From IMG/VR virus record IMGVR_UViG_3300034220_000059, positions 1 through 42,293 of that record: 42,293 nucleotides of DNA; one strand, given 5' to 3'. The notes under the pieces are model-generated. The model was given only the letters and a program-made list of their open reading frames with translations. It searched no databases and was not told the origin of the DNA. Positions 1 to 42,293 of the stretch are shown here, piece by piece. Positions within the stretch are counted from its first letter, which is position 1, and each line of letters begins with the position of its first letter. A program made the position numbers and the translations under genes. Origin of the DNA: a virus.

Positions 1-42
1 TCACGCCCGGCGGCTGTCCACCCCAGGATAGCCGGCGGTTTC

Positions 43-927
43 GTGCGTCCAATCGACTTCCTTCGGGAGCCGACCGATGTTGCTTACCTGCTCGGCGCTG
101 GCGGCCACTGCCGCCCTCATTATCCCTGCCCTCCAGCTCGGCCGTCAGATATGACGGCGGCGACGTTCAGCACCCTGGTCGCCAGCGCGACCGCTAAGCT
201 GTCCGGCCGGCGCAAGTCGCGCACCAGCGCCGACAATCCTACCGACCCTGTGCGCGCACACAGCTGGGACGTGGACGACCCGCGCGCCAAGCCGGGCCAG
301 CGTATTGGCGACGGCACGCCCCAGTTCGGATGGGCGTTCACCGAGGCGCTGCAGCACGCGGCGCGCGACCTGGTCCGAGAGCACCAGGAACAGGACTATG
401 CCGGACCGCACCGGATGCAGCGATCCTACGTCGACGTTCTCAGGGCGGTGCTCAAATTTCTGGACTACAGGACGGGTGAGCTGACCGTGCCGTACACGGC
501 GATCGCTCTTCGAGCCTTGGTCAAGCCGAGCACCGCCAAGCGCGCGATCGCCGCGCTCGAGCATTGGGGGCTGATCAACCACGTCCGTCGCAGCGTCGCG
601 GTCGACGGGGTCGAGGGGTTGGCCAGAGCCCCGCGGGCCCAAGCTCCTAATGCCTACTACTTCGACTGCCGTAGGCAGATGGCGGCCGAGCTGTGGCAGC
701 GGTTCTGGAGCCGCGTCGTCTTCAATCTCAAGCGCGCCGGCGCGGCCTCCGCTCGCCGCGCCGTGCTGCTGAAGCACACCTTCAACGAGGTGGCCAAGCA
801 GGCCCCGCGCGCGACCGGCGAGCTGGGCGAGGTTCTCGCCCGCATGCGGCGCGATCACTTCGACGACGGTGGTTCGGGACCGAGTGCGAGTCCTAAATTG
901 GCCGACTACCCGGTGCTACAGGTCTAA
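43..927 (+). CDS. Winged-helix DNA-binding protein, possible replication initiator
   Basis: Residues about 125-190 form a helix-turn-helix/winged-helix unit (MQRSYVDVLRAVLKFLDYRTG, then a PSTAKRAIAALEHWGLI recognition-type stretch). This resembles helix-turn-helix proteins found on sphingomonad plasmids and phages, some annotated as RepA- or O-like replication proteins; that role is inferred. The GTG at 43 gives 294 residues, but the first 36 are low-quality sequence, so the ATG at 151 (258 residues) is the more likely start. No clear Shine-Dalgarno precedes either. If the element circularises, this gene lies directly downstream of the right-end integrase on the same strand, the usual place for a late-early gene. 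No Walker motif or primase motif is visible. Confidence 0.6.
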   Translation: MRPIDFLREPTDVAYLLGAGGHCRPHYPCPPARPSDMTAATFSTLVASATAKLSGRRKSRTSADNPTDPVRAHSWDVDDPRAKPGQRIGDGTPQFGWAFTEALQHAARDLVREHQEQDYAGPHRMQRSYVDVLRAVLKFLDYRTGELTVPYTAIALRALVKPSTAKRAIAALEHWGLINHVRRSVAVDGVEGLARAPRAQAPNAYYFDCRRQMAAELWQRFWSRVVFNLKRAGAASARRAVLLKHTFNEVAKQAPRATGELGEVLARMRRDHFDDGGSGPSASPKLADYPVLQV

Positions 928-1088
928 GAGACAAGGAGTCGCTACGCGACGCGCTAGTTTGATGGTTCCCCCAGGCGACGATCGCCTCAACACCCACCCG
1001 ACCGCATCCTTCGTTGCGGCCGGGACCGTCGGCTTGCGCCGCCGGGATGCTGCCTGAGGGGGGAGCGCACGATCTGTGCCATTCACCC

Positions 1089-1103
1089 GGCGCGGTCCGC
1101 GCC
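1089..1103. terminator. Short GC palindrome after the left integrase
   Basis: A perfect 15-base inverted repeat (GGCGCGG T CCGCGCC) starts 6 bases beyond the stop codon of the leftward integrase. It could fold as a 6-bp stem with a 3-base loop and end that transcript, but no T-run follows. It could also be part of a recombination site. Confidence 0.3.
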
Positions 1104-1108
1104 TAATT

Positions 1109-2299
1109 CTAGGTGGCGGAAAGCAGATCGCCCCAGCTTTGGAACAGCGCGCTAAGCCGGGCGAGTTGGGCGGCGCGGTCGTACGCGGCCTTCACTTTGT
1201 CCTTCGGCGCGTGCGCGAGCGCCCGTTCGATCAACGCACTGTCGTCCGGGTCGACCTCGTTCAAGATCGTCGAGAATGTCGCGCGCCAGCCGTGCGGCAC
1301 GTGTCGCCCGGCATAGCCGGCCTGGTCGTAGAGTTCGCCGATCGCTCCCTCGCCAATCGGCCGATCGCCGCCCCGGCCGGGAAAGATGAGCTCGGCCGCG
1401 CCGGCGATCGCGCGCGCAGCGCGCAAGACCTCGACGGCCTGGCGCGAGAGCGGCACGAGGTGGTCCGCGCCCGAGTCGGCCTTCTTCGCCTTCTTCAGTT
1501 TCATGCGCGCGGCCGGAACGCGCCACAGCGGCGACGGTCCGTCCAGATCCTCGATCTCCGACCAGCGCGCCCCGCGCACGGCCGCGAGGCGGACCGCGGT
1601 CAGCGCCAGGAAACGCGACGCGAGCTTCGCGATCGGCGCGGCCGCTAGCTGGTCGACCGCGGCGAGCAGCTCGCGCGCGTCGGCGATCTCCAACAGCGCC
1701 GGCTGCCGGCGCACCGGCGCCGGCGGCAGCAGCGCGCGCCCGACGATCGCGGCCGGGTCGACTTCCGCCCAGCCCTCGACGATTGCATAGCAGAACACGG
1801 CCGAGATCCGCTGGCGCACGCGCCGCGCCGTCTCGAGACGGCCCCGCTGCTCGACTGAACGCAAGGCGTTCAGCACCACAGGCGGCGTGATCGCCGCAAG
1901 CGGCATCGCGCCAATCACCGGCAGGACATCGCGTTCGAGACTGGCCAGGACGTCGCCGGCGTGGACCTCGGTCCAGCGCGGGAGCATGTGCTCGTGCCAG
2001 CGCCGAGAAACATCCTCGAAAGCACGAGCTTCGACGGTTAGCGCAAGTTCGCAATTTCGGGGGTCACGACCGAGGGCGAGCTGCTCGCGCGCCAGGTCTG
2101 CACGCTCGCGCGCCTGGCCAAGTGACAGATTTTCAGCGTCGCCGATCGTCAGCAGCTGCTCCTTGCCTGCCCAGCGGAAGCGCCAGCGGAATGTCCGGCG
2201 ACCATTTGGCGCGACGAAGAGATGCAGGCCGCGCTCGTCGGCCAGCTTATAGGCGGCCGCGCGGCCGCGCGCGGCTTTCACCGCGGCGTTGGTCAGCAT
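1109..2299 (-). CDS. Tyrosine integrase, P4/DUF4102 type
   Basis: This is a site-specific recombinase of the P4-like family. The N-terminal arm-binding domain (DUF4102; GLHLFVAPNGRRTFRWRFRW, about residues 23-45) is followed by a core-binding domain and a C-terminal catalytic domain. Visible catalytic elements are the Arg in the TAVRLAAVRGARW stretch, the HGWR box (H-x-x-R), the second His in LAHAPKD and the probable nucleophile Tyr in KAAYDRA. Length (396) is normal for the family. The ATG at 2299 follows GAGG at a 7-base spacing. It starts only 11 bases from the divergent small gene at 2311. It is unrelated in its N-terminus to the integrase at the right end, so the two probably use different attachment sites. 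Confidence 0.93.
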   Translation of the reverse strand: MLTNAAVKAARGRAAAYKLADERGLHLFVAPNGRRTFRWRFRWAGKEQLLTIGDAENLSLGQARERADLAREQLALGRDPRNCELALTVEARAFEDVSRRWHEHMLPRWTEVHAGDVLASLERDVLPVIGAMPLAAITPPVVLNALRSVEQRGRLETARRVRQRISAVFCYAIVEGWAEVDPAAIVGRALLPPAPVRRQPALLEIADARELLAAVDQLAAAPIAKLASRFLALTAVRLAAVRGARWSEIEDLDGPSPLWRVPAARMKLKKAKKADSGADHLVPLSRQAVEVLRAARAIAGAAELIFPGRGGDRPIGEGAIGELYDQAGYAGRHVPHGWRATFSTILNEVDPDDSALIERALAHAPKDKVKAAYDRAAQLARLSALFQSWGDLLSAT

Positions 2300-2310
2300 A
2301 CAGAAACCTC

Positions 2311-2532
2311 GTGGACACGAAGCCTCGCACTCGAAAGACGAACACGCCGCTCGAGCTGAGGCTATTCGATGCTCTGATAAGGATCGCGAGTTACGACCCG
2401 CCCGGGCGACTGCATCAGAGCAGCCGACGCGAGTTCGGGATCGACGGAGCCGAGGCGATCGAGATGGCGTATGAGAACGTCATCGAAAAAGCGAAGCGGG
2501 CGACCAAGGGATTGCGCATCGGCCGACCCTGA
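2311..2532 (+). CDS. Small hypothetical protein
   Basis: This reads 73 residues from a GTG at 2311. The protein is basic at both ends, with a helical middle (LELRLFDALIRIASYDPPG and FGIDGAEAIEMAYENVIEKA) that looks like genuine protein rather than an antisense shadow. It is divergent from the integrase with only 11 bases between start codons, so its promoter would lie inside the integrase gene. No good Shine-Dalgarno precedes the GTG, so the start is uncertain. Function unknown; a role as a recombination accessory factor is possible from position alone. Confidence 0.5.
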   Translation: MDTKPRTRKTNTPLELRLFDALIRIASYDPPGRLHQSSRREFGIDGAEAIEMAYENVIEKAKRATKGLRIGRP

Positions 2533-2536
2533 GCGC

Positions 2537-2555
2537 GGCGGATAACCCCTCCGCC
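2537..2555 (+). terminator. Hairpin after the small gene
   Basis: A GGCGGA/TCCGCC 6-bp stem with a 7-base loop begins 4 bases after the stop at 2532. It is probably the end of the small rightward transcript; there is no T-run. Confidence 0.35.
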
Positions 2556-2597
2556 GTGGTCGCGCGCGACCCGCAGATTTCCGCCGTTCCTGATAGC

Positions 2598-2624
2598 CCG
2601 GCCGGGGCGCGATACCCCGGCCGG
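2598..2624. terminator. Strong hairpin between convergent genes
   Basis: A perfect 10-bp stem (CCGGCCGGGG / CCCCGGCCGG) with a 7-base loop lies 5 bases past the stop of the leftward methylase gene and after the rightward small gene. Position and stability suggest a bidirectional terminator, without a clear T-run on either side. Confidence 0.55.
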
Positions 2625-2629
2625 TACCC

Positions 2630-3451
2630 TCACCGAGACCGGTTGCGGATGACCAGTTCCGTGACCCGCTGACCAACGCCGGTGGTGCCGCTTGATAGGC
2701 TCCAAGTCGTCGAGATTTCCTGAACGTCGAACGCTGAGAAGGTCTCGCGCACGAACGCGGTAGCGTTGATCGACATCACGAACTGGCCAGCGATGCCGGC
2801 GAGCTGCGTCGCCATCGCGACATAGTCGGTGCGGCCGAACGGGACGCCATAGCCCTCGGTCTCATCGTAGGGCGGATCGAGGTAGAACAGCGCGCCTGGT
2901 GCATCGTACCGGCGGATCAGGTCCTGGTAAGGCAGTCGCTCGATTGTCACCGGCTCGAGGCGCCGGCTGAGCGCGCGCAGCTCGGCGCGCAGGCGGCCGA
3001 GCTGGATGCGGGAGCTCTGATCCTTGCGGACGCCGAACGTCCGGCCGTCGACCCGGCCGCCGAAGCAAAGCCGCTGCAGGTACAGGAAGCGGACCGCGCG
3101 CTCGATGTCGGTCAGGGCCTCCGGCTCAAGCCGGCGCTGACGTTCGAACTCGTCCCGGCTTGCCGGCAGGAAGGCGAGCTCGTCGACCAGCGGCTGATAA
3201 TGGCGGCGTGCAACCCGGAACAGGTTGGCGACGTCGCCGGACAGGTCGTTAATGATCTCAACGGGTGCAGGCTTCGACCGGCGGAAGAACACGCCGCCCA
3301 TCCCGACGAACGGCTCGATATAGGCGCGGTGGGGTATGGTCTCGATCAAGGCGCATAGACGTGCGGCCAGGTTGCGCTTGCCCCCGAGATAGGCGGCAGG
3401 CGGCTTGGCAGTGGGCAACAGCATCGGTCTCAGCTCTCTGGTGAGGAGCAC
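2630..3451 (-). CDS. Dam-like N6-adenine DNA methyltransferase (D12 class)
   Basis: This enzyme methylates adenine in DNA using S-adenosylmethionine. The SAM-binding motif is PFVGMGGVFF (about residues 46-55), the catalytic motif is DPPY (about 192-195), and AYLGGKRNLA near the N-terminus is the usual start of the D12 fold. Length 273 is typical of Dam/phage orphan enzymes. The ATG ten codons downstream (3424) is an alternative start matching the family better. No restriction endonuclease is adjacent, so it is likely an orphan enzyme protecting phage DNA or modulating gene expression. The target sequence (GATC or other) cannot be read from the protein. It reads toward the integrase and away from the late operon. 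Confidence 0.9.
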   Translation of the reverse strand: MLLTRELRPMLLPTAKPPAAYLGGKRNLAARLCALIETIPHRAYIEPFVGMGGVFFRRSKPAPVEIINDLSGDVANLFRVARRHYQPLVDELAFLPASRDEFERQRRLEPEALTDIERAVRFLYLQRLCFGGRVDGRTFGVRKDQSSRIQLGRLRAELRALSRRLEPVTIERLPYQDLIRRYDAPGALFYLDPPYDETEGYGVPFGRTDYVAMATQLAGIAGQFVMSINATAFVRETFSAFDVQEISTTWSLSSGTTGVGQRVTELVIRNRSR

Positions 3452-3501
3452 GTCGGCTACGCGCGCTGAGTGGCCGCCGATCAGCGCGACCGGCGGGGCC
3501 C

Positions 3502-3515
3502 CGGCCGATCGGCCG
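3502..3515. repeat. 14-bp perfect palindrome containing GATC
   Basis: CGGCCGATCGGCCG is self-complementary along its whole length. It lies about 50 bases upstream of the methylase start and contains a potential Dam target, so it could be a regulatory site sensitive to methylation (inference). Confidence 0.4.
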
Positions 3516-3528
3516 CGGGGTGGTGGTG

Positions 3529-3542
3529 GCGGCGATCGCCGC
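3529..3542. repeat. Second 14-bp GATC palindrome
   Basis: GCGGCGATCGCCGC is a perfect palindrome centred 27 bases from the previous one, about 2.5 helical turns, and shares its CGATCG core. Confidence 0.4.
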
Positions 3543-3574
3543 GAAACTGGCGGAAGCGCTGCGCGGCCACCAAG

Positions 3575-3590
3575 CCCGGTCCGGACCGGG
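3575..3590. repeat. 16-bp perfect palindrome
   Basis: CCCGGTCCGGACCGGG is self-complementary. No protein or function can be assigned; it could be an operator or part of a recombination site. Confidence 0.4.
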
Positions 3591-3840
3591 TGGTTAGCCG
3601 CGCAGGCTCACGGGGAACTGCGCCCCGAGTATTCCCCCGAAGGGTCTTCTATTCCACGGGCCACCCGGCGAACCGGTGTCCCATGAGCATCCGCGCGCGC
3701 GGGCTGGCCTCTGCGGCTAAGCTCGGGTCAGCGAGGCGGGTATGCCACAGGGCTCACCCGGTCGAAAGTACCGGATACGTTGCGCATCTTTTTACCGAGC
3801 GCCTCGTAGATGTCTGGCGCGGCCACTCACCGCAAAGGGT

Positions 3841-3872
3841 GAGGCGGCGCGTCATGTTTGACGCGTCGCCTC
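3841..3872 (-). terminator. Late-operon terminator hairpin
   Basis: A 14-bp stem (one G-T wobble) with a TGTT loop starts 7 bases beyond the stop of the last late gene (3879). It is the most stable hairpin noticed near a gene end in the window. Only a short TTT follows on the leftward strand. It can compete with the 3826-3843 hairpin because they share three bases. Confidence 0.65.
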
Positions 3873-3878
3873 ATTCGT

Positions 3879-4976
3879 TCAGGGCAGCTTGCACCCTGCG
3901 CCGAGCGTCACGGCGCCCTTGCCCTTCACGAGCACTCCACCCGTGTAGCGGGTCAGGTCGCACGACTTCACGTCGACGACGGCGCCGGGCATGACGTCGA
4001 TCAGGACGCCTCCACCGATCGCGGTCAGCTTGCCGATCGTGACTCGTGCCTTGGACAGCACCTTGGGGCTATGCGCGCCCGCCCAGACGTGAGCCCAAGG
4101 TGTGCCGATCGAGGTCAGCTCGCCAGCCGTAACGTCCGCCCAGAACCGATAGGACCGCTGCTTGATATTCTCGGCCACGATCCGATCGAGGTAGGTGGTG
4201 GCCTTGGTATCGATCGCGCCGTCGGTGCAGTCGCGCAGGTAAAGGTCGGTGGCGGTCAGCGTGTCCGTCCGCTCGGCGTAAATGCAGTCGGCGTTGCTGT
4301 ACTTGCCGGGGCCGTAGTCGGACCGGAACCCGCTGATCTCGCCTCGGCGAAGCGTGATGTTCCCGCCGTCGACACCAACGCCGACAGGAATGTCGCCGGT
4401 CGACTTGTTGACCCCCACGCCCCGGATGCGGAAGTCCTCGATGAGCCAGTTGGCCGAGCCGCCGCGCAGGTAGATGCCGCGCTTGGCGGCGGTCACGTCG
4501 ATGCGGCGCACCGTCACGTTGTCCACCTTGGCGTGGGGCCCACTCTTGGCGGCCGTCGAGATGAACTCGCGCACCAAGTCCGCCTTCACGTCCTGGATAA
4601 CACGCGAGCCTACCACCGGCGCGCGGAGCGGCGCTGCCACCATCGCGCGAGTGATATGCGCGTTGCCATAGGTCCCGGCCGTTGCGGCATAGGTCCACTG
4701 GCCGCTGCCGCCGAAGTCTCGCGGAGCGGCGGTGATGACGGGCGCGGCGATCGGCGCGACCGGGCACGTCACCGCGTATGTGTACGCCGGTAGTCCGGGG
4801 CACAGGGTCAGCGCGGCACCGCGCTTGAACGGCGGCCGGGCGGTGGACAGCACAACCCGTCCGTCGCCGTCTCGATCGACCAGTGGGGTGGTGAGGGTAA
4901 GCGTCTGTGCGGGGACCGGCTGGGACGTGCAGGCGCAGGCGAGGACCGCGAGAGCGGCGAAGATCAGGTGCTTCAT
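3879..4976 (-). CDS. Beta-helix (pectate-lyase-like) lipoprotein
   Basis: The N-terminus is a lipoprotein signal (MKHLIFAALAVLACAC, lipobox Cys at 16 or nearby), so the product is probably exported and lipid-anchored. The rest has the short hydrophobic/Gly/Asn rungs of a right-handed parallel beta-helix (for example KRGIYLRGGSANWLIEDFRI, then GNITLRRGEISGF), as in pectate lyases and tail-spike depolymerases. No catalytic residues are identifiable. It is the last gene of the late operon, 8 bases after the SGNH tail protein. A signal peptide is unusual for a virion protein, so it may act at the host surface as a conversion factor or help at lysis; that is inference. Confidence 0.7.
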   Translation of the reverse strand: MKHLIFAALAVLACACTSQPVPAQTLTLTTPLVDRDGDGRVVLSTARPPFKRGAALTLCPGLPAYTYAVTCPVAPIAAPVITAAPRDFGGSGQWTYAATAGTYGNAHITRAMVAAPLRAPVVGSRVIQDVKADLVREFISTAAKSGPHAKVDNVTVRRIDVTAAKRGIYLRGGSANWLIEDFRIRGVGVNKSTGDIPVGVGVDGGNITLRRGEISGFRSDYGPGKYSNADCIYAERTDTLTATDLYLRDCTDGAIDTKATTYLDRIVAENIKQRSYRFWADVTAGELTSIGTPWAHVWAGAHSPKVLSKARVTIGKLTAIGGGVLIDVMPGAVVDVKSCDLTRYTGGVLVKGKGAVTLGAGCKLP

Positions 4977-4984
4977 GTGGGCTC

Positions 4985-7747
4985 CTATGGAACGGTAATG
5001 GTGAAGGTGGTCGAGCGCGGGTTTGGCGCGGCGGCGTTGTCGTTGCTCTCGGCGACCGTGACCGAGTACACTGTACCGGTCGGGCCGAGCGGGGCTGCGG
5101 TGCGCAGGTTAAACCCGTCCATGGCGAACAGCCCGCTCGTGTCGGTAGTCACGACCATGTTCGGCACGCCGGTGAAGTTGCCCACGGTGCCCGCGTAGGC
5201 CTGACCCGTCAGCAAGGTATCGTTGGTCAGGGTCAGCGCCTTCAGCGCAATCTTCGGGACCACGGCGACGGCCCTGCGAGCGCGGAAGTTGTCGATCGTC
5301 TGGTTGTTCGAGGATCCCAAGTTGTTGGAGACGATGCCGCTCCGCTTCGCGTCGGGCAGAATGCCGGTGACATCGACCGGGCCAGCGATCAGCACGTCGT
5401 TCTGATAAAGACGGACCTGATCGTTAAGCCGCTGGAGCTTCAACACGTCGCTCGACGACACCGTCTTGTAGGGCGTCGCTGTGCCCGGGAACGACTTCAC
5501 GCCAGCGTTGAAGCGGGCAAACCTGGGGACGCCCGACGCGAACTCCACGCCGAAGAAGTTGTCTACATCCTGAAGCATGATCGCCACGAACGCACCCACG
5601 CTGTTCGTCGGGGCTTGCCATTCTACCTGCTGGTCGACTGTGTCGCCCTGTTGCGGAGCTTGCCCGCCGCCGCGCGCCGAACCGCTCGCGTTACTATTGG
5701 TCGCTCGGTTGTTGGTGATGACGACGGCGTTGGCGATGCCGATGGGCGTCCAGCCGGTCGCGGCAAACACGTCCGTCCCAGCCGTGCGGTTGAAGTTGTC
5801 GACGAACCCGTCGTCGATGTCGGTCACCGTCAGTGCGATATCCTGTGTGGCAGCGGGCAGCGCCGGGTTGAACGGCTGTGCCGACACACGAACCGAATAG
5901 CTCGCCTTGGACTCAAAGTCGGAGTTGGCGAGCAGCCGAAGGCGGCCGTGCTTGTCGATCGCGAACGAGGCGGCATCGGCCACGCCAGCAACGATCGACC
6001 AACGGACCCGGCGGTTCGCGGTCAGGAACGTCTCCCAGCCCTGCTCCTCGGGAGTGGTGAACGTCGTCGCCGACGTGATCGCGGCCGGGGTGGCGTTAGC
6101 CTCATCATAGGTGAGCAGAGCCGGGTTCGGCACCTCGCGATACTCGACCTCCGAGATGCGGAAGCGACCGACCGTGCCCGACTGGCGGAACGACGGAGAG
6201 ATGATGCGAAAGAAGCCGGCCGCGGCCGCAGCGAGGAACGGCGGCGTTTCGAGCACGCCCGAGTATGCCTGTGACGGACCCTTCAGCATGGCGGTGGAGG
6301 TGGGATCGGTCTCTCCCGAGCCGCCGGCGTCCATCGGCATCAGCGCCTTGGCCGAGTTGCCGCCGGCGCTGGCGAGGGCGTTGATCGCGCCATACCAGGC
6401 ATCCCATGCGTCAACCTCGAAGCGGAAGCGGCCGACGTACCACTTGCCCGCCTCGGTCGCGGGAGCGGACGGGGTGATCGTGACGGCTTCCTGCGCCGTG
6501 CCGACCGCGGTGGCGTCAATGCTGTATTCCAGCCACTGGCGTCCGCCCTTGGCGACGGTGGCCGGCGTGAGCGTCGCCAGCGCGCCGTTTCGACCGAGCG
6601 TGTAGCTGGTCGGCGCGCCGGACGGTCCGGCCATCGTCGGGTTGGCGATGAGGTTCCCGGCCGCGGAGTAGGGCACGGCCGTCTGCCAGCCGAGCTCGGA
6701 GAACTTCGCGTCGTAGATCAGCGCGCCCAGGTAGCCGCCGATCGCCGACCAGTGGGTGCCGTCAGAGCGCACCACCTCCGCGCGAGGATCGTTGAGCGCG
6801 CCGCTCGCCGGGTCGATGAACGACGGGCGCAGCTCGATGAACGGGATGCCCTTGCCTTGGCAGTAGGTCCGCATCGCGTCGTTGATGCCGGGCACGAGAG
6901 AACGCCGCGATCCAGGCGCCCATACGCCGCCTACCGCCGAGTTGCGCTCCACCAGGTCGTTGACGATGACGGCCTTGCCGCCCGCGTTCAGCGCCTCGAT
7001 GATCGTGATGTAATTGGCGAGATAGCCGTTGACGGTCAGGTCACGGCCGAGATCGCGCCCATAGATGTCGAAGTCGCTGAGCTGAAGGCTGTTCGAGGAC
7101 AGCTCGACGATCACGACATGCGCGTCCGATGCGAGGACGGCGGGAACGCGCTGGTAGGCGGGAACAGCGCCCTCACCGTCGTTGGCGTAGAACAAGCCGC
7201 CGATGTTGCTGGCGGTCTGGTCGGCTCCAGTGCTGCTATACACCGTGGTTCGGAAGCGCCGGCCGATCACCTGCGCCCAGGTGACGATGCCCGATTGCAT
7301 GGAGCGGATCTCGGTTGCGCCCGCGCCTGCGTTGTTTTGGCGCTGACGCGAGCCGCCCAGCACCGCGACGACCGCCGAACCGTCCTTTGGTGTCGCCGCC
7401 AGCAGAGCCGCGTTGCCCCCCGGTGCTGGCGTGGGTGTTGGGGTCGGGGTAGCGCCGCCGCCGACTGCGCGTCCGATCGAGGCCAACTTACCCGCCTGAG
7501 CACCCACCATCACGACGGAGAGCGGCAGCACCGCGCGCACGAGCCGCCCGCCGGCGACTTCCATCACCACTTCGGTGAGATCGCCCCCGTCGAGTGTGCC
7601 GCCCGCGACAAGCCCGGCATGCTCCGCCGGGTCAGCGGCCGCGGCCGCGCCGGAACGGACCGCCGCCGAGGCGATCTCGTCGGCAACGCGGAGCCGCTGG
7701 GGAGCGCGGTCGCGAAAGCGAGCGTCGAAAAGCAGAATGGTCTTCAT
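4985..7747 (-). CDS. Large tail protein with SGNH-hydrolase (esterase) domain
   Basis: An N-terminal adaptor (about 1-97) is followed by a Pro-Thr linker (about 99-109) and an SGNH/GDSL-type domain (about 124-345). Block I reads VLGGSR with candidate nucleophile Ser133, a candidate oxyanion Asn is at 219 in SSNS, and the DGTHW motif supplies Asp329 and His332. Next comes a probable carbohydrate-binding sandwich, a cadherin-like repeat ending in DIALTVTDIDDGF, a second jelly-roll-like segment and a C-terminal Ig-like part. Such domains remove O-acetyl groups from capsule or lipopolysaccharide. It follows the lysis genes and precedes the beta-helix lipoprotein. Virion location is inferred from position and architecture. 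Confidence 0.75.
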   Translation of the reverse strand: MKTILLFDARFRDRAPQRLRVADEIASAAVRSGAAAAADPAEHAGLVAGGTLDGGDLTEVVMEVAGGRLVRAVLPLSVVMVGAQAGKLASIGRAVGGGATPTPTPTPAPGGNAALLAATPKDGSAVVAVLGGSRQRQNNAGAGATEIRSMQSGIVTWAQVIGRRFRTTVYSSTGADQTASNIGGLFYANDGEGAVPAYQRVPAVLASDAHVVIVELSSNSLQLSDFDIYGRDLGRDLTVNGYLANYITIIEALNAGGKAVIVNDLVERNSAVGGVWAPGSRRSLVPGINDAMRTYCQGKGIPFIELRPSFIDPASGALNDPRAEVVRSDGTHWSAIGGYLGALIYDAKFSELGWQTAVPYSAAGNLIANPTMAGPSGAPTSYTLGRNGALATLTPATVAKGGRQWLEYSIDATAVGTAQEAVTITPSAPATEAGKWYVGRFRFEVDAWDAWYGAINALASAGGNSAKALMPMDAGGSGETDPTSTAMLKGPSQAYSGVLETPPFLAAAAAGFFRIISPSFRQSGTVGRFRISEVEYREVPNPALLTYDEANATPAAITSATTFTTPEEQGWETFLTANRRVRWSIVAGVADAASFAIDKHGRLRLLANSDFESKASYSVRVSAQPFNPALPAATQDIALTVTDIDDGFVDNFNRTAGTDVFAATGWTPIGIANAVVITNNRATNSNASGSARGGGQAPQQGDTVDQQVEWQAPTNSVGAFVAIMLQDVDNFFGVEFASGVPRFARFNAGVKSFPGTATPYKTVSSSDVLKLQRLNDQVRLYQNDVLIAGPVDVTGILPDAKRSGIVSNNLGSSNNQTIDNFRARRAVAVVPKIALKALTLTNDTLLTGQAYAGTVGNFTGVPNMVVTTDTSGLFAMDGFNLRTAAPLGPTGTVYSVTVAESNDNAAAPNPRSTTFTITVP

Positions 7748-7789
7748 GGCGATGCTTTCGCGGGAGGATCGGGGTTAGGCGGGCGGCAC

Positions 7790-8143
7790 TCAGCCGCCGG
7801 TCGACAGCTTGAAGCCGGCGACCTCGCGGCGGGCCGCGTTGATCGCGAGCAGCTGCTCGGCGATCGTCGCGGCCCGACGCGCGCGGCTGAACAGGTCCTC
7901 GATCTTGGCCCGCCACACGCGGATCTGCCCCTGGCGCTGGTCGGGCAGGTACTTGATGAAGATTTCGGCGATCGCCGCTGCACTCCGGTACTCGCGCTCG
8001 AGTAGGTCCAGTGTCGGGTTGGCGAGCGCGACGATGGCGGCTGGCGACGGCACCTGGCCCGACGAGCGCGGCGAAGGTGCCGTCATCAGGTTGCAGGCGG
8101 ACAGGCACGCCGCGAGGGCGAGCGTCAGGAACAGGCGGATCAT
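7790..8143 (-). CDS. Small helical lipoprotein, lysis-cassette member
   Basis: The start at 8143 (MIRLFLTLALAACLSAC) is preferred over the longer frame from 8194: it has GGAG at a 7-base spacing and begins exactly at a lipoprotein signal with an LSAC lipobox. The mature part (about 100 residues) is mostly helical (TLDLLEREYRSAAAIAEIF). It lies just after the lysozyme. An outer-membrane spanin (Rz1-like) function is possible, but it is not Pro-rich and not nested in an Rz gene, so this is weak. Confidence 0.75.
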   Translation of the reverse strand: MIRLFLTLALAACLSACNLMTAPSPRSSGQVPSPAAIVALANPTLDLLEREYRSAAAIAEIFIKYLPDQRQGQIRVWRAKIEDLFSRARRAATIAEQLLAINAARREVAGFKLSTGG

Positions 8144-8216
8144 GAGCGATCTCCAGATTGTACGGATGTGAAAGGTGGGCCGGCCAGATTTCACGAAGCG
8201 GCCGTTTCGTTGAAGG

Positions 8217-8798
8217 TCAGGCGGGTAGCCCGGTCAGGCAGACCTTCCGCTCGCGGGCGCGGCGCGCGACCAGGCCCGCCAGCACGCGGCCGCCTGCCAT
8301 CTTCCACGCGGCGAAGCCGTCGCATGCCTCGCGCCAGCGCCCGGCGTTGAACCGCCGCGCGACGGTCGACCGGCAGAACGCGCCGACGCCGATGTTATAG
8401 GCGAGCGACACCGCGGCGGCGGCCTGGTGCTGACGGCCGTACAGGCCGGGCACGCAGGCGATCACGCCCTCTGCGTGGATCACCAGCTCTTCCTCGAGCT
8501 TCGCGGTGCACTGCGCCTCGGTGTAGACCTGGCCGAGCCGCATGCCCTTCGTGATCCCGTCGCACGCGGTCGGGATCTTCACCGCATCCAGATAGACCTT
8601 CAGGTACTGCGGCCCGGAGACATGGCGCACGGCGATCGCGCCGGACGGCTGGACGGTGGCCTCGACCTTGCGGCCGCTCTCGTCAGACGGCACCGACACG
8701 AACAGCGCCACCGCGGCGCCAATCGAGCCGAGCACCGCGGCGAGCGTCTTCTTGCCCGGCGCGCGCCGCACGGGGGCGGAGGGGAGCTTACTCGCCAT
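8217..8798 (-). CDS. Phage lysozyme (GH24), SAR-endolysin type
   Basis: This peptidoglycan-cleaving enzyme is of the lambdoid R21/P1-Lyz family. Residues about 18-37 (TLAAVLGSIGAAVALFVSV) form a weakly hydrophobic, Ala/Gly-rich segment like a signal-arrest-release anchor. The GH24 core includes YLDAVKIPTACDGITKG, AAAVSLAYNIGVGAFC and GGRVLAGLVARRARER. The position of the catalytic Glu (usually ExGxxxxxYxD) reads VSGPQYLKVYLD, so the Glu appears replaced by Ser with one residue inserted. Five or more Cys suggest disulphide control. The gene overlaps the holin gene by 11 bases. 193 residues is normal. Confidence 0.88.
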   Translation of the reverse strand: MASKLPSAPVRRAPGKKTLAAVLGSIGAAVALFVSVPSDESGRKVEATVQPSGAIAVRHVSGPQYLKVYLDAVKIPTACDGITKGMRLGQVYTEAQCTAKLEEELVIHAEGVIACVPGLYGRQHQAAAAVSLAYNIGVGAFCRSTVARRFNAGRWREACDGFAAWKMAGGRVLAGLVARRARERKVCLTGLPA

Positions 8799-9036
8799 CG
8801 GACGCGCTCCGCTGCTGGACGAGGCGCGCGACGATCGTCGCCGCGAACAGCACCGCCGCGACCGCCTGGGCGATATCGTCGGGGATCAGCTCCCGCGTCT
8901 CCGGCGGCAGCGTGTTCCAGGTGGCGAGCAGCATGTCGGGGGCGGCGAGCGCCACGAGCATGAGGAGTGAGCCGAGCGCGGACAGGCGCACGGACCACAG
9001 GCGCCAGGACTGGCGCCAGCCGGTGATCAGCTTCAT
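8788..9036 (-). CDS. Holin-like membrane protein
   Basis: This 82-residue protein has two hydrophobic segments (about 17-36 and 56-71) separated by a charged loop (PPETRELIPDD). The amphipathic MKLITGWRQSWRLWSVRLS start is characteristic of a small family found next to endolysins in alphaproteobacterial phages. Overlap with the lysozyme start supports co-translation and a holin or pinholin role. SAR endolysins usually work with pinholins, which agrees with the small size. Confidence 0.72.
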   Translation of the reverse strand: MKLITGWRQSWRLWSVRLSALGSLLMLVALAAPDMLLATWNTLPPETRELIPDDIAQAVAAVLFAATIVARLVQQRSASDGE

Positions 9037-9060
9037 CGATGTGTCCTCGGGTAAGCGCTC

Positions 9061-9306
9061 TTAGGCGCGGTCGTAGATCTCGGCCACGCCGGCGACGCCG
9101 CGCAGCAGCTCGTCGCGCGCGAGCGCGGTGTCCGCCCGGACGACCAGATTATCGAGCGCGGGCTCGGCACTCGCCATCGGCACGCCCTCGCGCAGGATGG
9201 TGCCGATCGGCGCGGTACGTCGCCAGCGCCGCCACGCGAGCTCGCGTTTGAGCGGCTTAATCGCGAGCAGCAGGGCGCCGATCACGATCAGCACCAGCGC
9301 GATCAC
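9061..9306 (-). CDS. Small membrane protein in the lysis cassette
   Basis: 81 residues with one N-terminal membrane segment (MIALVLIVIGALLLAI) and a positively charged stretch (KRELAWRRWRRT), which predicts N-terminus out, C-terminus in. The C-terminal half is helical. It overlaps the upstream gene by 4 bases. Function unknown; an antiholin or holin partner is possible from location. Confidence 0.65.
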   Translation of the reverse strand: MIALVLIVIGALLLAIKPLKRELAWRRWRRTAPIGTILREGVPMASAEPALDNLVVRADTALARDELLRGVAGVAEIYDRA

Positions 9307-9593
9307 CGGCGCTCGGCCTTTGCCCGGTCGACCAGCAAGTCGAGCTTGGCATCCATGCCAGCGATCCGGACCTCAAGCCCGCGTAGCTGGTCGTCGCGGC
9401 GATCGGCGCGCTGCTCAAGCAGCTCGATCCGGCGCGTATTGTCGGACAGCGTCCCGAGCGACCGACCGCCAGTCAGCAGCATGGTCCCTACGACCAGGAG
9501 CAGCGACAGCACCGGCAGCCAGTCCTTCCAGGTGGTCCGGTGAGGCGGCTGTACGGACACGATCTGAGTAGGAGCGGCGGCTAAGTCGCTCAT
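9303..9593 (-). CDS. Membrane-anchored coiled-coil protein, inner-spanin candidate
   Basis: The ATG at 9593 is preferred over the longer frame from 9794 because AGGAG precedes it by 9 bases. The 96-residue product has a membrane segment at about 28-44 (LPVLSLLLVVGTMLL) and then a coiled-coil region to the end (TRRIELLEQRADRRDDQLRG). A cytoplasmic N-terminus with a periplasmic coiled coil is the topology of Rz-type inner spanins. The lipoprotein at 7790-8143 would be its distant outer partner. Alternative: a phage haemolysin/XhlA-like protein. Confidence 0.68.
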   Translation of the reverse strand: MSDLAAAPTQIVSVQPPHRTTWKDWLPVLSLLLVVGTMLLTGGRSLGTLSDNTRRIELLEQRADRRDDQLRGLEVRIAGMDAKLDLLVDRAKAERR

Positions 9594-9697
9594 GGCGCGG
9601 TTCTCCTCGGCCGGACTGCGGGGCAGCCGACGCAAACTGTGGGTTTTCCGTAGCGTCGTTGATCGGGCTGACGGTTTAGGCCATTCGGCCGGCGTGC

Positions 9698-11977
9698 TTA
9701 GTCGCTGATCCCTGCCCAGGAGCCGAGTTCGACGCGGACGCGGTTGACGATGTCGTCGGGCGCGTTGCGGTTTTGCGTCACCCCGCCGAACCACCGACCC
9801 GAGAAGAAGCCGCCCGGCGTCGGATTGCCATCCGCAAACAGCCTGGCGCGCCTAGTCGCGACCGACGATGGATAGGTGATCGGATCGACGGGCGGCATAA
9901 TCACGTCGCCCGATCGCATCGAGTAGGCCACGCCGTCCGTTCGTACGGACGCGTCGGCCGTCCGCAGACTAGAGACGATCGGCCGGTTGCGAGGCGCGCC
10001 GGACCCAGCTGAAGTCCAGTTATTAGCCGCTTGCCGCGCCCAAATCGATGTGGTGCCGAGCACGCCGAGCGCCCATGTGGCGTTAAAACTCGTCCCCGCC
10101 GTGCTCGACCGGGGGAAACAGTGAAGATAACCGCGTCCCTCGTCGTCGTCGTCGCGGTCGTAGACGTGCCAGGTGGTGACCTGCGGAAACCGCCACGCGC
10201 CGGGACCACCGACGTCGTACCATTCGCCCCCGTCGACCCGCAGGTAGAAGCCGCCCTGGCCATCGCTTTCGAGGCGCGCCTGGAGCCGCTCGTCCGGCTG
10301 AACCGCGTGGCCACCCGAGCCTGACTTGTCCCACACCGTCGACACGAGGTCGCCGGCACTCGCGAGCATGCTGGTACCATCGCCGGTGAAGAGCGTCTCG
10401 CGGTCGTTGACCTGCCACCAGGCCCCAAGCGCTCCCGGATAGGCGAACGCCTCGCCAACGCCGATCGGATTGTCCGCCACGTCCAGCACGCTGATGGGCA
10501 GCAGTGTGGGCGCGGAGCGCACTCCGCCCGGACCGCGGACGCGTAAGGGCGCGCGAACCACGTTGTCGGGGTGGCGCGGAGCCTCGAAATTCTGACGGGC
10601 GACGCGGACCGCGCGGCCGTACACGCCGAACTGGGACGCATCATCGCCGGGCGCGATCTCGACGCGGCCGGGCTTGCTCAGCGTCAGCTGAATAGTCGGC
10701 GTGTCACCTTCGTTCATCGACGCCGAGGCCGGTGCGGTGATCTGCGGAGCGACGGTGTCCGCAGGGTCGAGCAGCACGCACTCGCCGATCGCGCCGTTCT
10801 CAAGATAGAACAGATTCGCGCCGGCGGGCCTTATCCACTGGTCACGAGTTAGCTGGTCGATAGCGATGAAGCCGTCTTTGGCGATGCGGACCAGCCCCTG
10901 AACCACCGCCTGCTCGAATACGGAGTCGTACACGTCGACCGCCGCCCCTTCGAGCAGTTGGATCATGCCCGATCCGCCGGACCCACCCGATCCGCCGAGG
11001 CCGCCCGCGAGTGGCGGTTTGGAGAAGTGCAGGCCGCGGAAGCGCCGCAGTGTAATCTCGCCCCACAGACGCAGGATAAACTTGCAGTCGGACCCGTGGC
11101 AGTCTTCCAGCACGGTCGAACGACTCTTTAGATCGAACGCCGCGTCCGTGATGCCCACCCCGCTGCATCGCCGGAACAGGATGTCGCGGTTCTCGCGCTC
11201 GGTCGCAAAGCCGTCACCATTCCAGTACCGCGAAGGGGTCGATCTAACGTTCCGGACCTCGACGTCCTCGACCAACGCGCCATTGGCGTTTTCCAGAAAG
11301 GCGATTCCGTTCGCGAAGTTATCGCCATCCTGAAACTCGCTGTCGAGCAGGCCGCGCTGGATAACGATGTTGGACGAGCTCCGCCTGATGCGGATCGCCG
11401 ATTTCGAGAAGCCGTGCGCCTCGAAGTCCCGGATGCTCAGGCCGGTGACCGTCGCCCCAGTGTCGAATAGGCACTGGACGTTGGTGGCCCGCACGCGGTC
11501 GATCATGATCCCAGAGATCGGCGCGGCGATCACGAAGCACCCGTAGCCGATCCGCCGAAAGCGGAGGTCGGAGAAGGCGAGGCCACCATGTGCCAGCCGG
11601 AAGCACTGGCTGCCCGATGACGCGCCAGCCGTCCAGGGCTCTGCGCGCGCGCCGACGATCTCGGCGGCCATCGGAGCGCCGCCGATCGTGACGCCACGGA
11701 TAGCTACCGGCTGCTCTGCCGTTCCTCCGTTCGTCAGCGTCAGCGAGCCGGTCTGCGAGTACGGCCCGGCGTCGGCGCGCAGCCACACTTCGCCCCCGAA
11801 CGCCGCTGCCTTGGCGATCATGCTGTTCAGCGCGTGAAGTGGCGCGGCATTCGCCCAGTCATCGCCCGACCAATTGCCGGCTCCGCCCGGGGAGACATAG
11901 ACGGCCAACACGGCTGCGAGCGCGCGCAAACTGCCGATCGCGGCCGGGAAGAACCCGGCGTGGAATGCAGCCAGCAT
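9698..11977 (-). CDS. Beta-helix tail fibre/spike protein
   Basis: 759 residues. An N-terminal segment ends in YVSPGGAGNWSGDDWANAA, the usual opening of phage right-handed beta-helix proteins. It is followed by rungs (about 60-410; e.g. NIVIQRGLLDSEF, NGALVEDVEVRNV), a Gly-Ser-rich turn (about 327-339), a DxA-type Ig-like region and a C-terminal jelly roll ending FSGRWFGGVTQNRNAP, typical of LamG-like tail domains. It probably binds or degrades a surface polysaccharide. Its start codon overlaps the upstream stop (TGATG). No catalytic site is assigned. Confidence 0.75.
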   Translation of the reverse strand: MLAAFHAGFFPAAIGSLRALAAVLAVYVSPGGAGNWSGDDWANAAPLHALNSMIAKAAAFGGEVWLRADAGPYSQTGSLTLTNGGTAEQPVAIRGVTIGGAPMAAEIVGARAEPWTAGASSGSQCFRLAHGGLAFSDLRFRRIGYGCFVIAAPISGIMIDRVRATNVQCLFDTGATVTGLSIRDFEAHGFSKSAIRIRRSSSNIVIQRGLLDSEFQDGDNFANGIAFLENANGALVEDVEVRNVRSTPSRYWNGDGFATERENRDILFRRCSGVGITDAAFDLKSRSTVLEDCHGSDCKFILRLWGEITLRRFRGLHFSKPPLAGGLGGSGGSGGSGMIQLLEGAAVDVYDSVFEQAVVQGLVRIAKDGFIAIDQLTRDQWIRPAGANLFYLENGAIGECVLLDPADTVAPQITAPASASMNEGDTPTIQLTLSKPGRVEIAPGDDASQFGVYGRAVRVARQNFEAPRHPDNVVRAPLRVRGPGGVRSAPTLLPISVLDVADNPIGVGEAFAYPGALGAWWQVNDRETLFTGDGTSMLASAGDLVSTVWDKSGSGGHAVQPDERLQARLESDGQGGFYLRVDGGEWYDVGGPGAWRFPQVTTWHVYDRDDDDEGRGYLHCFPRSSTAGTSFNATWALGVLGTTSIWARQAANNWTSAGSGAPRNRPIVSSLRTADASVRTDGVAYSMRSGDVIMPPVDPITYPSSVATRRARLFADGNPTPGGFFSGRWFGGVTQNRNAPDDIVNRVRVELGSWAGISD

Positions 11978-12399
11978 CAGGCAACCAGCCCCGTGTCACC
12001 GTCGAGCCACCACTCGGCCGACGCGCCGTCCGCGTTGGCCTCGCAGGTCAGCGACGCCGCCGCGCCCTCGCCCGCGGTGCCGTTGTGCCCTAGCCGGTGT
12101 CCCAGCGTCGCGCCCAGCGCTGGCGTGAACCGGAGTAGTGCCGGACCGACCTGCCGGGGAAGGATCACGGCACCGATCGGCGCGTCGGCCGGCAGCTGGA
12201 GTTCGATAGTGGCGGCTGCGGGGCCGTTCGCCACGCGTAACCGCTTGCCCCCATGTGTCGCGTCTGAAAGCACGATCGGACCGGGGCCGATGATCGTCAT
12301 CACCAGTAGGCGCCGCACAGCCGCCGCCTGAGCCTCGACCAACGCCATGTTGCGCGCGACGAGGGCGGCGAAGCTCTCCTGGTCTACCGAGTTCGCCAT
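11977..12399 (-). CDS. Tail-associated hypothetical protein
   Basis: 140 residues. Residues 1-45 are helical (SFAALVARNMALVEAQAAAVRRLL); the remainder looks like a beta-sandwich with alternating hydrophobic residues, ending EWWLDGDTGLVA. It lies between the tail-tip and beta-helix genes with single-base spacing or overlap, so it is probably a virion connector or chaperone for the neighbouring spike. I do not recognise a named family. Confidence 0.65.
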   Translation of the reverse strand: MANSVDQESFAALVARNMALVEAQAAAVRRLLVMTIIGPGPIVLSDATHGGKRLRVANGPAAATIELQLPADAPIGAVILPRQVGPALLRFTPALGATLGHRLGHNGTAGEGAAASLTCEANADGASAEWWLDGDTGLVA

Positions 12400-12400
12400 G

Positions 12401-14818
12401 TCAGTTGCCCCACGCCTGCCAGTCGAAGCCGTCGAGGTTGGTATCGTCGGCTTTCGCCGACTGCGTGCCGAAGGTCGCGCCGCTCAGCGAGGGTTGGCCG
12501 ACGTTCTGTATCCAGAGGTCGCGCTGGTTCGAGTAGGTCGCCAGATACGGCATCGCCATCACCGCGTGAACCGCGTTCGAGAAAGGCCGCGGAAAGACGA
12601 TGCTGAAGGTGGTCTGCCGGTTGATCGATTGCCGGAACCGGCCCCACTGACGGATCACACCGGAGGGCATGATCTCCCAGCCGCCGTTCGCATCGAATGA
12701 GCTGTATTGCCCGCCGAACTTGGGGATCAACGCCCCGTAGGTGATCGTGTCGACCTCGATCGCCTTCAGCTTCCACACGCCGTTCTCGTAGGCGAGCGCG
12801 TTGACAGGGTTCTGGCCGCTGTTGTCGACGAACAGAAATTTCGACGCCACGAATGCCAGCTGGTCGACGCCGCCGCCGGCGGTGCCCTGGATGCCGACGA
12901 TCGAGCCGTCGGCGCGGGCGGACAGCATGAACTTGGCAACTCCATCGCCGCTCACCTCCTTCAGGAAGGCGACGAAGGTCTGGTGGCCGTCGACCGTTGT
13001 GCCGATCGCCTCGACCGTGGTCCGCACCGGCGTGCCGTCGGGCATGTAGATGACCTGATCGCTTTCCCCGCGCCAGGTGGCTGCGCGCATGGTCTCCAGC
13101 GCGATGCCGTCGACCGCCGAGGTGAGATCGTCGACCACTGCCTGCGCTTCGCGGTCACCGATCGGCGTGCCGGCCGGCGCGCCAACGGTCGCGTTATCCT
13201 CGGGCTTGCCGTCTCCCGTGATCCGGTCCCACGTCGCGCTCCCATTGATTTCCAGCGCGAGCTCGTCGACCTCGGCTATCGCCGTCAGGCGCGGGGTCGG
13301 TGGTGCCGTGGCTGTCCGACCAAGCGCGAAGGCGTGCTTGTCCGCCGTTTCCCCGCGCAAGACGAAGGACACGGTCATGCCTGCGGGGTCGACGACTCTG
13401 TCGATCACGACGCACGGCTGCATCACTAGCCCCGCCTCGGGCAGGTCGACAATAAGAAGGTCGCCGGCGCCGTATCGGCGCAGGCGGGGTTTGCACGGGA
13501 TCTCGATGTCGCCGAGCTCGCGTCGATCAAACAGTTCGTAGGCGCAGAGCTCGGCCGCTTGCTTCGCATTCTGGACGAGATTGATCTGACGTTCTTCCGA
13601 CTTCTCCTCACCGTCCTCGTCGACGAAGGCCGAGACCGAGACCGGGGTGGTCTGGATATACTCCCATTTGTGCTGTTCGGAGCGATACTTCGGGACGAGG
13701 GTGTTGAGCCTCGCTTCCCAGCCACGCATTGCGCCCGCAACGATCTCGCCTTCGGCGAGGTCATCGGCCGTGATCGTGTCCATCGGGACCCTCGGCGCGC
13801 TCACAACTGCTCCAAGCCGGCCGCCGACGAAACCAGGCTCCGCGCCACCCGCGGCCAGGATGTCTTTCAGGTTGTTCCACCGAGACGCCGGCTCGTAGAT
13901 CACGCCTCCGACCTTCCATCCATTCGCGTCGCAGACGTTCGCGAGATGGACGAAGTCGCCGATGCGAAGCCCGTCTGAAGGGATCCCGACGCCGAACACC
14001 CTGCGGTAGGTCGCCGCAGGGTCGTTCTCGTTGCGCTGCCAGCTGCCCAGGGCGTATTTGAGGCCGTGGAGACCCGGGCACTCGCTATACTCCCAGGTCT
14101 GCCGCGCCACGGCGAACGCGGCCGTGTCGCGCGGATCGGCCCAACGGTGCGATCCTGAACCACCTGGATAGGTCGAATCCTTGCGGGGGTCGTAGCACTT
14201 GACCCCCTTCCACACGGCGCCGAGCTGCGGCACGCCGGACGCGAACACCTTTCCATCCTTGTCGAACAGCATCGACCACGCGATCGCGGCCTTGCCCGAC
14301 AGTCTTGAAGACGCCGTCCAGCCCGGCGCGCCGGCCCATTGCGGGCTTAACGCTGAGGGTTCGGGTGTCGCGCCAAGCTGGACGTCGCGCCAGAGGAAGT
14401 CGTCGAAATATCCGGTTGCTGCATTGCCGCTGAAGGCGATCGGCGAAAAGTCGGCAAAGCAGCTCTCCAGCTCCTCTACCGGCCCAGCCACGGAGGCGAC
14501 ATCGACCGCGAGCAGGTACGGGTTCGGCACCTTTTTGCGCGTTGCGCCGTAGCCGATCTGATGCTGGCGCGAGTGTCCCGTATAAGTGCGCCCGATGATG
14601 TAGGGCGACGGGAGGTCAGTCCCGATCTGCGTCTGCGTCACCGAACCACGTGCCGGCGGCTTCTTCGCTGCGATTTCAGCGCCGATATTCGCCACTGCCG
14701 CCACGGCAGCTGCGGCCGCAGCTATGGGCTGTCCACCCGGGATGAATGCGGCGACGGTCGCGACGATGCCGGCGACCTTTCCGACGGTCCGAAGAGCTTT
14801 TGCCATTACAGCCGCCAA
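12401..14818 (-). CDS. Tail-tip / host-specificity protein (gpJ-like)
   Basis: 805 residues. An Ala-rich hydrophobic N-terminus (VAGIVATVAAFIPGGQPIAAAA) is followed by LPSPYIIGRTYTGH, characteristic of siphovirus tail-tip proteins. The middle (about 340-500) corresponds to the gpJ hub region. Residues about 640-700 (QLAFVASKFLFVDN, then NPVNALAYENGVWKL) match the DUF1983 pattern. The C-terminus (GGWEIMPSGVIRQWG, then FPRPFSNAVHAVMA) matches the gp53-like tail-fibre C-terminal domain, the likely receptor-binding tip. Gene order after tape measure and three minor tail proteins supports the call. Confidence 0.85.
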   Translation of the reverse strand: MAAVMAKALRTVGKVAGIVATVAAFIPGGQPIAAAAAAVAAVANIGAEIAAKKPPARGSVTQTQIGTDLPSPYIIGRTYTGHSRQHQIGYGATRKKVPNPYLLAVDVASVAGPVEELESCFADFSPIAFSGNAATGYFDDFLWRDVQLGATPEPSALSPQWAGAPGWTASSRLSGKAAIAWSMLFDKDGKVFASGVPQLGAVWKGVKCYDPRKDSTYPGGSGSHRWADPRDTAAFAVARQTWEYSECPGLHGLKYALGSWQRNENDPAATYRRVFGVGIPSDGLRIGDFVHLANVCDANGWKVGGVIYEPASRWNNLKDILAAGGAEPGFVGGRLGAVVSAPRVPMDTITADDLAEGEIVAGAMRGWEARLNTLVPKYRSEQHKWEYIQTTPVSVSAFVDEDGEEKSEERQINLVQNAKQAAELCAYELFDRRELGDIEIPCKPRLRRYGAGDLLIVDLPEAGLVMQPCVVIDRVVDPAGMTVSFVLRGETADKHAFALGRTATAPPTPRLTAIAEVDELALEINGSATWDRITGDGKPEDNATVGAPAGTPIGDREAQAVVDDLTSAVDGIALETMRAATWRGESDQVIYMPDGTPVRTTVEAIGTTVDGHQTFVAFLKEVSGDGVAKFMLSARADGSIVGIQGTAGGGVDQLAFVASKFLFVDNSGQNPVNALAYENGVWKLKAIEVDTITYGALIPKFGGQYSSFDANGGWEIMPSGVIRQWGRFRQSINRQTTFSIVFPRPFSNAVHAVMAMPYLATYSNQRDLWIQNVGQPSLSGATFGTQSAKADDTNLDGFDWQAWGN

Positions 14819-15219
14819 GCCGCCGTGACTTGAGGCAGGGCGTCCTTCACGTTCGCCAGTCCTTCAGCGTCCTGGTGGTACATGAGCAGCGCGCCGCCGG
14901 CCGAGACAGCGATGGCGTCAAACGGCGGCTCACCCGGCACGAGCGCCAGGTCGCCTGGCCACATTGCCGCCGGCGCGATCCGGGGCAGCATGGAGTCGAG
15001 CAGAGCTTCGAGCGTATCGAAGCCCGCTGCTTTCAGGGCACGATGAGCAGCCAACGCCGACCGAAAGCGGGGCATCGTCGGCGGTCGGTGGCCCAACGCG
15101 CGCATCTGCGCCCGCGCAAGGTGGACGCATGTCACGCCCGTTCGCCAATCGAACGGCTTTCCTCGGAAGCGCGCGACGACCTTCTCGGTGGCGGCGACGC
15201 GCTCTGCCAGATTAAGCAC
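14806..15219 (-). CDS. Tail assembly protein, DUF6950/NlpC-like
   Basis: 137 residues containing PFDWRTGVTCVHLARAQMRALG, which fits the N-terminal Cys of an NlpC/P60-type fold, and MWPGDLALVP plus a late FDAIAVSAGG strand. Phages of this type carry such a protein immediately before the tail-tip gene, like lambda gpK. The Cys is visible (about residue 30), but the catalytic His of active peptidases is not clear, so it may be structural. It overlaps the tail-tip gene by 13 bases and the upstream gene by 8. Confidence 0.72.
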   Translation of the reverse strand: MLNLAERVAATEKVVARFRGKPFDWRTGVTCVHLARAQMRALGHRPPTMPRFRSALAAHRALKAAGFDTLEALLDSMLPRIAPAAMWPGDLALVPGEPPFDAIAVSAGGALLMYHQDAEGLANVKDALPQVTAAWRL

Positions 15220-15832
15220 GCGCGGAGATCGCGTTCAGGATGCCACCGCCAAAGCCGCCGAAGCTACCACCAGCACCACCAGCGACGGTACCGCGGGGCG
15301 GGGCCGGGACACCCCACGCAACCTCAACTGTTAGCCCGACGGCGTTGTCATGCCCCGTCTCACCCGGGAAGATCGACTGGTGATGCCTACGCGAGAGTAC
15401 GTTGCCCTCATTGCGCGCCATGAGGCGCTGCGAGCGGGTAACGCAGCCCATCTCGAGCACGCGGGTGCCCCGCCCGATCCGCAGGCGGGTGCTGTCGAGT
15501 TGCCAGTCGGCCATAAGGTCGGGCTCCCCGATCACGCGTCCGCTGTTCTCGCTCACCTCGGCGATCCACAGGCGCATTCTGGAGTTCTGATATCCGGGCG
15601 AGGAGAGGACCGCGGCTGCGGCGGTGGTCGCCGGAAGCATTACGATCCGGCCAGCTGGCGCTTCATCGCCAACGCCCTCGTTCAGGCCTTCGAACGCCAC
15701 GATCGCGCCGAACTCCTCGTCGACAGCCGCGAAAACGTCAGCACCCCAGACGACGAACCCTCCATCGCAGAGCATCACCGGCCGCGTGGGAAGATCGAGC
15801 CGCATAAGGCCGGCGAGCAGCACGCGATCCAT
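15212..15832 (-). CDS. Minor tail protein
   Basis: 206 residues with a beta-rich core (RLWIAEVSENSGRVIGEPDL) and a motif of tail proteins that follow the tape measure (LMARNEGNVLSRRHHQSIFPGE). The C-terminus is Gly-rich (GGAGGSFGGFGGG). The position corresponds to lambda gpM/gpL. The alignment is from memory of similar phages, so the family name is left open. Confidence 0.7.
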   Translation of the reverse strand: MDRVLLAGLMRLDLPTRPVMLCDGGFVVWGADVFAAVDEEFGAIVAFEGLNEGVGDEAPAGRIVMLPATTAAAAVLSSPGYQNSRMRLWIAEVSENSGRVIGEPDLMADWQLDSTRLRIGRGTRVLEMGCVTRSQRLMARNEGNVLSRRHHQSIFPGETGHDNAVGLTVEVAWGVPAPPRGTVAGGAGGSFGGFGGGILNAISARA

Positions 15833-16428
15833 CAGCCGGCCTCCTCGATCGAGACCTCGACGCCGACGAAGCCGCCCAGCGCGAGCGTCCAGGCCTGCTC
15901 GTCACCATCGACGGGGCCCTCGATCATCGGTCTCACGAGGTGCACCTGGTCACCGTCGACGTGCGGCCACCGCAACATCGGCTCGATCGCGATCTGCGCT
16001 CGCCCGTCGAGTCCCGCCGTTATCTCGCTCGAGCAGTTATAAAGGTAGTGCCGTCCGTCCCCGGCGCGCCGGATCGACAACCAAAACCCTTCGCGACAGG
16101 TGTATCCCGGCGTCAGGCCGCGGACTTTTATGGACAGCCCGGCCTGCATGTTCCCGTCGAGCACCGGTGTGCCCGCGCCGCCCTGGTCCACGCCGAGTAG
16201 AGGAAAGGCGATCCTCAGCCCGCGCCGCTTCGCTCGGATCAGGCGCGACACGAACACGCGGCCGTCCGTCTCGTTCTCGAAAGGGGGAAATGTCAGCGCC
16301 ACGCGGTAGTGGCTGCCAAGACGGTTGACCCGGAGCGCGGCTCCTAGTGCGCCTCGCTGGGTGCCGCCGTAATCGACAAGCGCCGGGGTGGCGCCGTTCG
16401 GCGCGGGTGTTTCCGGGAGTTCGATCAT
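15832..16428 (-). CDS. Minor tail protein
   Basis: 198 residues, beta-rich throughout, opening MIELPETPAPNGATPALVDYG. It lies between tape measure and the next minor tail gene, with TGATG overlaps on both sides. This is the place of lambda gpM or of distal-tail proteins. No motif identifies an enzyme; a structural role in the tail tip is inferred. Confidence 0.68.
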   Translation of the reverse strand: MIELPETPAPNGATPALVDYGGTQRGALGAALRVNRLGSHYRVALTFPPFENETDGRVFVSRLIRAKRRGLRIAFPLLGVDQGGAGTPVLDGNMQAGLSIKVRGLTPGYTCREGFWLSIRRAGDGRHYLYNCSSEITAGLDGRAQIAIEPMLRWPHVDGDQVHLVRPMIEGPVDGDEQAWTLALGGFVGVEVSIEEAG

Positions 16429-19400
16429 CAGCCTAGCGCCTGGCGACCGCGGGTGGCGACCATGCGATTGCTCGCCTGCATGGTTTGGATTGACACGTTG
16501 CCGGATATGGCCTGCACGCGAGGTTCGAACATCTGCCCTTCCCCCACCACCAGCTGCACGATCGACGGCCCCCGCCGCCCATCGCCGCGCCCACCGTTCG
16601 GAATGATCGTGCCCGACACGCCGGGCGCGAACAGCTCCGGCCCGGCCTCGCCGACCTCGTAGAACTTGCCGGCCCGCACGCCCCCACCCAGCCGTCGGCC
16701 GCCGCCGAACACGCGGCCGAGCGCGCCGAGAACACCGAACAGACCGCCGCCAGCTCCCCCGAACGTGGGCTTGACCATCTCGAACGGCTGCTGATCCCCG
16801 GCGACGATGTTCGCGCCCGAGGTGCCTCGGCCGAGCAGGCGGCCCAGGAAACCGCCCCCGCCTTCGCCTCCCTGTTCGCTCCCGAATAGCGAATTGGCTA
16901 GCGGCTTGATGATGCTCTGCTGGACCGCGATCTCGACGAGGGAGGCGATGATCCGCTTACCCATGTTGGCGAACGCGTCCGCGAGAGAGCCTGTGCCGAG
17001 TATCGCGTCGGCGAGCTCGGTGTTGAGCTCCTTCAGCGCAGAGACGCCGATCTCCTCGATGTCCTCGTTGATCCGGTCGGCCGACTTGTCGAGCGAGCGC
17101 ATGAACGTGTCGCCCGGGCCCTCGTTGGCCCGCTCGATCGCCGTACTGCGCGCAGCGTAGATCTTGTCCAGCTGCTTCTTGCGATCGGCCGCGACCTGCC
17201 ATTCGGCGGAAGACGTCGCCCTGGTCGCCAAGATCAGCTCGAGATCAGCTTCCTCCTGCGCCCGCTGCAGCTCGAGCAGCCGCAGTTCGCCATCGCGACG
17301 TTCCTTCACGCTGTCAGCCAGCGCGATCTGATCGCGGACGCGGTCCTGCGCGAGCTCGTTCTCCGCCTGGGCGAGATCGTAGTCGCGCTGGGCCAGGGCC
17401 ACGAACCGCGCCCGCTCGGCCGCGCCCTGCTGCTGATAGAGCACCAGGTCCTTCGCCGCGAGCAGCTGCGCACGCTTGGCGTCCGTCAATCCTTCGTCGA
17501 GCTGCAGCTGACGCGCATAGGACGCGCGCTCCTCCTCGAGCGCTGCCATGTCGGCCTTGTACCGCGCCTCCGCGCTGTCGAGCAGGTCCGCCTGCGCACG
17601 GAGCAGATCGACGCGTGCGCGGCCGAGCTCGTCCTGAAACTGCGACTGGTCGCGAGCAACGTCGCGTCCCTTCGGCTCGCGCGTCTTCCGATCAATCTTC
17701 GCCGCGTCGAAGTTCATGTCGACTTTGGGGCTGGAACCCGCGCCAGCAGCGCCGGCGATCGCACTGTCGATCTCGCCCAGCGTCTTCATCGCCGTCTCAA
17801 GCGCCGCGCTGGCAGCGTTCAAGCTGGCTAGCTCGTCCTGACGCCCCGTTGCCCCGGCATTGGGGCGGTCGGTACCGGGCGGGGTTCCGACCTTCCAGCC
17901 GGCCCCGGCCTGCCTCTGGATGGCGTCCCGGGACTTAGCGGCGGCGAGATCCGCGCGAGCCTTGGTGAACGTCCCCTTCGCGGCGTAGAACGCCGCAGCC
18001 GCCTGCGTGCGGAACGCCCGCGCGGCCGCGAGCGCTTCATCCTTGGCCTTGCCCGTCGCGGTCGCGAGCCGCAGCGCGATATCCGCGCCCTGCGCCTGCT
18101 GCTCATTCGCAGCTGCGAGTGCCTTGGCCGAGGCAGTGGACGCCTCACCCGATCGGTATATCATCGGAACTAGGATCGCGAGAGCCGTGATCGCCAGTCC
18201 GATCGGGCCGGCGAACCCGAGCATCGCCGTGCCCAGCCGACCGATGACCGTAGCGACACCCGCCTGCAGCGCCAGCTGCCCAAGCATCCGGATCAGGACG
18301 CCGACCGGGTTGATTAAGACGGCGAAGCCGGTCGCGAGCGGCCCCAACCGGAGCAGCAACAGCGGCAGCGCGATCTTCGCCAGCGTACTCACCACCAGGA
18401 TCAGCGGACCGACGGCGGCGGCCAGCGCGCCGACAGCGACGATGGTCTTCATGAACCAGGGTGGGGCCGACGCGATCGCGCCGATCATCGTGGCGAAGCC
18501 GTCTTTGATCGAGGTGACCAGCTGCAGGATGCCCGCCTCGCCGATCGCGATCTTCAGCTTCTCCCACGCGGTCGCCAAGCGCTGCGTGGCGGCCGCCTCG
18601 CCGTCGAGCAGGATCTTGAGCTTCTGGTCGGCGGTGACCTTGTCGATGCTGGCCCGCGTCGCCTCGATCCCGTCGCGCCCTTGCTTCATCAGCGCGATCG
18701 CGGTCCGCATGCCGTCCGTGCCGAACATCGTCGTGAGCGCGTCCGTCTTCGACCGATCGGAGAGATTGCTCATCTTGGTGTTGAGCTCGTCCGCGATCGC
18801 GCCGACCGACTTCATCTGGCCGCCGGCGTCGAAGAAGCTGAGTTTCAGCATCTCCTGCACCCTGGCGGCATCCTTCGACGCCGGCACAAGGGTCGTCAGG
18901 AACGTCTTGAACGACGTGCCGGCGTCCTGGCCTGAGCTGAAATACGAAGCCGTCGACGCGAGCGCGACGTTCATGTCCTCGAACGACACGCCCATGCCCG
19001 CCGCCGCACCGCCCGCCGAACCGAGTGCGAGACGGTAGTCGTCAAACCCAAGCTTCGACTTGTCGAGCGCGCCGGTGATCTTGTTGACGACGGTGGGCAG
19101 CTCGGACGCGCTCTTGCCGAACTGCTGCACGATGTCGGTCGTTAGCGCGGCTGAAGAAGCCAGCTCGGCCTGGCCGACCGCACCGAGCGTCAGCGCACTC
19201 TGCAGCCCGCCGCCCAGGATCGACTCGACGCTCATGCCGGCTTTGGCGAGAGCCTCCATCGCGCCTGCCGCCTCGACCGCCGACTTACCCATCGCCGGAC
19301 CAAGCGCGAGCGCCGCGTCGCGCAGCTTTGTCAGCTGCTCGGGGGTGGCGTTCACCATCGCGGCGTTCAACTTGCCCATCGCCGACTGAAAGGTCGACGC

Positions 19401-19694
19401 GGCGTCCTTAGACACCTTGGCAAGCCCGCCGAGCGGCAGCGTCATGCCGATCGTCAGCGCCGCGCCGGCGTTGCGCACTTCGTTGCCGACGCGCGCCAGA
19501 GAGTCGACGATGCCGATCGCCGCGCGATTGACCGCCTGGGCAGCCCGCTCGATCGCGGCGCCCATTTGATCGCCCGATCGGTCGAACTCTTGCCCGGTCT
19601 TCTTGGCCTCCGCGCGGGCGGTCGCCATCGAAGCCTTATAGGCTGCGTCCTCGACGGTCATGCCGACGACGAGCGAGGCGAGCAGAGCCTGCAT
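16428..19694 (-). CDS. Tail tape measure protein (TP901 type)
   Basis: 1088 residues. It sets tail length and travels into the host during DNA ejection. The TP901 core is at about 85-400 (STFQSAMGKLNAAMVNATPEQL, then AVEAAGAMEALAKAGMS and SKLGFDDYRLALGSAGGAAAGMG). Hydrophobic membrane-like segments lie at about 405-525, followed by a long charged coiled coil (about 680-860). The C-terminal YEVGEAGPELFAPG is a common tape-measure ending. It begins directly after the frameshifted chaperone stop. Length predicts a tail of roughly 160 nm if 1.5 angstrom per residue applies. Confidence 0.93.
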   Translation of the reverse strand: MQALLASLVVGMTVEDAAYKASMATARAEAKKTGQEFDRSGDQMGAAIERAAQAVNRAAIGIVDSLARVGNEVRNAGAALTIGMTLPLGGLAKVSKDAASTFQSAMGKLNAAMVNATPEQLTKLRDAALALGPAMGKSAVEAAGAMEALAKAGMSVESILGGGLQSALTLGAVGQAELASSAALTTDIVQQFGKSASELPTVVNKITGALDKSKLGFDDYRLALGSAGGAAAGMGVSFEDMNVALASTASYFSSGQDAGTSFKTFLTTLVPASKDAARVQEMLKLSFFDAGGQMKSVGAIADELNTKMSNLSDRSKTDALTTMFGTDGMRTAIALMKQGRDGIEATRASIDKVTADQKLKILLDGEAAATQRLATAWEKLKIAIGEAGILQLVTSIKDGFATMIGAIASAPPWFMKTIVAVGALAAAVGPLILVVSTLAKIALPLLLLRLGPLATGFAVLINPVGVLIRMLGQLALQAGVATVIGRLGTAMLGFAGPIGLAITALAILVPMIYRSGEASTASAKALAAANEQQAQGADIALRLATATGKAKDEALAAARAFRTQAAAAFYAAKGTFTKARADLAAAKSRDAIQRQAGAGWKVGTPPGTDRPNAGATGRQDELASLNAASAALETAMKTLGEIDSAIAGAAGAGSSPKVDMNFDAAKIDRKTREPKGRDVARDQSQFQDELGRARVDLLRAQADLLDSAEARYKADMAALEEERASYARQLQLDEGLTDAKRAQLLAAKDLVLYQQQGAAERARFVALAQRDYDLAQAENELAQDRVRDQIALADSVKERRDGELRLLELQRAQEEADLELILATRATSSAEWQVAADRKKQLDKIYAARSTAIERANEGPGDTFMRSLDKSADRINEDIEEIGVSALKELNTELADAILGTGSLADAFANMGKRIIASLVEIAVQQSIIKPLANSLFGSEQGGEGGGGFLGRLLGRGTSGANIVAGDQQPFEMVKPTFGGAGGGLFGVLGALGRVFGGGRRLGGGVRAGKFYEVGEAGPELFAPGVSGTIIPNGGRGDGRRGPSIVQLVVGEGQMFEPRVQAISGNVSIQTMQASNRMVATRGRQALG

Positions 19695-20473
19695 CTATGC
19701 CCTCCTCGGCAGCCTTGTGATCGTCATCGGCACGCCAGAGGCGGCCAGGGCGCGGAACACTGTGAGCCGTTCGGTGACGGTCTGCGGCGCCTTGTTCTTC
19801 ATCTGCTTGAGGTACTGGCCGAACGGCTTCAGCTTATCCTCACGGGCGAACCGCTCGGACTGCCATGCGCCGTACAGCGCCAGGTCCCACGCATCGCGCC
19901 GGGCCTTTACCCGCCCGCGGATCGCCGCTCCGAACGAAGCTAGGCTCTGGTCCCAGAACGTTTCGGCTTCGAACCCGGCTTCCGTCCACCGCTCGACGAG
20001 CTCGATCCAGTCGGTCCGCTCGCGGGGGTCGCGGGTTTTCCCGGGGCGGCGTCGCCGCCCGCCCCCTTGCCCTTTTCGGCCCCGCCCCGACCCTGCGCCG
20101 CCTGGATGGCCGCGCCGATGACCTCGCCGAACCGGGCGTATCCCAGATCGTCGATGATCTCGTCGACCTGGTCGACCTCGATGCCCGGGTGATGACGGCG
20201 TAGCCCGTGCCACGCCAGGTCGCGCAGCAGCGACAGCCGCATTCCCTTCAGAGCTTCGGCCGCCCGTGCCGCCATGATCGGCGAAAGTGCCGAGCCGTCG
20301 GACATCGACTGCGCGACCGCGATTGCCGTCTCGGCATCGAGGCCCGGCATCGCGTCTGCGACGACCGCGAAGAACCCGCGATCGTACTGCTCCTCGACCG
20401 CGCACTGGGCGGCCGTGCCAAGGAACAGCGTCCAGCGCGTGCCGAGCGCGTCGAAGATCTGCGCGCCGAGCAT
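19695..20473 (-). CDS. Tail assembly chaperone, -1 frameshift product (gpGT-like)
   Basis: The product is read from the 20473 start for 135 codons, then shifts -1 at the slippery heptamer 20069-20075 and continues 124 codons to the stop at 19695, giving 259 residues. The second frame has no convincing start of its own, but its downstream part (DWIELVERWTEAGFEAETFW, then AIRGRVKARRDAWDLALYGAW) is clearly protein-like and corresponds to lambda gpT. Location between tail tube and tape measure is the invariant place for this pair. The two frames overlap from 20473 to 19940, consistent with a shift anywhere there, and the heptamer fixes the point. Confidence 0.8.
19940..20473 (-). CDS. Tail assembly chaperone, unshifted product (gpG-like)
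   Basis: 177 residues. The N-terminal part to about residue 125 is helical (TLFLGTAAQCAVEEQYDRGF, then GYARFGEVIGAAIQAAQG). After the slippery site the in-frame tail is low-complexity Gly/Ser/Lys, as expected for an unselected extension. The major chaperone is thought to coat the tape measure during tail assembly. The start overlaps the tail-tube stop (TAATG). Confidence 0.85.
   Translation of the reverse strand: MLGAQIFDALGTRWTLFLGTAAQCAVEEQYDRGFFAVVADAMPGLDAETAIAVAQSMSDGSALSPIMAARAAEALKGMRLSLLRDLAWHGLRRHHPGIEVDQVDEIIDDLGYARFGEVIGAAIQAAQGRGGAEKGKGAGGDAAPGKPATPASGPTGSSSSSGGRKPGSKPKRSGTRA
20044..20060 (-). promoter_or_regulatory. Frameshift-stimulating hairpin candidate
   Basis: On the coding strand GGGCGGC GAC GCCGCCC forms a 7-bp all-GC stem with a 3-base loop, starting 8 bases downstream of the slippery heptamer. 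Spacing of 5-9 bases is usual for -1 stimulators. Confidence 0.7.
20069..20075 (-). promoter_or_regulatory. Slippery heptamer A AAG GGC
   Basis: The coding strand reads GAA AAG GGC in frame, giving the X XXY YYZ pattern A AAG GGC with X=A, Y=G, Z=C. A -1 slip to AAA GGG C re-pairs the first two bases of both tRNAs and enters the second chaperone frame at exactly this point. Confidence 0.8.
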
Positions 20474-20940
20474 TACGGCGCCACCGGCGGCGCGACATAG
20501 GCGGCCTCTTCGGTCGCGCCGGTGAACCGGACCATGACGTTCTGGGTCATGCGGTCGCCGATTGGCACGTTGCGGCCGCGGCTTTTCACGAGCAGGAAGC
20601 CGTCAATCTGCCAATCCGGCTCGCCTGCCTCATCGGGCAGGATGGCGCGGAATGCGCGAACCTTGCCGGCGTTATGCGCGCCACGCAGCAGAACATCCGT
20701 CGGGCTGCCCGGGATATAGTTCAGGGTCAGCGTACCTTCGCCCGGCTCGATCAGGCCGCCTTTGTACTCCTTGCGCCGCTTGGGCGATTTAAAGTGGGTG
20801 GTCTCGACGTCGTCCGCCGTTTCCTCGGCGAACGGAATTTCCGTCACTTCGTCGAGCTCGACGAGCTCGCCTGCCTCGTTTTCCAGGAGGAACGTCGTCC
20901 CCCAGCCGATGCGGGCTTCGCTGTTGCCGTTGTCGTCCAT
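20473..20940 (-). CDS. Major tail tube protein
   Basis: 155 residues with the siphovirus tail-tube pattern: GWGTTFLLENEAGELVELDE, a KSPKRRKEYKGGLIEPGEGT loop with Gly/Pro before a beta strand, then TLNYIPGSPTDVLL and a late FLLVKSRGRNVPIGDRM. It assembles as stacked hexamers around the tape measure. The family usually has about 150-200 residues. It is followed by the frameshifted chaperones with a one-base stop/start overlap. Confidence 0.87.
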   Translation of the reverse strand: MDDNGNSEARIGWGTTFLLENEAGELVELDEVTEIPFAEETADDVETTHFKSPKRRKEYKGGLIEPGEGTLTLNYIPGSPTDVLLRGAHNAGKVRAFRAILPDEAGEPDWQIDGFLLVKSRGRNVPIGDRMTQNVMVRFTGATEEAAYVAPPVAP

Positions 20941-20954
20941 TCGGGCCTCCTTGA

Positions 20955-21356
20955 TCAGCCGTTGTGCGTGAAGATGAAGTCGATCGACTCGCGGAAGATT
21001 TCCGGCGCGAGCCGCTGGGCGGGACCGGCCTGCTGCAGCTCGGCGCCGCCGCGCACGGCCGTCACCATGGCCCGCTGGAACTGGACGCCGCCGACCAGGG
21101 CGGACGGTGTGAGCCGGAGGATCAACCGCTCGCGAAGCGCGCCCGCAGCCTCGGCCGACGCGGCCCAGGCGTCTGCCTGAACCGTAGTTGGGCGCACGCG
21201 CTGCGCGCCCTTGAAGTGCTGCGGCCGGGGGTCGACCACGATCTGAAGCGTGATGCCCGGCAGGGCGGTCAGCCTGCGACCCCAGACCACCCGGCCAGCG
21301 ACGGCGAGTTCGGGATCACCCGTGATCCGCTCTTTCAGCGCCGCCTCGAAGCTCAT
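20955..21356 (-). CDS. Tail completion protein, DUF3168 family
   Basis: 133 residues. It opens with FEAALKERITGDPELAVAGRVVWGRRLTALPGITLQIV and has the mixed alpha/beta pattern of tail terminators (DUF3168, gpU-like). It ends in FRESIDFIFTHNG, as this family often does. It overlaps the gp10-type gene by 4 bases. It caps the tail at the head end; this function is from family knowledge. Confidence 0.83.
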   Translation of the reverse strand: MSFEAALKERITGDPELAVAGRVVWGRRLTALPGITLQIVVDPRPQHFKGAQRVRPTTVQADAWAASAEAAGALRERLILRLTPSALVGGVQFQRAMVTAVRGGAELQQAGPAQRLAPEIFRESIDFIFTHNG

Positions 21357-21775
21357 CGGATTTGCCCGGCTAGGTCTGCTGCCAGGCGAGCTGCCACGAC
21401 CCGTTCCGCTTCTGGCCGCTTCGACGCGATCGCAGGTCGCATGAACGGCTGCGCGCCGGCGCGCGCCGTCCCGAACTCGACGAATTTTGCGTAAGGGACG
21501 TCTCCGTCCTCCGTCGACCCGACCGGGCCGACATAGACCGAGACCCCGGCACCGTTCACCTTGCCGTAGACGCGCGCGTCGCGCTCGTCGGTGACCTGGA
21601 TGCTGTCTTTCAATGTGCCCGTGTCGACAGGGACGAGCCGGCGCGCCTCCGCAGCGATGATCTCGCCGCCAGCATGCAGGGCAGCCCGCAGCTTCTGCTC
21701 CGAAAACCCGCGCGCGAGCATCGCGAGATTGCGGTCGAGCTCTCGAAAGCCGCTGTTCTTGATCCGGGCGCTCAC
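21353..21775 (-). CDS. HK97 gp10-type head-tail/tail-completion protein
   Basis: 140 residues with the clear family signature VPVDTGTLKDSI at about 67-78 and YAKFVEFGTARAGAQPFMRPA at about 95-115. These proteins (HK97_gp10, sometimes called minor capsid or neck protein) act in joining the tail to the connector. It overlaps both neighbours by 4 bases. Confidence 0.92.
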   Translation of the reverse strand: MSARIKNSGFRELDRNLAMLARGFSEQKLRAALHAGGEIIAAEARRLVPVDTGTLKDSIQVTDERDARVYGKVNGAGVSVYVGPVGSTEDGDVPYAKFVEFGTARAGAQPFMRPAIASKRPEAERVVAARLAADLAGQIR

Positions 21776-22092
21776 GTCATGGGCTCCGCCGCGCAGATCC
21801 AGGTCAGCCCCTCGACATCGCCCACCGGGTCGAGCGAGATCTCGAACCGCTCGCCGGCGATGTCGATGGTGTCGCCGATCGCCGGTCGGGCAACATCAGC
21901 AATGCGGATCTCGAAAGCGTTCGAAGCAGGGAGCACGACGACCCTCCCCTGCTTGACCATTCCGTCCGGTCGAGTCCGAATGACCCGGATCGGATCGATC
22001 GGAGATCCACCGGCGAGCGCAACGAAAACCGCCGCCGCCGAGCCTGGGCCGTAGAACAGTCTATCAAGCGCCGCGGCGAACGGATCACGCAT
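21772..22092 (-). CDS. Head-tail joining protein
   Basis: 106 residues; a beta-rich protein with SNAFEIRIADVARPAIGDTI and FEISLDPVGDVEGLTWIC, the pattern of the lambda gpFII/head-tail joining fold. Position immediately before gp10-type protein and after capsid genes agrees. It overlaps both neighbours by 4-8 bases. Confidence 0.72.
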   Translation of the reverse strand: MRDPFAAALDRLFYGPGSAAAVFVALAGGSPIDPIRVIRTRPDGMVKQGRVVVLPASNAFEIRIADVARPAIGDTIDIAGERFEISLDPVGDVEGLTWICAAEPMT

Positions 22093-22342
22093 TCCGGCGC
22101 CCGCGACGACCGGTACGCGCGGGGGTGGAGCCCTCGCCGGCGCCGTCCTCGCCCTCGCCCTCGCCCTCTTCGCCGTCCTCGGCGTCCTCGAGCTCCTCGG
22201 CGCCGCGGCCCTTCACGATATCGGCCGCGCGCTCCTCGGTGATCTCGTTCTTCTCGGGGCCGACCGAGACGATCGCGCCCGAGTCCACATAGGCACCGCC
22301 GTTCAGATAGGCGGGGCTGGTCAGCTGGATCTGCTTCTTCAC
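22085..22342 (-). CDS. Small acidic head-region protein
   Basis: 85 residues. The N-terminal half (ITSPAYLNGGAYVDSGAIVSVG-like strands) resembles short beta proteins found between decoration and connector genes. Residues about 50-70 are a run of Glu/Asp/Gly, and the C-terminus is Arg-rich. No named family is recognised. It overlaps the joining gene by 8 bases; a role in head completion is inferred from position. Confidence 0.65.
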   Translation of the reverse strand: MKKQIQLTSPAYLNGGAYVDSGAIVSVGPEKNEITEERAADIVKGRGAEELEDAEDGEEGEGEGEDGAGEGSTPARTGRRGRRNA

Positions 22343-22360
22343 GTCGATGTTCTCCGGATG

Positions 22361-22384
22361 CCGGCGACGCGCTCGCGCCGCCGG
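22361..22384 (-). other. Intercistronic hairpin
   Basis: A 10-bp stem with one G-T wobble and a 4-base loop lies between the decoration gene stop (22404) and the next start (22342). It may lower downstream transcription or protect the capsid-gene RNA; no T-run. Confidence 0.4.
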
Positions 22385-22403
22385 GGCTGGGCTGGTTGTT
22401 GAG

Positions 22404-22733
22404 TTAGGAGACGGTGCCGTTCAGGCGCACAGACGCCCGGGCGTCGCCGGCCAGGCGGGCGAGCGTGAACGCGCCGATCAGCGTGTTGCCCGCCGCGTTG
22501 GCGGTCACGACGCGGTTGGTGTTGTCCCAGTACGCCTTCGCGCCCTCGGCCGCTGCGGCGCCGTCCTTGGGCAGCTCCACCTTGCCCTCGAGCAGGAACG
22601 GGCCGCGAGTGCCGGCGGCGATCGCGATCTTGGCGACGCCGAAGATCGAGCCGACCAGCGCGCCACCGCCGGACGCGACCGCATACGGCGCGGTCAGGTT
22701 CTGCGTGTGGCAGTTGGACTGAAAATTGTTCAT
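22404..22733 (-). CDS. Capsid decoration protein, DUF2190 family
   Basis: 109 residues with the DUF2190 pattern: LTAPYAVASGGGALVGSIFG, then FGVAKIAIAAGTRGPFLLEG and AAAAEGAKAYWDNTNRVVT. These are small beta-tulip proteins that sit on the capsid surface (like lambda gpD-associated or P13-like proteins). Position directly after the capsid gene supports this. Hairpins stand on both sides of the gene. Confidence 0.88.
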   Translation of the reverse strand: MNNFQSNCHTQNLTAPYAVASGGGALVGSIFGVAKIAIAAGTRGPFLLEGKVELPKDGAAAAEGAKAYWDNTNRVVTANAAGNTLIGAFTLARLAGDARASVRLNGTVS

Positions 22734-22755
22734 CGAAATGCTCCCGAAACGGCAC

Positions 22756-22775
22756 GAGCGGCCAGGAGGCCGCCC
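22756..22775 (-). other. Intercistronic hairpin
   Basis: An 8-bp stem (one G-T wobble) with a 4-base loop lies between the capsid gene stop and the decoration gene start. The decoration gene's ribosome-binding site (GGGAG) lies downstream and stays free. Confidence 0.4.
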
Positions 22776-22805
22776 GCGTCACGTATGCTGGTGGTGGAAG
22801 GCGGC

Positions 22806-24218
22806 TCAGGCTGCGCCGGCGTTCTTGTAGAGCGCGCGGTGGTCGATCGCCTTGGCGCCGAAGACCAGGCGCGCCTTGATCTCGAGGCCGTCGACCTCGA
22901 AGCCCTGGCGCTGCTCGATGTGCACGCCCTCATGGCCGGCGAGGTAGGCGTACTCGATCGTGTCGATCGGCTGTGCGTTGGGATCGGCCGCCAGGAACCA
23001 GCTGTTGTCGGTGATGCGCGGCTCCACGACCGGCGTCAGCTGCCGGTTGTATTCCGGGTTGATGTCGCCGTTCTTGGTGGCGACGTAGTTCACCGAGGTG
23101 AACTGGTTCGCCTCCTGCTCCTTCAGCGGACCACAGACGAGCGTCGCCGGCGTCGCCGCGGTGAACCGGCCCTTGGGCGCCTTCTGGGTGCGCATCGAGG
23201 TCCGACCCGCCTGCAGGGAGGCGATACCAATCCCGGTGCCGGCAGCGGCGAGGTTGCCGTGCGACGCGTGGAACAGCGTCACGCCGTCGGACATCAACGG
23301 GTTGCTGAGCAGGATCGCATAGACGACGTCGCCTTCGACCTGCGCGGCCTCCTGACCCATCGCCGTGGGCAGGCGATCGAACGCGCTGAGGTCGTCGTTG
23401 ATGATCGTCTCCCAGGAGAGCGCGATGATCTGGCCCCACTTGCCGACCGTGTACTGCTCGGAGGAGTCGCCGACGGTCGCGTACTGGTACTCGGCCGATT
23501 CGAGCACCTGCTGCATGGGCGAGATGTCGGACAGCGCGACGCGGCTGACGGGCCGGAAGTCGGGCACGGTCGACTGTCGGCAGAAGCTGGTGAACGTGCG
23601 CGGCGCGAGCTCGTAACCGCGGCGGAGCGTCCGGCCGACGGTGTTGCCCATGAGCGCGGGGAAGTCGCTCGTGGTGTGCTGGCCGGCGTTCAGCGGCTGA
23701 CGGTAGCGAAACACCGCCTGCGCGACTTCGACGTCGCCCATGTTGCGGGTGCTGACGCCCGTCGAGTCGAGCCAGTCGCGCGCGAGCACGAGCAGGCGAC
23801 GTCCGGCGAAGGGCCGGGCATCGTCGGTGAGCTGGTTGCGCGGGTTGGCCCGGTGGGCGATGGCGATCGACATCGCGTTCGCACGCGCCTCGAACTGCGC
23901 CGCCGGGATCGTCGCCGGCGAGTAGTTCGTGATGGTGGGCGCGTTCGTCGCAATATGGTCGATGATGCGGGTGCGCGCGACGTCGATCGACACGCCCTCG
24001 TTCACCAGTGTGTCGGCGAACTCGGTACCCAGGCGGGCGCGGCTGACCTCATTGCGGATCGTCGACATACGGGTGCGCTCGGCGACGATCGCGGCGGCGA
24101 CGGCGTCACCCACGTTGGTCGGCTGCACGGGCACGGGCGGCGTCGGGGTCGGCGTGGGGGTCGGGGTCGGCGTGGGGGTCGGCGTCGGGTTCGCCGCCGG
24201 ATCGATAATGGGATCCAT
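22806..24218 (-). CDS. Nested capsid-only product from internal start
   Basis: An in-frame ATG at residue 205 of the fusion (24216-24218) is preceded by AAGGAG with a 6-base spacing, a better ribosome-binding site than most true starts here. It would give 470 residues: MDPIIDPAAN, the Pro-Thr linker and the capsid domain, without the protease. This parallels lambda C/Nu3, where an internal start makes a separate product, except that here the product would be the capsid itself. It would explain how capsid subunits can greatly outnumber the protease. Not proven by sequence alone. Confidence 0.6.
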   Translation of the reverse strand: MDPIIDPAANPTPTPTPTPTPTPTPTPPVPVQPTNVGDAVAAAIVAERTRMSTIRNEVSRARLGTEFADTLVNEGVSIDVARTRIIDHIATNAPTITNYSPATIPAAQFEARANAMSIAIAHRANPRNQLTDDARPFAGRRLLVLARDWLDSTGVSTRNMGDVEVAQAVFRYRQPLNAGQHTTSDFPALMGNTVGRTLRRGYELAPRTFTSFCRQSTVPDFRPVSRVALSDISPMQQVLESAEYQYATVGDSSEQYTVGKWGQIIALSWETIINDDLSAFDRLPTAMGQEAAQVEGDVVYAILLSNPLMSDGVTLFHASHGNLAAAGTGIGIASLQAGRTSMRTQKAPKGRFTAATPATLVCGPLKEQEANQFTSVNYVATKNGDINPEYNRQLTPVVEPRITDNSWFLAADPNAQPIDTIEYAYLAGHEGVHIEQRQGFEVDGLEIKARLVFGAKAIDHRALYKNAGAA

Positions 24219-24830
24219 GGTCGTCTCCTTGGGAGTGATGGCGGCGGCAGGCGCCGGCGTGCTCGTCGCCTTGGCGATGAGGGGGTGCTCAGGAACCTTG
24301 CGGAACCCGAATTTCGTGGGATCGAGCATGTTCGTCGCGGTGCCGGGCGCGGCGATCCGGTCGACGAACTTCATCTCGAGCGCTTCCTGGGCGGTGAGCC
24401 AGGTCTCAGCATCGAGGAGCGGGTTGAGCTCTTCGGCCGACATGCCGGTGCGATCGGCGTAAATGGCGACTAGCTGGCCCTGCAGCATGTCGAGCCGGTC
24501 GGCCGTGGCGCGCAGCTCGGTCGCGACGCCGTACATGCCGTCGGACGGCTTGTGGATCATCATCACGGCGTTTTCGGCCATGACGATCTCGTCGCCGGCC
24601 ATGGCGATGATCGACGCGATCGAGCCCGCGACGCCGTCGATGTGGACGGTGACCTTGCGGGGCGACTGCTTCAGCGCGTTGAAGATCGCGAAGCCGTCGA
24701 ACACCAGGCCGCCGAGCGAGTTGATCCGGACGCTGATGTCGTCGGGCGCGGTGTGGATGCGGCTGACCACCCACGCAGCGTCGAGGCCGTCGCAGCTATC
24801 GCCGACGACGCCGTAGACCAGAATTTCCAT
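22806..24830 (-). CDS. ClpP-type prohead protease fused to major capsid protein
   Basis: 674 residues. Residues 1-165 are an S14 ClpP-like protease: INSLGGLVFDGFAIFNAL, candidate Ser70 in VAGSIAS, His93 in MMIHKP, and Glu142 (or Asp140) where the acidic residue is expected in DAETWLTAQEAL. A Pro-Thr linker follows (215-232). Residues about 240-674 are a HK97-fold capsid protein (EVEGDVVYAIL-type middle, ending AKAIDHRALYKN). Such fusions are known in lambda-like phages. The protease is thought to trim scaffold and itself. It is preceded by the portal gene with a 3-base gap. The fusion point contains an internal start (22806-24218 entry). Confidence 0.93.
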   Translation of the reverse strand: MEILVYGVVGDSCDGLDAAWVVSRIHTAPDDISVRINSLGGLVFDGFAIFNALKQSPRKVTVHIDGVAGSIASIIAMAGDEIVMAENAVMMIHKPSDGMYGVATELRATADRLDMLQGQLVAIYADRTGMSAEELNPLLDAETWLTAQEALEMKFVDRIAAPGTATNMLDPTKFGFRKVPEHPLIAKATSTPAPAAAITPKETTMDPIIDPAANPTPTPTPTPTPTPTPTPPVPVQPTNVGDAVAAAIVAERTRMSTIRNEVSRARLGTEFADTLVNEGVSIDVARTRIIDHIATNAPTITNYSPATIPAAQFEARANAMSIAIAHRANPRNQLTDDARPFAGRRLLVLARDWLDSTGVSTRNMGDVEVAQAVFRYRQPLNAGQHTTSDFPALMGNTVGRTLRRGYELAPRTFTSFCRQSTVPDFRPVSRVALSDISPMQQVLESAEYQYATVGDSSEQYTVGKWGQIIALSWETIINDDLSAFDRLPTAMGQEAAQVEGDVVYAILLSNPLMSDGVTLFHASHGNLAAAGTGIGIASLQAGRTSMRTQKAPKGRFTAATPATLVCGPLKEQEANQFTSVNYVATKNGDINPEYNRQLTPVVEPRITDNSWFLAADPNAQPIDTIEYAYLAGHEGVHIEQRQGFEVDGLEIKARLVFGAKAIDHRALYKNAGAA
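24135..24188 (-). repeat. Pro-Thr coding hexamer repeat
   Basis: Eight Pro-Thr codon pairs and a closing Pro-Pro are coded by alternating CCG/CCC and ACG/ACC. Units are 6 bases, so slippage would change linker length without breaking the frame. A shorter Pro-Thr run occurs in the SGNH tail protein (about residues 99-109). Confidence 0.85.
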
Positions 24831-24833
24831 GTG

Positions 24834-26318
24834 TCAGGCCCTCTTGATGGGGAGCGGGTCGCCCGGCTTGGTCTGCTGGACGGCGTTGCCGACCTGTGTG
24901 ACCTGGCTGGGGTCGCAATCGAAGACGAGGCCGAGCCGCCGGAACGTCGCCTGGTCACGGGCCCACTCGGCAAAGACCGCCTCGGGGTTCTCACCGCGCT
25001 CGCGGATCGCCGCGGAGGGCGTCATCAGGCCCGACCGGACGAGATCACGAATGGCTGGGCCCTCGCTCGCGATGTCGAGCATTTCACGCCTGGGCGGCGT
25101 CCACTTCATCGTGCAGCCGTCGACGTTCCTGCCCAGGAGCGAGGCCGCGCGGAAGAACCACCGGCCCATGGGCTCGCAGAACTGCGGGACCAGCATGTTC
25201 CAGGTCCAGCTGTCGAGCTGGCGATAATACTGGATGCGCCCGATCTTACCCGACGAGAAGTTGACGCTCTCGAGGTCGCCGAAGATGTCGTAGGGCAGGT
25301 TAAGCCCGGTCGCGAAGGTTCGGACCGAGATCTTCGTGAAGTCGACATAGCCGTCGACGCCTGGCGGGTTGGCGAACTTCACGTCCGCGCCCTGCGGCAG
25401 ATCCTCGATCATGCCCGGCTCGATATAGTCGAGCGGGTCGCTGTCGGGCAGATCGCCGTCGTCGCCCTCCATGCCGATGCGAAACACCGCCCAGGAACCG
25501 GCGATCTTCTGCCGGAGCAGCTGCCCGTCCTGGTACTCGGCGAACTCGCGCATCGACATGATCACCGGCGCGAACCAGCTCGCGCCGTGCTGCTGTCCGG
25601 GGCGGTCCTGGCGGAAGATGTGCGCGACGTCGCCGGCCGGGATCGGGATCGAGATCGTGCCCTGCGCGGCGATCGCGCCCGGGTGCTGCGGAAAGAGCCA
25701 GTAGCTCTCGCGGTTGCCGATCTTGTCGAACTGGATGCCCGAGACGTAGGCTCCGGTCTGGAACAGCCCGTTGCGGTTCGCGTCCAGATAGTCCGGCTCA
25801 AGCATCTGGATCTGAAACGGCACCGGCAGACCATCGCGCGCGAATCTCGGCCGGTACCGCGCCATGATCGCGCCGCTTTCCACGACCGTGCGCGCCGCGA
25901 GCATCTGCAGGCCGTAGAGGTTCTGCCGCCCGTCAGCGTCGCAGGCGGTGCTCTCGAAGTGCGCGGTCGCCAGCGCCGTCAGATCCGCGTCGGACTGACC
26001 GTTCCGCAGCACCTCGAACGTGATGCCCGTTCCCACCAGGTCGGTGGCGATCGCCGACACGGCGCGCTCCGCGTACGGATTGTTCCGCACCATGTCGCGC
26101 GCGGTCTGGGCGAGCACGCTCGCCGCGCCCATCAGCTCGTAGTTCGCGTCCTTGCTCGTGCGACGCCAGCCCTGCGAGCGGCGGCTATGCGTCGCCCCAT
26201 CATACTGGGCCCGGATGCCGCGCGTGGCGGCGAGCTTGAGCAGCGTCCGCTCGCGAGCGAGCGCGCGCTCCGGCGCGATCGCGGCGATGGCGCGGTCGAT
26301 CAGGCCCATGCTCAGCAC
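24834..26318 (-). CDS. Portal protein, lambda family
   Basis: 494 residues. It forms the dodecameric channel at one capsid vertex. Typical features are ARDMVRNNPYAERAVSAIATDLVGTGI at about 70-98, DVAHIFRQDRPGQQHGASWFAPVI at about 230-255, and the SSGKIGRIQYYRQLDSW stem region at about 355-375. Length is near that of lambda-type portals. The start at 26318 overlaps the gpW-like gene by 7 bases; an ATG three codons on (26309) is an alternative. It is followed by the protease-capsid gene. Confidence 0.93.
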   Translation of the reverse strand: MLSMGLIDRAIAAIAPERALARERTLLKLAATRGIRAQYDGATHSRRSQGWRRTSKDANYELMGAASVLAQTARDMVRNNPYAERAVSAIATDLVGTGITFEVLRNGQSDADLTALATAHFESTACDADGRQNLYGLQMLAARTVVESGAIMARYRPRFARDGLPVPFQIQMLEPDYLDANRNGLFQTGAYVSGIQFDKIGNRESYWLFPQHPGAIAAQGTISIPIPAGDVAHIFRQDRPGQQHGASWFAPVIMSMREFAEYQDGQLLRQKIAGSWAVFRIGMEGDDGDLPDSDPLDYIEPGMIEDLPQGADVKFANPPGVDGYVDFTKISVRTFATGLNLPYDIFGDLESVNFSSGKIGRIQYYRQLDSWTWNMLVPQFCEPMGRWFFRAASLLGRNVDGCTMKWTPPRREMLDIASEGPAIRDLVRSGLMTPSAAIRERGENPEAVFAEWARDQATFRRLGLVFDCDPSQVTQVGNAVQQTKPGDPLPIKRA

Positions 26319-26524
26319 CCATTCCGGTAGCTAGGTCGACGGATCCGCGCGCCGCCGCCGCCCGGCGCCGACGCGACCAGGGCTTCGGCGATCCGCTGCT
26401 CGGCCTTCATCATGTCGGCGAGCGACTGATACTGAACTTCCCGCCCGTCGGCGAAGCGGGTGCGCATCACGCCGCTCGCGATGCACGAGCGGATGTTGGT
26501 GAGGTCGGCCTGCGTGAACGCCAT
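26312..26524 (-). CDS. Head-tail joining protein, gpW-like
   Basis: 70 residues opening MAFTQADLTNIRSCIASGVMRTRFADGREVQYQSLADMM, the family pattern of lambda gpW (two helices and a beta-hairpin with an R-Y-x-S-L motif). gpW plugs the portal after DNA packaging. Placement between terminase large subunit and portal matches lambda. One-base overlap (TGATG) with the terminase stop. Confidence 0.9.
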   Translation of the reverse strand: MAFTQADLTNIRSCIASGVMRTRFADGREVQYQSLADMMKAEQRIAEALVASAPGGGGARIRRPSYRNGC

Positions 26525-28590
26525 CAGCGCCGCCCTCCAAAATGGCTGCCGCGGGCTTTCCCGGTCAGCGGATTGATTTTCCGGGCCTTCGGCCTGATCG
26601 TGTTTGCCGGCGTCGCCGGGGCCGAAGCGGGCGTCGGTTCACCGCTCGGCGTGTCGTCTGTCGCTGGTCGCCGGCGTGAGGTCGGCGTCGACGCTCGGCC
26701 GAGCACCTTTGCCCACTTCTCCGAGGTCCAGCGGTCGAGGCCGAGCGCATACGCCGCCGCTCGAGCATAGACCCGGCAGTCGAGCGCCTCGTTGCGCTCC
26801 CGGGTCTTCTGCCACTCCTTGCGCGTGAAGCCGGTCCGCTTGTTCTTCGTGGTGACGAGCTGCTCGGCGACGATCTGCTGGAGCCACTCCGCGTCGACGC
26901 CCTGCGGCAGGTGGATGTACCCGGTGGGATACTCCTCGCCGTCGAGCGGCTGCTCAAGCCGGAGCCACTGGTACGTCTCCGATTTGAACAGCGACACCGC
27001 GATGGTCCAGAGCTGGACCCCGCGCATCACCTTGCGGCCGCGCACCGTGATGTCGGCCCAGGTGGGTCCCATGACGGGGACGGAGGCGGTGAAGCTGCCG
27101 ACACCCTTGATCGCCATCACCTCGCGCGGGTGCTTGCGGGCCCAGTTGTAGACGTGGGTGGTCGAGAACCCGTCGCCGGTGTCGATCGCGAGCCGCGACA
27201 TGCGGATGCGACGTCCGGAAGGGGTCTCCCACTCCTCGGACAGGAAGGCCGTGAGCTCCTTCCAGACATCCTCCCCAGCGGGATCACCGTGGAAGATGCG
27301 GTGATCGATCAGGACGCTGCGGAGCCCCTCCGACCAGCCCCAGACGCTCGCCTCGACTCTGTCGCGCTGCACGTCGGCGCCGACGGTGATGCGACCGACC
27401 CAGTCCGGAACCTCGCCCAAGCGCAGCTCCTGTGACCGGCGTTCGTACAATCGCTGCCAGTCCGGAGCCTCGCCCTTCTCGACCCAGGTCTCGCCGAGCG
27501 CGGTATTCGTCCAGACCTTGTAGGTGTCGGGCGTCTTCCGCGCCTCGAGGAACGCCTTCACCGTTTCGGCGAGCTTCACCCAGGGCGAATAGGCCTCCCA
27601 GATATGGAAACCCGCAATCCCGGTGAACGGCGCGGTGGCGCGCCACTCGCCCAGGCCGACCGCGGTGCCGCGGTCAGCGTCGTCCCAGGGGCAACCGCAC
27701 TCCGCGCACAAGTATTGCGCCGTCTGCGGCAGGTGAAGGCCTGCTTTAGTCTTGTCCCAGCGAACCTGCTCCCACCGGAGCACCTGACGCTCGCCGCAGT
27801 GCGGGCAGGGCACGAAAAACCGGCGCTGATCCGATTCCTCGTACTTGGCCTCGATCCGGCAGACGCCGGCGATGCCCGGCGTGGATCCAGCGAGCTTGCG
27901 CCGGTTCCAGAAGTTGTTCGTCCGCTTGTACGCGAGGGTAAGCGGGTCACCCTCGGTCCCGGCCGATGCCGGATAACGACCGACCTCGTCAGCGAGCACC
28001 ACCCGGATCGGGCGCGACGCCAGCGAGGCCGGGCTGTTCGCCCCGGCGATCGTAAGCTGCCCGCCCGCGAACTTCTTGTGCAGGACGGTGTTGCCGCTGT
28101 CCCGCGACTTCGCGTCGGCAATCTTGGCGGTCAGGCACGGGGTGTCCCGCACCATCGGCGCCAGTCGATCCTTCGACCAGGCCTCCGCCATGTCGAGGGT
28201 CGGCTGCACGACCAGGATCGACGCCGGATCCTGGTCGACGAAGTAGCCGACAATGTTGCCGATGATCTCGGTCCACCCAACCTGGGCGGACTTCATCACG
28301 ACGACTTCGTCATTCAGCGGATCGGTGACCGCATCCATGATCCCGCGCTGAAATTCAGCACGGGAGGTGTCCCATTTACCGGGCTCGGCGCTTCCTTCCG
28401 GGCTGAGCACCCGGTTCCCGTCCGCCCACTGACTGACCGTCAGCCGCGGCGGCGGCGTCATTACCGGCCACCAGCTGCTCGCCGTCGCCGCCAGCTCCGG
28501 GCTCGCGACCAGGTGCAGCGCGATCGCCGCCGTCACCGCCCGTTTCTTCAATCCCGACCGAGGTGGCCGCGAGCTCGGCGAGCGCTTCAT
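26524..28590 (-). CDS. Terminase large subunit (gpA family)
   Basis: 688 residues; ATP-driven DNA packaging motor and cos/concatemer nuclease. Residues 96-108 (VVVMKSAQVGWTE) are the Walker-A-like motif with Lys100, VVLADEVGR (about 197-205) is Walker B, followed by a Cys4 zinc motif (PCPHCGER, then LCAECGCPWDD). The nuclease domain follows at about 405 onwards (ITVGADVQRDRVEASVWGW, RLAIDTGDGF). A start at 28590 has GGAG at 7 bases; Met44 (28461) is a possible alternative. The 5' end overlaps the small-subunit gene by 215 bases in another frame, long even for this family. Confidence 0.93.
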   Translation of the reverse strand: MKRSPSSRPPRSGLKKRAVTAAIALHLVASPELAATASSWWPVMTPPPRLTVSQWADGNRVLSPEGSAEPGKWDTSRAEFQRGIMDAVTDPLNDEVVVMKSAQVGWTEIIGNIVGYFVDQDPASILVVQPTLDMAEAWSKDRLAPMVRDTPCLTAKIADAKSRDSGNTVLHKKFAGGQLTIAGANSPASLASRPIRVVLADEVGRYPASAGTEGDPLTLAYKRTNNFWNRRKLAGSTPGIAGVCRIEAKYEESDQRRFFVPCPHCGERQVLRWEQVRWDKTKAGLHLPQTAQYLCAECGCPWDDADRGTAVGLGEWRATAPFTGIAGFHIWEAYSPWVKLAETVKAFLEARKTPDTYKVWTNTALGETWVEKGEAPDWQRLYERRSQELRLGEVPDWVGRITVGADVQRDRVEASVWGWSEGLRSVLIDHRIFHGDPAGEDVWKELTAFLSEEWETPSGRRIRMSRLAIDTGDGFSTTHVYNWARKHPREVMAIKGVGSFTASVPVMGPTWADITVRGRKVMRGVQLWTIAVSLFKSETYQWLRLEQPLDGEEYPTGYIHLPQGVDAEWLQQIVAEQLVTTKNKRTGFTRKEWQKTRERNEALDCRVYARAAAYALGLDRWTSEKWAKVLGRASTPTSRRRPATDDTPSGEPTPASAPATPANTIRPKARKINPLTGKARGSHFGGRR

Positions 28591-29005
28591 GCACGAGCTC
28601 CGTCAGCTTCTCCTGGATCGCTACGGCCGACTTCATCGTGGCGATCGCTGGCGCGCATTTGCTCGGCAAAGCGAGGAGCTTGCCTCGCACCCGTGCAAAG
28701 GCGGTCTGGACGGCGGCGGTGACGGCCGGCCGGGGGAGGTAATCACCCTTCAGAGCGGCTGTTTCGATCTCGTCGCGCTCAGCTTTCGCCATCGCGCTGC
28801 GCGCCTTCGCGACGTCAATCGGCTTGCCCTTCACGCCGCCGACTTGGACGACCGACAAGCTCGTCCAAGCGGCCACGAACTCGCCGAGCGTGGCGCCGTC
28901 GCCGGGCAGCTCACCCTTGGCCCGCAGATCGGAAACCCACCGGCTCGACTTGCCGAACAGGCCCGCGACTTCATTCAGCGTGGGCTTGTAACCCGCCAAA
29001 TCCAT
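28376..29005 (-). CDS. Terminase small subunit, Nu1-like
   Basis: 209 residues. The N-terminus has a winged-helix/HTH of Nu1 type (TLNEVAGLFGKSSRWVSDLRAKGELP, about 9-34) that binds the packaging site. Residues 70-155 are helical (oligomerisation). The last 55 residues are Gly/Ala/Arg-rich and overlap the large-subunit frame, so their content may be dictated by that gene. GGGAG precedes the ATG by 9 bases. It is first in the late operon. Confidence 0.85.
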   Translation of the reverse strand: MDLAGYKPTLNEVAGLFGKSSRWVSDLRAKGELPGDGATLGEFVAAWTSLSVVQVGGVKGKPIDVAKARSAMAKAERDEIETAALKGDYLPRPAVTAAVQTAFARVRGKLLALPSKCAPAIATMKSAVAIQEKLTELVHEALAELAATSVGIEETGGDGGDRAAPGREPGAGGDGEQLVAGNDAAAAADGQSVGGREPGAQPGRKRRAR

Positions 29006-29157
29006 GGGTTTTCACTCCCATGATGATGAAGTGCGAAAATTTGCTGGCGCTAGCGGAAGGCCGCGCCATTGCCCCCCGCATACCGATCGGGCCCGGGAAG
29101 GACCCAAGGGTGGGGGGGTACCCCCCAGGGGGCGAGGCCTAGAACCGGATCGCCTCT
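29006..29157. other. Candidate cos region and late promoter
   Basis: A 152-base gap stands directly upstream of the small terminase gene, where lambda- and HK97-like phages keep cos. It contains a perfect 14-bp palindrome centred on GGTACC (29113-29126) in a G/C-run context and an AT-rich stretch (AAATTTTC) near the start codon. A late promoter is also expected here. Neither cos ends nor promoter boxes can be proved by eye. Confidence 0.4.
29113..29126. repeat. GC-run palindrome near terminase gene
   Basis: GGGGGG TA CCCCCC is a perfect palindrome with a G-run extending it to seven. Possible cosN/cosB dyad; see the cos entry. Confidence 0.6.
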
Positions 29158-29796
29158 TCAGACGGCCGCCATGTCGATCGAGACCGCGCTCCACGGCGCG
29201 TCGGCCGTGGCACGGTCGTAGAACCGCACATAGGTGCGCGAGCCTATCACCCGGATCGAGTCGCGGATCGCGTCCATTGCGCGCACCCAGCGCTGGTCCT
29301 GGATCTCGACGCGCAGAAGCATGAACAGCTCCGCGCGGTTGATCTGGCCCTGCTTGTCGACCTGGAACACGCGGTTCACCAGGGCACGCAGCTCGACACC
29401 GCTGGTCGACGCCCATTCGTTCAGGCACTCGTCGATCAGCGCCTTGGCGGACTGAAGCTCGGGCCCGAACTCAAGCAGGTCGGACACCTGGACCTGCACC
29501 TTCTGGCACCCGTCGAAGGACATCAGGGTGATGTTGCCCTTACGCCCGCCCACCGTCGCCCCGTACTGCTGTGCGAGCAGAGCTTGCAGATCGCCCACGT
29601 TCTCGAACGTCTGCTGCTTGAACAGCGCGATGCGGGCCGACAGCTCGCGCGCGCCGGCGAGAATGGAGCGTACCGTCTCGTCCATCAGGAGATCGGCCGC
29701 CTTCACCGACGCAAGCGGCACTAGGCTGCCCTTCGCGTCGCGCAGATAGGGCGTGCCGCCCACATCCACAGCAGCAGGGTGGGAGGCGTTCGTCAC
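29158..29796 (-). CDS. DUF3164 family protein
   Basis: 212 residues from a GTG start that overlaps the upstream stop (GTGA). The family hallmarks are YLRDAKGSLVPLASVKAADLLMDETV near the N-terminus and YGATVGGRKGNITLMSFDGCQKV in the middle. DUF3164 proteins are common in Mu-like and sphingomonad temperate phages; function unknown, suggested to be a sulfate-transport misnomer in some annotation. No transposase is present here. It lies in the leftward control operon just before the terminase. Confidence 0.87.
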   Translation of the reverse strand: MTNASHPAAVDVGGTPYLRDAKGSLVPLASVKAADLLMDETVRSILAGARELSARIALFKQQTFENVGDLQALLAQQYGATVGGRKGNITLMSFDGCQKVQVQVSDLLEFGPELQSAKALIDECLNEWASTSGVELRALVNRVFQVDKQGQINRAELFMLLRVEIQDQRWVRAMDAIRDSIRVIGSRTYVRFYDRATADAPWSAVSIDMAAV

Positions 29797-29957
29797 GCCG
29801 CAGCTCCGCTCAGGCGCGCCACCTGATCCTGGAGCGCATGGATCTTGCTGAGGACGGCGCTCAGGTCCTTACGCGCGATCACCGCATAAGGCTTGTCCGT
29901 GCGGTCGGCCGCACGCTGCAGCGCCGCCATGTCGAGGTTCGACGTTACCAGATGCAT
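29793..29957 (-). CDS. Small 54-residue protein
   Basis: A complete short gene: AGGAG at an 8-base spacing, ATG at 29957, stop at 29793 overlapping the next GTG. The product begins MHLVTSNLDMAALQRAADR and ends in a helix (LSAVLSKIHALQDQVARLS) that resembles a coiled coil. Function unknown. Confidence 0.72.
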   Translation of the reverse strand: MHLVTSNLDMAALQRAADRTDKPYAVIARKDLSAVLSKIHALQDQVARLSGAAA

Positions 29958-30235
29958 CGGCCGGGCTCCTGGTGAAGCGGTGCGTTGACGGGGCGGGCCT
30001 TGGCGGGTCCGCGAAAGGGGGCGACGATCGCCGCAGCGATCGTCTGCGCGCGCTCCTCGAGCTGGTGGTAGTGATCGTGGGATCTCACACCGGCGCGGAA
30101 GTCGCGGGCCAGCTCCTCGGCGTCGCGCACGGCGAGCTCGAGGTCATCGGCCGGGTGGCGCCGCCGCGGCACGCTCGGGGCGGAGCGGGTGCCGGCGGCG
30201 GCGCTGAAGCTCGGCGGGGTCCTGCGCTGGTCCAT
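29945..30235 (-). CDS. Small hypothetical protein
   Basis: 96 residues; a basic, Pro/Arg-rich N-terminus (about 1-28) and a helical part (DLELAVRDAEELARDFRAG, then LEERAQTIAAAIVAPF). The gene overlaps the next by 13 bases. An upstream GGAAGGGAT could serve as ribosome-binding site. Function unknown. Confidence 0.62.
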   Translation of the reverse strand: MDQRRTPPSFSAAAGTRSAPSVPRRRHPADDLELAVRDAEELARDFRAGVRSHDHYHQLEERAQTIAAAIVAPFRGPAKARPVNAPLHQEPGRCIW

Positions 30236-30256
30236 CGCATATCCCTTCCGAAACGA

Positions 30257-30294
30257 CGACGCCCGCCACCCTCGGGGAAGGGAAGCGGGCGTCG
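30257..30294. terminator. Long-stem hairpin
   Basis: A perfect 10-bp stem (CGACGCCCGC / GCGGGCGTCG) with an 18-base loop lies between the possible regulator gene (stop 30382) and the next leftward gene. TCGTTTC follows on the leftward strand, so it may be a conditional terminator in this operon. Confidence 0.45.
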
Positions 30295-30381
30295 GACGCA
30301 GTTGTCGCGGGGTCGATTTGCCCGGTTGCGTGGCCGTTTGGCAGTCCGCTTTTCGTCAAGGGCCGCAGAATTGTTCCCAGT

Positions 30382-31221
30382 TCAGCCCAGGCCGGCCTGC
30401 GCTGCTGCCAGCGTCGCCGGGTCGATCTCGCGCCGCACTTCGCTCAGCAGCTGCGGCCAGAGGTCGAGTGCATCGATCAGCAGCTGCTTCGCGCGCCGAT
30501 TGTGCATGCGGTACCGTCGCGCCACCACGGTGAACCCGACCGCGTCGCCGGTGATCATGTCCAACACGGCCGAGAGCGGCCCACGCACCTGCTTGCACCA
30601 TCGGCGGTACGCCATCTCGCGCCTGACCTGGCCGAGCGCTTCGTAGAATGTGCCGTCACCAACCCGGGTCGAGTCGACGCGAGCTTCAAGGCTCGCGGTA
30701 CGAACCGCGACCTCGGCACCAAGCTTCTCGGCCGCCTCCGCGATCGCGACCGCGCTCGCCAGCTGCTCGGCATCGATGCCGCCCGCCATATACAGGCGGG
30801 CAAGCGGGTTCTCTCGCGTAATCGCCGCGTGCGCGTGGGTTTCCGGCGTGCCCTGCTTATGCGACCAGTCCTCGCGCAGCTTCAGCGCTTGATCGATGGC
30901 CGGCTTGAGCTTGACGGGCTCCTTGCGCTTGGCCCGGCCCTTGCCGACGCTCCTGCCAGCCGGACGGGCTCGGCCTAACACCAAGTGCTCGACGCGCTGG
31001 CGCTCTCGCTCGTCGACGGGCGTGCGCTGCGGCTCTTCGGCTGACAGGTCGAGAACGCGCAACGCGCGACGTCGATCGAGCTCTTCCTGGACTGTCGCGC
31101 GTCGACGCTCCTGGTCCGCATCACGCGCCTGTCGACGCTCCTCGATCGCGTGCTTGTGCTCGCGCGCCGTGATCGCGCGCATTACCTTGGCCTCAGCCGC
31201 TGCTGTCGTCTGTCCCGTCAT
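30382..31221 (-). CDS. Possible regulator with charged coiled coil and C-terminal HTH
   Basis: 279 residues. The first 100 are highly charged (REHKHAIEERRQARDADQER, basic patch VGKGRAKRKEPVKLK). Residues about 225-265 (VGFTVVARRYRMHNRRAKQLL) have the shape of an HTH like sigma region 4 or phage late regulators. It overlaps the LexA-type gene by 29 bases. It is followed by a hairpin and then the genes leading into the late operon, so it could control late expression; this is inference. I do not recognise a named family. Confidence 0.65.
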   Translation of the reverse strand: MTGQTTAAAEAKVMRAITAREHKHAIEERRQARDADQERRRATVQEELDRRRALRVLDLSAEEPQRTPVDERERQRVEHLVLGRARPAGRSVGKGRAKRKEPVKLKPAIDQALKLREDWSHKQGTPETHAHAAITRENPLARLYMAGGIDAEQLASAVAIAEAAEKLGAEVAVRTASLEARVDSTRVGDGTFYEALGQVRREMAYRRWCKQVRGPLSAVLDMITGDAVGFTVVARRYRMHNRRAKQLLIDALDLWPQLLSEVRREIDPATLAAAQAGLG

Positions 31222-31636
31222 TCCGCCCCGCCCCCAGTTCGATGGCAGGGATATGGTCCAGTTCGGCCGCTTCGGGCAGTTCGGGAAACGTCAAGGGCTC
31301 GGCCAACTCGCCCAGCGGCAGCGCGACGAACTGGACGTCGTTAAAGACCTTCCAGCCCTCCCTCTGCAGGACGAGCAGCGCATCGGCGACGCTCACTTCC
31401 TGCTTGGGATCGACCAACCGCAGGCCACGTCGTTGCCCCACGGTGTTGCGGATGTACGCCTCGGCGGTGAGCTGAGCCACCAGCTCGTGCGCGCGCTGCC
31501 GGCTCACCCCAAGACCCGCGCCGATTTCGCCCAAGCTCGGCGACCGGCCCCACTCGGCGAAATAGCGCTTGATGAAGTCCAACGCCTGGACTTTGCGGCT
31601 CGACATCGTCGGGGTCAGGCGGAGCGGTTCACCCAC
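31193..31636 (-). CDS. LexA-type winged-helix DNA-binding protein
   Basis: 147 residues. Residues about 12-65 (KVQALDFIKRYFAEWGRSPSLGEIGAGLGVSRQRAHELVAQL) match the LexA DNA-binding domain pattern (x-LDFI-x5-G-x-SPS-x-EI). The LexA peptidase Ser-Lys domain is absent; the rest is acidic. The listed start is GTG; ATG at 31606 is more LexA-like, with no strong ribosome-binding site for either. It is divergent from the gene at 31696, and a near-match to an SOS box lies between them. It may compete for SOS-type sites or regulate phage promoters (inference). Confidence 0.75.
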   Translation of the reverse strand: MGEPLRLTPTMSSRKVQALDFIKRYFAEWGRSPSLGEIGAGLGVSRQRAHELVAQLTAEAYIRNTVGQRRGLRLVDPKQEVSVADALLVLQREGWKVFNDVQFVALPLGELAEPLTFPELPEAAELDHIPAIELGAGRNDGTDDSSG

Positions 31637-31668
31637 GCGACGAACTGTAGCGGAGCCGATATGAATGG

Positions 31669-31683
31669 GAACATAGCGGGAAT
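31669..31683. promoter_or_regulatory. Near-match to alphaproteobacterial SOS box
   Basis: GAAC-N7-GAAT differs from the GAAC-N7-GAAC form by one base and lies in the 59-base gap between two divergent genes, one being the LexA-type protein. A single degenerate match; low confidence. Confidence 0.3.
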
Positions 31684-31695
31684 CATTTTCTTGCG

Positions 31696-32283
31696 ATGTT
31701 GGATTTCACGCGGTTCAAGATCGCGATGGAGTCGAGCGATGCCCTAGCCCTGTTGCGCCAGCTGAAGGGTTTGGCTTTCGACCCGAGAGCGGGTTCCAGG
31801 CAATCGACCGAACTCTGGCGTCTCCTGGGCCTCGCCAAGCCGCACATCACCCAGTGGGTCCTGGAGGATCTATGGAAGGCGGCCGGCCAGGCAGAGCCGG
31901 GCTACCGCGGCCGCTGGCTCACCGCGATGACCATGGTGCTCGAAGGTCTGCTGGCGCGTCACGGCTTGATCGCGGTCGGCGACGTCGAGCGAATCATGGC
32001 TGCTGCCCGCGCGCGTGGCGGCATGGAGCCGGAGCAGGCGGCCGAGCTCGTGCGCATGCTGCGCGCGATCTTGGACGACAAGACGCCAGGCTCGAAGCTA
32101 TCGCCCGACCTGTGGGAGCTGCTCGATGCCGCTAGGCCTCACGTCTACCATTACGCCGACGATGTTTGGCACTTCGCGGCGCTCGAGGACTGGAACCACC
32201 GCCGCCGCGCGCTGCGGCCGCAGGTCGAAGCTATCGAGGGCCGCCTCAACTACGTCGGACTGGTGCTTGGACGGGGCGGCTGA
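31696..32283 (+). CDS. Protein with an internal domain duplication
   Basis: 195 residues. Two copies of a roughly 60-70-residue unit are visible: about 17-90 and 117-186. Both contain GS-x-x-S-x-[ED]LW-x-LL-x-x-A-[KR]PH-[IV] followed by a Trp-rich helix. The linker holds an Ala/Arg helix. No known family is recognised. It is the only rightward gene pair between two leftward blocks, so it may be expressed separately from the lytic operon. Function unknown. Confidence 0.72.
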   Translation: MLDFTRFKIAMESSDALALLRQLKGLAFDPRAGSRQSTELWRLLGLAKPHITQWVLEDLWKAAGQAEPGYRGRWLTAMTMVLEGLLARHGLIAVGDVERIMAAARARGGMEPEQAAELVRMLRAILDDKTPGSKLSPDLWELLDAARPHVYHYADDVWHFAALEDWNHRRRALRPQVEAIEGRLNYVGLVLGRGG

Positions 32284-32296
32284 GGTCGTGGTCGGC

Positions 32297-32500
32297 ATGC
32301 CCAAGGACCTGGCGCACGTCGCTGCGAAGGGCTTCAAGCTCCGGGTCACCTGTCGCCGGTGCCGCCACCAGCGCGACTTCGATCCTGCGGCTCTGAGCAT
32401 CGAGCTGATGCGTCGGCGAAAGAGCACGATATGGGAGGCGCTGCCGCACCATTTCCGGTGCGAGTGCGGAGCTAAAGGGCCGCGGGTGCTGCCGGCCTAG
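32297..32500 (+). CDS. Small zinc-ribbon-like protein
   Basis: 67 residues from ATG 32297 (GAGG 11 bases before; GTG 32288 is an alternative). CRRC at about 19-22 and CEC near the C-terminus make a Cys4-type zinc ribbon (VTCRRCRHQRDF, then HFRCECGAKG). It follows the duplicated-domain gene by 13 bases. Its stop codon overlaps the stop of the convergent leftward gene (CTAG). Likely a nucleic-acid or protein-binding accessory. Confidence 0.65.
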   Translation: MPKDLAHVAAKGFKLRVTCRRCRHQRDFDPAALSIELMRRRKSTIWEALPHHFRCECGAKGPRVLPA

Positions 32501-32610
32501 GTCAGAACGGCAGCCCAGAGGATCAGGTTTGCGCCTGCCAACATCCCGAGAAGGAAGGTTGCCCTCACCTTCCATCGCTCAATAGCGGCGCGATCTCGCT
32601 CGATGCTCAT
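32497..32610 (-). CDS. Tiny single-span membrane protein
   Basis: 37 residues: MSIERDRAAIERWKVRATFL, then LGMLAGANLILWAAVLT as a membrane segment. The ATG at 32610 overlaps the upstream stop (ATGA), so translation is probably coupled. It is the last of a four-gene leftward cassette and shares the CTAG stop tetramer with the convergent gene. Function unknown. Confidence 0.6.
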   Translation of the reverse strand: MSIERDRAAIERWKVRATFLLGMLAGANLILWAAVLT

Positions 32611-32993
32611 CCGGCTTGCGGGAGGAACCTGATGAGGACGCCAATGATCGCGGCGAGTGCGGACAACAACATCACCAACGTCGTGAACAGCCATGGCTTG
32701 GTCGGGAGATGGCGGACGTTCTCCTTCAGCGTTGCGACATCCGCCTTGAGCACGCTGATGTCGCCACCTTGCCGCTCGGCGCGACCGTCGAACCGATCCA
32801 ACGTCTTCTTGACGTGCTCCATATCGGCCTCAAGGCGGGCGACGCGCGGCTCCATGCCATCGAATGTGCCCCCGCCTCCACCGCCTTGCAATGGCCCGGT
32901 CTGGTCGCGCTGGGACAGCGCACGTCGAGCAGCCTCTTGTTCGGTCAGCGCGTCTGCGGAGACGAGGTGCCGCGGTACCTTCACATCGGCCAT
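32607..32993 (-). CDS. Coiled-coil membrane protein
   Basis: 128 residues. A charged coiled coil (about 48-90, RVARLEADMEHVKKTLDRF) leads to a C-terminal membrane segment (about 102-122, FTTLVMLLSALAAIIGVLI) and ends RFLPQAG. This tail-anchored topology resembles phage proteins of unknown role near repressor genes, some of which affect superinfection. A Gly6 run is at about 37-42. It overlaps the upstream gene by 13 bases. Confidence 0.7.
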   Translation of the reverse strand: MADVKVPRHLVSADALTEQEAARRALSQRDQTGPLQGGGGGGTFDGMEPRVARLEADMEHVKKTLDRFDGRAERQGGDISVLKADVATLKENVRHLPTKPWLFTTLVMLLSALAAIIGVLIRFLPQAG

Positions 32994-33250
32994 GGTAATT
33001 CCAACTTATCGAACACCGCCTTCATCTTCGCGAGGATCTTGGCGTCATGCTCAAGTTGGAAGTCCACGATCTCGCCAGCCGCTTTGCGATCGGGATGCCC
33101 ACTCTGGATTAATGCGGCCAATTTGCCGACTTGTATGTTCACCGATCGCATCTCGGTCCAGAGCTCGAGCACTGCGACGGCTATGCTCCCGGCGTCGAGC
33201 GGTCTGACCTCGACGAAGTCATCGTCGTTTGGTTTCAGGACGTCGCTCAT
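32981..33250 (-). CDS. Small acidic protein, antirepressor candidate by position
   Basis: 89 residues from the ATG at 33250, which overlaps the upstream stop (ATGA). The protein is soluble and helical (VAVLELWTEMRSVNIQVGKL, then IVDFQLEHDAKILAKMKAVF) with an acidic N-terminus (KPNDDDFVEVR). It is the only cassette member without a membrane segment. A small acidic protein under SOS control next to a non-cleavable repressor is what an antirepressor would look like, but no homology supports this. Confidence 0.65.
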   Translation of the reverse strand: MSDVLKPNDDDFVEVRPLDAGSIAVAVLELWTEMRSVNIQVGKLAALIQSGHPDRKAAGEIVDFQLEHDAKILAKMKAVFDKLELPWPM

Positions 33251-33696
33251 TCGGCCACGCACAGCTTCTGGGCCTCGACTAGCGCGTCACCGGGCTGAAC
33301 CTTTGGCACGTAGCCGTTCGGATCACCGCGGCGGAGCAAGCGCCAGCTCTCCTCGTCGACCTTCAGTACGTCGTCGGCATAGGGGTAGAGCGCCCGCCCG
33401 ATACCGTTCAGCGCATACCTTTTGCCGTTAGCCTCGAAGAATGGAGTGCCCTTAACGCAGCCGAGGGTCCCACCAGGAACGGTGAAAGGCCAAACCAAGC
33501 CGCGCGATGCAAAAACGTCGGCGCTGACCTTCTCGGCCCCGGTGCGTGGCTCACCAAACACGACGCTGACGATCCAGATCGCCAGCGAGATGACCACCAC
33601 CAGCGAGATCAGCGCCTTGGCCTGGTCAGACACGCCGCTGCCTGTGGAAGAGTTGGGCGGCTGTTCGGCCGATCTCTCGCCGGGAGCCATGCTCAT
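33247..33696 (-). CDS. DUF2511-like membrane-anchored protein
   Basis: 149 residues. A membrane segment at about 28-47 (ALISLVVVISLAIWIVSVV) is followed by a domain with WPFTVPGGTLGCVKG and ANGKRYALNGIGRAL, the pattern of DUF2511/YebY-type domains. The C-terminus is EAQKLCVAE. The ATG is preceded by GGGAG at 8 bases. First gene of the cassette downstream of cI, with its own SOS-box match upstream. Function of the family unknown; expected in the periplasm. Confidence 0.78.
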   Translation of the reverse strand: MSMAPGERSAEQPPNSSTGSGVSDQAKALISLVVVISLAIWIVSVVFGEPRTGAEKVSADVFASRGLVWPFTVPGGTLGCVKGTPFFEANGKRYALNGIGRALYPYADDVLKVDEESWRLLRRGDPNGYVPKVQPGDALVEAQKLCVAE

Positions 33697-33731
33697 GCGG
33701 GGACTCCCATCTATCGCGATGCACTGCTACA

Positions 33732-33746
33732 GAACGAAAAGAGAAC
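33732..33746 (-). promoter_or_regulatory. SOS (LexA) box match, GTTC-N7-GTTC
   Basis: The leftward strand reads GTTC TCTTTTC GTTC, a full match to the direct-repeat SOS box of alphaproteobacteria. It ends 36 bases before the DUF2511-like start. A weak -35-like TTGTTC overlaps it. A random match in the whole window is not rare, but inside this 127-base promoter gap it is unlikely. Confidence 0.6.
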
Positions 33747-33823
33747 AACAAGGTCGAGTCGCTTGAGCACCCCTGCCCTCCTCGCGACGGCGGCGTGCAG
33801 CATCGGATGCGCACCCTGCGCCG

Positions 33824-34318
33824 TCATGTGCGCGCTGCTCGTCGCGGTGCGGAATGATCGTTGGCTTGAGCTTCAGCGAGCTCGGGCGCGTCATCGTCAT
33901 CTTCCGGATCCGCGCTCGGCAGCGCGTCTCCAGCGATGCGAAGCACGATGGGAAGACGCTTGGCTAGCTCACGAGCAAGCTCGGCCTCGTCCATTTTCCG
34001 AGACGCGATCAGCACGCCCTGGAACGCCTGCGCTAACGCCCGTTCGCTCGGTAGGGCGACGGGCAGGGTGACGTACTGGACGCGGGGCTCGGGCAGCGGT
34101 GGCGGCGCATTCTCGTCGGGATTGTCGGTTTCGCCGCTCAGGTATGCTGGCGTTGTGCCGAGGGCGCGCGCGATCTTGTGAAGGTGAGTAGACGACCGAG
34201 AGGTGCCGTGGACCAAGTGATTAATCGTGCTCTGCCGCACTTGGACGCGGCGAGCCAATTCTGACTGGGACATCCCGAGCCGATCTAATCGCTCCTTTAT
34301 GCGTGTCCCAACGATCAC
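33824..34318 (-). CDS. CI-type repressor without peptidase domain
   Basis: 164 residues from GTG 34318. An XRE/CI HTH spans about 5-60 (MSQSELARRVQVRQSTINHL with the recognition helix, then LHKIARALGTTPAYLSGE). The C-terminal part has a short helix (ERALAQAFQGVLIASRKMDEAE) and an acidic tail with no S24/LexA-type Ser-Lys dyad or cleavage Ala-Gly in a folded domain. It cannot self-cleave in the usual RecA way. It is divergent from cro across an 84-base operator region. Induction must use another route. Confidence 0.87.
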   Translation of the reverse strand: MIVGTRIKERLDRLGMSQSELARRVQVRQSTINHLVHGTSRSSTHLHKIARALGTTPAYLSGETDNPDENAPPPLPEPRVQYVTLPVALPSERALAQAFQGVLIASRKMDEAELARELAKRLPIVLRIAGDALPSADPEDDDDAPELAEAQANDHSAPRRAART

Positions 34319-34327
34319 ACGCGCGTT

Positions 34328-34345
34328 CTATCAGCAGAATGATAG
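34328..34345. promoter_or_regulatory. Operator O1
   Basis: CTATCA GCAGAA TGATAG has perfect 6-bp arms around a 6-base core and lies 10 bases before the CI start. It matches the reverse complement of O2 at 17 of 18 positions, strong evidence that both are sites for the same protein (CI or Cro). Confidence 0.85.
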
Positions 34346-34375
34346 CTCGCATTGCGAGAGTCTGCATTGACAGAC
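34346..34375. promoter_or_regulatory. Two inner inverted repeats between the operators
   Basis: CTCGCA T TGCGAG (34346-34358) and GTCTG CATTGA CAGAC (34360-34375) are perfect and sit end to end between O1 and O2. They share GCATTG. They may bind a second regulator or fold. Confidence 0.6.
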
Positions 34376-34394
34376 CTATCATTCTGCTCATAGC
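34367..34394 (+). promoter_or_regulatory. Rightward early promoter (PR-like)
   Basis: A consensus -35 TTGACA (34367-34372) is followed after 16 bases by CATAGC, a weak -10, or TAGCTA at 18 bases. The start of transcription would fall at or within a few bases of the cro ATG. O2 covers the spacer and -10, as expected of a repressible promoter. Confidence 0.65.
34376..34393. promoter_or_regulatory. Operator O2
   Basis: CTATCA TTCTGC TCATAG; arms match at 5 of 6. Its reverse complement differs from O1 at one base. It overlaps the PR spacer and -10. Centres of O1 and O2 are 48 bases apart. Confidence 0.85.
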
Positions 34395-34402
34395 TACCTG
34401 TC

Positions 34403-34684
34403 ATGATCGAAGTGGCCACTCCGTTTGAGGCGTTTGAGGAAGCGGTCCGCATTGCGGGCGGGCAGGCCCCGTTCGCGCGCCTGGTCGGCTGCACCCAGGG
34501 CAACATCTCGCAGCTGCTCAAGAATAAGCGGCCGCTCTCGCCGCGCTACGTCCGCAAGGCCGAGCAAGTGACCGGCGTCCCGAAGGAAGCACTTCGCCCA
34601 GACCTCTACCCGCCCGAGTTCGCCGCGCCTGCTCAAGCGCCCGCCCCGCACGAGCAGTTCGCCGGCATGGCACCGAATCGGTGA
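34403..34684 (+). CDS. Cro/YdaS-type regulator
   Basis: 93 residues. An HTH of Cro/YdaS type covers about 8-60 (FEEAVRIAGGQAPFARLVGCTQGNISQLLKNKRPLS, then VRKAEQVTGVPKEAL and RPDLYP). DLYP at the end of the domain is frequent in phage YdaS/Cro proteins. No Shine-Dalgarno precedes the ATG and the promoter sits directly before it, so the mRNA may be leaderless. First gene of the rightward early operon. Confidence 0.88.
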   Translation: MIEVATPFEAFEEAVRIAGGQAPFARLVGCTQGNISQLLKNKRPLSPRYVRKAEQVTGVPKEALRPDLYPPEFAAPAQAPAPHEQFAGMAPNR

Positions 34685-34865
34685 GCCGAGCATTCCGTTC
34701 CCCCTTCGGCCGCTCGCAAACCGGCCGGACCTCGCTGTCTCGGCGTTTCCGGCGAGGACGCAGTCTGCGCTGGCTCCCTGCCCGCTCCGGCGTCGGTCGC
34801 TTGCCGCGATTGGCGCCGGATTTCGGCGCGACCCGTTCCGGGACAGCGCTCGGGAGCTTGGCGGC

Positions 34866-35366
34866 ATGACCAAGGTGCGCCCGGCCATGTCGATCGAGAA
34901 CACGCTCTGCGACGTGCTTGAAGAGCTGAAACTCGACCGCGCAGCCCAGGTGACCGGCCGATCGGCCGATTACCTGCGCGCGTTATCTGACCACCAGCGT
35001 CGCGAGCAACTGACTGTGCGCGACCTGGAGCTGCTCGACCGCGCTCATGATGATCAGCACGGCACCGGGTTTCCGCTGTTCCAGGCGCTCGGCCGCCGCC
35101 TCGAGACCGCTCGCACCGATCGCGTCGTCGACGCCGCCGCTCTCAGAACCCATGCCGTCGACCTCGCGCGTGAGAACGGCGAAGCTCTATCCGCCGTGAT
35201 CGAGGCGGCGCTCGCCTCCGGCAACGTCTCATCGCTCGAGCACGCGTTGCGCCAGCAGGAAGAGGCGCACTGCGCGTCCACCGCCACGCTTGCGACGCTT
35301 CGCGACTGTCTCGCCCATGCCCGTAACGGCCCGGGCCTGCTGATCACGGTGCTCGACACCAGCTGA
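34866..35366 (+). CDS. Early regulator at the CII position
   Basis: 166 residues with GGGAG 9 bases before the ATG. Residues about 10-60 (CDVLEELKLDRAAQVTGRSADYLRALSDHQRREQLTVRDLELL) suggest a helical DNA-binding unit; the rest is helical (DRVVDAAALRTHAVDLARENGEAL). This occupies the cII-like slot directly after cro, and similar proteins are found there in sphingomonad prophages, but no family is confirmed. A 181-base gap before it has no clear gene. Confidence 0.68.
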   Translation: MTKVRPAMSIENTLCDVLEELKLDRAAQVTGRSADYLRALSDHQRREQLTVRDLELLDRAHDDQHGTGFPLFQALGRRLETARTDRVVDAAALRTHAVDLARENGEALSAVIEAALASGNVSSLEHALRQQEEAHCASTATLATLRDCLAHARNGPGLLITVLDTS

Positions 35367-35463
35367 GCGGCCGCGCGCCGCCCCACCCTCTCCTGCCCGA
35401 CAGCCGCCTCGGCCGCACACCGCGACCGGGAACGGCTTTCCGCATGCCCGGAACTCCGCCCCT

Positions 35464-35649
35464 ATGTCCCACTGCCGCAGCATCAGCGACGCCCGCGACA
35501 AGCTCCAGGACGCATCGAACATTCTGTTCGGCGTCCGGGTCCACACGAACTCGCAAGAGATCGCAGACGAGGTTGCCGTCGTGCGCGCCGGGATAGAGCA
35601 CGCGATTGGCCGCCTGTCCGAAGCACTGCTCGCACCGGTGGACGCGTGA
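35464..35649 (+). CDS. Small hypothetical protein
   Basis: 61 residues, helical, ATG 35464 (MSHCRSISDARDKLQDASNI, then ADEVAVVRAGIEHAIGRLSEAL). It is the first gene of an unbroken run in which each start overlaps the preceding stop. Function unknown. Confidence 0.65.
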   Translation: MSHCRSISDARDKLQDASNILFGVRVHTNSQEIADEVAVVRAGIEHAIGRLSEALLAPVDA

Positions 35650-36083
35650 CCGTCATGTCCCCCGGCACTTATCTCCGCCTGCGCCGGCAGGCTGCTGGCC
35701 TGACGCGCGACGATATCGCACTGATAACCGAAACCGAGCCGACCAAGGTATGCGCGCGCCGCCGCGCCGAGTGGCTGAGCGATATCGAGAACGACGGTCC
35801 GGCGCTTACCGGGGACCTCGTCGAGATCCTGCGCAGCGCGTTCAACTTCGACCCGGCTGTCCTACACCTGCTCGTCGCGATCCATGCCGGTGCCGACCTC
35901 GTCGCGCCGCAGCTCTGCCGAGTTTGCGCGTGCAGCTGGCTCGACCCCTGCGACGGCGACAGCCTCGGCTCGTGCAGCTGGGTCAGCGGCGACCCGACGC
36001 TCTGTACCGCCTGCTGGACACGCGCGGCCGCGGCCACGCCCGACGCGCCGACCGCGGCCGAAGAGCCGAGGGCTGCGGCATGA
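35646..36083 (+). CDS. XRE-like N-terminus with Cys-rich C-terminal motif
   Basis: 145 residues from GTG 35646 (overlap GTGA); ATG 35655 is an alternative. An N-terminal HTH-like part (YLRLRRQAAGLTRDDIALIT) precedes CRVCACSWLDPCDGDSLGSC, SWVSGDPTLCTAC. The CxxCxC, C, CSW(V), LCxxC pattern is common in small phage proteins and probably binds zinc. Function unknown; a DNA-binding accessory role is plausible. Confidence 0.68.
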   Translation: MTVMSPGTYLRLRRQAAGLTRDDIALITETEPTKVCARRRAEWLSDIENDGPALTGDLVEILRSAFNFDPAVLHLLVAIHAGADLVAPQLCRVCACSWLDPCDGDSLGSCSWVSGDPTLCTACWTRAAAATPDAPTAAEEPRAAA

Positions 36084-36292
36084 GCGGCCGACCCGGCCGC
36101 CAGCTGGCCCTGCGCGGCCTGAAGATCGCCCACATCCTCGCCGCGATCCTGGGCGGCGTCGCGAGCGCCGCCGCGATCGCCGAGAACAAGTGGATCGCCG
36201 CCGCGGCCGCGATCCTCGTCGTCATTCTCCAGATCCACAGCCTGGAGATCCTGCGCACCACGCTTCTGACCGATGGGGAGAAACGCCCGTGA
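36080..36292 (+). CDS. Small two-span membrane protein
   Basis: 70 residues from ATG 36080 (ATGA overlap). Two hydrophobic stretches (IAHILAAILGGVASAAAIA and WIAAAAAILVVILQIHSLEIL) are separated by ENK. It is Arg-rich at the N-terminus. Function unknown; early-operon membrane peptides often affect host physiology or superinfection. Confidence 0.65.
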   Translation: MSGRPGRQLALRGLKIAHILAAILGGVASAAAIAENKWIAAAAAILVVILQIHSLEILRTTLLTDGEKRP

Positions 36293-36504
36293 TCCGCCAA
36301 GCCATGCCCTCCGTTACCGACGTCCACCCGATCGATTGCCCTTGCCACCCCTGCGTCGAAGCCCGGGGTGATGCAGATCGCCCGATGACGATCAACCAGA
36401 TAGCATGCTGGTCGCTCGCTGGCGCGGGCTTCGCCAATCTGCTGGCCTTCGCCTACGACCCGTCCGGCGCGGCCGCGGCGCTCCGCGGGGCGCTGGGCCT
36501 GTGA
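36289..36504 (+). CDS. Small membrane protein with CPCHPC motif
   Basis: 71 residues from GTG 36289 (GTGA overlap). An N-terminal CPCHPC (about 19-24) may bind metal; a membrane segment follows (ACWSLAGAGFANLLAFAY). Real by coupling and composition; function unknown. Confidence 0.6.
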   Translation: MIRQAMPSVTDVHPIDCPCHPCVEARGDADRPMTINQIACWSLAGAGFANLLAFAYDPSGAAAALRGALGL

Positions 36505-36800
36505 GCGCCGTCGATCGCAAGCAGGGCCTCACCGTCGAGATCGATGGCGACCGCCTCGTGATCAGCATCGGCGTCGACGCGCTGATGACGGCCGTCCAGG
36601 CTGGAGACGACTGGGACGAGGAGCGCTTCCGGATCTCCGATGCTGACGCCTTCGCCTCGGCGATCGCGCGCGGGCTTGAGCTCGAGGCGGAGGACGGCAC
36701 CACCCACGTCCACCTCGCGATCGACGCGGCGGCGATGTGGGCGCTCGAGCAAGGGGAACCCGGTGTCGAGCAGCTCGTCGACGGGGAGTGGGAAGAGTGA
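36501..36800 (+). CDS. Small acidic hypothetical protein
   Basis: 99 residues from GTG 36501 (GTGA overlap). Beta/alpha pattern (LTVEIDGDRLVISIGVDALM, then HVHLAIDAAAMWALEQGEPG), strongly acidic. No family recognised. Coupled to neighbours on both sides. Confidence 0.68.
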   Translation: MSAVDRKQGLTVEIDGDRLVISIGVDALMTAVQAGDDWDEERFRISDADAFASAIARGLELEAEDGTTHVHLAIDAAAMWALEQGEPGVEQLVDGEWEE

Positions 36801-37090
36801 GCGAGGCACCTTCGATCTTCGCCGCTCTCGACCAGGAGCAACTTGAGCACGACGCGGGCAAGCTGCTCGCCGCCATTCTGGCAGTCGTCGACTTCGCCCG
36901 CCCGACCCACGACGACGACCGCGAAGGCGACCCGACTTTCTACGAAGCCGTCATCGCCAAAGCCCTGATCGCAAGCCTCGCTGCGTTCGTTGTCCACGAC
37001 CACACGGACGACGAACAGCAAGAGGCGATGCTGGAGGGCATCGTCACCGAACTTCGGACGCAAATCGCCGCTCTGCAGGTGCAATCATGA
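36797..37090 (+). CDS. Small acidic helical protein
   Basis: 97 residues from GTG 36797 (GTGA overlap). Helical with many Asp/His ([20 protein letters not shown], then [20 protein letters not shown]). No family recognised. It runs into the GapR gene with ATGA overlap. Confidence 0.66.
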
Positions 37091-37356
37091 CCGAGGAGCT
37101 GGGCGAGCCCGGCCGCACCGGCGGGCATGTCGCGGCCGACGAGCTGAAACTCCTGATCGAGCGCGCCGAGCGGCTCGAGGAGGAGAAGAAGGGCATCTCC
37201 GACGACATCAAGGACGTGTTCGGCGAGGCCAAGTCGCGCGGCTACGACGTGAAGGCGATGCGCAGGATCATGGCGATCCGGAAGAAGCGCAAGGAGGAGT
37301 TCCAGGAAGAGGAGGCCATCCTCGAGGTCTATATGCAAGCGCTGGGCATGCTCTGA
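37087..37356 (+). CDS. gapR: GapR family nucleoid-associated protein (DUF2312)
   Basis: 89 residues carrying the clear DUF2312 pattern: [20 protein letters not shown], then [40 protein letters not shown] and LEVYMQALG. Host GapR binds overtwisted AT-rich DNA ahead of replication and transcription and helps DNA gyrase and topoisomerase IV in alphaproteobacteria. A phage copy may aid replication of its own DNA or change host chromosome behaviour. Starts with ATGA overlap; length equals host GapR. Confidence 0.93.
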
Positions 37357-37685
37357 TGGCCGGCGACACGCGCCCCCACCTCACGCCGGCCGACGATCGC
37401 GTCCAGGCGATCGGCTTCGAAACGCTCGCGCGGCTCGACGAGCTGATCGCCACCGCGTTCGACCAAGTCACGGCTCTGCCTGGGCATCCCGGCGAGCGCG
37501 AGAATGATGCGCTCTCGCTAGTTGCCGTGATCGCGTCGCGCGCCGCGCTTCAGCTCACCTGCCGGCTTGGTGACTGCAAGCGCATCCCGGTCGCGACGGC
37601 AGCCGCCGCCGCGCACCAGGATCTCACCCAGCGCATGGATCGCGACTTGGTCGAGTTACTGTCCGCCGCCGGAGCTCGGCACTGA
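37356..37685 (+). CDS. Hypothetical early protein
   Basis: 109 residues from ATG 37356 (TGATG). Mostly helical (IGFETLARLDELIATAFDQV, then SLVAVIASRAALQLTCRLGD). No family recognised. It sits between GapR and another hypothetical gene in the coupled operon. Confidence 0.65.
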   Translation: MAGDTRPHLTPADDRVQAIGFETLARLDELIATAFDQVTALPGHPGERENDALSLVAVIASRAALQLTCRLGDCKRIPVATAAAAAHQDLTQRMDRDLVELLSAAGARH

Positions 37686-38191
37686 TGCGCGGTCTGCCCG
37701 AACCGATGATGACGGTGCCTGACAAGCTGGGGGCAGCCGGTCGTGCCTGGCGCATAGATTTGGCAGCGCTGTCGACCGCGCTGGCTATCCCGATCGAGAA
37801 CAGCTCGCTCGTTGCGAGCTGGATTATCGAGGCACCTTGGGCGCACCCGCTCTGGCATTCTTACAATCTTACGCTTGTGCACCTTCGCCCAATGGAAGGC
37901 GTGGGCGAGCCGATTGTCTATCGTCAGGGCGCGACGCACGAACTGCTGCTGTTCGCGCTCGATCCGGAAGCCCCGCGCGAGCCGATGCTCCGCTCCGCGC
38001 GGCCGCGCTGGCTCTACCCGGCCAACTTTGCCGCCCAGCTCGTCGAGGCGAGCGACGCCGCGGCCAGCGCGCGTGTCGAGGCCACGGTAGATCTGGTGGT
38101 CGCCGGCGAGCTTAACCCCGACACCGACTTTCGCCGGCAATGGATCGCGCTGTTCGGCGACGACATGGTCAGATCGGATTACCGGCGGTGA
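37685..38191 (+). CDS. Hypothetical early protein
   Basis: 168 residues, TGATG overlap. It looks well folded (ENSSLVASWIIEAPWAHPLW, then NLTLVHLRPMEGVGEPIVY and ATHELLLFALDPEAPREPML) with conserved-looking Trp and His. No family recognised. It lies directly before the ParB-like gene. Confidence 0.68.
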   Translation: MRGLPEPMMTVPDKLGAAGRAWRIDLAALSTALAIPIENSSLVASWIIEAPWAHPLWHSYNLTLVHLRPMEGVGEPIVYRQGATHELLLFALDPEAPREPMLRSARPRWLYPANFAAQLVEASDAAASARVEATVDLVVAGELNPDTDFRRQWIALFGDDMVRSDYRR

Positions 38192-40347
38192 ACGGCGCGA
38201 GCGCCCCCGATCCTTGCGCCTGCCCCGAGTGCAAACAGCTCGACCGCGCGCACCCGCGCGAGGGCGTCCAGCTGCGCCTCGTCCCCACCAGCTTGGGGGA
38301 CCGGCCGGAAGCGGCCCCCCTCCCCGATCCCGACGCACCGACGGTTCCAGCCGCCGATGTGAGCGCACCCAAGGCCGCCCTGTCGAGACATGCGCTCGCG
38401 GCCGAAGCCGGAGAACAGCCCGTGGCTAGCATGACCCCGACGTTTCTGACCATCGCCCAGCTCGACCTGAGCCCGTTCAACTGCCGCACCAACGAGGAGG
38501 ACAAGGCGAAGGTCGACGCGATCGCGCGCTCGATCGCTACGCGCGGGCTGATCCACCCGCTCCAAGTCCACCCCATGAAGGGGTCGAAGAAGTTCGGGGT
38601 GTTCGCGGGCGGGCGCCGGTACCGCGCCCACAAGAACCTGATCACCGCCGGCGAGCTGCCGCCCGAGCATCAGATCGCCGTGATCGTGCGCGACCTGGCC
38701 GAGGTCGACCTGATCGAGATGTCGCTGTCGGAGAACCTGCTCCGCCGCGACCTCCGCCCCTATGAGGAATACGCGGCTGTCAGGCGCGCGCAGGCGAAGG
38801 GGCACTCGGCCGAGCAGATTGCCGACGCGATCGGCCAGGACCTGATCTGGGTGCGGCGCGCGCTGCGCTTGGCGGACCTTGCAGAGCCGATCTTCACCGC
38901 GCTCTCGCGGGGCGGGATCACCGTCGAGCAGGCGCAGGCGTTTGCCGCCACAGACGACAAGACGTGTCAGCTCCTAGCCTGGAACTCGGTGCGCGGCGCG
39001 GCGCACTCGCTGCCGGTCGACCTCAAGGCCGCGACCATCCGCGCCGCGCTTAAGATTGGCGATGCGGAGCTCGACCGACTGATGAGCTTCGTAGGCGAGG
39101 CTGACTACCGCGCTGCCGGGGGCAGTTGGGAACTCGACCTGTTCGCCGGCGAAGCAGGCGATCGCGGGATGCTGACCGACGAGGGGCTGCTCCGCACGCT
39201 TGCGAAAGCCAAGCTCGACGAGAAACGTCAGGCACTGCGCCGAGCGATCGGCCGCGACGTCGAGTTTCGCCCCGCGCCGCCCGCCCACCCCGAATATCGC
39301 GGCGCGGAGGACCACACCCTCCGCATATACCCGACTGAGGTGAACGGTGCGCCGACCAACCTGCCGGCCGGCGACGTCGTCGGCGTGCTCAAGGTCACGA
39401 ACGCCGGAGAGGTCGACGTGACTTGGTGGTGGGAAAGCCGCAAGGCGAAGAATGCGGGCGCCAAGAAGGACGCGCCCAAGCTGTCGACGGCCGCCGCGGC
39501 GTTGCCGAGCGCAATCATCGATCCGGCGGGCGCGACCGCCCAGGCCGCCGACGCGCAGATTCGCGAGGAGCTGGGCGGGACGCGCGATACCGTTCAGATA
39601 TTCCGCTCGATGCGCCGGTCGGTGCTGCGAGCCGCGCTGATCGACGACGCGCGCGGAGGCGGGGCAGCCGCGCAGGACCTTTTCACCTGGTCGCAATGCC
39701 GTCTGCTGCTGGGCGACGACTGGCGCCTTTCCGGCCAGATCGGCGTGGGTGCGATGCGCGGCCAGTCCGCGGACCCGGGCGAAGCGGCGGGGCATCTGCG
39801 CGCCATGCCGGCGCAGCGGGTGATCGATCAGGCCGTGCGCGAGATCTCGGTCCGGCCCTGGATGGCCGAAGCCGACCTGGGCAAGTCGTTCCTGGAGTAT
39901 CGTGACGAGTCGGCCGCCATCCGCCAGCTCGCCGCTGCGATCGTCGCCGGCCTGGCGCTCGAGCGCTCGGTCAATGCAGACGGCTACCGCTTGGGCGTCC
40001 ACGACGCGCTCGCGGGCGAGCTCGGGCTGACCAACGATGAGGCAATGCGCCGCTACTGGACGCCGACCGCCGAGTTGCTCGCGCTCTTCCCGCGCGACAA
40101 TCAGCTCGAGATCGCCGAGCCGTTTGTCGAGGCGGCCGTGTTCGGGACGTGGCAGCGCCTGAAGGCGGGCGAGCTCACCCCCCTCGTGCTGCGCGTCGTC
40201 ACCGGTGCTGCGACCGCCGTCCGGCGCAAGCTCGCCGACGCCGCCGCGACGTGGGTGCATCCGCTGCTCCGGTTCGAGCCGGCGGCCGCGCCTAATCCTC
40301 CAACCATCGCCGCGACCACGGCCGAGTTCGAGGACGCTGGGCGATGA
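38188..40347 (+). CDS. Large ParB-like protein
   Basis: 719 residues from GTG 38188 (GTGA overlap); a longer frame from 38140 would overlap more. N-terminal Cys motif (DPCACPECKQ), a Pro/Ala linker, then the ParB/Srx-type domain: PFNCRTNEEDKAKVDAIARS, GLIHPLQVHP, the GGRRYRA box (GERR in typical ParB) and MSLSENLLRRDLRPYEEYAA, followed by an HTH (GHSAEQIADAIGQDLIWVRR). The C-terminal 450 residues have no clear match. Bacterial ParB binds parS and CTP; phage ParB-like proteins may regulate or cleave DNA. No ParA is encoded near. Confidence 0.87.
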   Translation: MNGASAPDPCACPECKQLDRAHPREGVQLRLVPTSLGDRPEAAPLPDPDAPTVPAADVSAPKAALSRHALAAEAGEQPVASMTPTFLTIAQLDLSPFNCRTNEEDKAKVDAIARSIATRGLIHPLQVHPMKGSKKFGVFAGGRRYRAHKNLITAGELPPEHQIAVIVRDLAEVDLIEMSLSENLLRRDLRPYEEYAAVRRAQAKGHSAEQIADAIGQDLIWVRRALRLADLAEPIFTALSRGGITVEQAQAFAATDDKTCQLLAWNSVRGAAHSLPVDLKAATIRAALKIGDAELDRLMSFVGEADYRAAGGSWELDLFAGEAGDRGMLTDEGLLRTLAKAKLDEKRQALRRAIGRDVEFRPAPPAHPEYRGAEDHTLRIYPTEVNGAPTNLPAGDVVGVLKVTNAGEVDVTWWWESRKAKNAGAKKDAPKLSTAAAALPSAIIDPAGATAQAADAQIREELGGTRDTVQIFRSMRRSVLRAALIDDARGGGAAAQDLFTWSQCRLLLGDDWRLSGQIGVGAMRGQSADPGEAAGHLRAMPAQRVIDQAVREISVRPWMAEADLGKSFLEYRDESAAIRQLAAAIVAGLALERSVNADGYRLGVHDALAGELGLTNDEAMRRYWTPTAELLALFPRDNQLEIAEPFVEAAVFGTWQRLKAGELTPLVLRVVTGAATAVRRKLADAAATWVHPLLRFEPAAAPNPPTIAATTAEFEDAGR

Positions 40348-40535
40348 ATCAAGATATGGGCGTCACCCAAAACGCGATCCTGCTGCTGGGCTACATCAGC
40401 GGTGCCGTAACTCGCCTCGACGGGATGTACGAGCCAGTCAAAGTCGACGCGGCGAATGGCACTCTGATCCTGCGGCACAGGAAGTCGGGCAACCTGCACC
40501 GCATCGCGGTCGTGCAGATCGAAGGTTCGCTCTGA
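40344..40535 (+). CDS. Small hypothetical protein
   Basis: 63 residues with ATGA overlap. The beta-rich C-terminus (YEPVKVDAANGTLILRHRKS) resembles a small SH3-like barrel. No family recognised. Confidence 0.68.
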   Translation: MNQDMGVTQNAILLLGYISGAVTRLDGMYEPVKVDAANGTLILRHRKSGNLHRIAVVQIEGSL

Positions 40536-40792
40536 TGCATCGGCCGGAAGGCACACCCGCCGCCCTCTGGCGCGCCAACGGGCAGCCTGACCCGCATTGC
40601 GATTTATACGGCTGCGATCGCGCGCGGCTTGCAGGTGGTCACCTGTCCGATGACGAGGTCGCCTTCAAGGTCGCGATGCTGATGCGTAACGACCGGGAGC
40701 ACGAGGCCATCCTCGCGATCGCGCGCGACCGCATCCGGTGGCTGTCGCGCAAGCTGGTCGAGTGCGCGGCCGCGAAAGGAAGTGCAAAGTGA
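40535..40792 (+). CDS. Small hypothetical protein
   Basis: 85 residues from ATG 40535 (TGATG). Cys and His at DPHCDLYGCDR; C-terminal helix (HEAILAIARDRIRWLSRKLV). It is coupled to the next gene (GTGA). Function unknown. Confidence 0.66.
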   Translation: MHRPEGTPAALWRANGQPDPHCDLYGCDRARLAGGHLSDDEVAFKVAMLMRNDREHEAILAIARDRIRWLSRKLVECAAAKGSAK

Positions 40793-41127
40793 CGGCACCC
40801 TCGATCGTCCGCCTTGACCAGCGCCTCTCCCGCGCCGTCGAGGTTGGAAAGGGCATCCGACTTGAGCCTGCGGACCTCGACCTGCTGGCCAGCATCGGCC
40901 TTTTCGACAAGCTGCACGTCGCCAAGGCGAATCATCTCAAGGAACAGGCGCGATGCCGCGACATGAGGCTCCGATCTATCGACGGGGGAAGTACTGGCTC
41001 GACTGGGATCGGAAGGCAGATGGGGCGCTCCGCTCGCCCTACCTCGCCGCCTTCTGGTACGATCCCGATGCCGGACGCGTCCGGAGCCGTTCAACGCGGA
41101 CGACGCAGGAGGGCGAAGCCATCTTAG
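40789..41127 (+). CDS. Excisionase-position protein
   Basis: 112 residues from GTG 40789. The first 55 look real (SIVRLDQRLSRAVEVGKGIR, then LEPADLDLLASIGLFDKLHV); residues after about 56 overlap the integrase gene in another frame (40953-41127) and are Arg/Ser/Gly-rich. Upstream of an integrase, a small DNA-binding protein of this type may be an excisionase or directionality factor, but it has no clear HTH match. The C-terminal extent is uncertain. Confidence 0.5.
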   Translation: MTAPSIVRLDQRLSRAVEVGKGIRLEPADLDLLASIGLFDKLHVAKANHLKEQARCRDMRLRSIDGGSTGSTGIGRQMGRSARPTSPPSGTIPMPDASGAVQRGRRRRAKPS

Positions 41128-42293
41128 CTGTTGACCGCATTTACCTCGCCGATGTCGGCGAGGCCTCGTCCTTCTGCCACACGTGCGGCCAGCCGCTCGC
41201 CCAAGCTCAGGCGTATCTGCTCGCTGACGCGATCGCCGACTACCGCCTGGAGTGGGGTGACGCGCGCGCGTCTGGCGACACGATCGAGGGACGGCTGAAA
41301 CACGTCCTCGACTTCCTGGAAGCGGAGGACGGGCGCGGGCTGGAAGGACGGTTCGGCACGTCGACCAGCTGCGGTGCTGCCTGCACCACCGCGTTCGTGA
41401 CCGCATTCCGGGCCTGGTCGCGCCTGCAGCCTGTGACCTGGCGTAATGGTAAGGGCGAGGTGACGGTGTCTCGGCAGCGGTCGCTGGCGTCGACCGAGGC
41501 GGCGATCGCGCAGCTCATCGCCGTGCTGAACCACGCCGCTAACGCCGAGCCGCCGAGGTCGGAAAAGCGGCCTGCCTATAGGCCGCTGCCGCCCAAGGAG
41601 GTCCAGCGCCGACGGCGATCGCGAGTCGGGGTAGCCGAGCTTGCCGAAATGCTCGCCTACGCGGCCGAGCCAGGAAAGCGGCGCGGATCGCTTCACCGCT
41701 TCATCATCGGGTCGCTCTGCACGATCGCAAGGCCGAGCTCGGTGGTGGACATCTGCGTCGCGCCGGATCGCGGCCAGTGGTCGCCCGGCTCATCGACGAT
41801 CGACCTGAACCCGGCCGGCCGGCCACAGACGAAGAAATATCGCCCACTGCTGCCCGTGCTGCCGCTCCTCGGCGAATGGCTCGAATCGGAATGGGTCGAG
41901 TACCAGGCGCTCGACGAAGACGCGCGCGCCGGGCGGGGCTTCCTTGTGAACTATTACGGCCGCCCGGTGCAGGACGTCGACAGCGCCTGGGCCGCGATGC
42001 TCGTCGAGCTCAAGATGCCGACCGGCCGCGAGTGGCGATCCTACCTCCTCCGCCACAGCCTTGCGACGATCGTCCGCAATGGCGGAGCAGAACGCTGGGA
42101 TCTCGAAGGCTACATGGGGCACGTCGCCCCGAGCCAGACCGAGGTCTACGCGGTGGGAGAGTTTCCGAGCGTTGTGCGCGTGCTGCGCGGCGTCCTCGAC
42201 GAGATCGACAAGCTGGCCCCGGGCTCCCTGCACCGGAAAGACACCGGAGCCAGCCTGCCGTCACTCCGGCGCGTGGAGGCCAGAATGACCTAG
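40953..42293 (+). CDS. Phage integrase (tyrosine recombinase)
   Basis: 446 residues, ending at the window's last base. The N-terminal arm domain (YRRGKYWLDWDRKADG) is followed by CHTCGQPL, a possible zinc knuckle or structural Cys pair, and a core-binding region. Catalytic domain: Arg in IARPSSVV, Lys in QTKKYRPLLP, YLLRHS for the box-II Arg (the preceding His is Tyr here, as in several relatives), GHVAPS His, and probable nucleophile Tyr in TEVYAVG. It is the terminal gene of the early operon, which suggests it serves this phage. The attachment site should lie just beyond its stop. Confidence 0.9.
   Translation: MPRHEAPIYRRGKYWLDWDRKADGALRSPYLAAFWYDPDAGRVRSRSTRTTQEGEAILAVDRIYLADVGEASSFCHTCGQPLAQAQAYLLADAIADYRLEWGDARASGDTIEGRLKHVLDFLEAEDGRGLEGRFGTSTSCGAACTTAFVTAFRAWSRLQPVTWRNGKGEVTVSRQRSLASTEAAIAQLIAVLNHAANAEPPRSEKRPAYRPLPPKEVQRRRRSRVGVAELAEMLAYAAEPGKRRGSLHRFIIGSLCTIARPSSVVDICVAPDRGQWSPGSSTIDLNPAGRPQTKKYRPLLPVLPLLGEWLESEWVEYQALDEDARAGRGFLVNYYGRPVQDVDSAWAAMLVELKMPTGREWRSYLLRHSLATIVRNGGAERWDLEGYMGHVAPSQTEVYAVGEFPSVVRVLRGVLDEIDKLAPGSLHRKDTGASLPSLRRVEARMT

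Follow-up and report, generated by a model that had tools for sequence, protein, structure and literature searches.

Repressors that carry no S24 peptidase domain raise the question of how the prophages that depend on them sense DNA damage. The question arises in a viral record of 42,293 bases, which was analysed as a whole and is called the window here, and in this case the likely answer is orfX, a gene lying antisense to the repressor gene. The record holds terminase, portal, protease/capsid, tail, endolysin and integrase genes, and the region considered below would serve a temperate phage of Sphingomonas type as its immunity switch. It contains cI (33824-34318, minus strand), encoding a 164-aa HTH repressor, and, divergent from it, a YdaS/Cro-type HTH gene (34403-34684, plus strand). 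Between the two lies a 21-nt inverted repeat (34328-34393; arms 34328-34348 and 34373-34393) whose arms are 90% complementary and represent candidate operators.

To characterize CI we combined domain searches, AlphaFold2 and a fold search. The protein matches HTH_3 (E 1.4e-11) and shows no S24 match in the domain search. The AlphaFold2 model, built on 38 sequences, consists of five HTH helices and two C-terminal helices (residues 92–105 and 111–131) with no strands at all, and the fold matches include SinR. The preliminary description of this DNA had proposed a repressor without an S24 domain, and the purely helical C-terminus, in which structure prediction finds no S24-type fold, bears this out. 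CI therefore lacks the C-terminal peptidase that defines the lambda CI/LexA (S24) repressors, and Peptidase_S24 was not found anywhere in the record. Nor was Peptidase_M78, which would be encoded alongside a repressor of the ImmR/ImmA or DdrO/IrrE type, found in the record, though an enzyme of the host might serve instead. The two C-terminal helices belong to a module (residues 84–135; 33914-34069, minus strand) delimited by predicted structure and locus comparison.

Behind cI lies the sequence GTTCTCTTTTCGTTC (33732-33746, minus strand), the GTTC-N7-GTTC that had been noted earlier as an SOS (LexA) box and that reads GAAC-N7-GAAC towards orfX. It is the single match in the window, against 1.24 expected from shuffles. 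As about one match is expected by chance, the box alone proves nothing and relatives were needed to decide. A single-sequence search of viral contigs with CI returned no relatives, and these were therefore reached via the terminase and mapped around cI, and later via alignments. In two of them, L010 and L011, the box is in the same place behind cI and the leftward genes are unrelated to those of the window. All three loci have a similar ORF across the box, on the strand opposite to cI, with the motif C-x3-C-x2-C-x3-C; a fourth case is MT836451. Alignment searches with CI and orfX yielded 45 loci, some in Sphingomonas genomes and others in viral contigs, which were reduced to 29 non-redundant loci for statistics. 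Every one of the 45 has orfX on the strand opposite to the 3' part of cI.

In the window, orfX occupies 33763-34071 (plus strand) and would encode, from a TTG start, a 102-aa four-Cys helical-hairpin protein, the proposed antirepressor. The Cys motif (C12, C16, C19 and C23) lies at 33796-33831 (plus strand). A weak but likely Shine-Dalgarno sequence, AAGG, is found at 33750-33753 (plus strand), at the position where L010 has AGGAGG and L011 GGGAGG. An orfX-based search found the gene in 39 of the 201 genomes of one Sphingomonas group, so the gene may account for the induction of prophages across much of the genus. These genomes and one plasmid locus supplied 14 new loci, all 14 with orfX antisense to the CI module and six with the exact box. 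The plasmid, NZ_CP155752, was the one annotated record examined, and its annotation includes CI but omits orfX. Long overlaps between opposite strands tend to be discarded by gene-finding programs, which is why orfX stayed hidden. OrfX matched no family in Pfam, NCBIfam or PHROG, no similarity to known antirepressors was found by sequence in the same three collections, and a fold search gave just generic helical hairpins (best E 1.4).

The relatives allow the box to be judged. Counting boxes no more than 110 nt upstream of the first Cys codon of orfX, exact GAAC-N7-GAAC precedes orfX in 17 of the 29 non-redundant loci, whereas shuffles give 0.10 on average and 2 at most. A GAAC pair with spacings of 4–6 or 8–10 does not occur in the same 29 loci. 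Thus the earlier observation of such a box beside this kind of repressor extends to a conserved arrangement. The exact box is missing from the other 12 loci, among them L067, which has one-mismatch versions instead. The gap between box and orfX start is 16 nt in the window and 13–24 nt in every boxed locus but one, and orfX is the constant neighbour of the box across loci. In the Sphingomonas genomes that carry orfX loci, the box also stands before lexA (17/17) and recA (18/18), as well as before uvrA in 10 of 10 genomes. This identifies the box before orfX as the host SOS box, as had been suggested from the motif. By its promoter sequence, orfX would thus join lexA, recA and uvrA in the alphaproteobacterial SOS regulon, and control by LexA is very likely. 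The box has GAAC towards orfX, unlike at lexA and recA, which might be held against this assignment; uvrA counters the objection, as the orientation there is the same in all 10 genomes and the distance similar. A consensus scan of the region for a sigma-70-type promoter gave no matches.

To assess whether orfX is translated into a selected protein, we recoded cI synonymously, keeping codon usage, and scored the overlap with a leave-one-out orfX profile (100 recodings per locus). The mean score dropped from 42 to 4.4 bits, and the native overlap outscored all 100 recodings in 29/29 loci. The mirror test for CI gave 59 versus 5 bits, and together the two tests indicate that both frames are coding. 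The part of orfX outside cI behaves likewise: over its first 50 codons, in five relatives with a shorter cI, pN/pS is 0.124, while in the same stretch four of the other frames lie at 1.2–2.9 and the frame sharing the codon phase at 0.29. The first three Cys codons are outside cI, yet none of the four Cys varies across 40 sequences. A start codon is found exactly 11 residues ahead of the first Cys in 25 of the 29 non-redundant loci, against 0–9 at other offsets. That orfX exists as a gene is, from these sequence comparisons, near certain, and it is a selected, dual-coded protein gene. The locus clearly exemplifies antisense dual coding under selection, and each frame can be probed by mutations silent in the other.

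Structure predictions suggest how the two products might meet. OrfX is predicted to form two long helices (pLDDT above 90 at residues 21–70), so that both OrfX and the C-terminal module of CI are modelled as helix pairs. In these models the sequence coding for OrfX helix 1 lies opposite that for the disordered tail of CI, and the sequence for the disordered OrfX tail opposite that for the first module helix of CI. The module has been seen only together with orfX in the fetched loci. The helix pairs, the SinR fold match, the precedents for LexA-run antirepressors and this constant association lead us to propose the following switch. CI, with its HTH and two-helix module, would silence the prophage and, unlike lambda CI, would not cleave itself. 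LexA bound at GAAC-N7-GAAC would close the orfX promoter; after DNA damage, LexA cleavage would release rightward transcription of orfX into cI. The four-Cys hairpin would then bind CI, its most likely contact being the helical module at the C-terminus, and, in the manner of SinI with SinR, would break up the oligomer that CI needs to bind its operators; transcription against cI would simultaneously cut the resupply of CI. We consider this full scheme, in which LexA-freed OrfX inactivates CI and for which we infer LexA binding, CI binding and induction, to be reasonably probable, and hold the narrower claim that OrfX is an antirepressor of CI with about the same confidence. The four invariant Cys may add metal or redox control. 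If the scheme is true, one DNA stretch in dormant Sphingomonas viruses probably carries both lock and key.

The proposal has close precedents. Non-cleavable repressors are countered by LexA-controlled antirepressors in the Gifsy phages (GfoA/GfhA/GftA), 186 (Tum) and N15 (AntC) (PMC3121763). As in those systems, CI here has no self-cleavage domain, a small phage protein gene appears by sequence to be preceded by a host LexA box, and, by analogy, inactivation of the repressor would occur by binding. Unlike the Gifsy antirepressor gene, which lies outside the immunity region, orfX is inside cI on the opposite strand; OrfX also lacks a match to any known antirepressor family, and its four-Cys hairpin is new. 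In B. subtilis, the helix pairs of SinR and SinI form a mixed four-helix bundle that abolishes DNA binding (PMC3163267). The models likewise predict that CI is an HTH repressor with paired helices at its C-terminus and that OrfX, its putative small partner, is a helix pair too, the likeness being one of predicted helix pairs with no sequence similarity shown. However, SinR/SinI is not a phage pair, is not run by the SOS response, and sinI is not antisense in sinR. Prophage TF-smORF modules encode small, mostly unannotated proteins that inactivate CI independently of SOS (PMC10432266). One orfX clade resembles them in adjoining a LuxR-type regulator gene, whereas those modules are not antisense in the repressor gene and the orfX of the window has an SOS box. 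Finally, olg1 and gene 10 of phage Fc02, which overlap on opposite strands, are situated upstream of the repressor gene and have a role in superinfection exclusion (PMC9936078). They share with orfX an opposite-strand overlap within a phage immunity region, but that overlap is not inside cI and is not under LexA.

Other readings of the locus have to be weighed against this switch. OrfX might be an SOS-induced effector that acts elsewhere than on CI (on host division, RecA, replication or some other phage regulator), with the overlap a frozen accident of the lineage. Overlapping genes are hard to separate, so co-occurrence is not proof of interaction; since the overlap forces joint travel, finding orfX always with the CI module counts for less than it might seem, and the four Cys could bind metal, which would hint at another activity. 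We nevertheless regard such a target as unlikely, if a serious minority view, because the arrangement persists although the sequences differ widely and CI comes with two unrelated HTH types, because a repressor lacking S24 needs some SOS-responsive inactivator, and because no other conserved candidate is present at the locus. Alternatively, the switch could work at the RNA level, LexA-controlled antisense transcription halting CI synthesis by collision or pairing while the OrfX protein plays a lesser or separate part. In every locus a box-driven transcript must indeed enter cI from its 3' end. This account is improbable, as strong purifying selection acts on the OrfX protein, outside cI too, its start codon and Cys motif are conserved, and CI already made would persist under interference alone.

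The preliminary description had assigned the box to the leftward cassette on its other side. The first gene of this cassette encodes a 149-aa membrane protein (33247-33696, minus strand; not conserved), followed by the 89-aa soluble protein (32981-33250, minus strand) named there as the antirepressor, a 128-aa coiled coil with a membrane segment at its C-terminus (32607-32993, minus strand; relatives in five loci) and a 65-aa ORF with a hydrophobic segment at its C-terminus (32497-32694, minus strand). The box does lie 35 nt from the first leftward ATG, that of the 149-aa gene, and its GTTC orientation on this side is like that at lexA and recA. Yet no relatives of the 149-, 89- and 65-aa proteins were found in the fetched loci; phages and viral contigs likewise gave none for the 149-aa protein, and the leftward ORFs of other boxed loci are unrelated and start from about 30 to more than 200 nt from the box. 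With the leftward relatives absent and orfX constant, orfX is the better candidate, and we consider an antirepressor role for the 89-aa protein very improbable. The general idea of a LexA-run antirepressor for a repressor lacking S24 thus stands, box included; the gene and the direction do not, since orfX is on the opposite side of the box. As the box sits between two divergent genes, it may also control the leftward gene of this phage. The 128-aa coiled coil weakly matches a hemolysin PHROG (E 0.019). A reading in which both are accidental, the antisense ORF orfX being spurious and the box matching by chance, deserves next to no credence: long antisense ORFs are common in GC-rich genomes and the box is not significant within the window alone (1.24 expected), but the reading is statistically refuted in the relatives by the recoding test, the pN/pS outside cI, the fixed start codon, the invariant Cys that lie partly outside cI and the enrichment of the box.

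The switch proposed here, with OrfX acting on CI, may be exchangeable in its parts. The C-terminal module of CI is fused to two different, unrelated HTH types, the other N-terminal HTH being found in L142, L143, L145, L147, L148, L139, L134, L144, L146 and L149; the sequences point to domain exchange upstream of the overlap. In about ten box-less loci, largely of one clade, a LuxR/GerE-type HTH gene starts beside orfX on the other strand. Judged by its position, it might provide the same small protein with an input independent of SOS. Tested as alternative inputs, the SOS box and the LuxR gene gave Fisher p 0.005, an association that loses weight since most LuxR members belong to a single clade. 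Taken together, we lean, a little less firmly than for the switch itself, towards a dual-coded unit of repressor and own LexA-triggered antirepressor that moves as a single module among repressors differing in their DNA-binding domains and can be rewired, to the SOS box or, in one clade, to the LuxR-type regulator. The loci of the LuxR clade are L132, L133, L137, L062, L064, L066, L052, L047, L190, L194 and L207. Four box-less loci (L060, L061, L082 and L136) share a sequence upstream of orfX, about CAAGTTATTGAGAAA, and three others (L055, L197 and L216) share about GTAGCCGGCACGGGAGCCTGAA; judged by sequence, these are perhaps other operators.

Some further features of the record lie away from this switch. 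A small winged-helix protein encoded at 31193-31636 (minus strand) has a weak LexA_DNA_bind match (E 8e-4), its neighbour is a 279-aa protein (30382-31221, minus strand), and the two recur near the terminase genes of relatives. A 735-aa protein with a ParB-like part is encoded at 38140-40347 (plus strand); the phage carries integrases as well. Two integrase-like genes are present, one at each end of the record (1109-2299, minus strand, and 40953-42293, plus strand), and both match phrog_1 (E 6e-45 and 3e-12, respectively).
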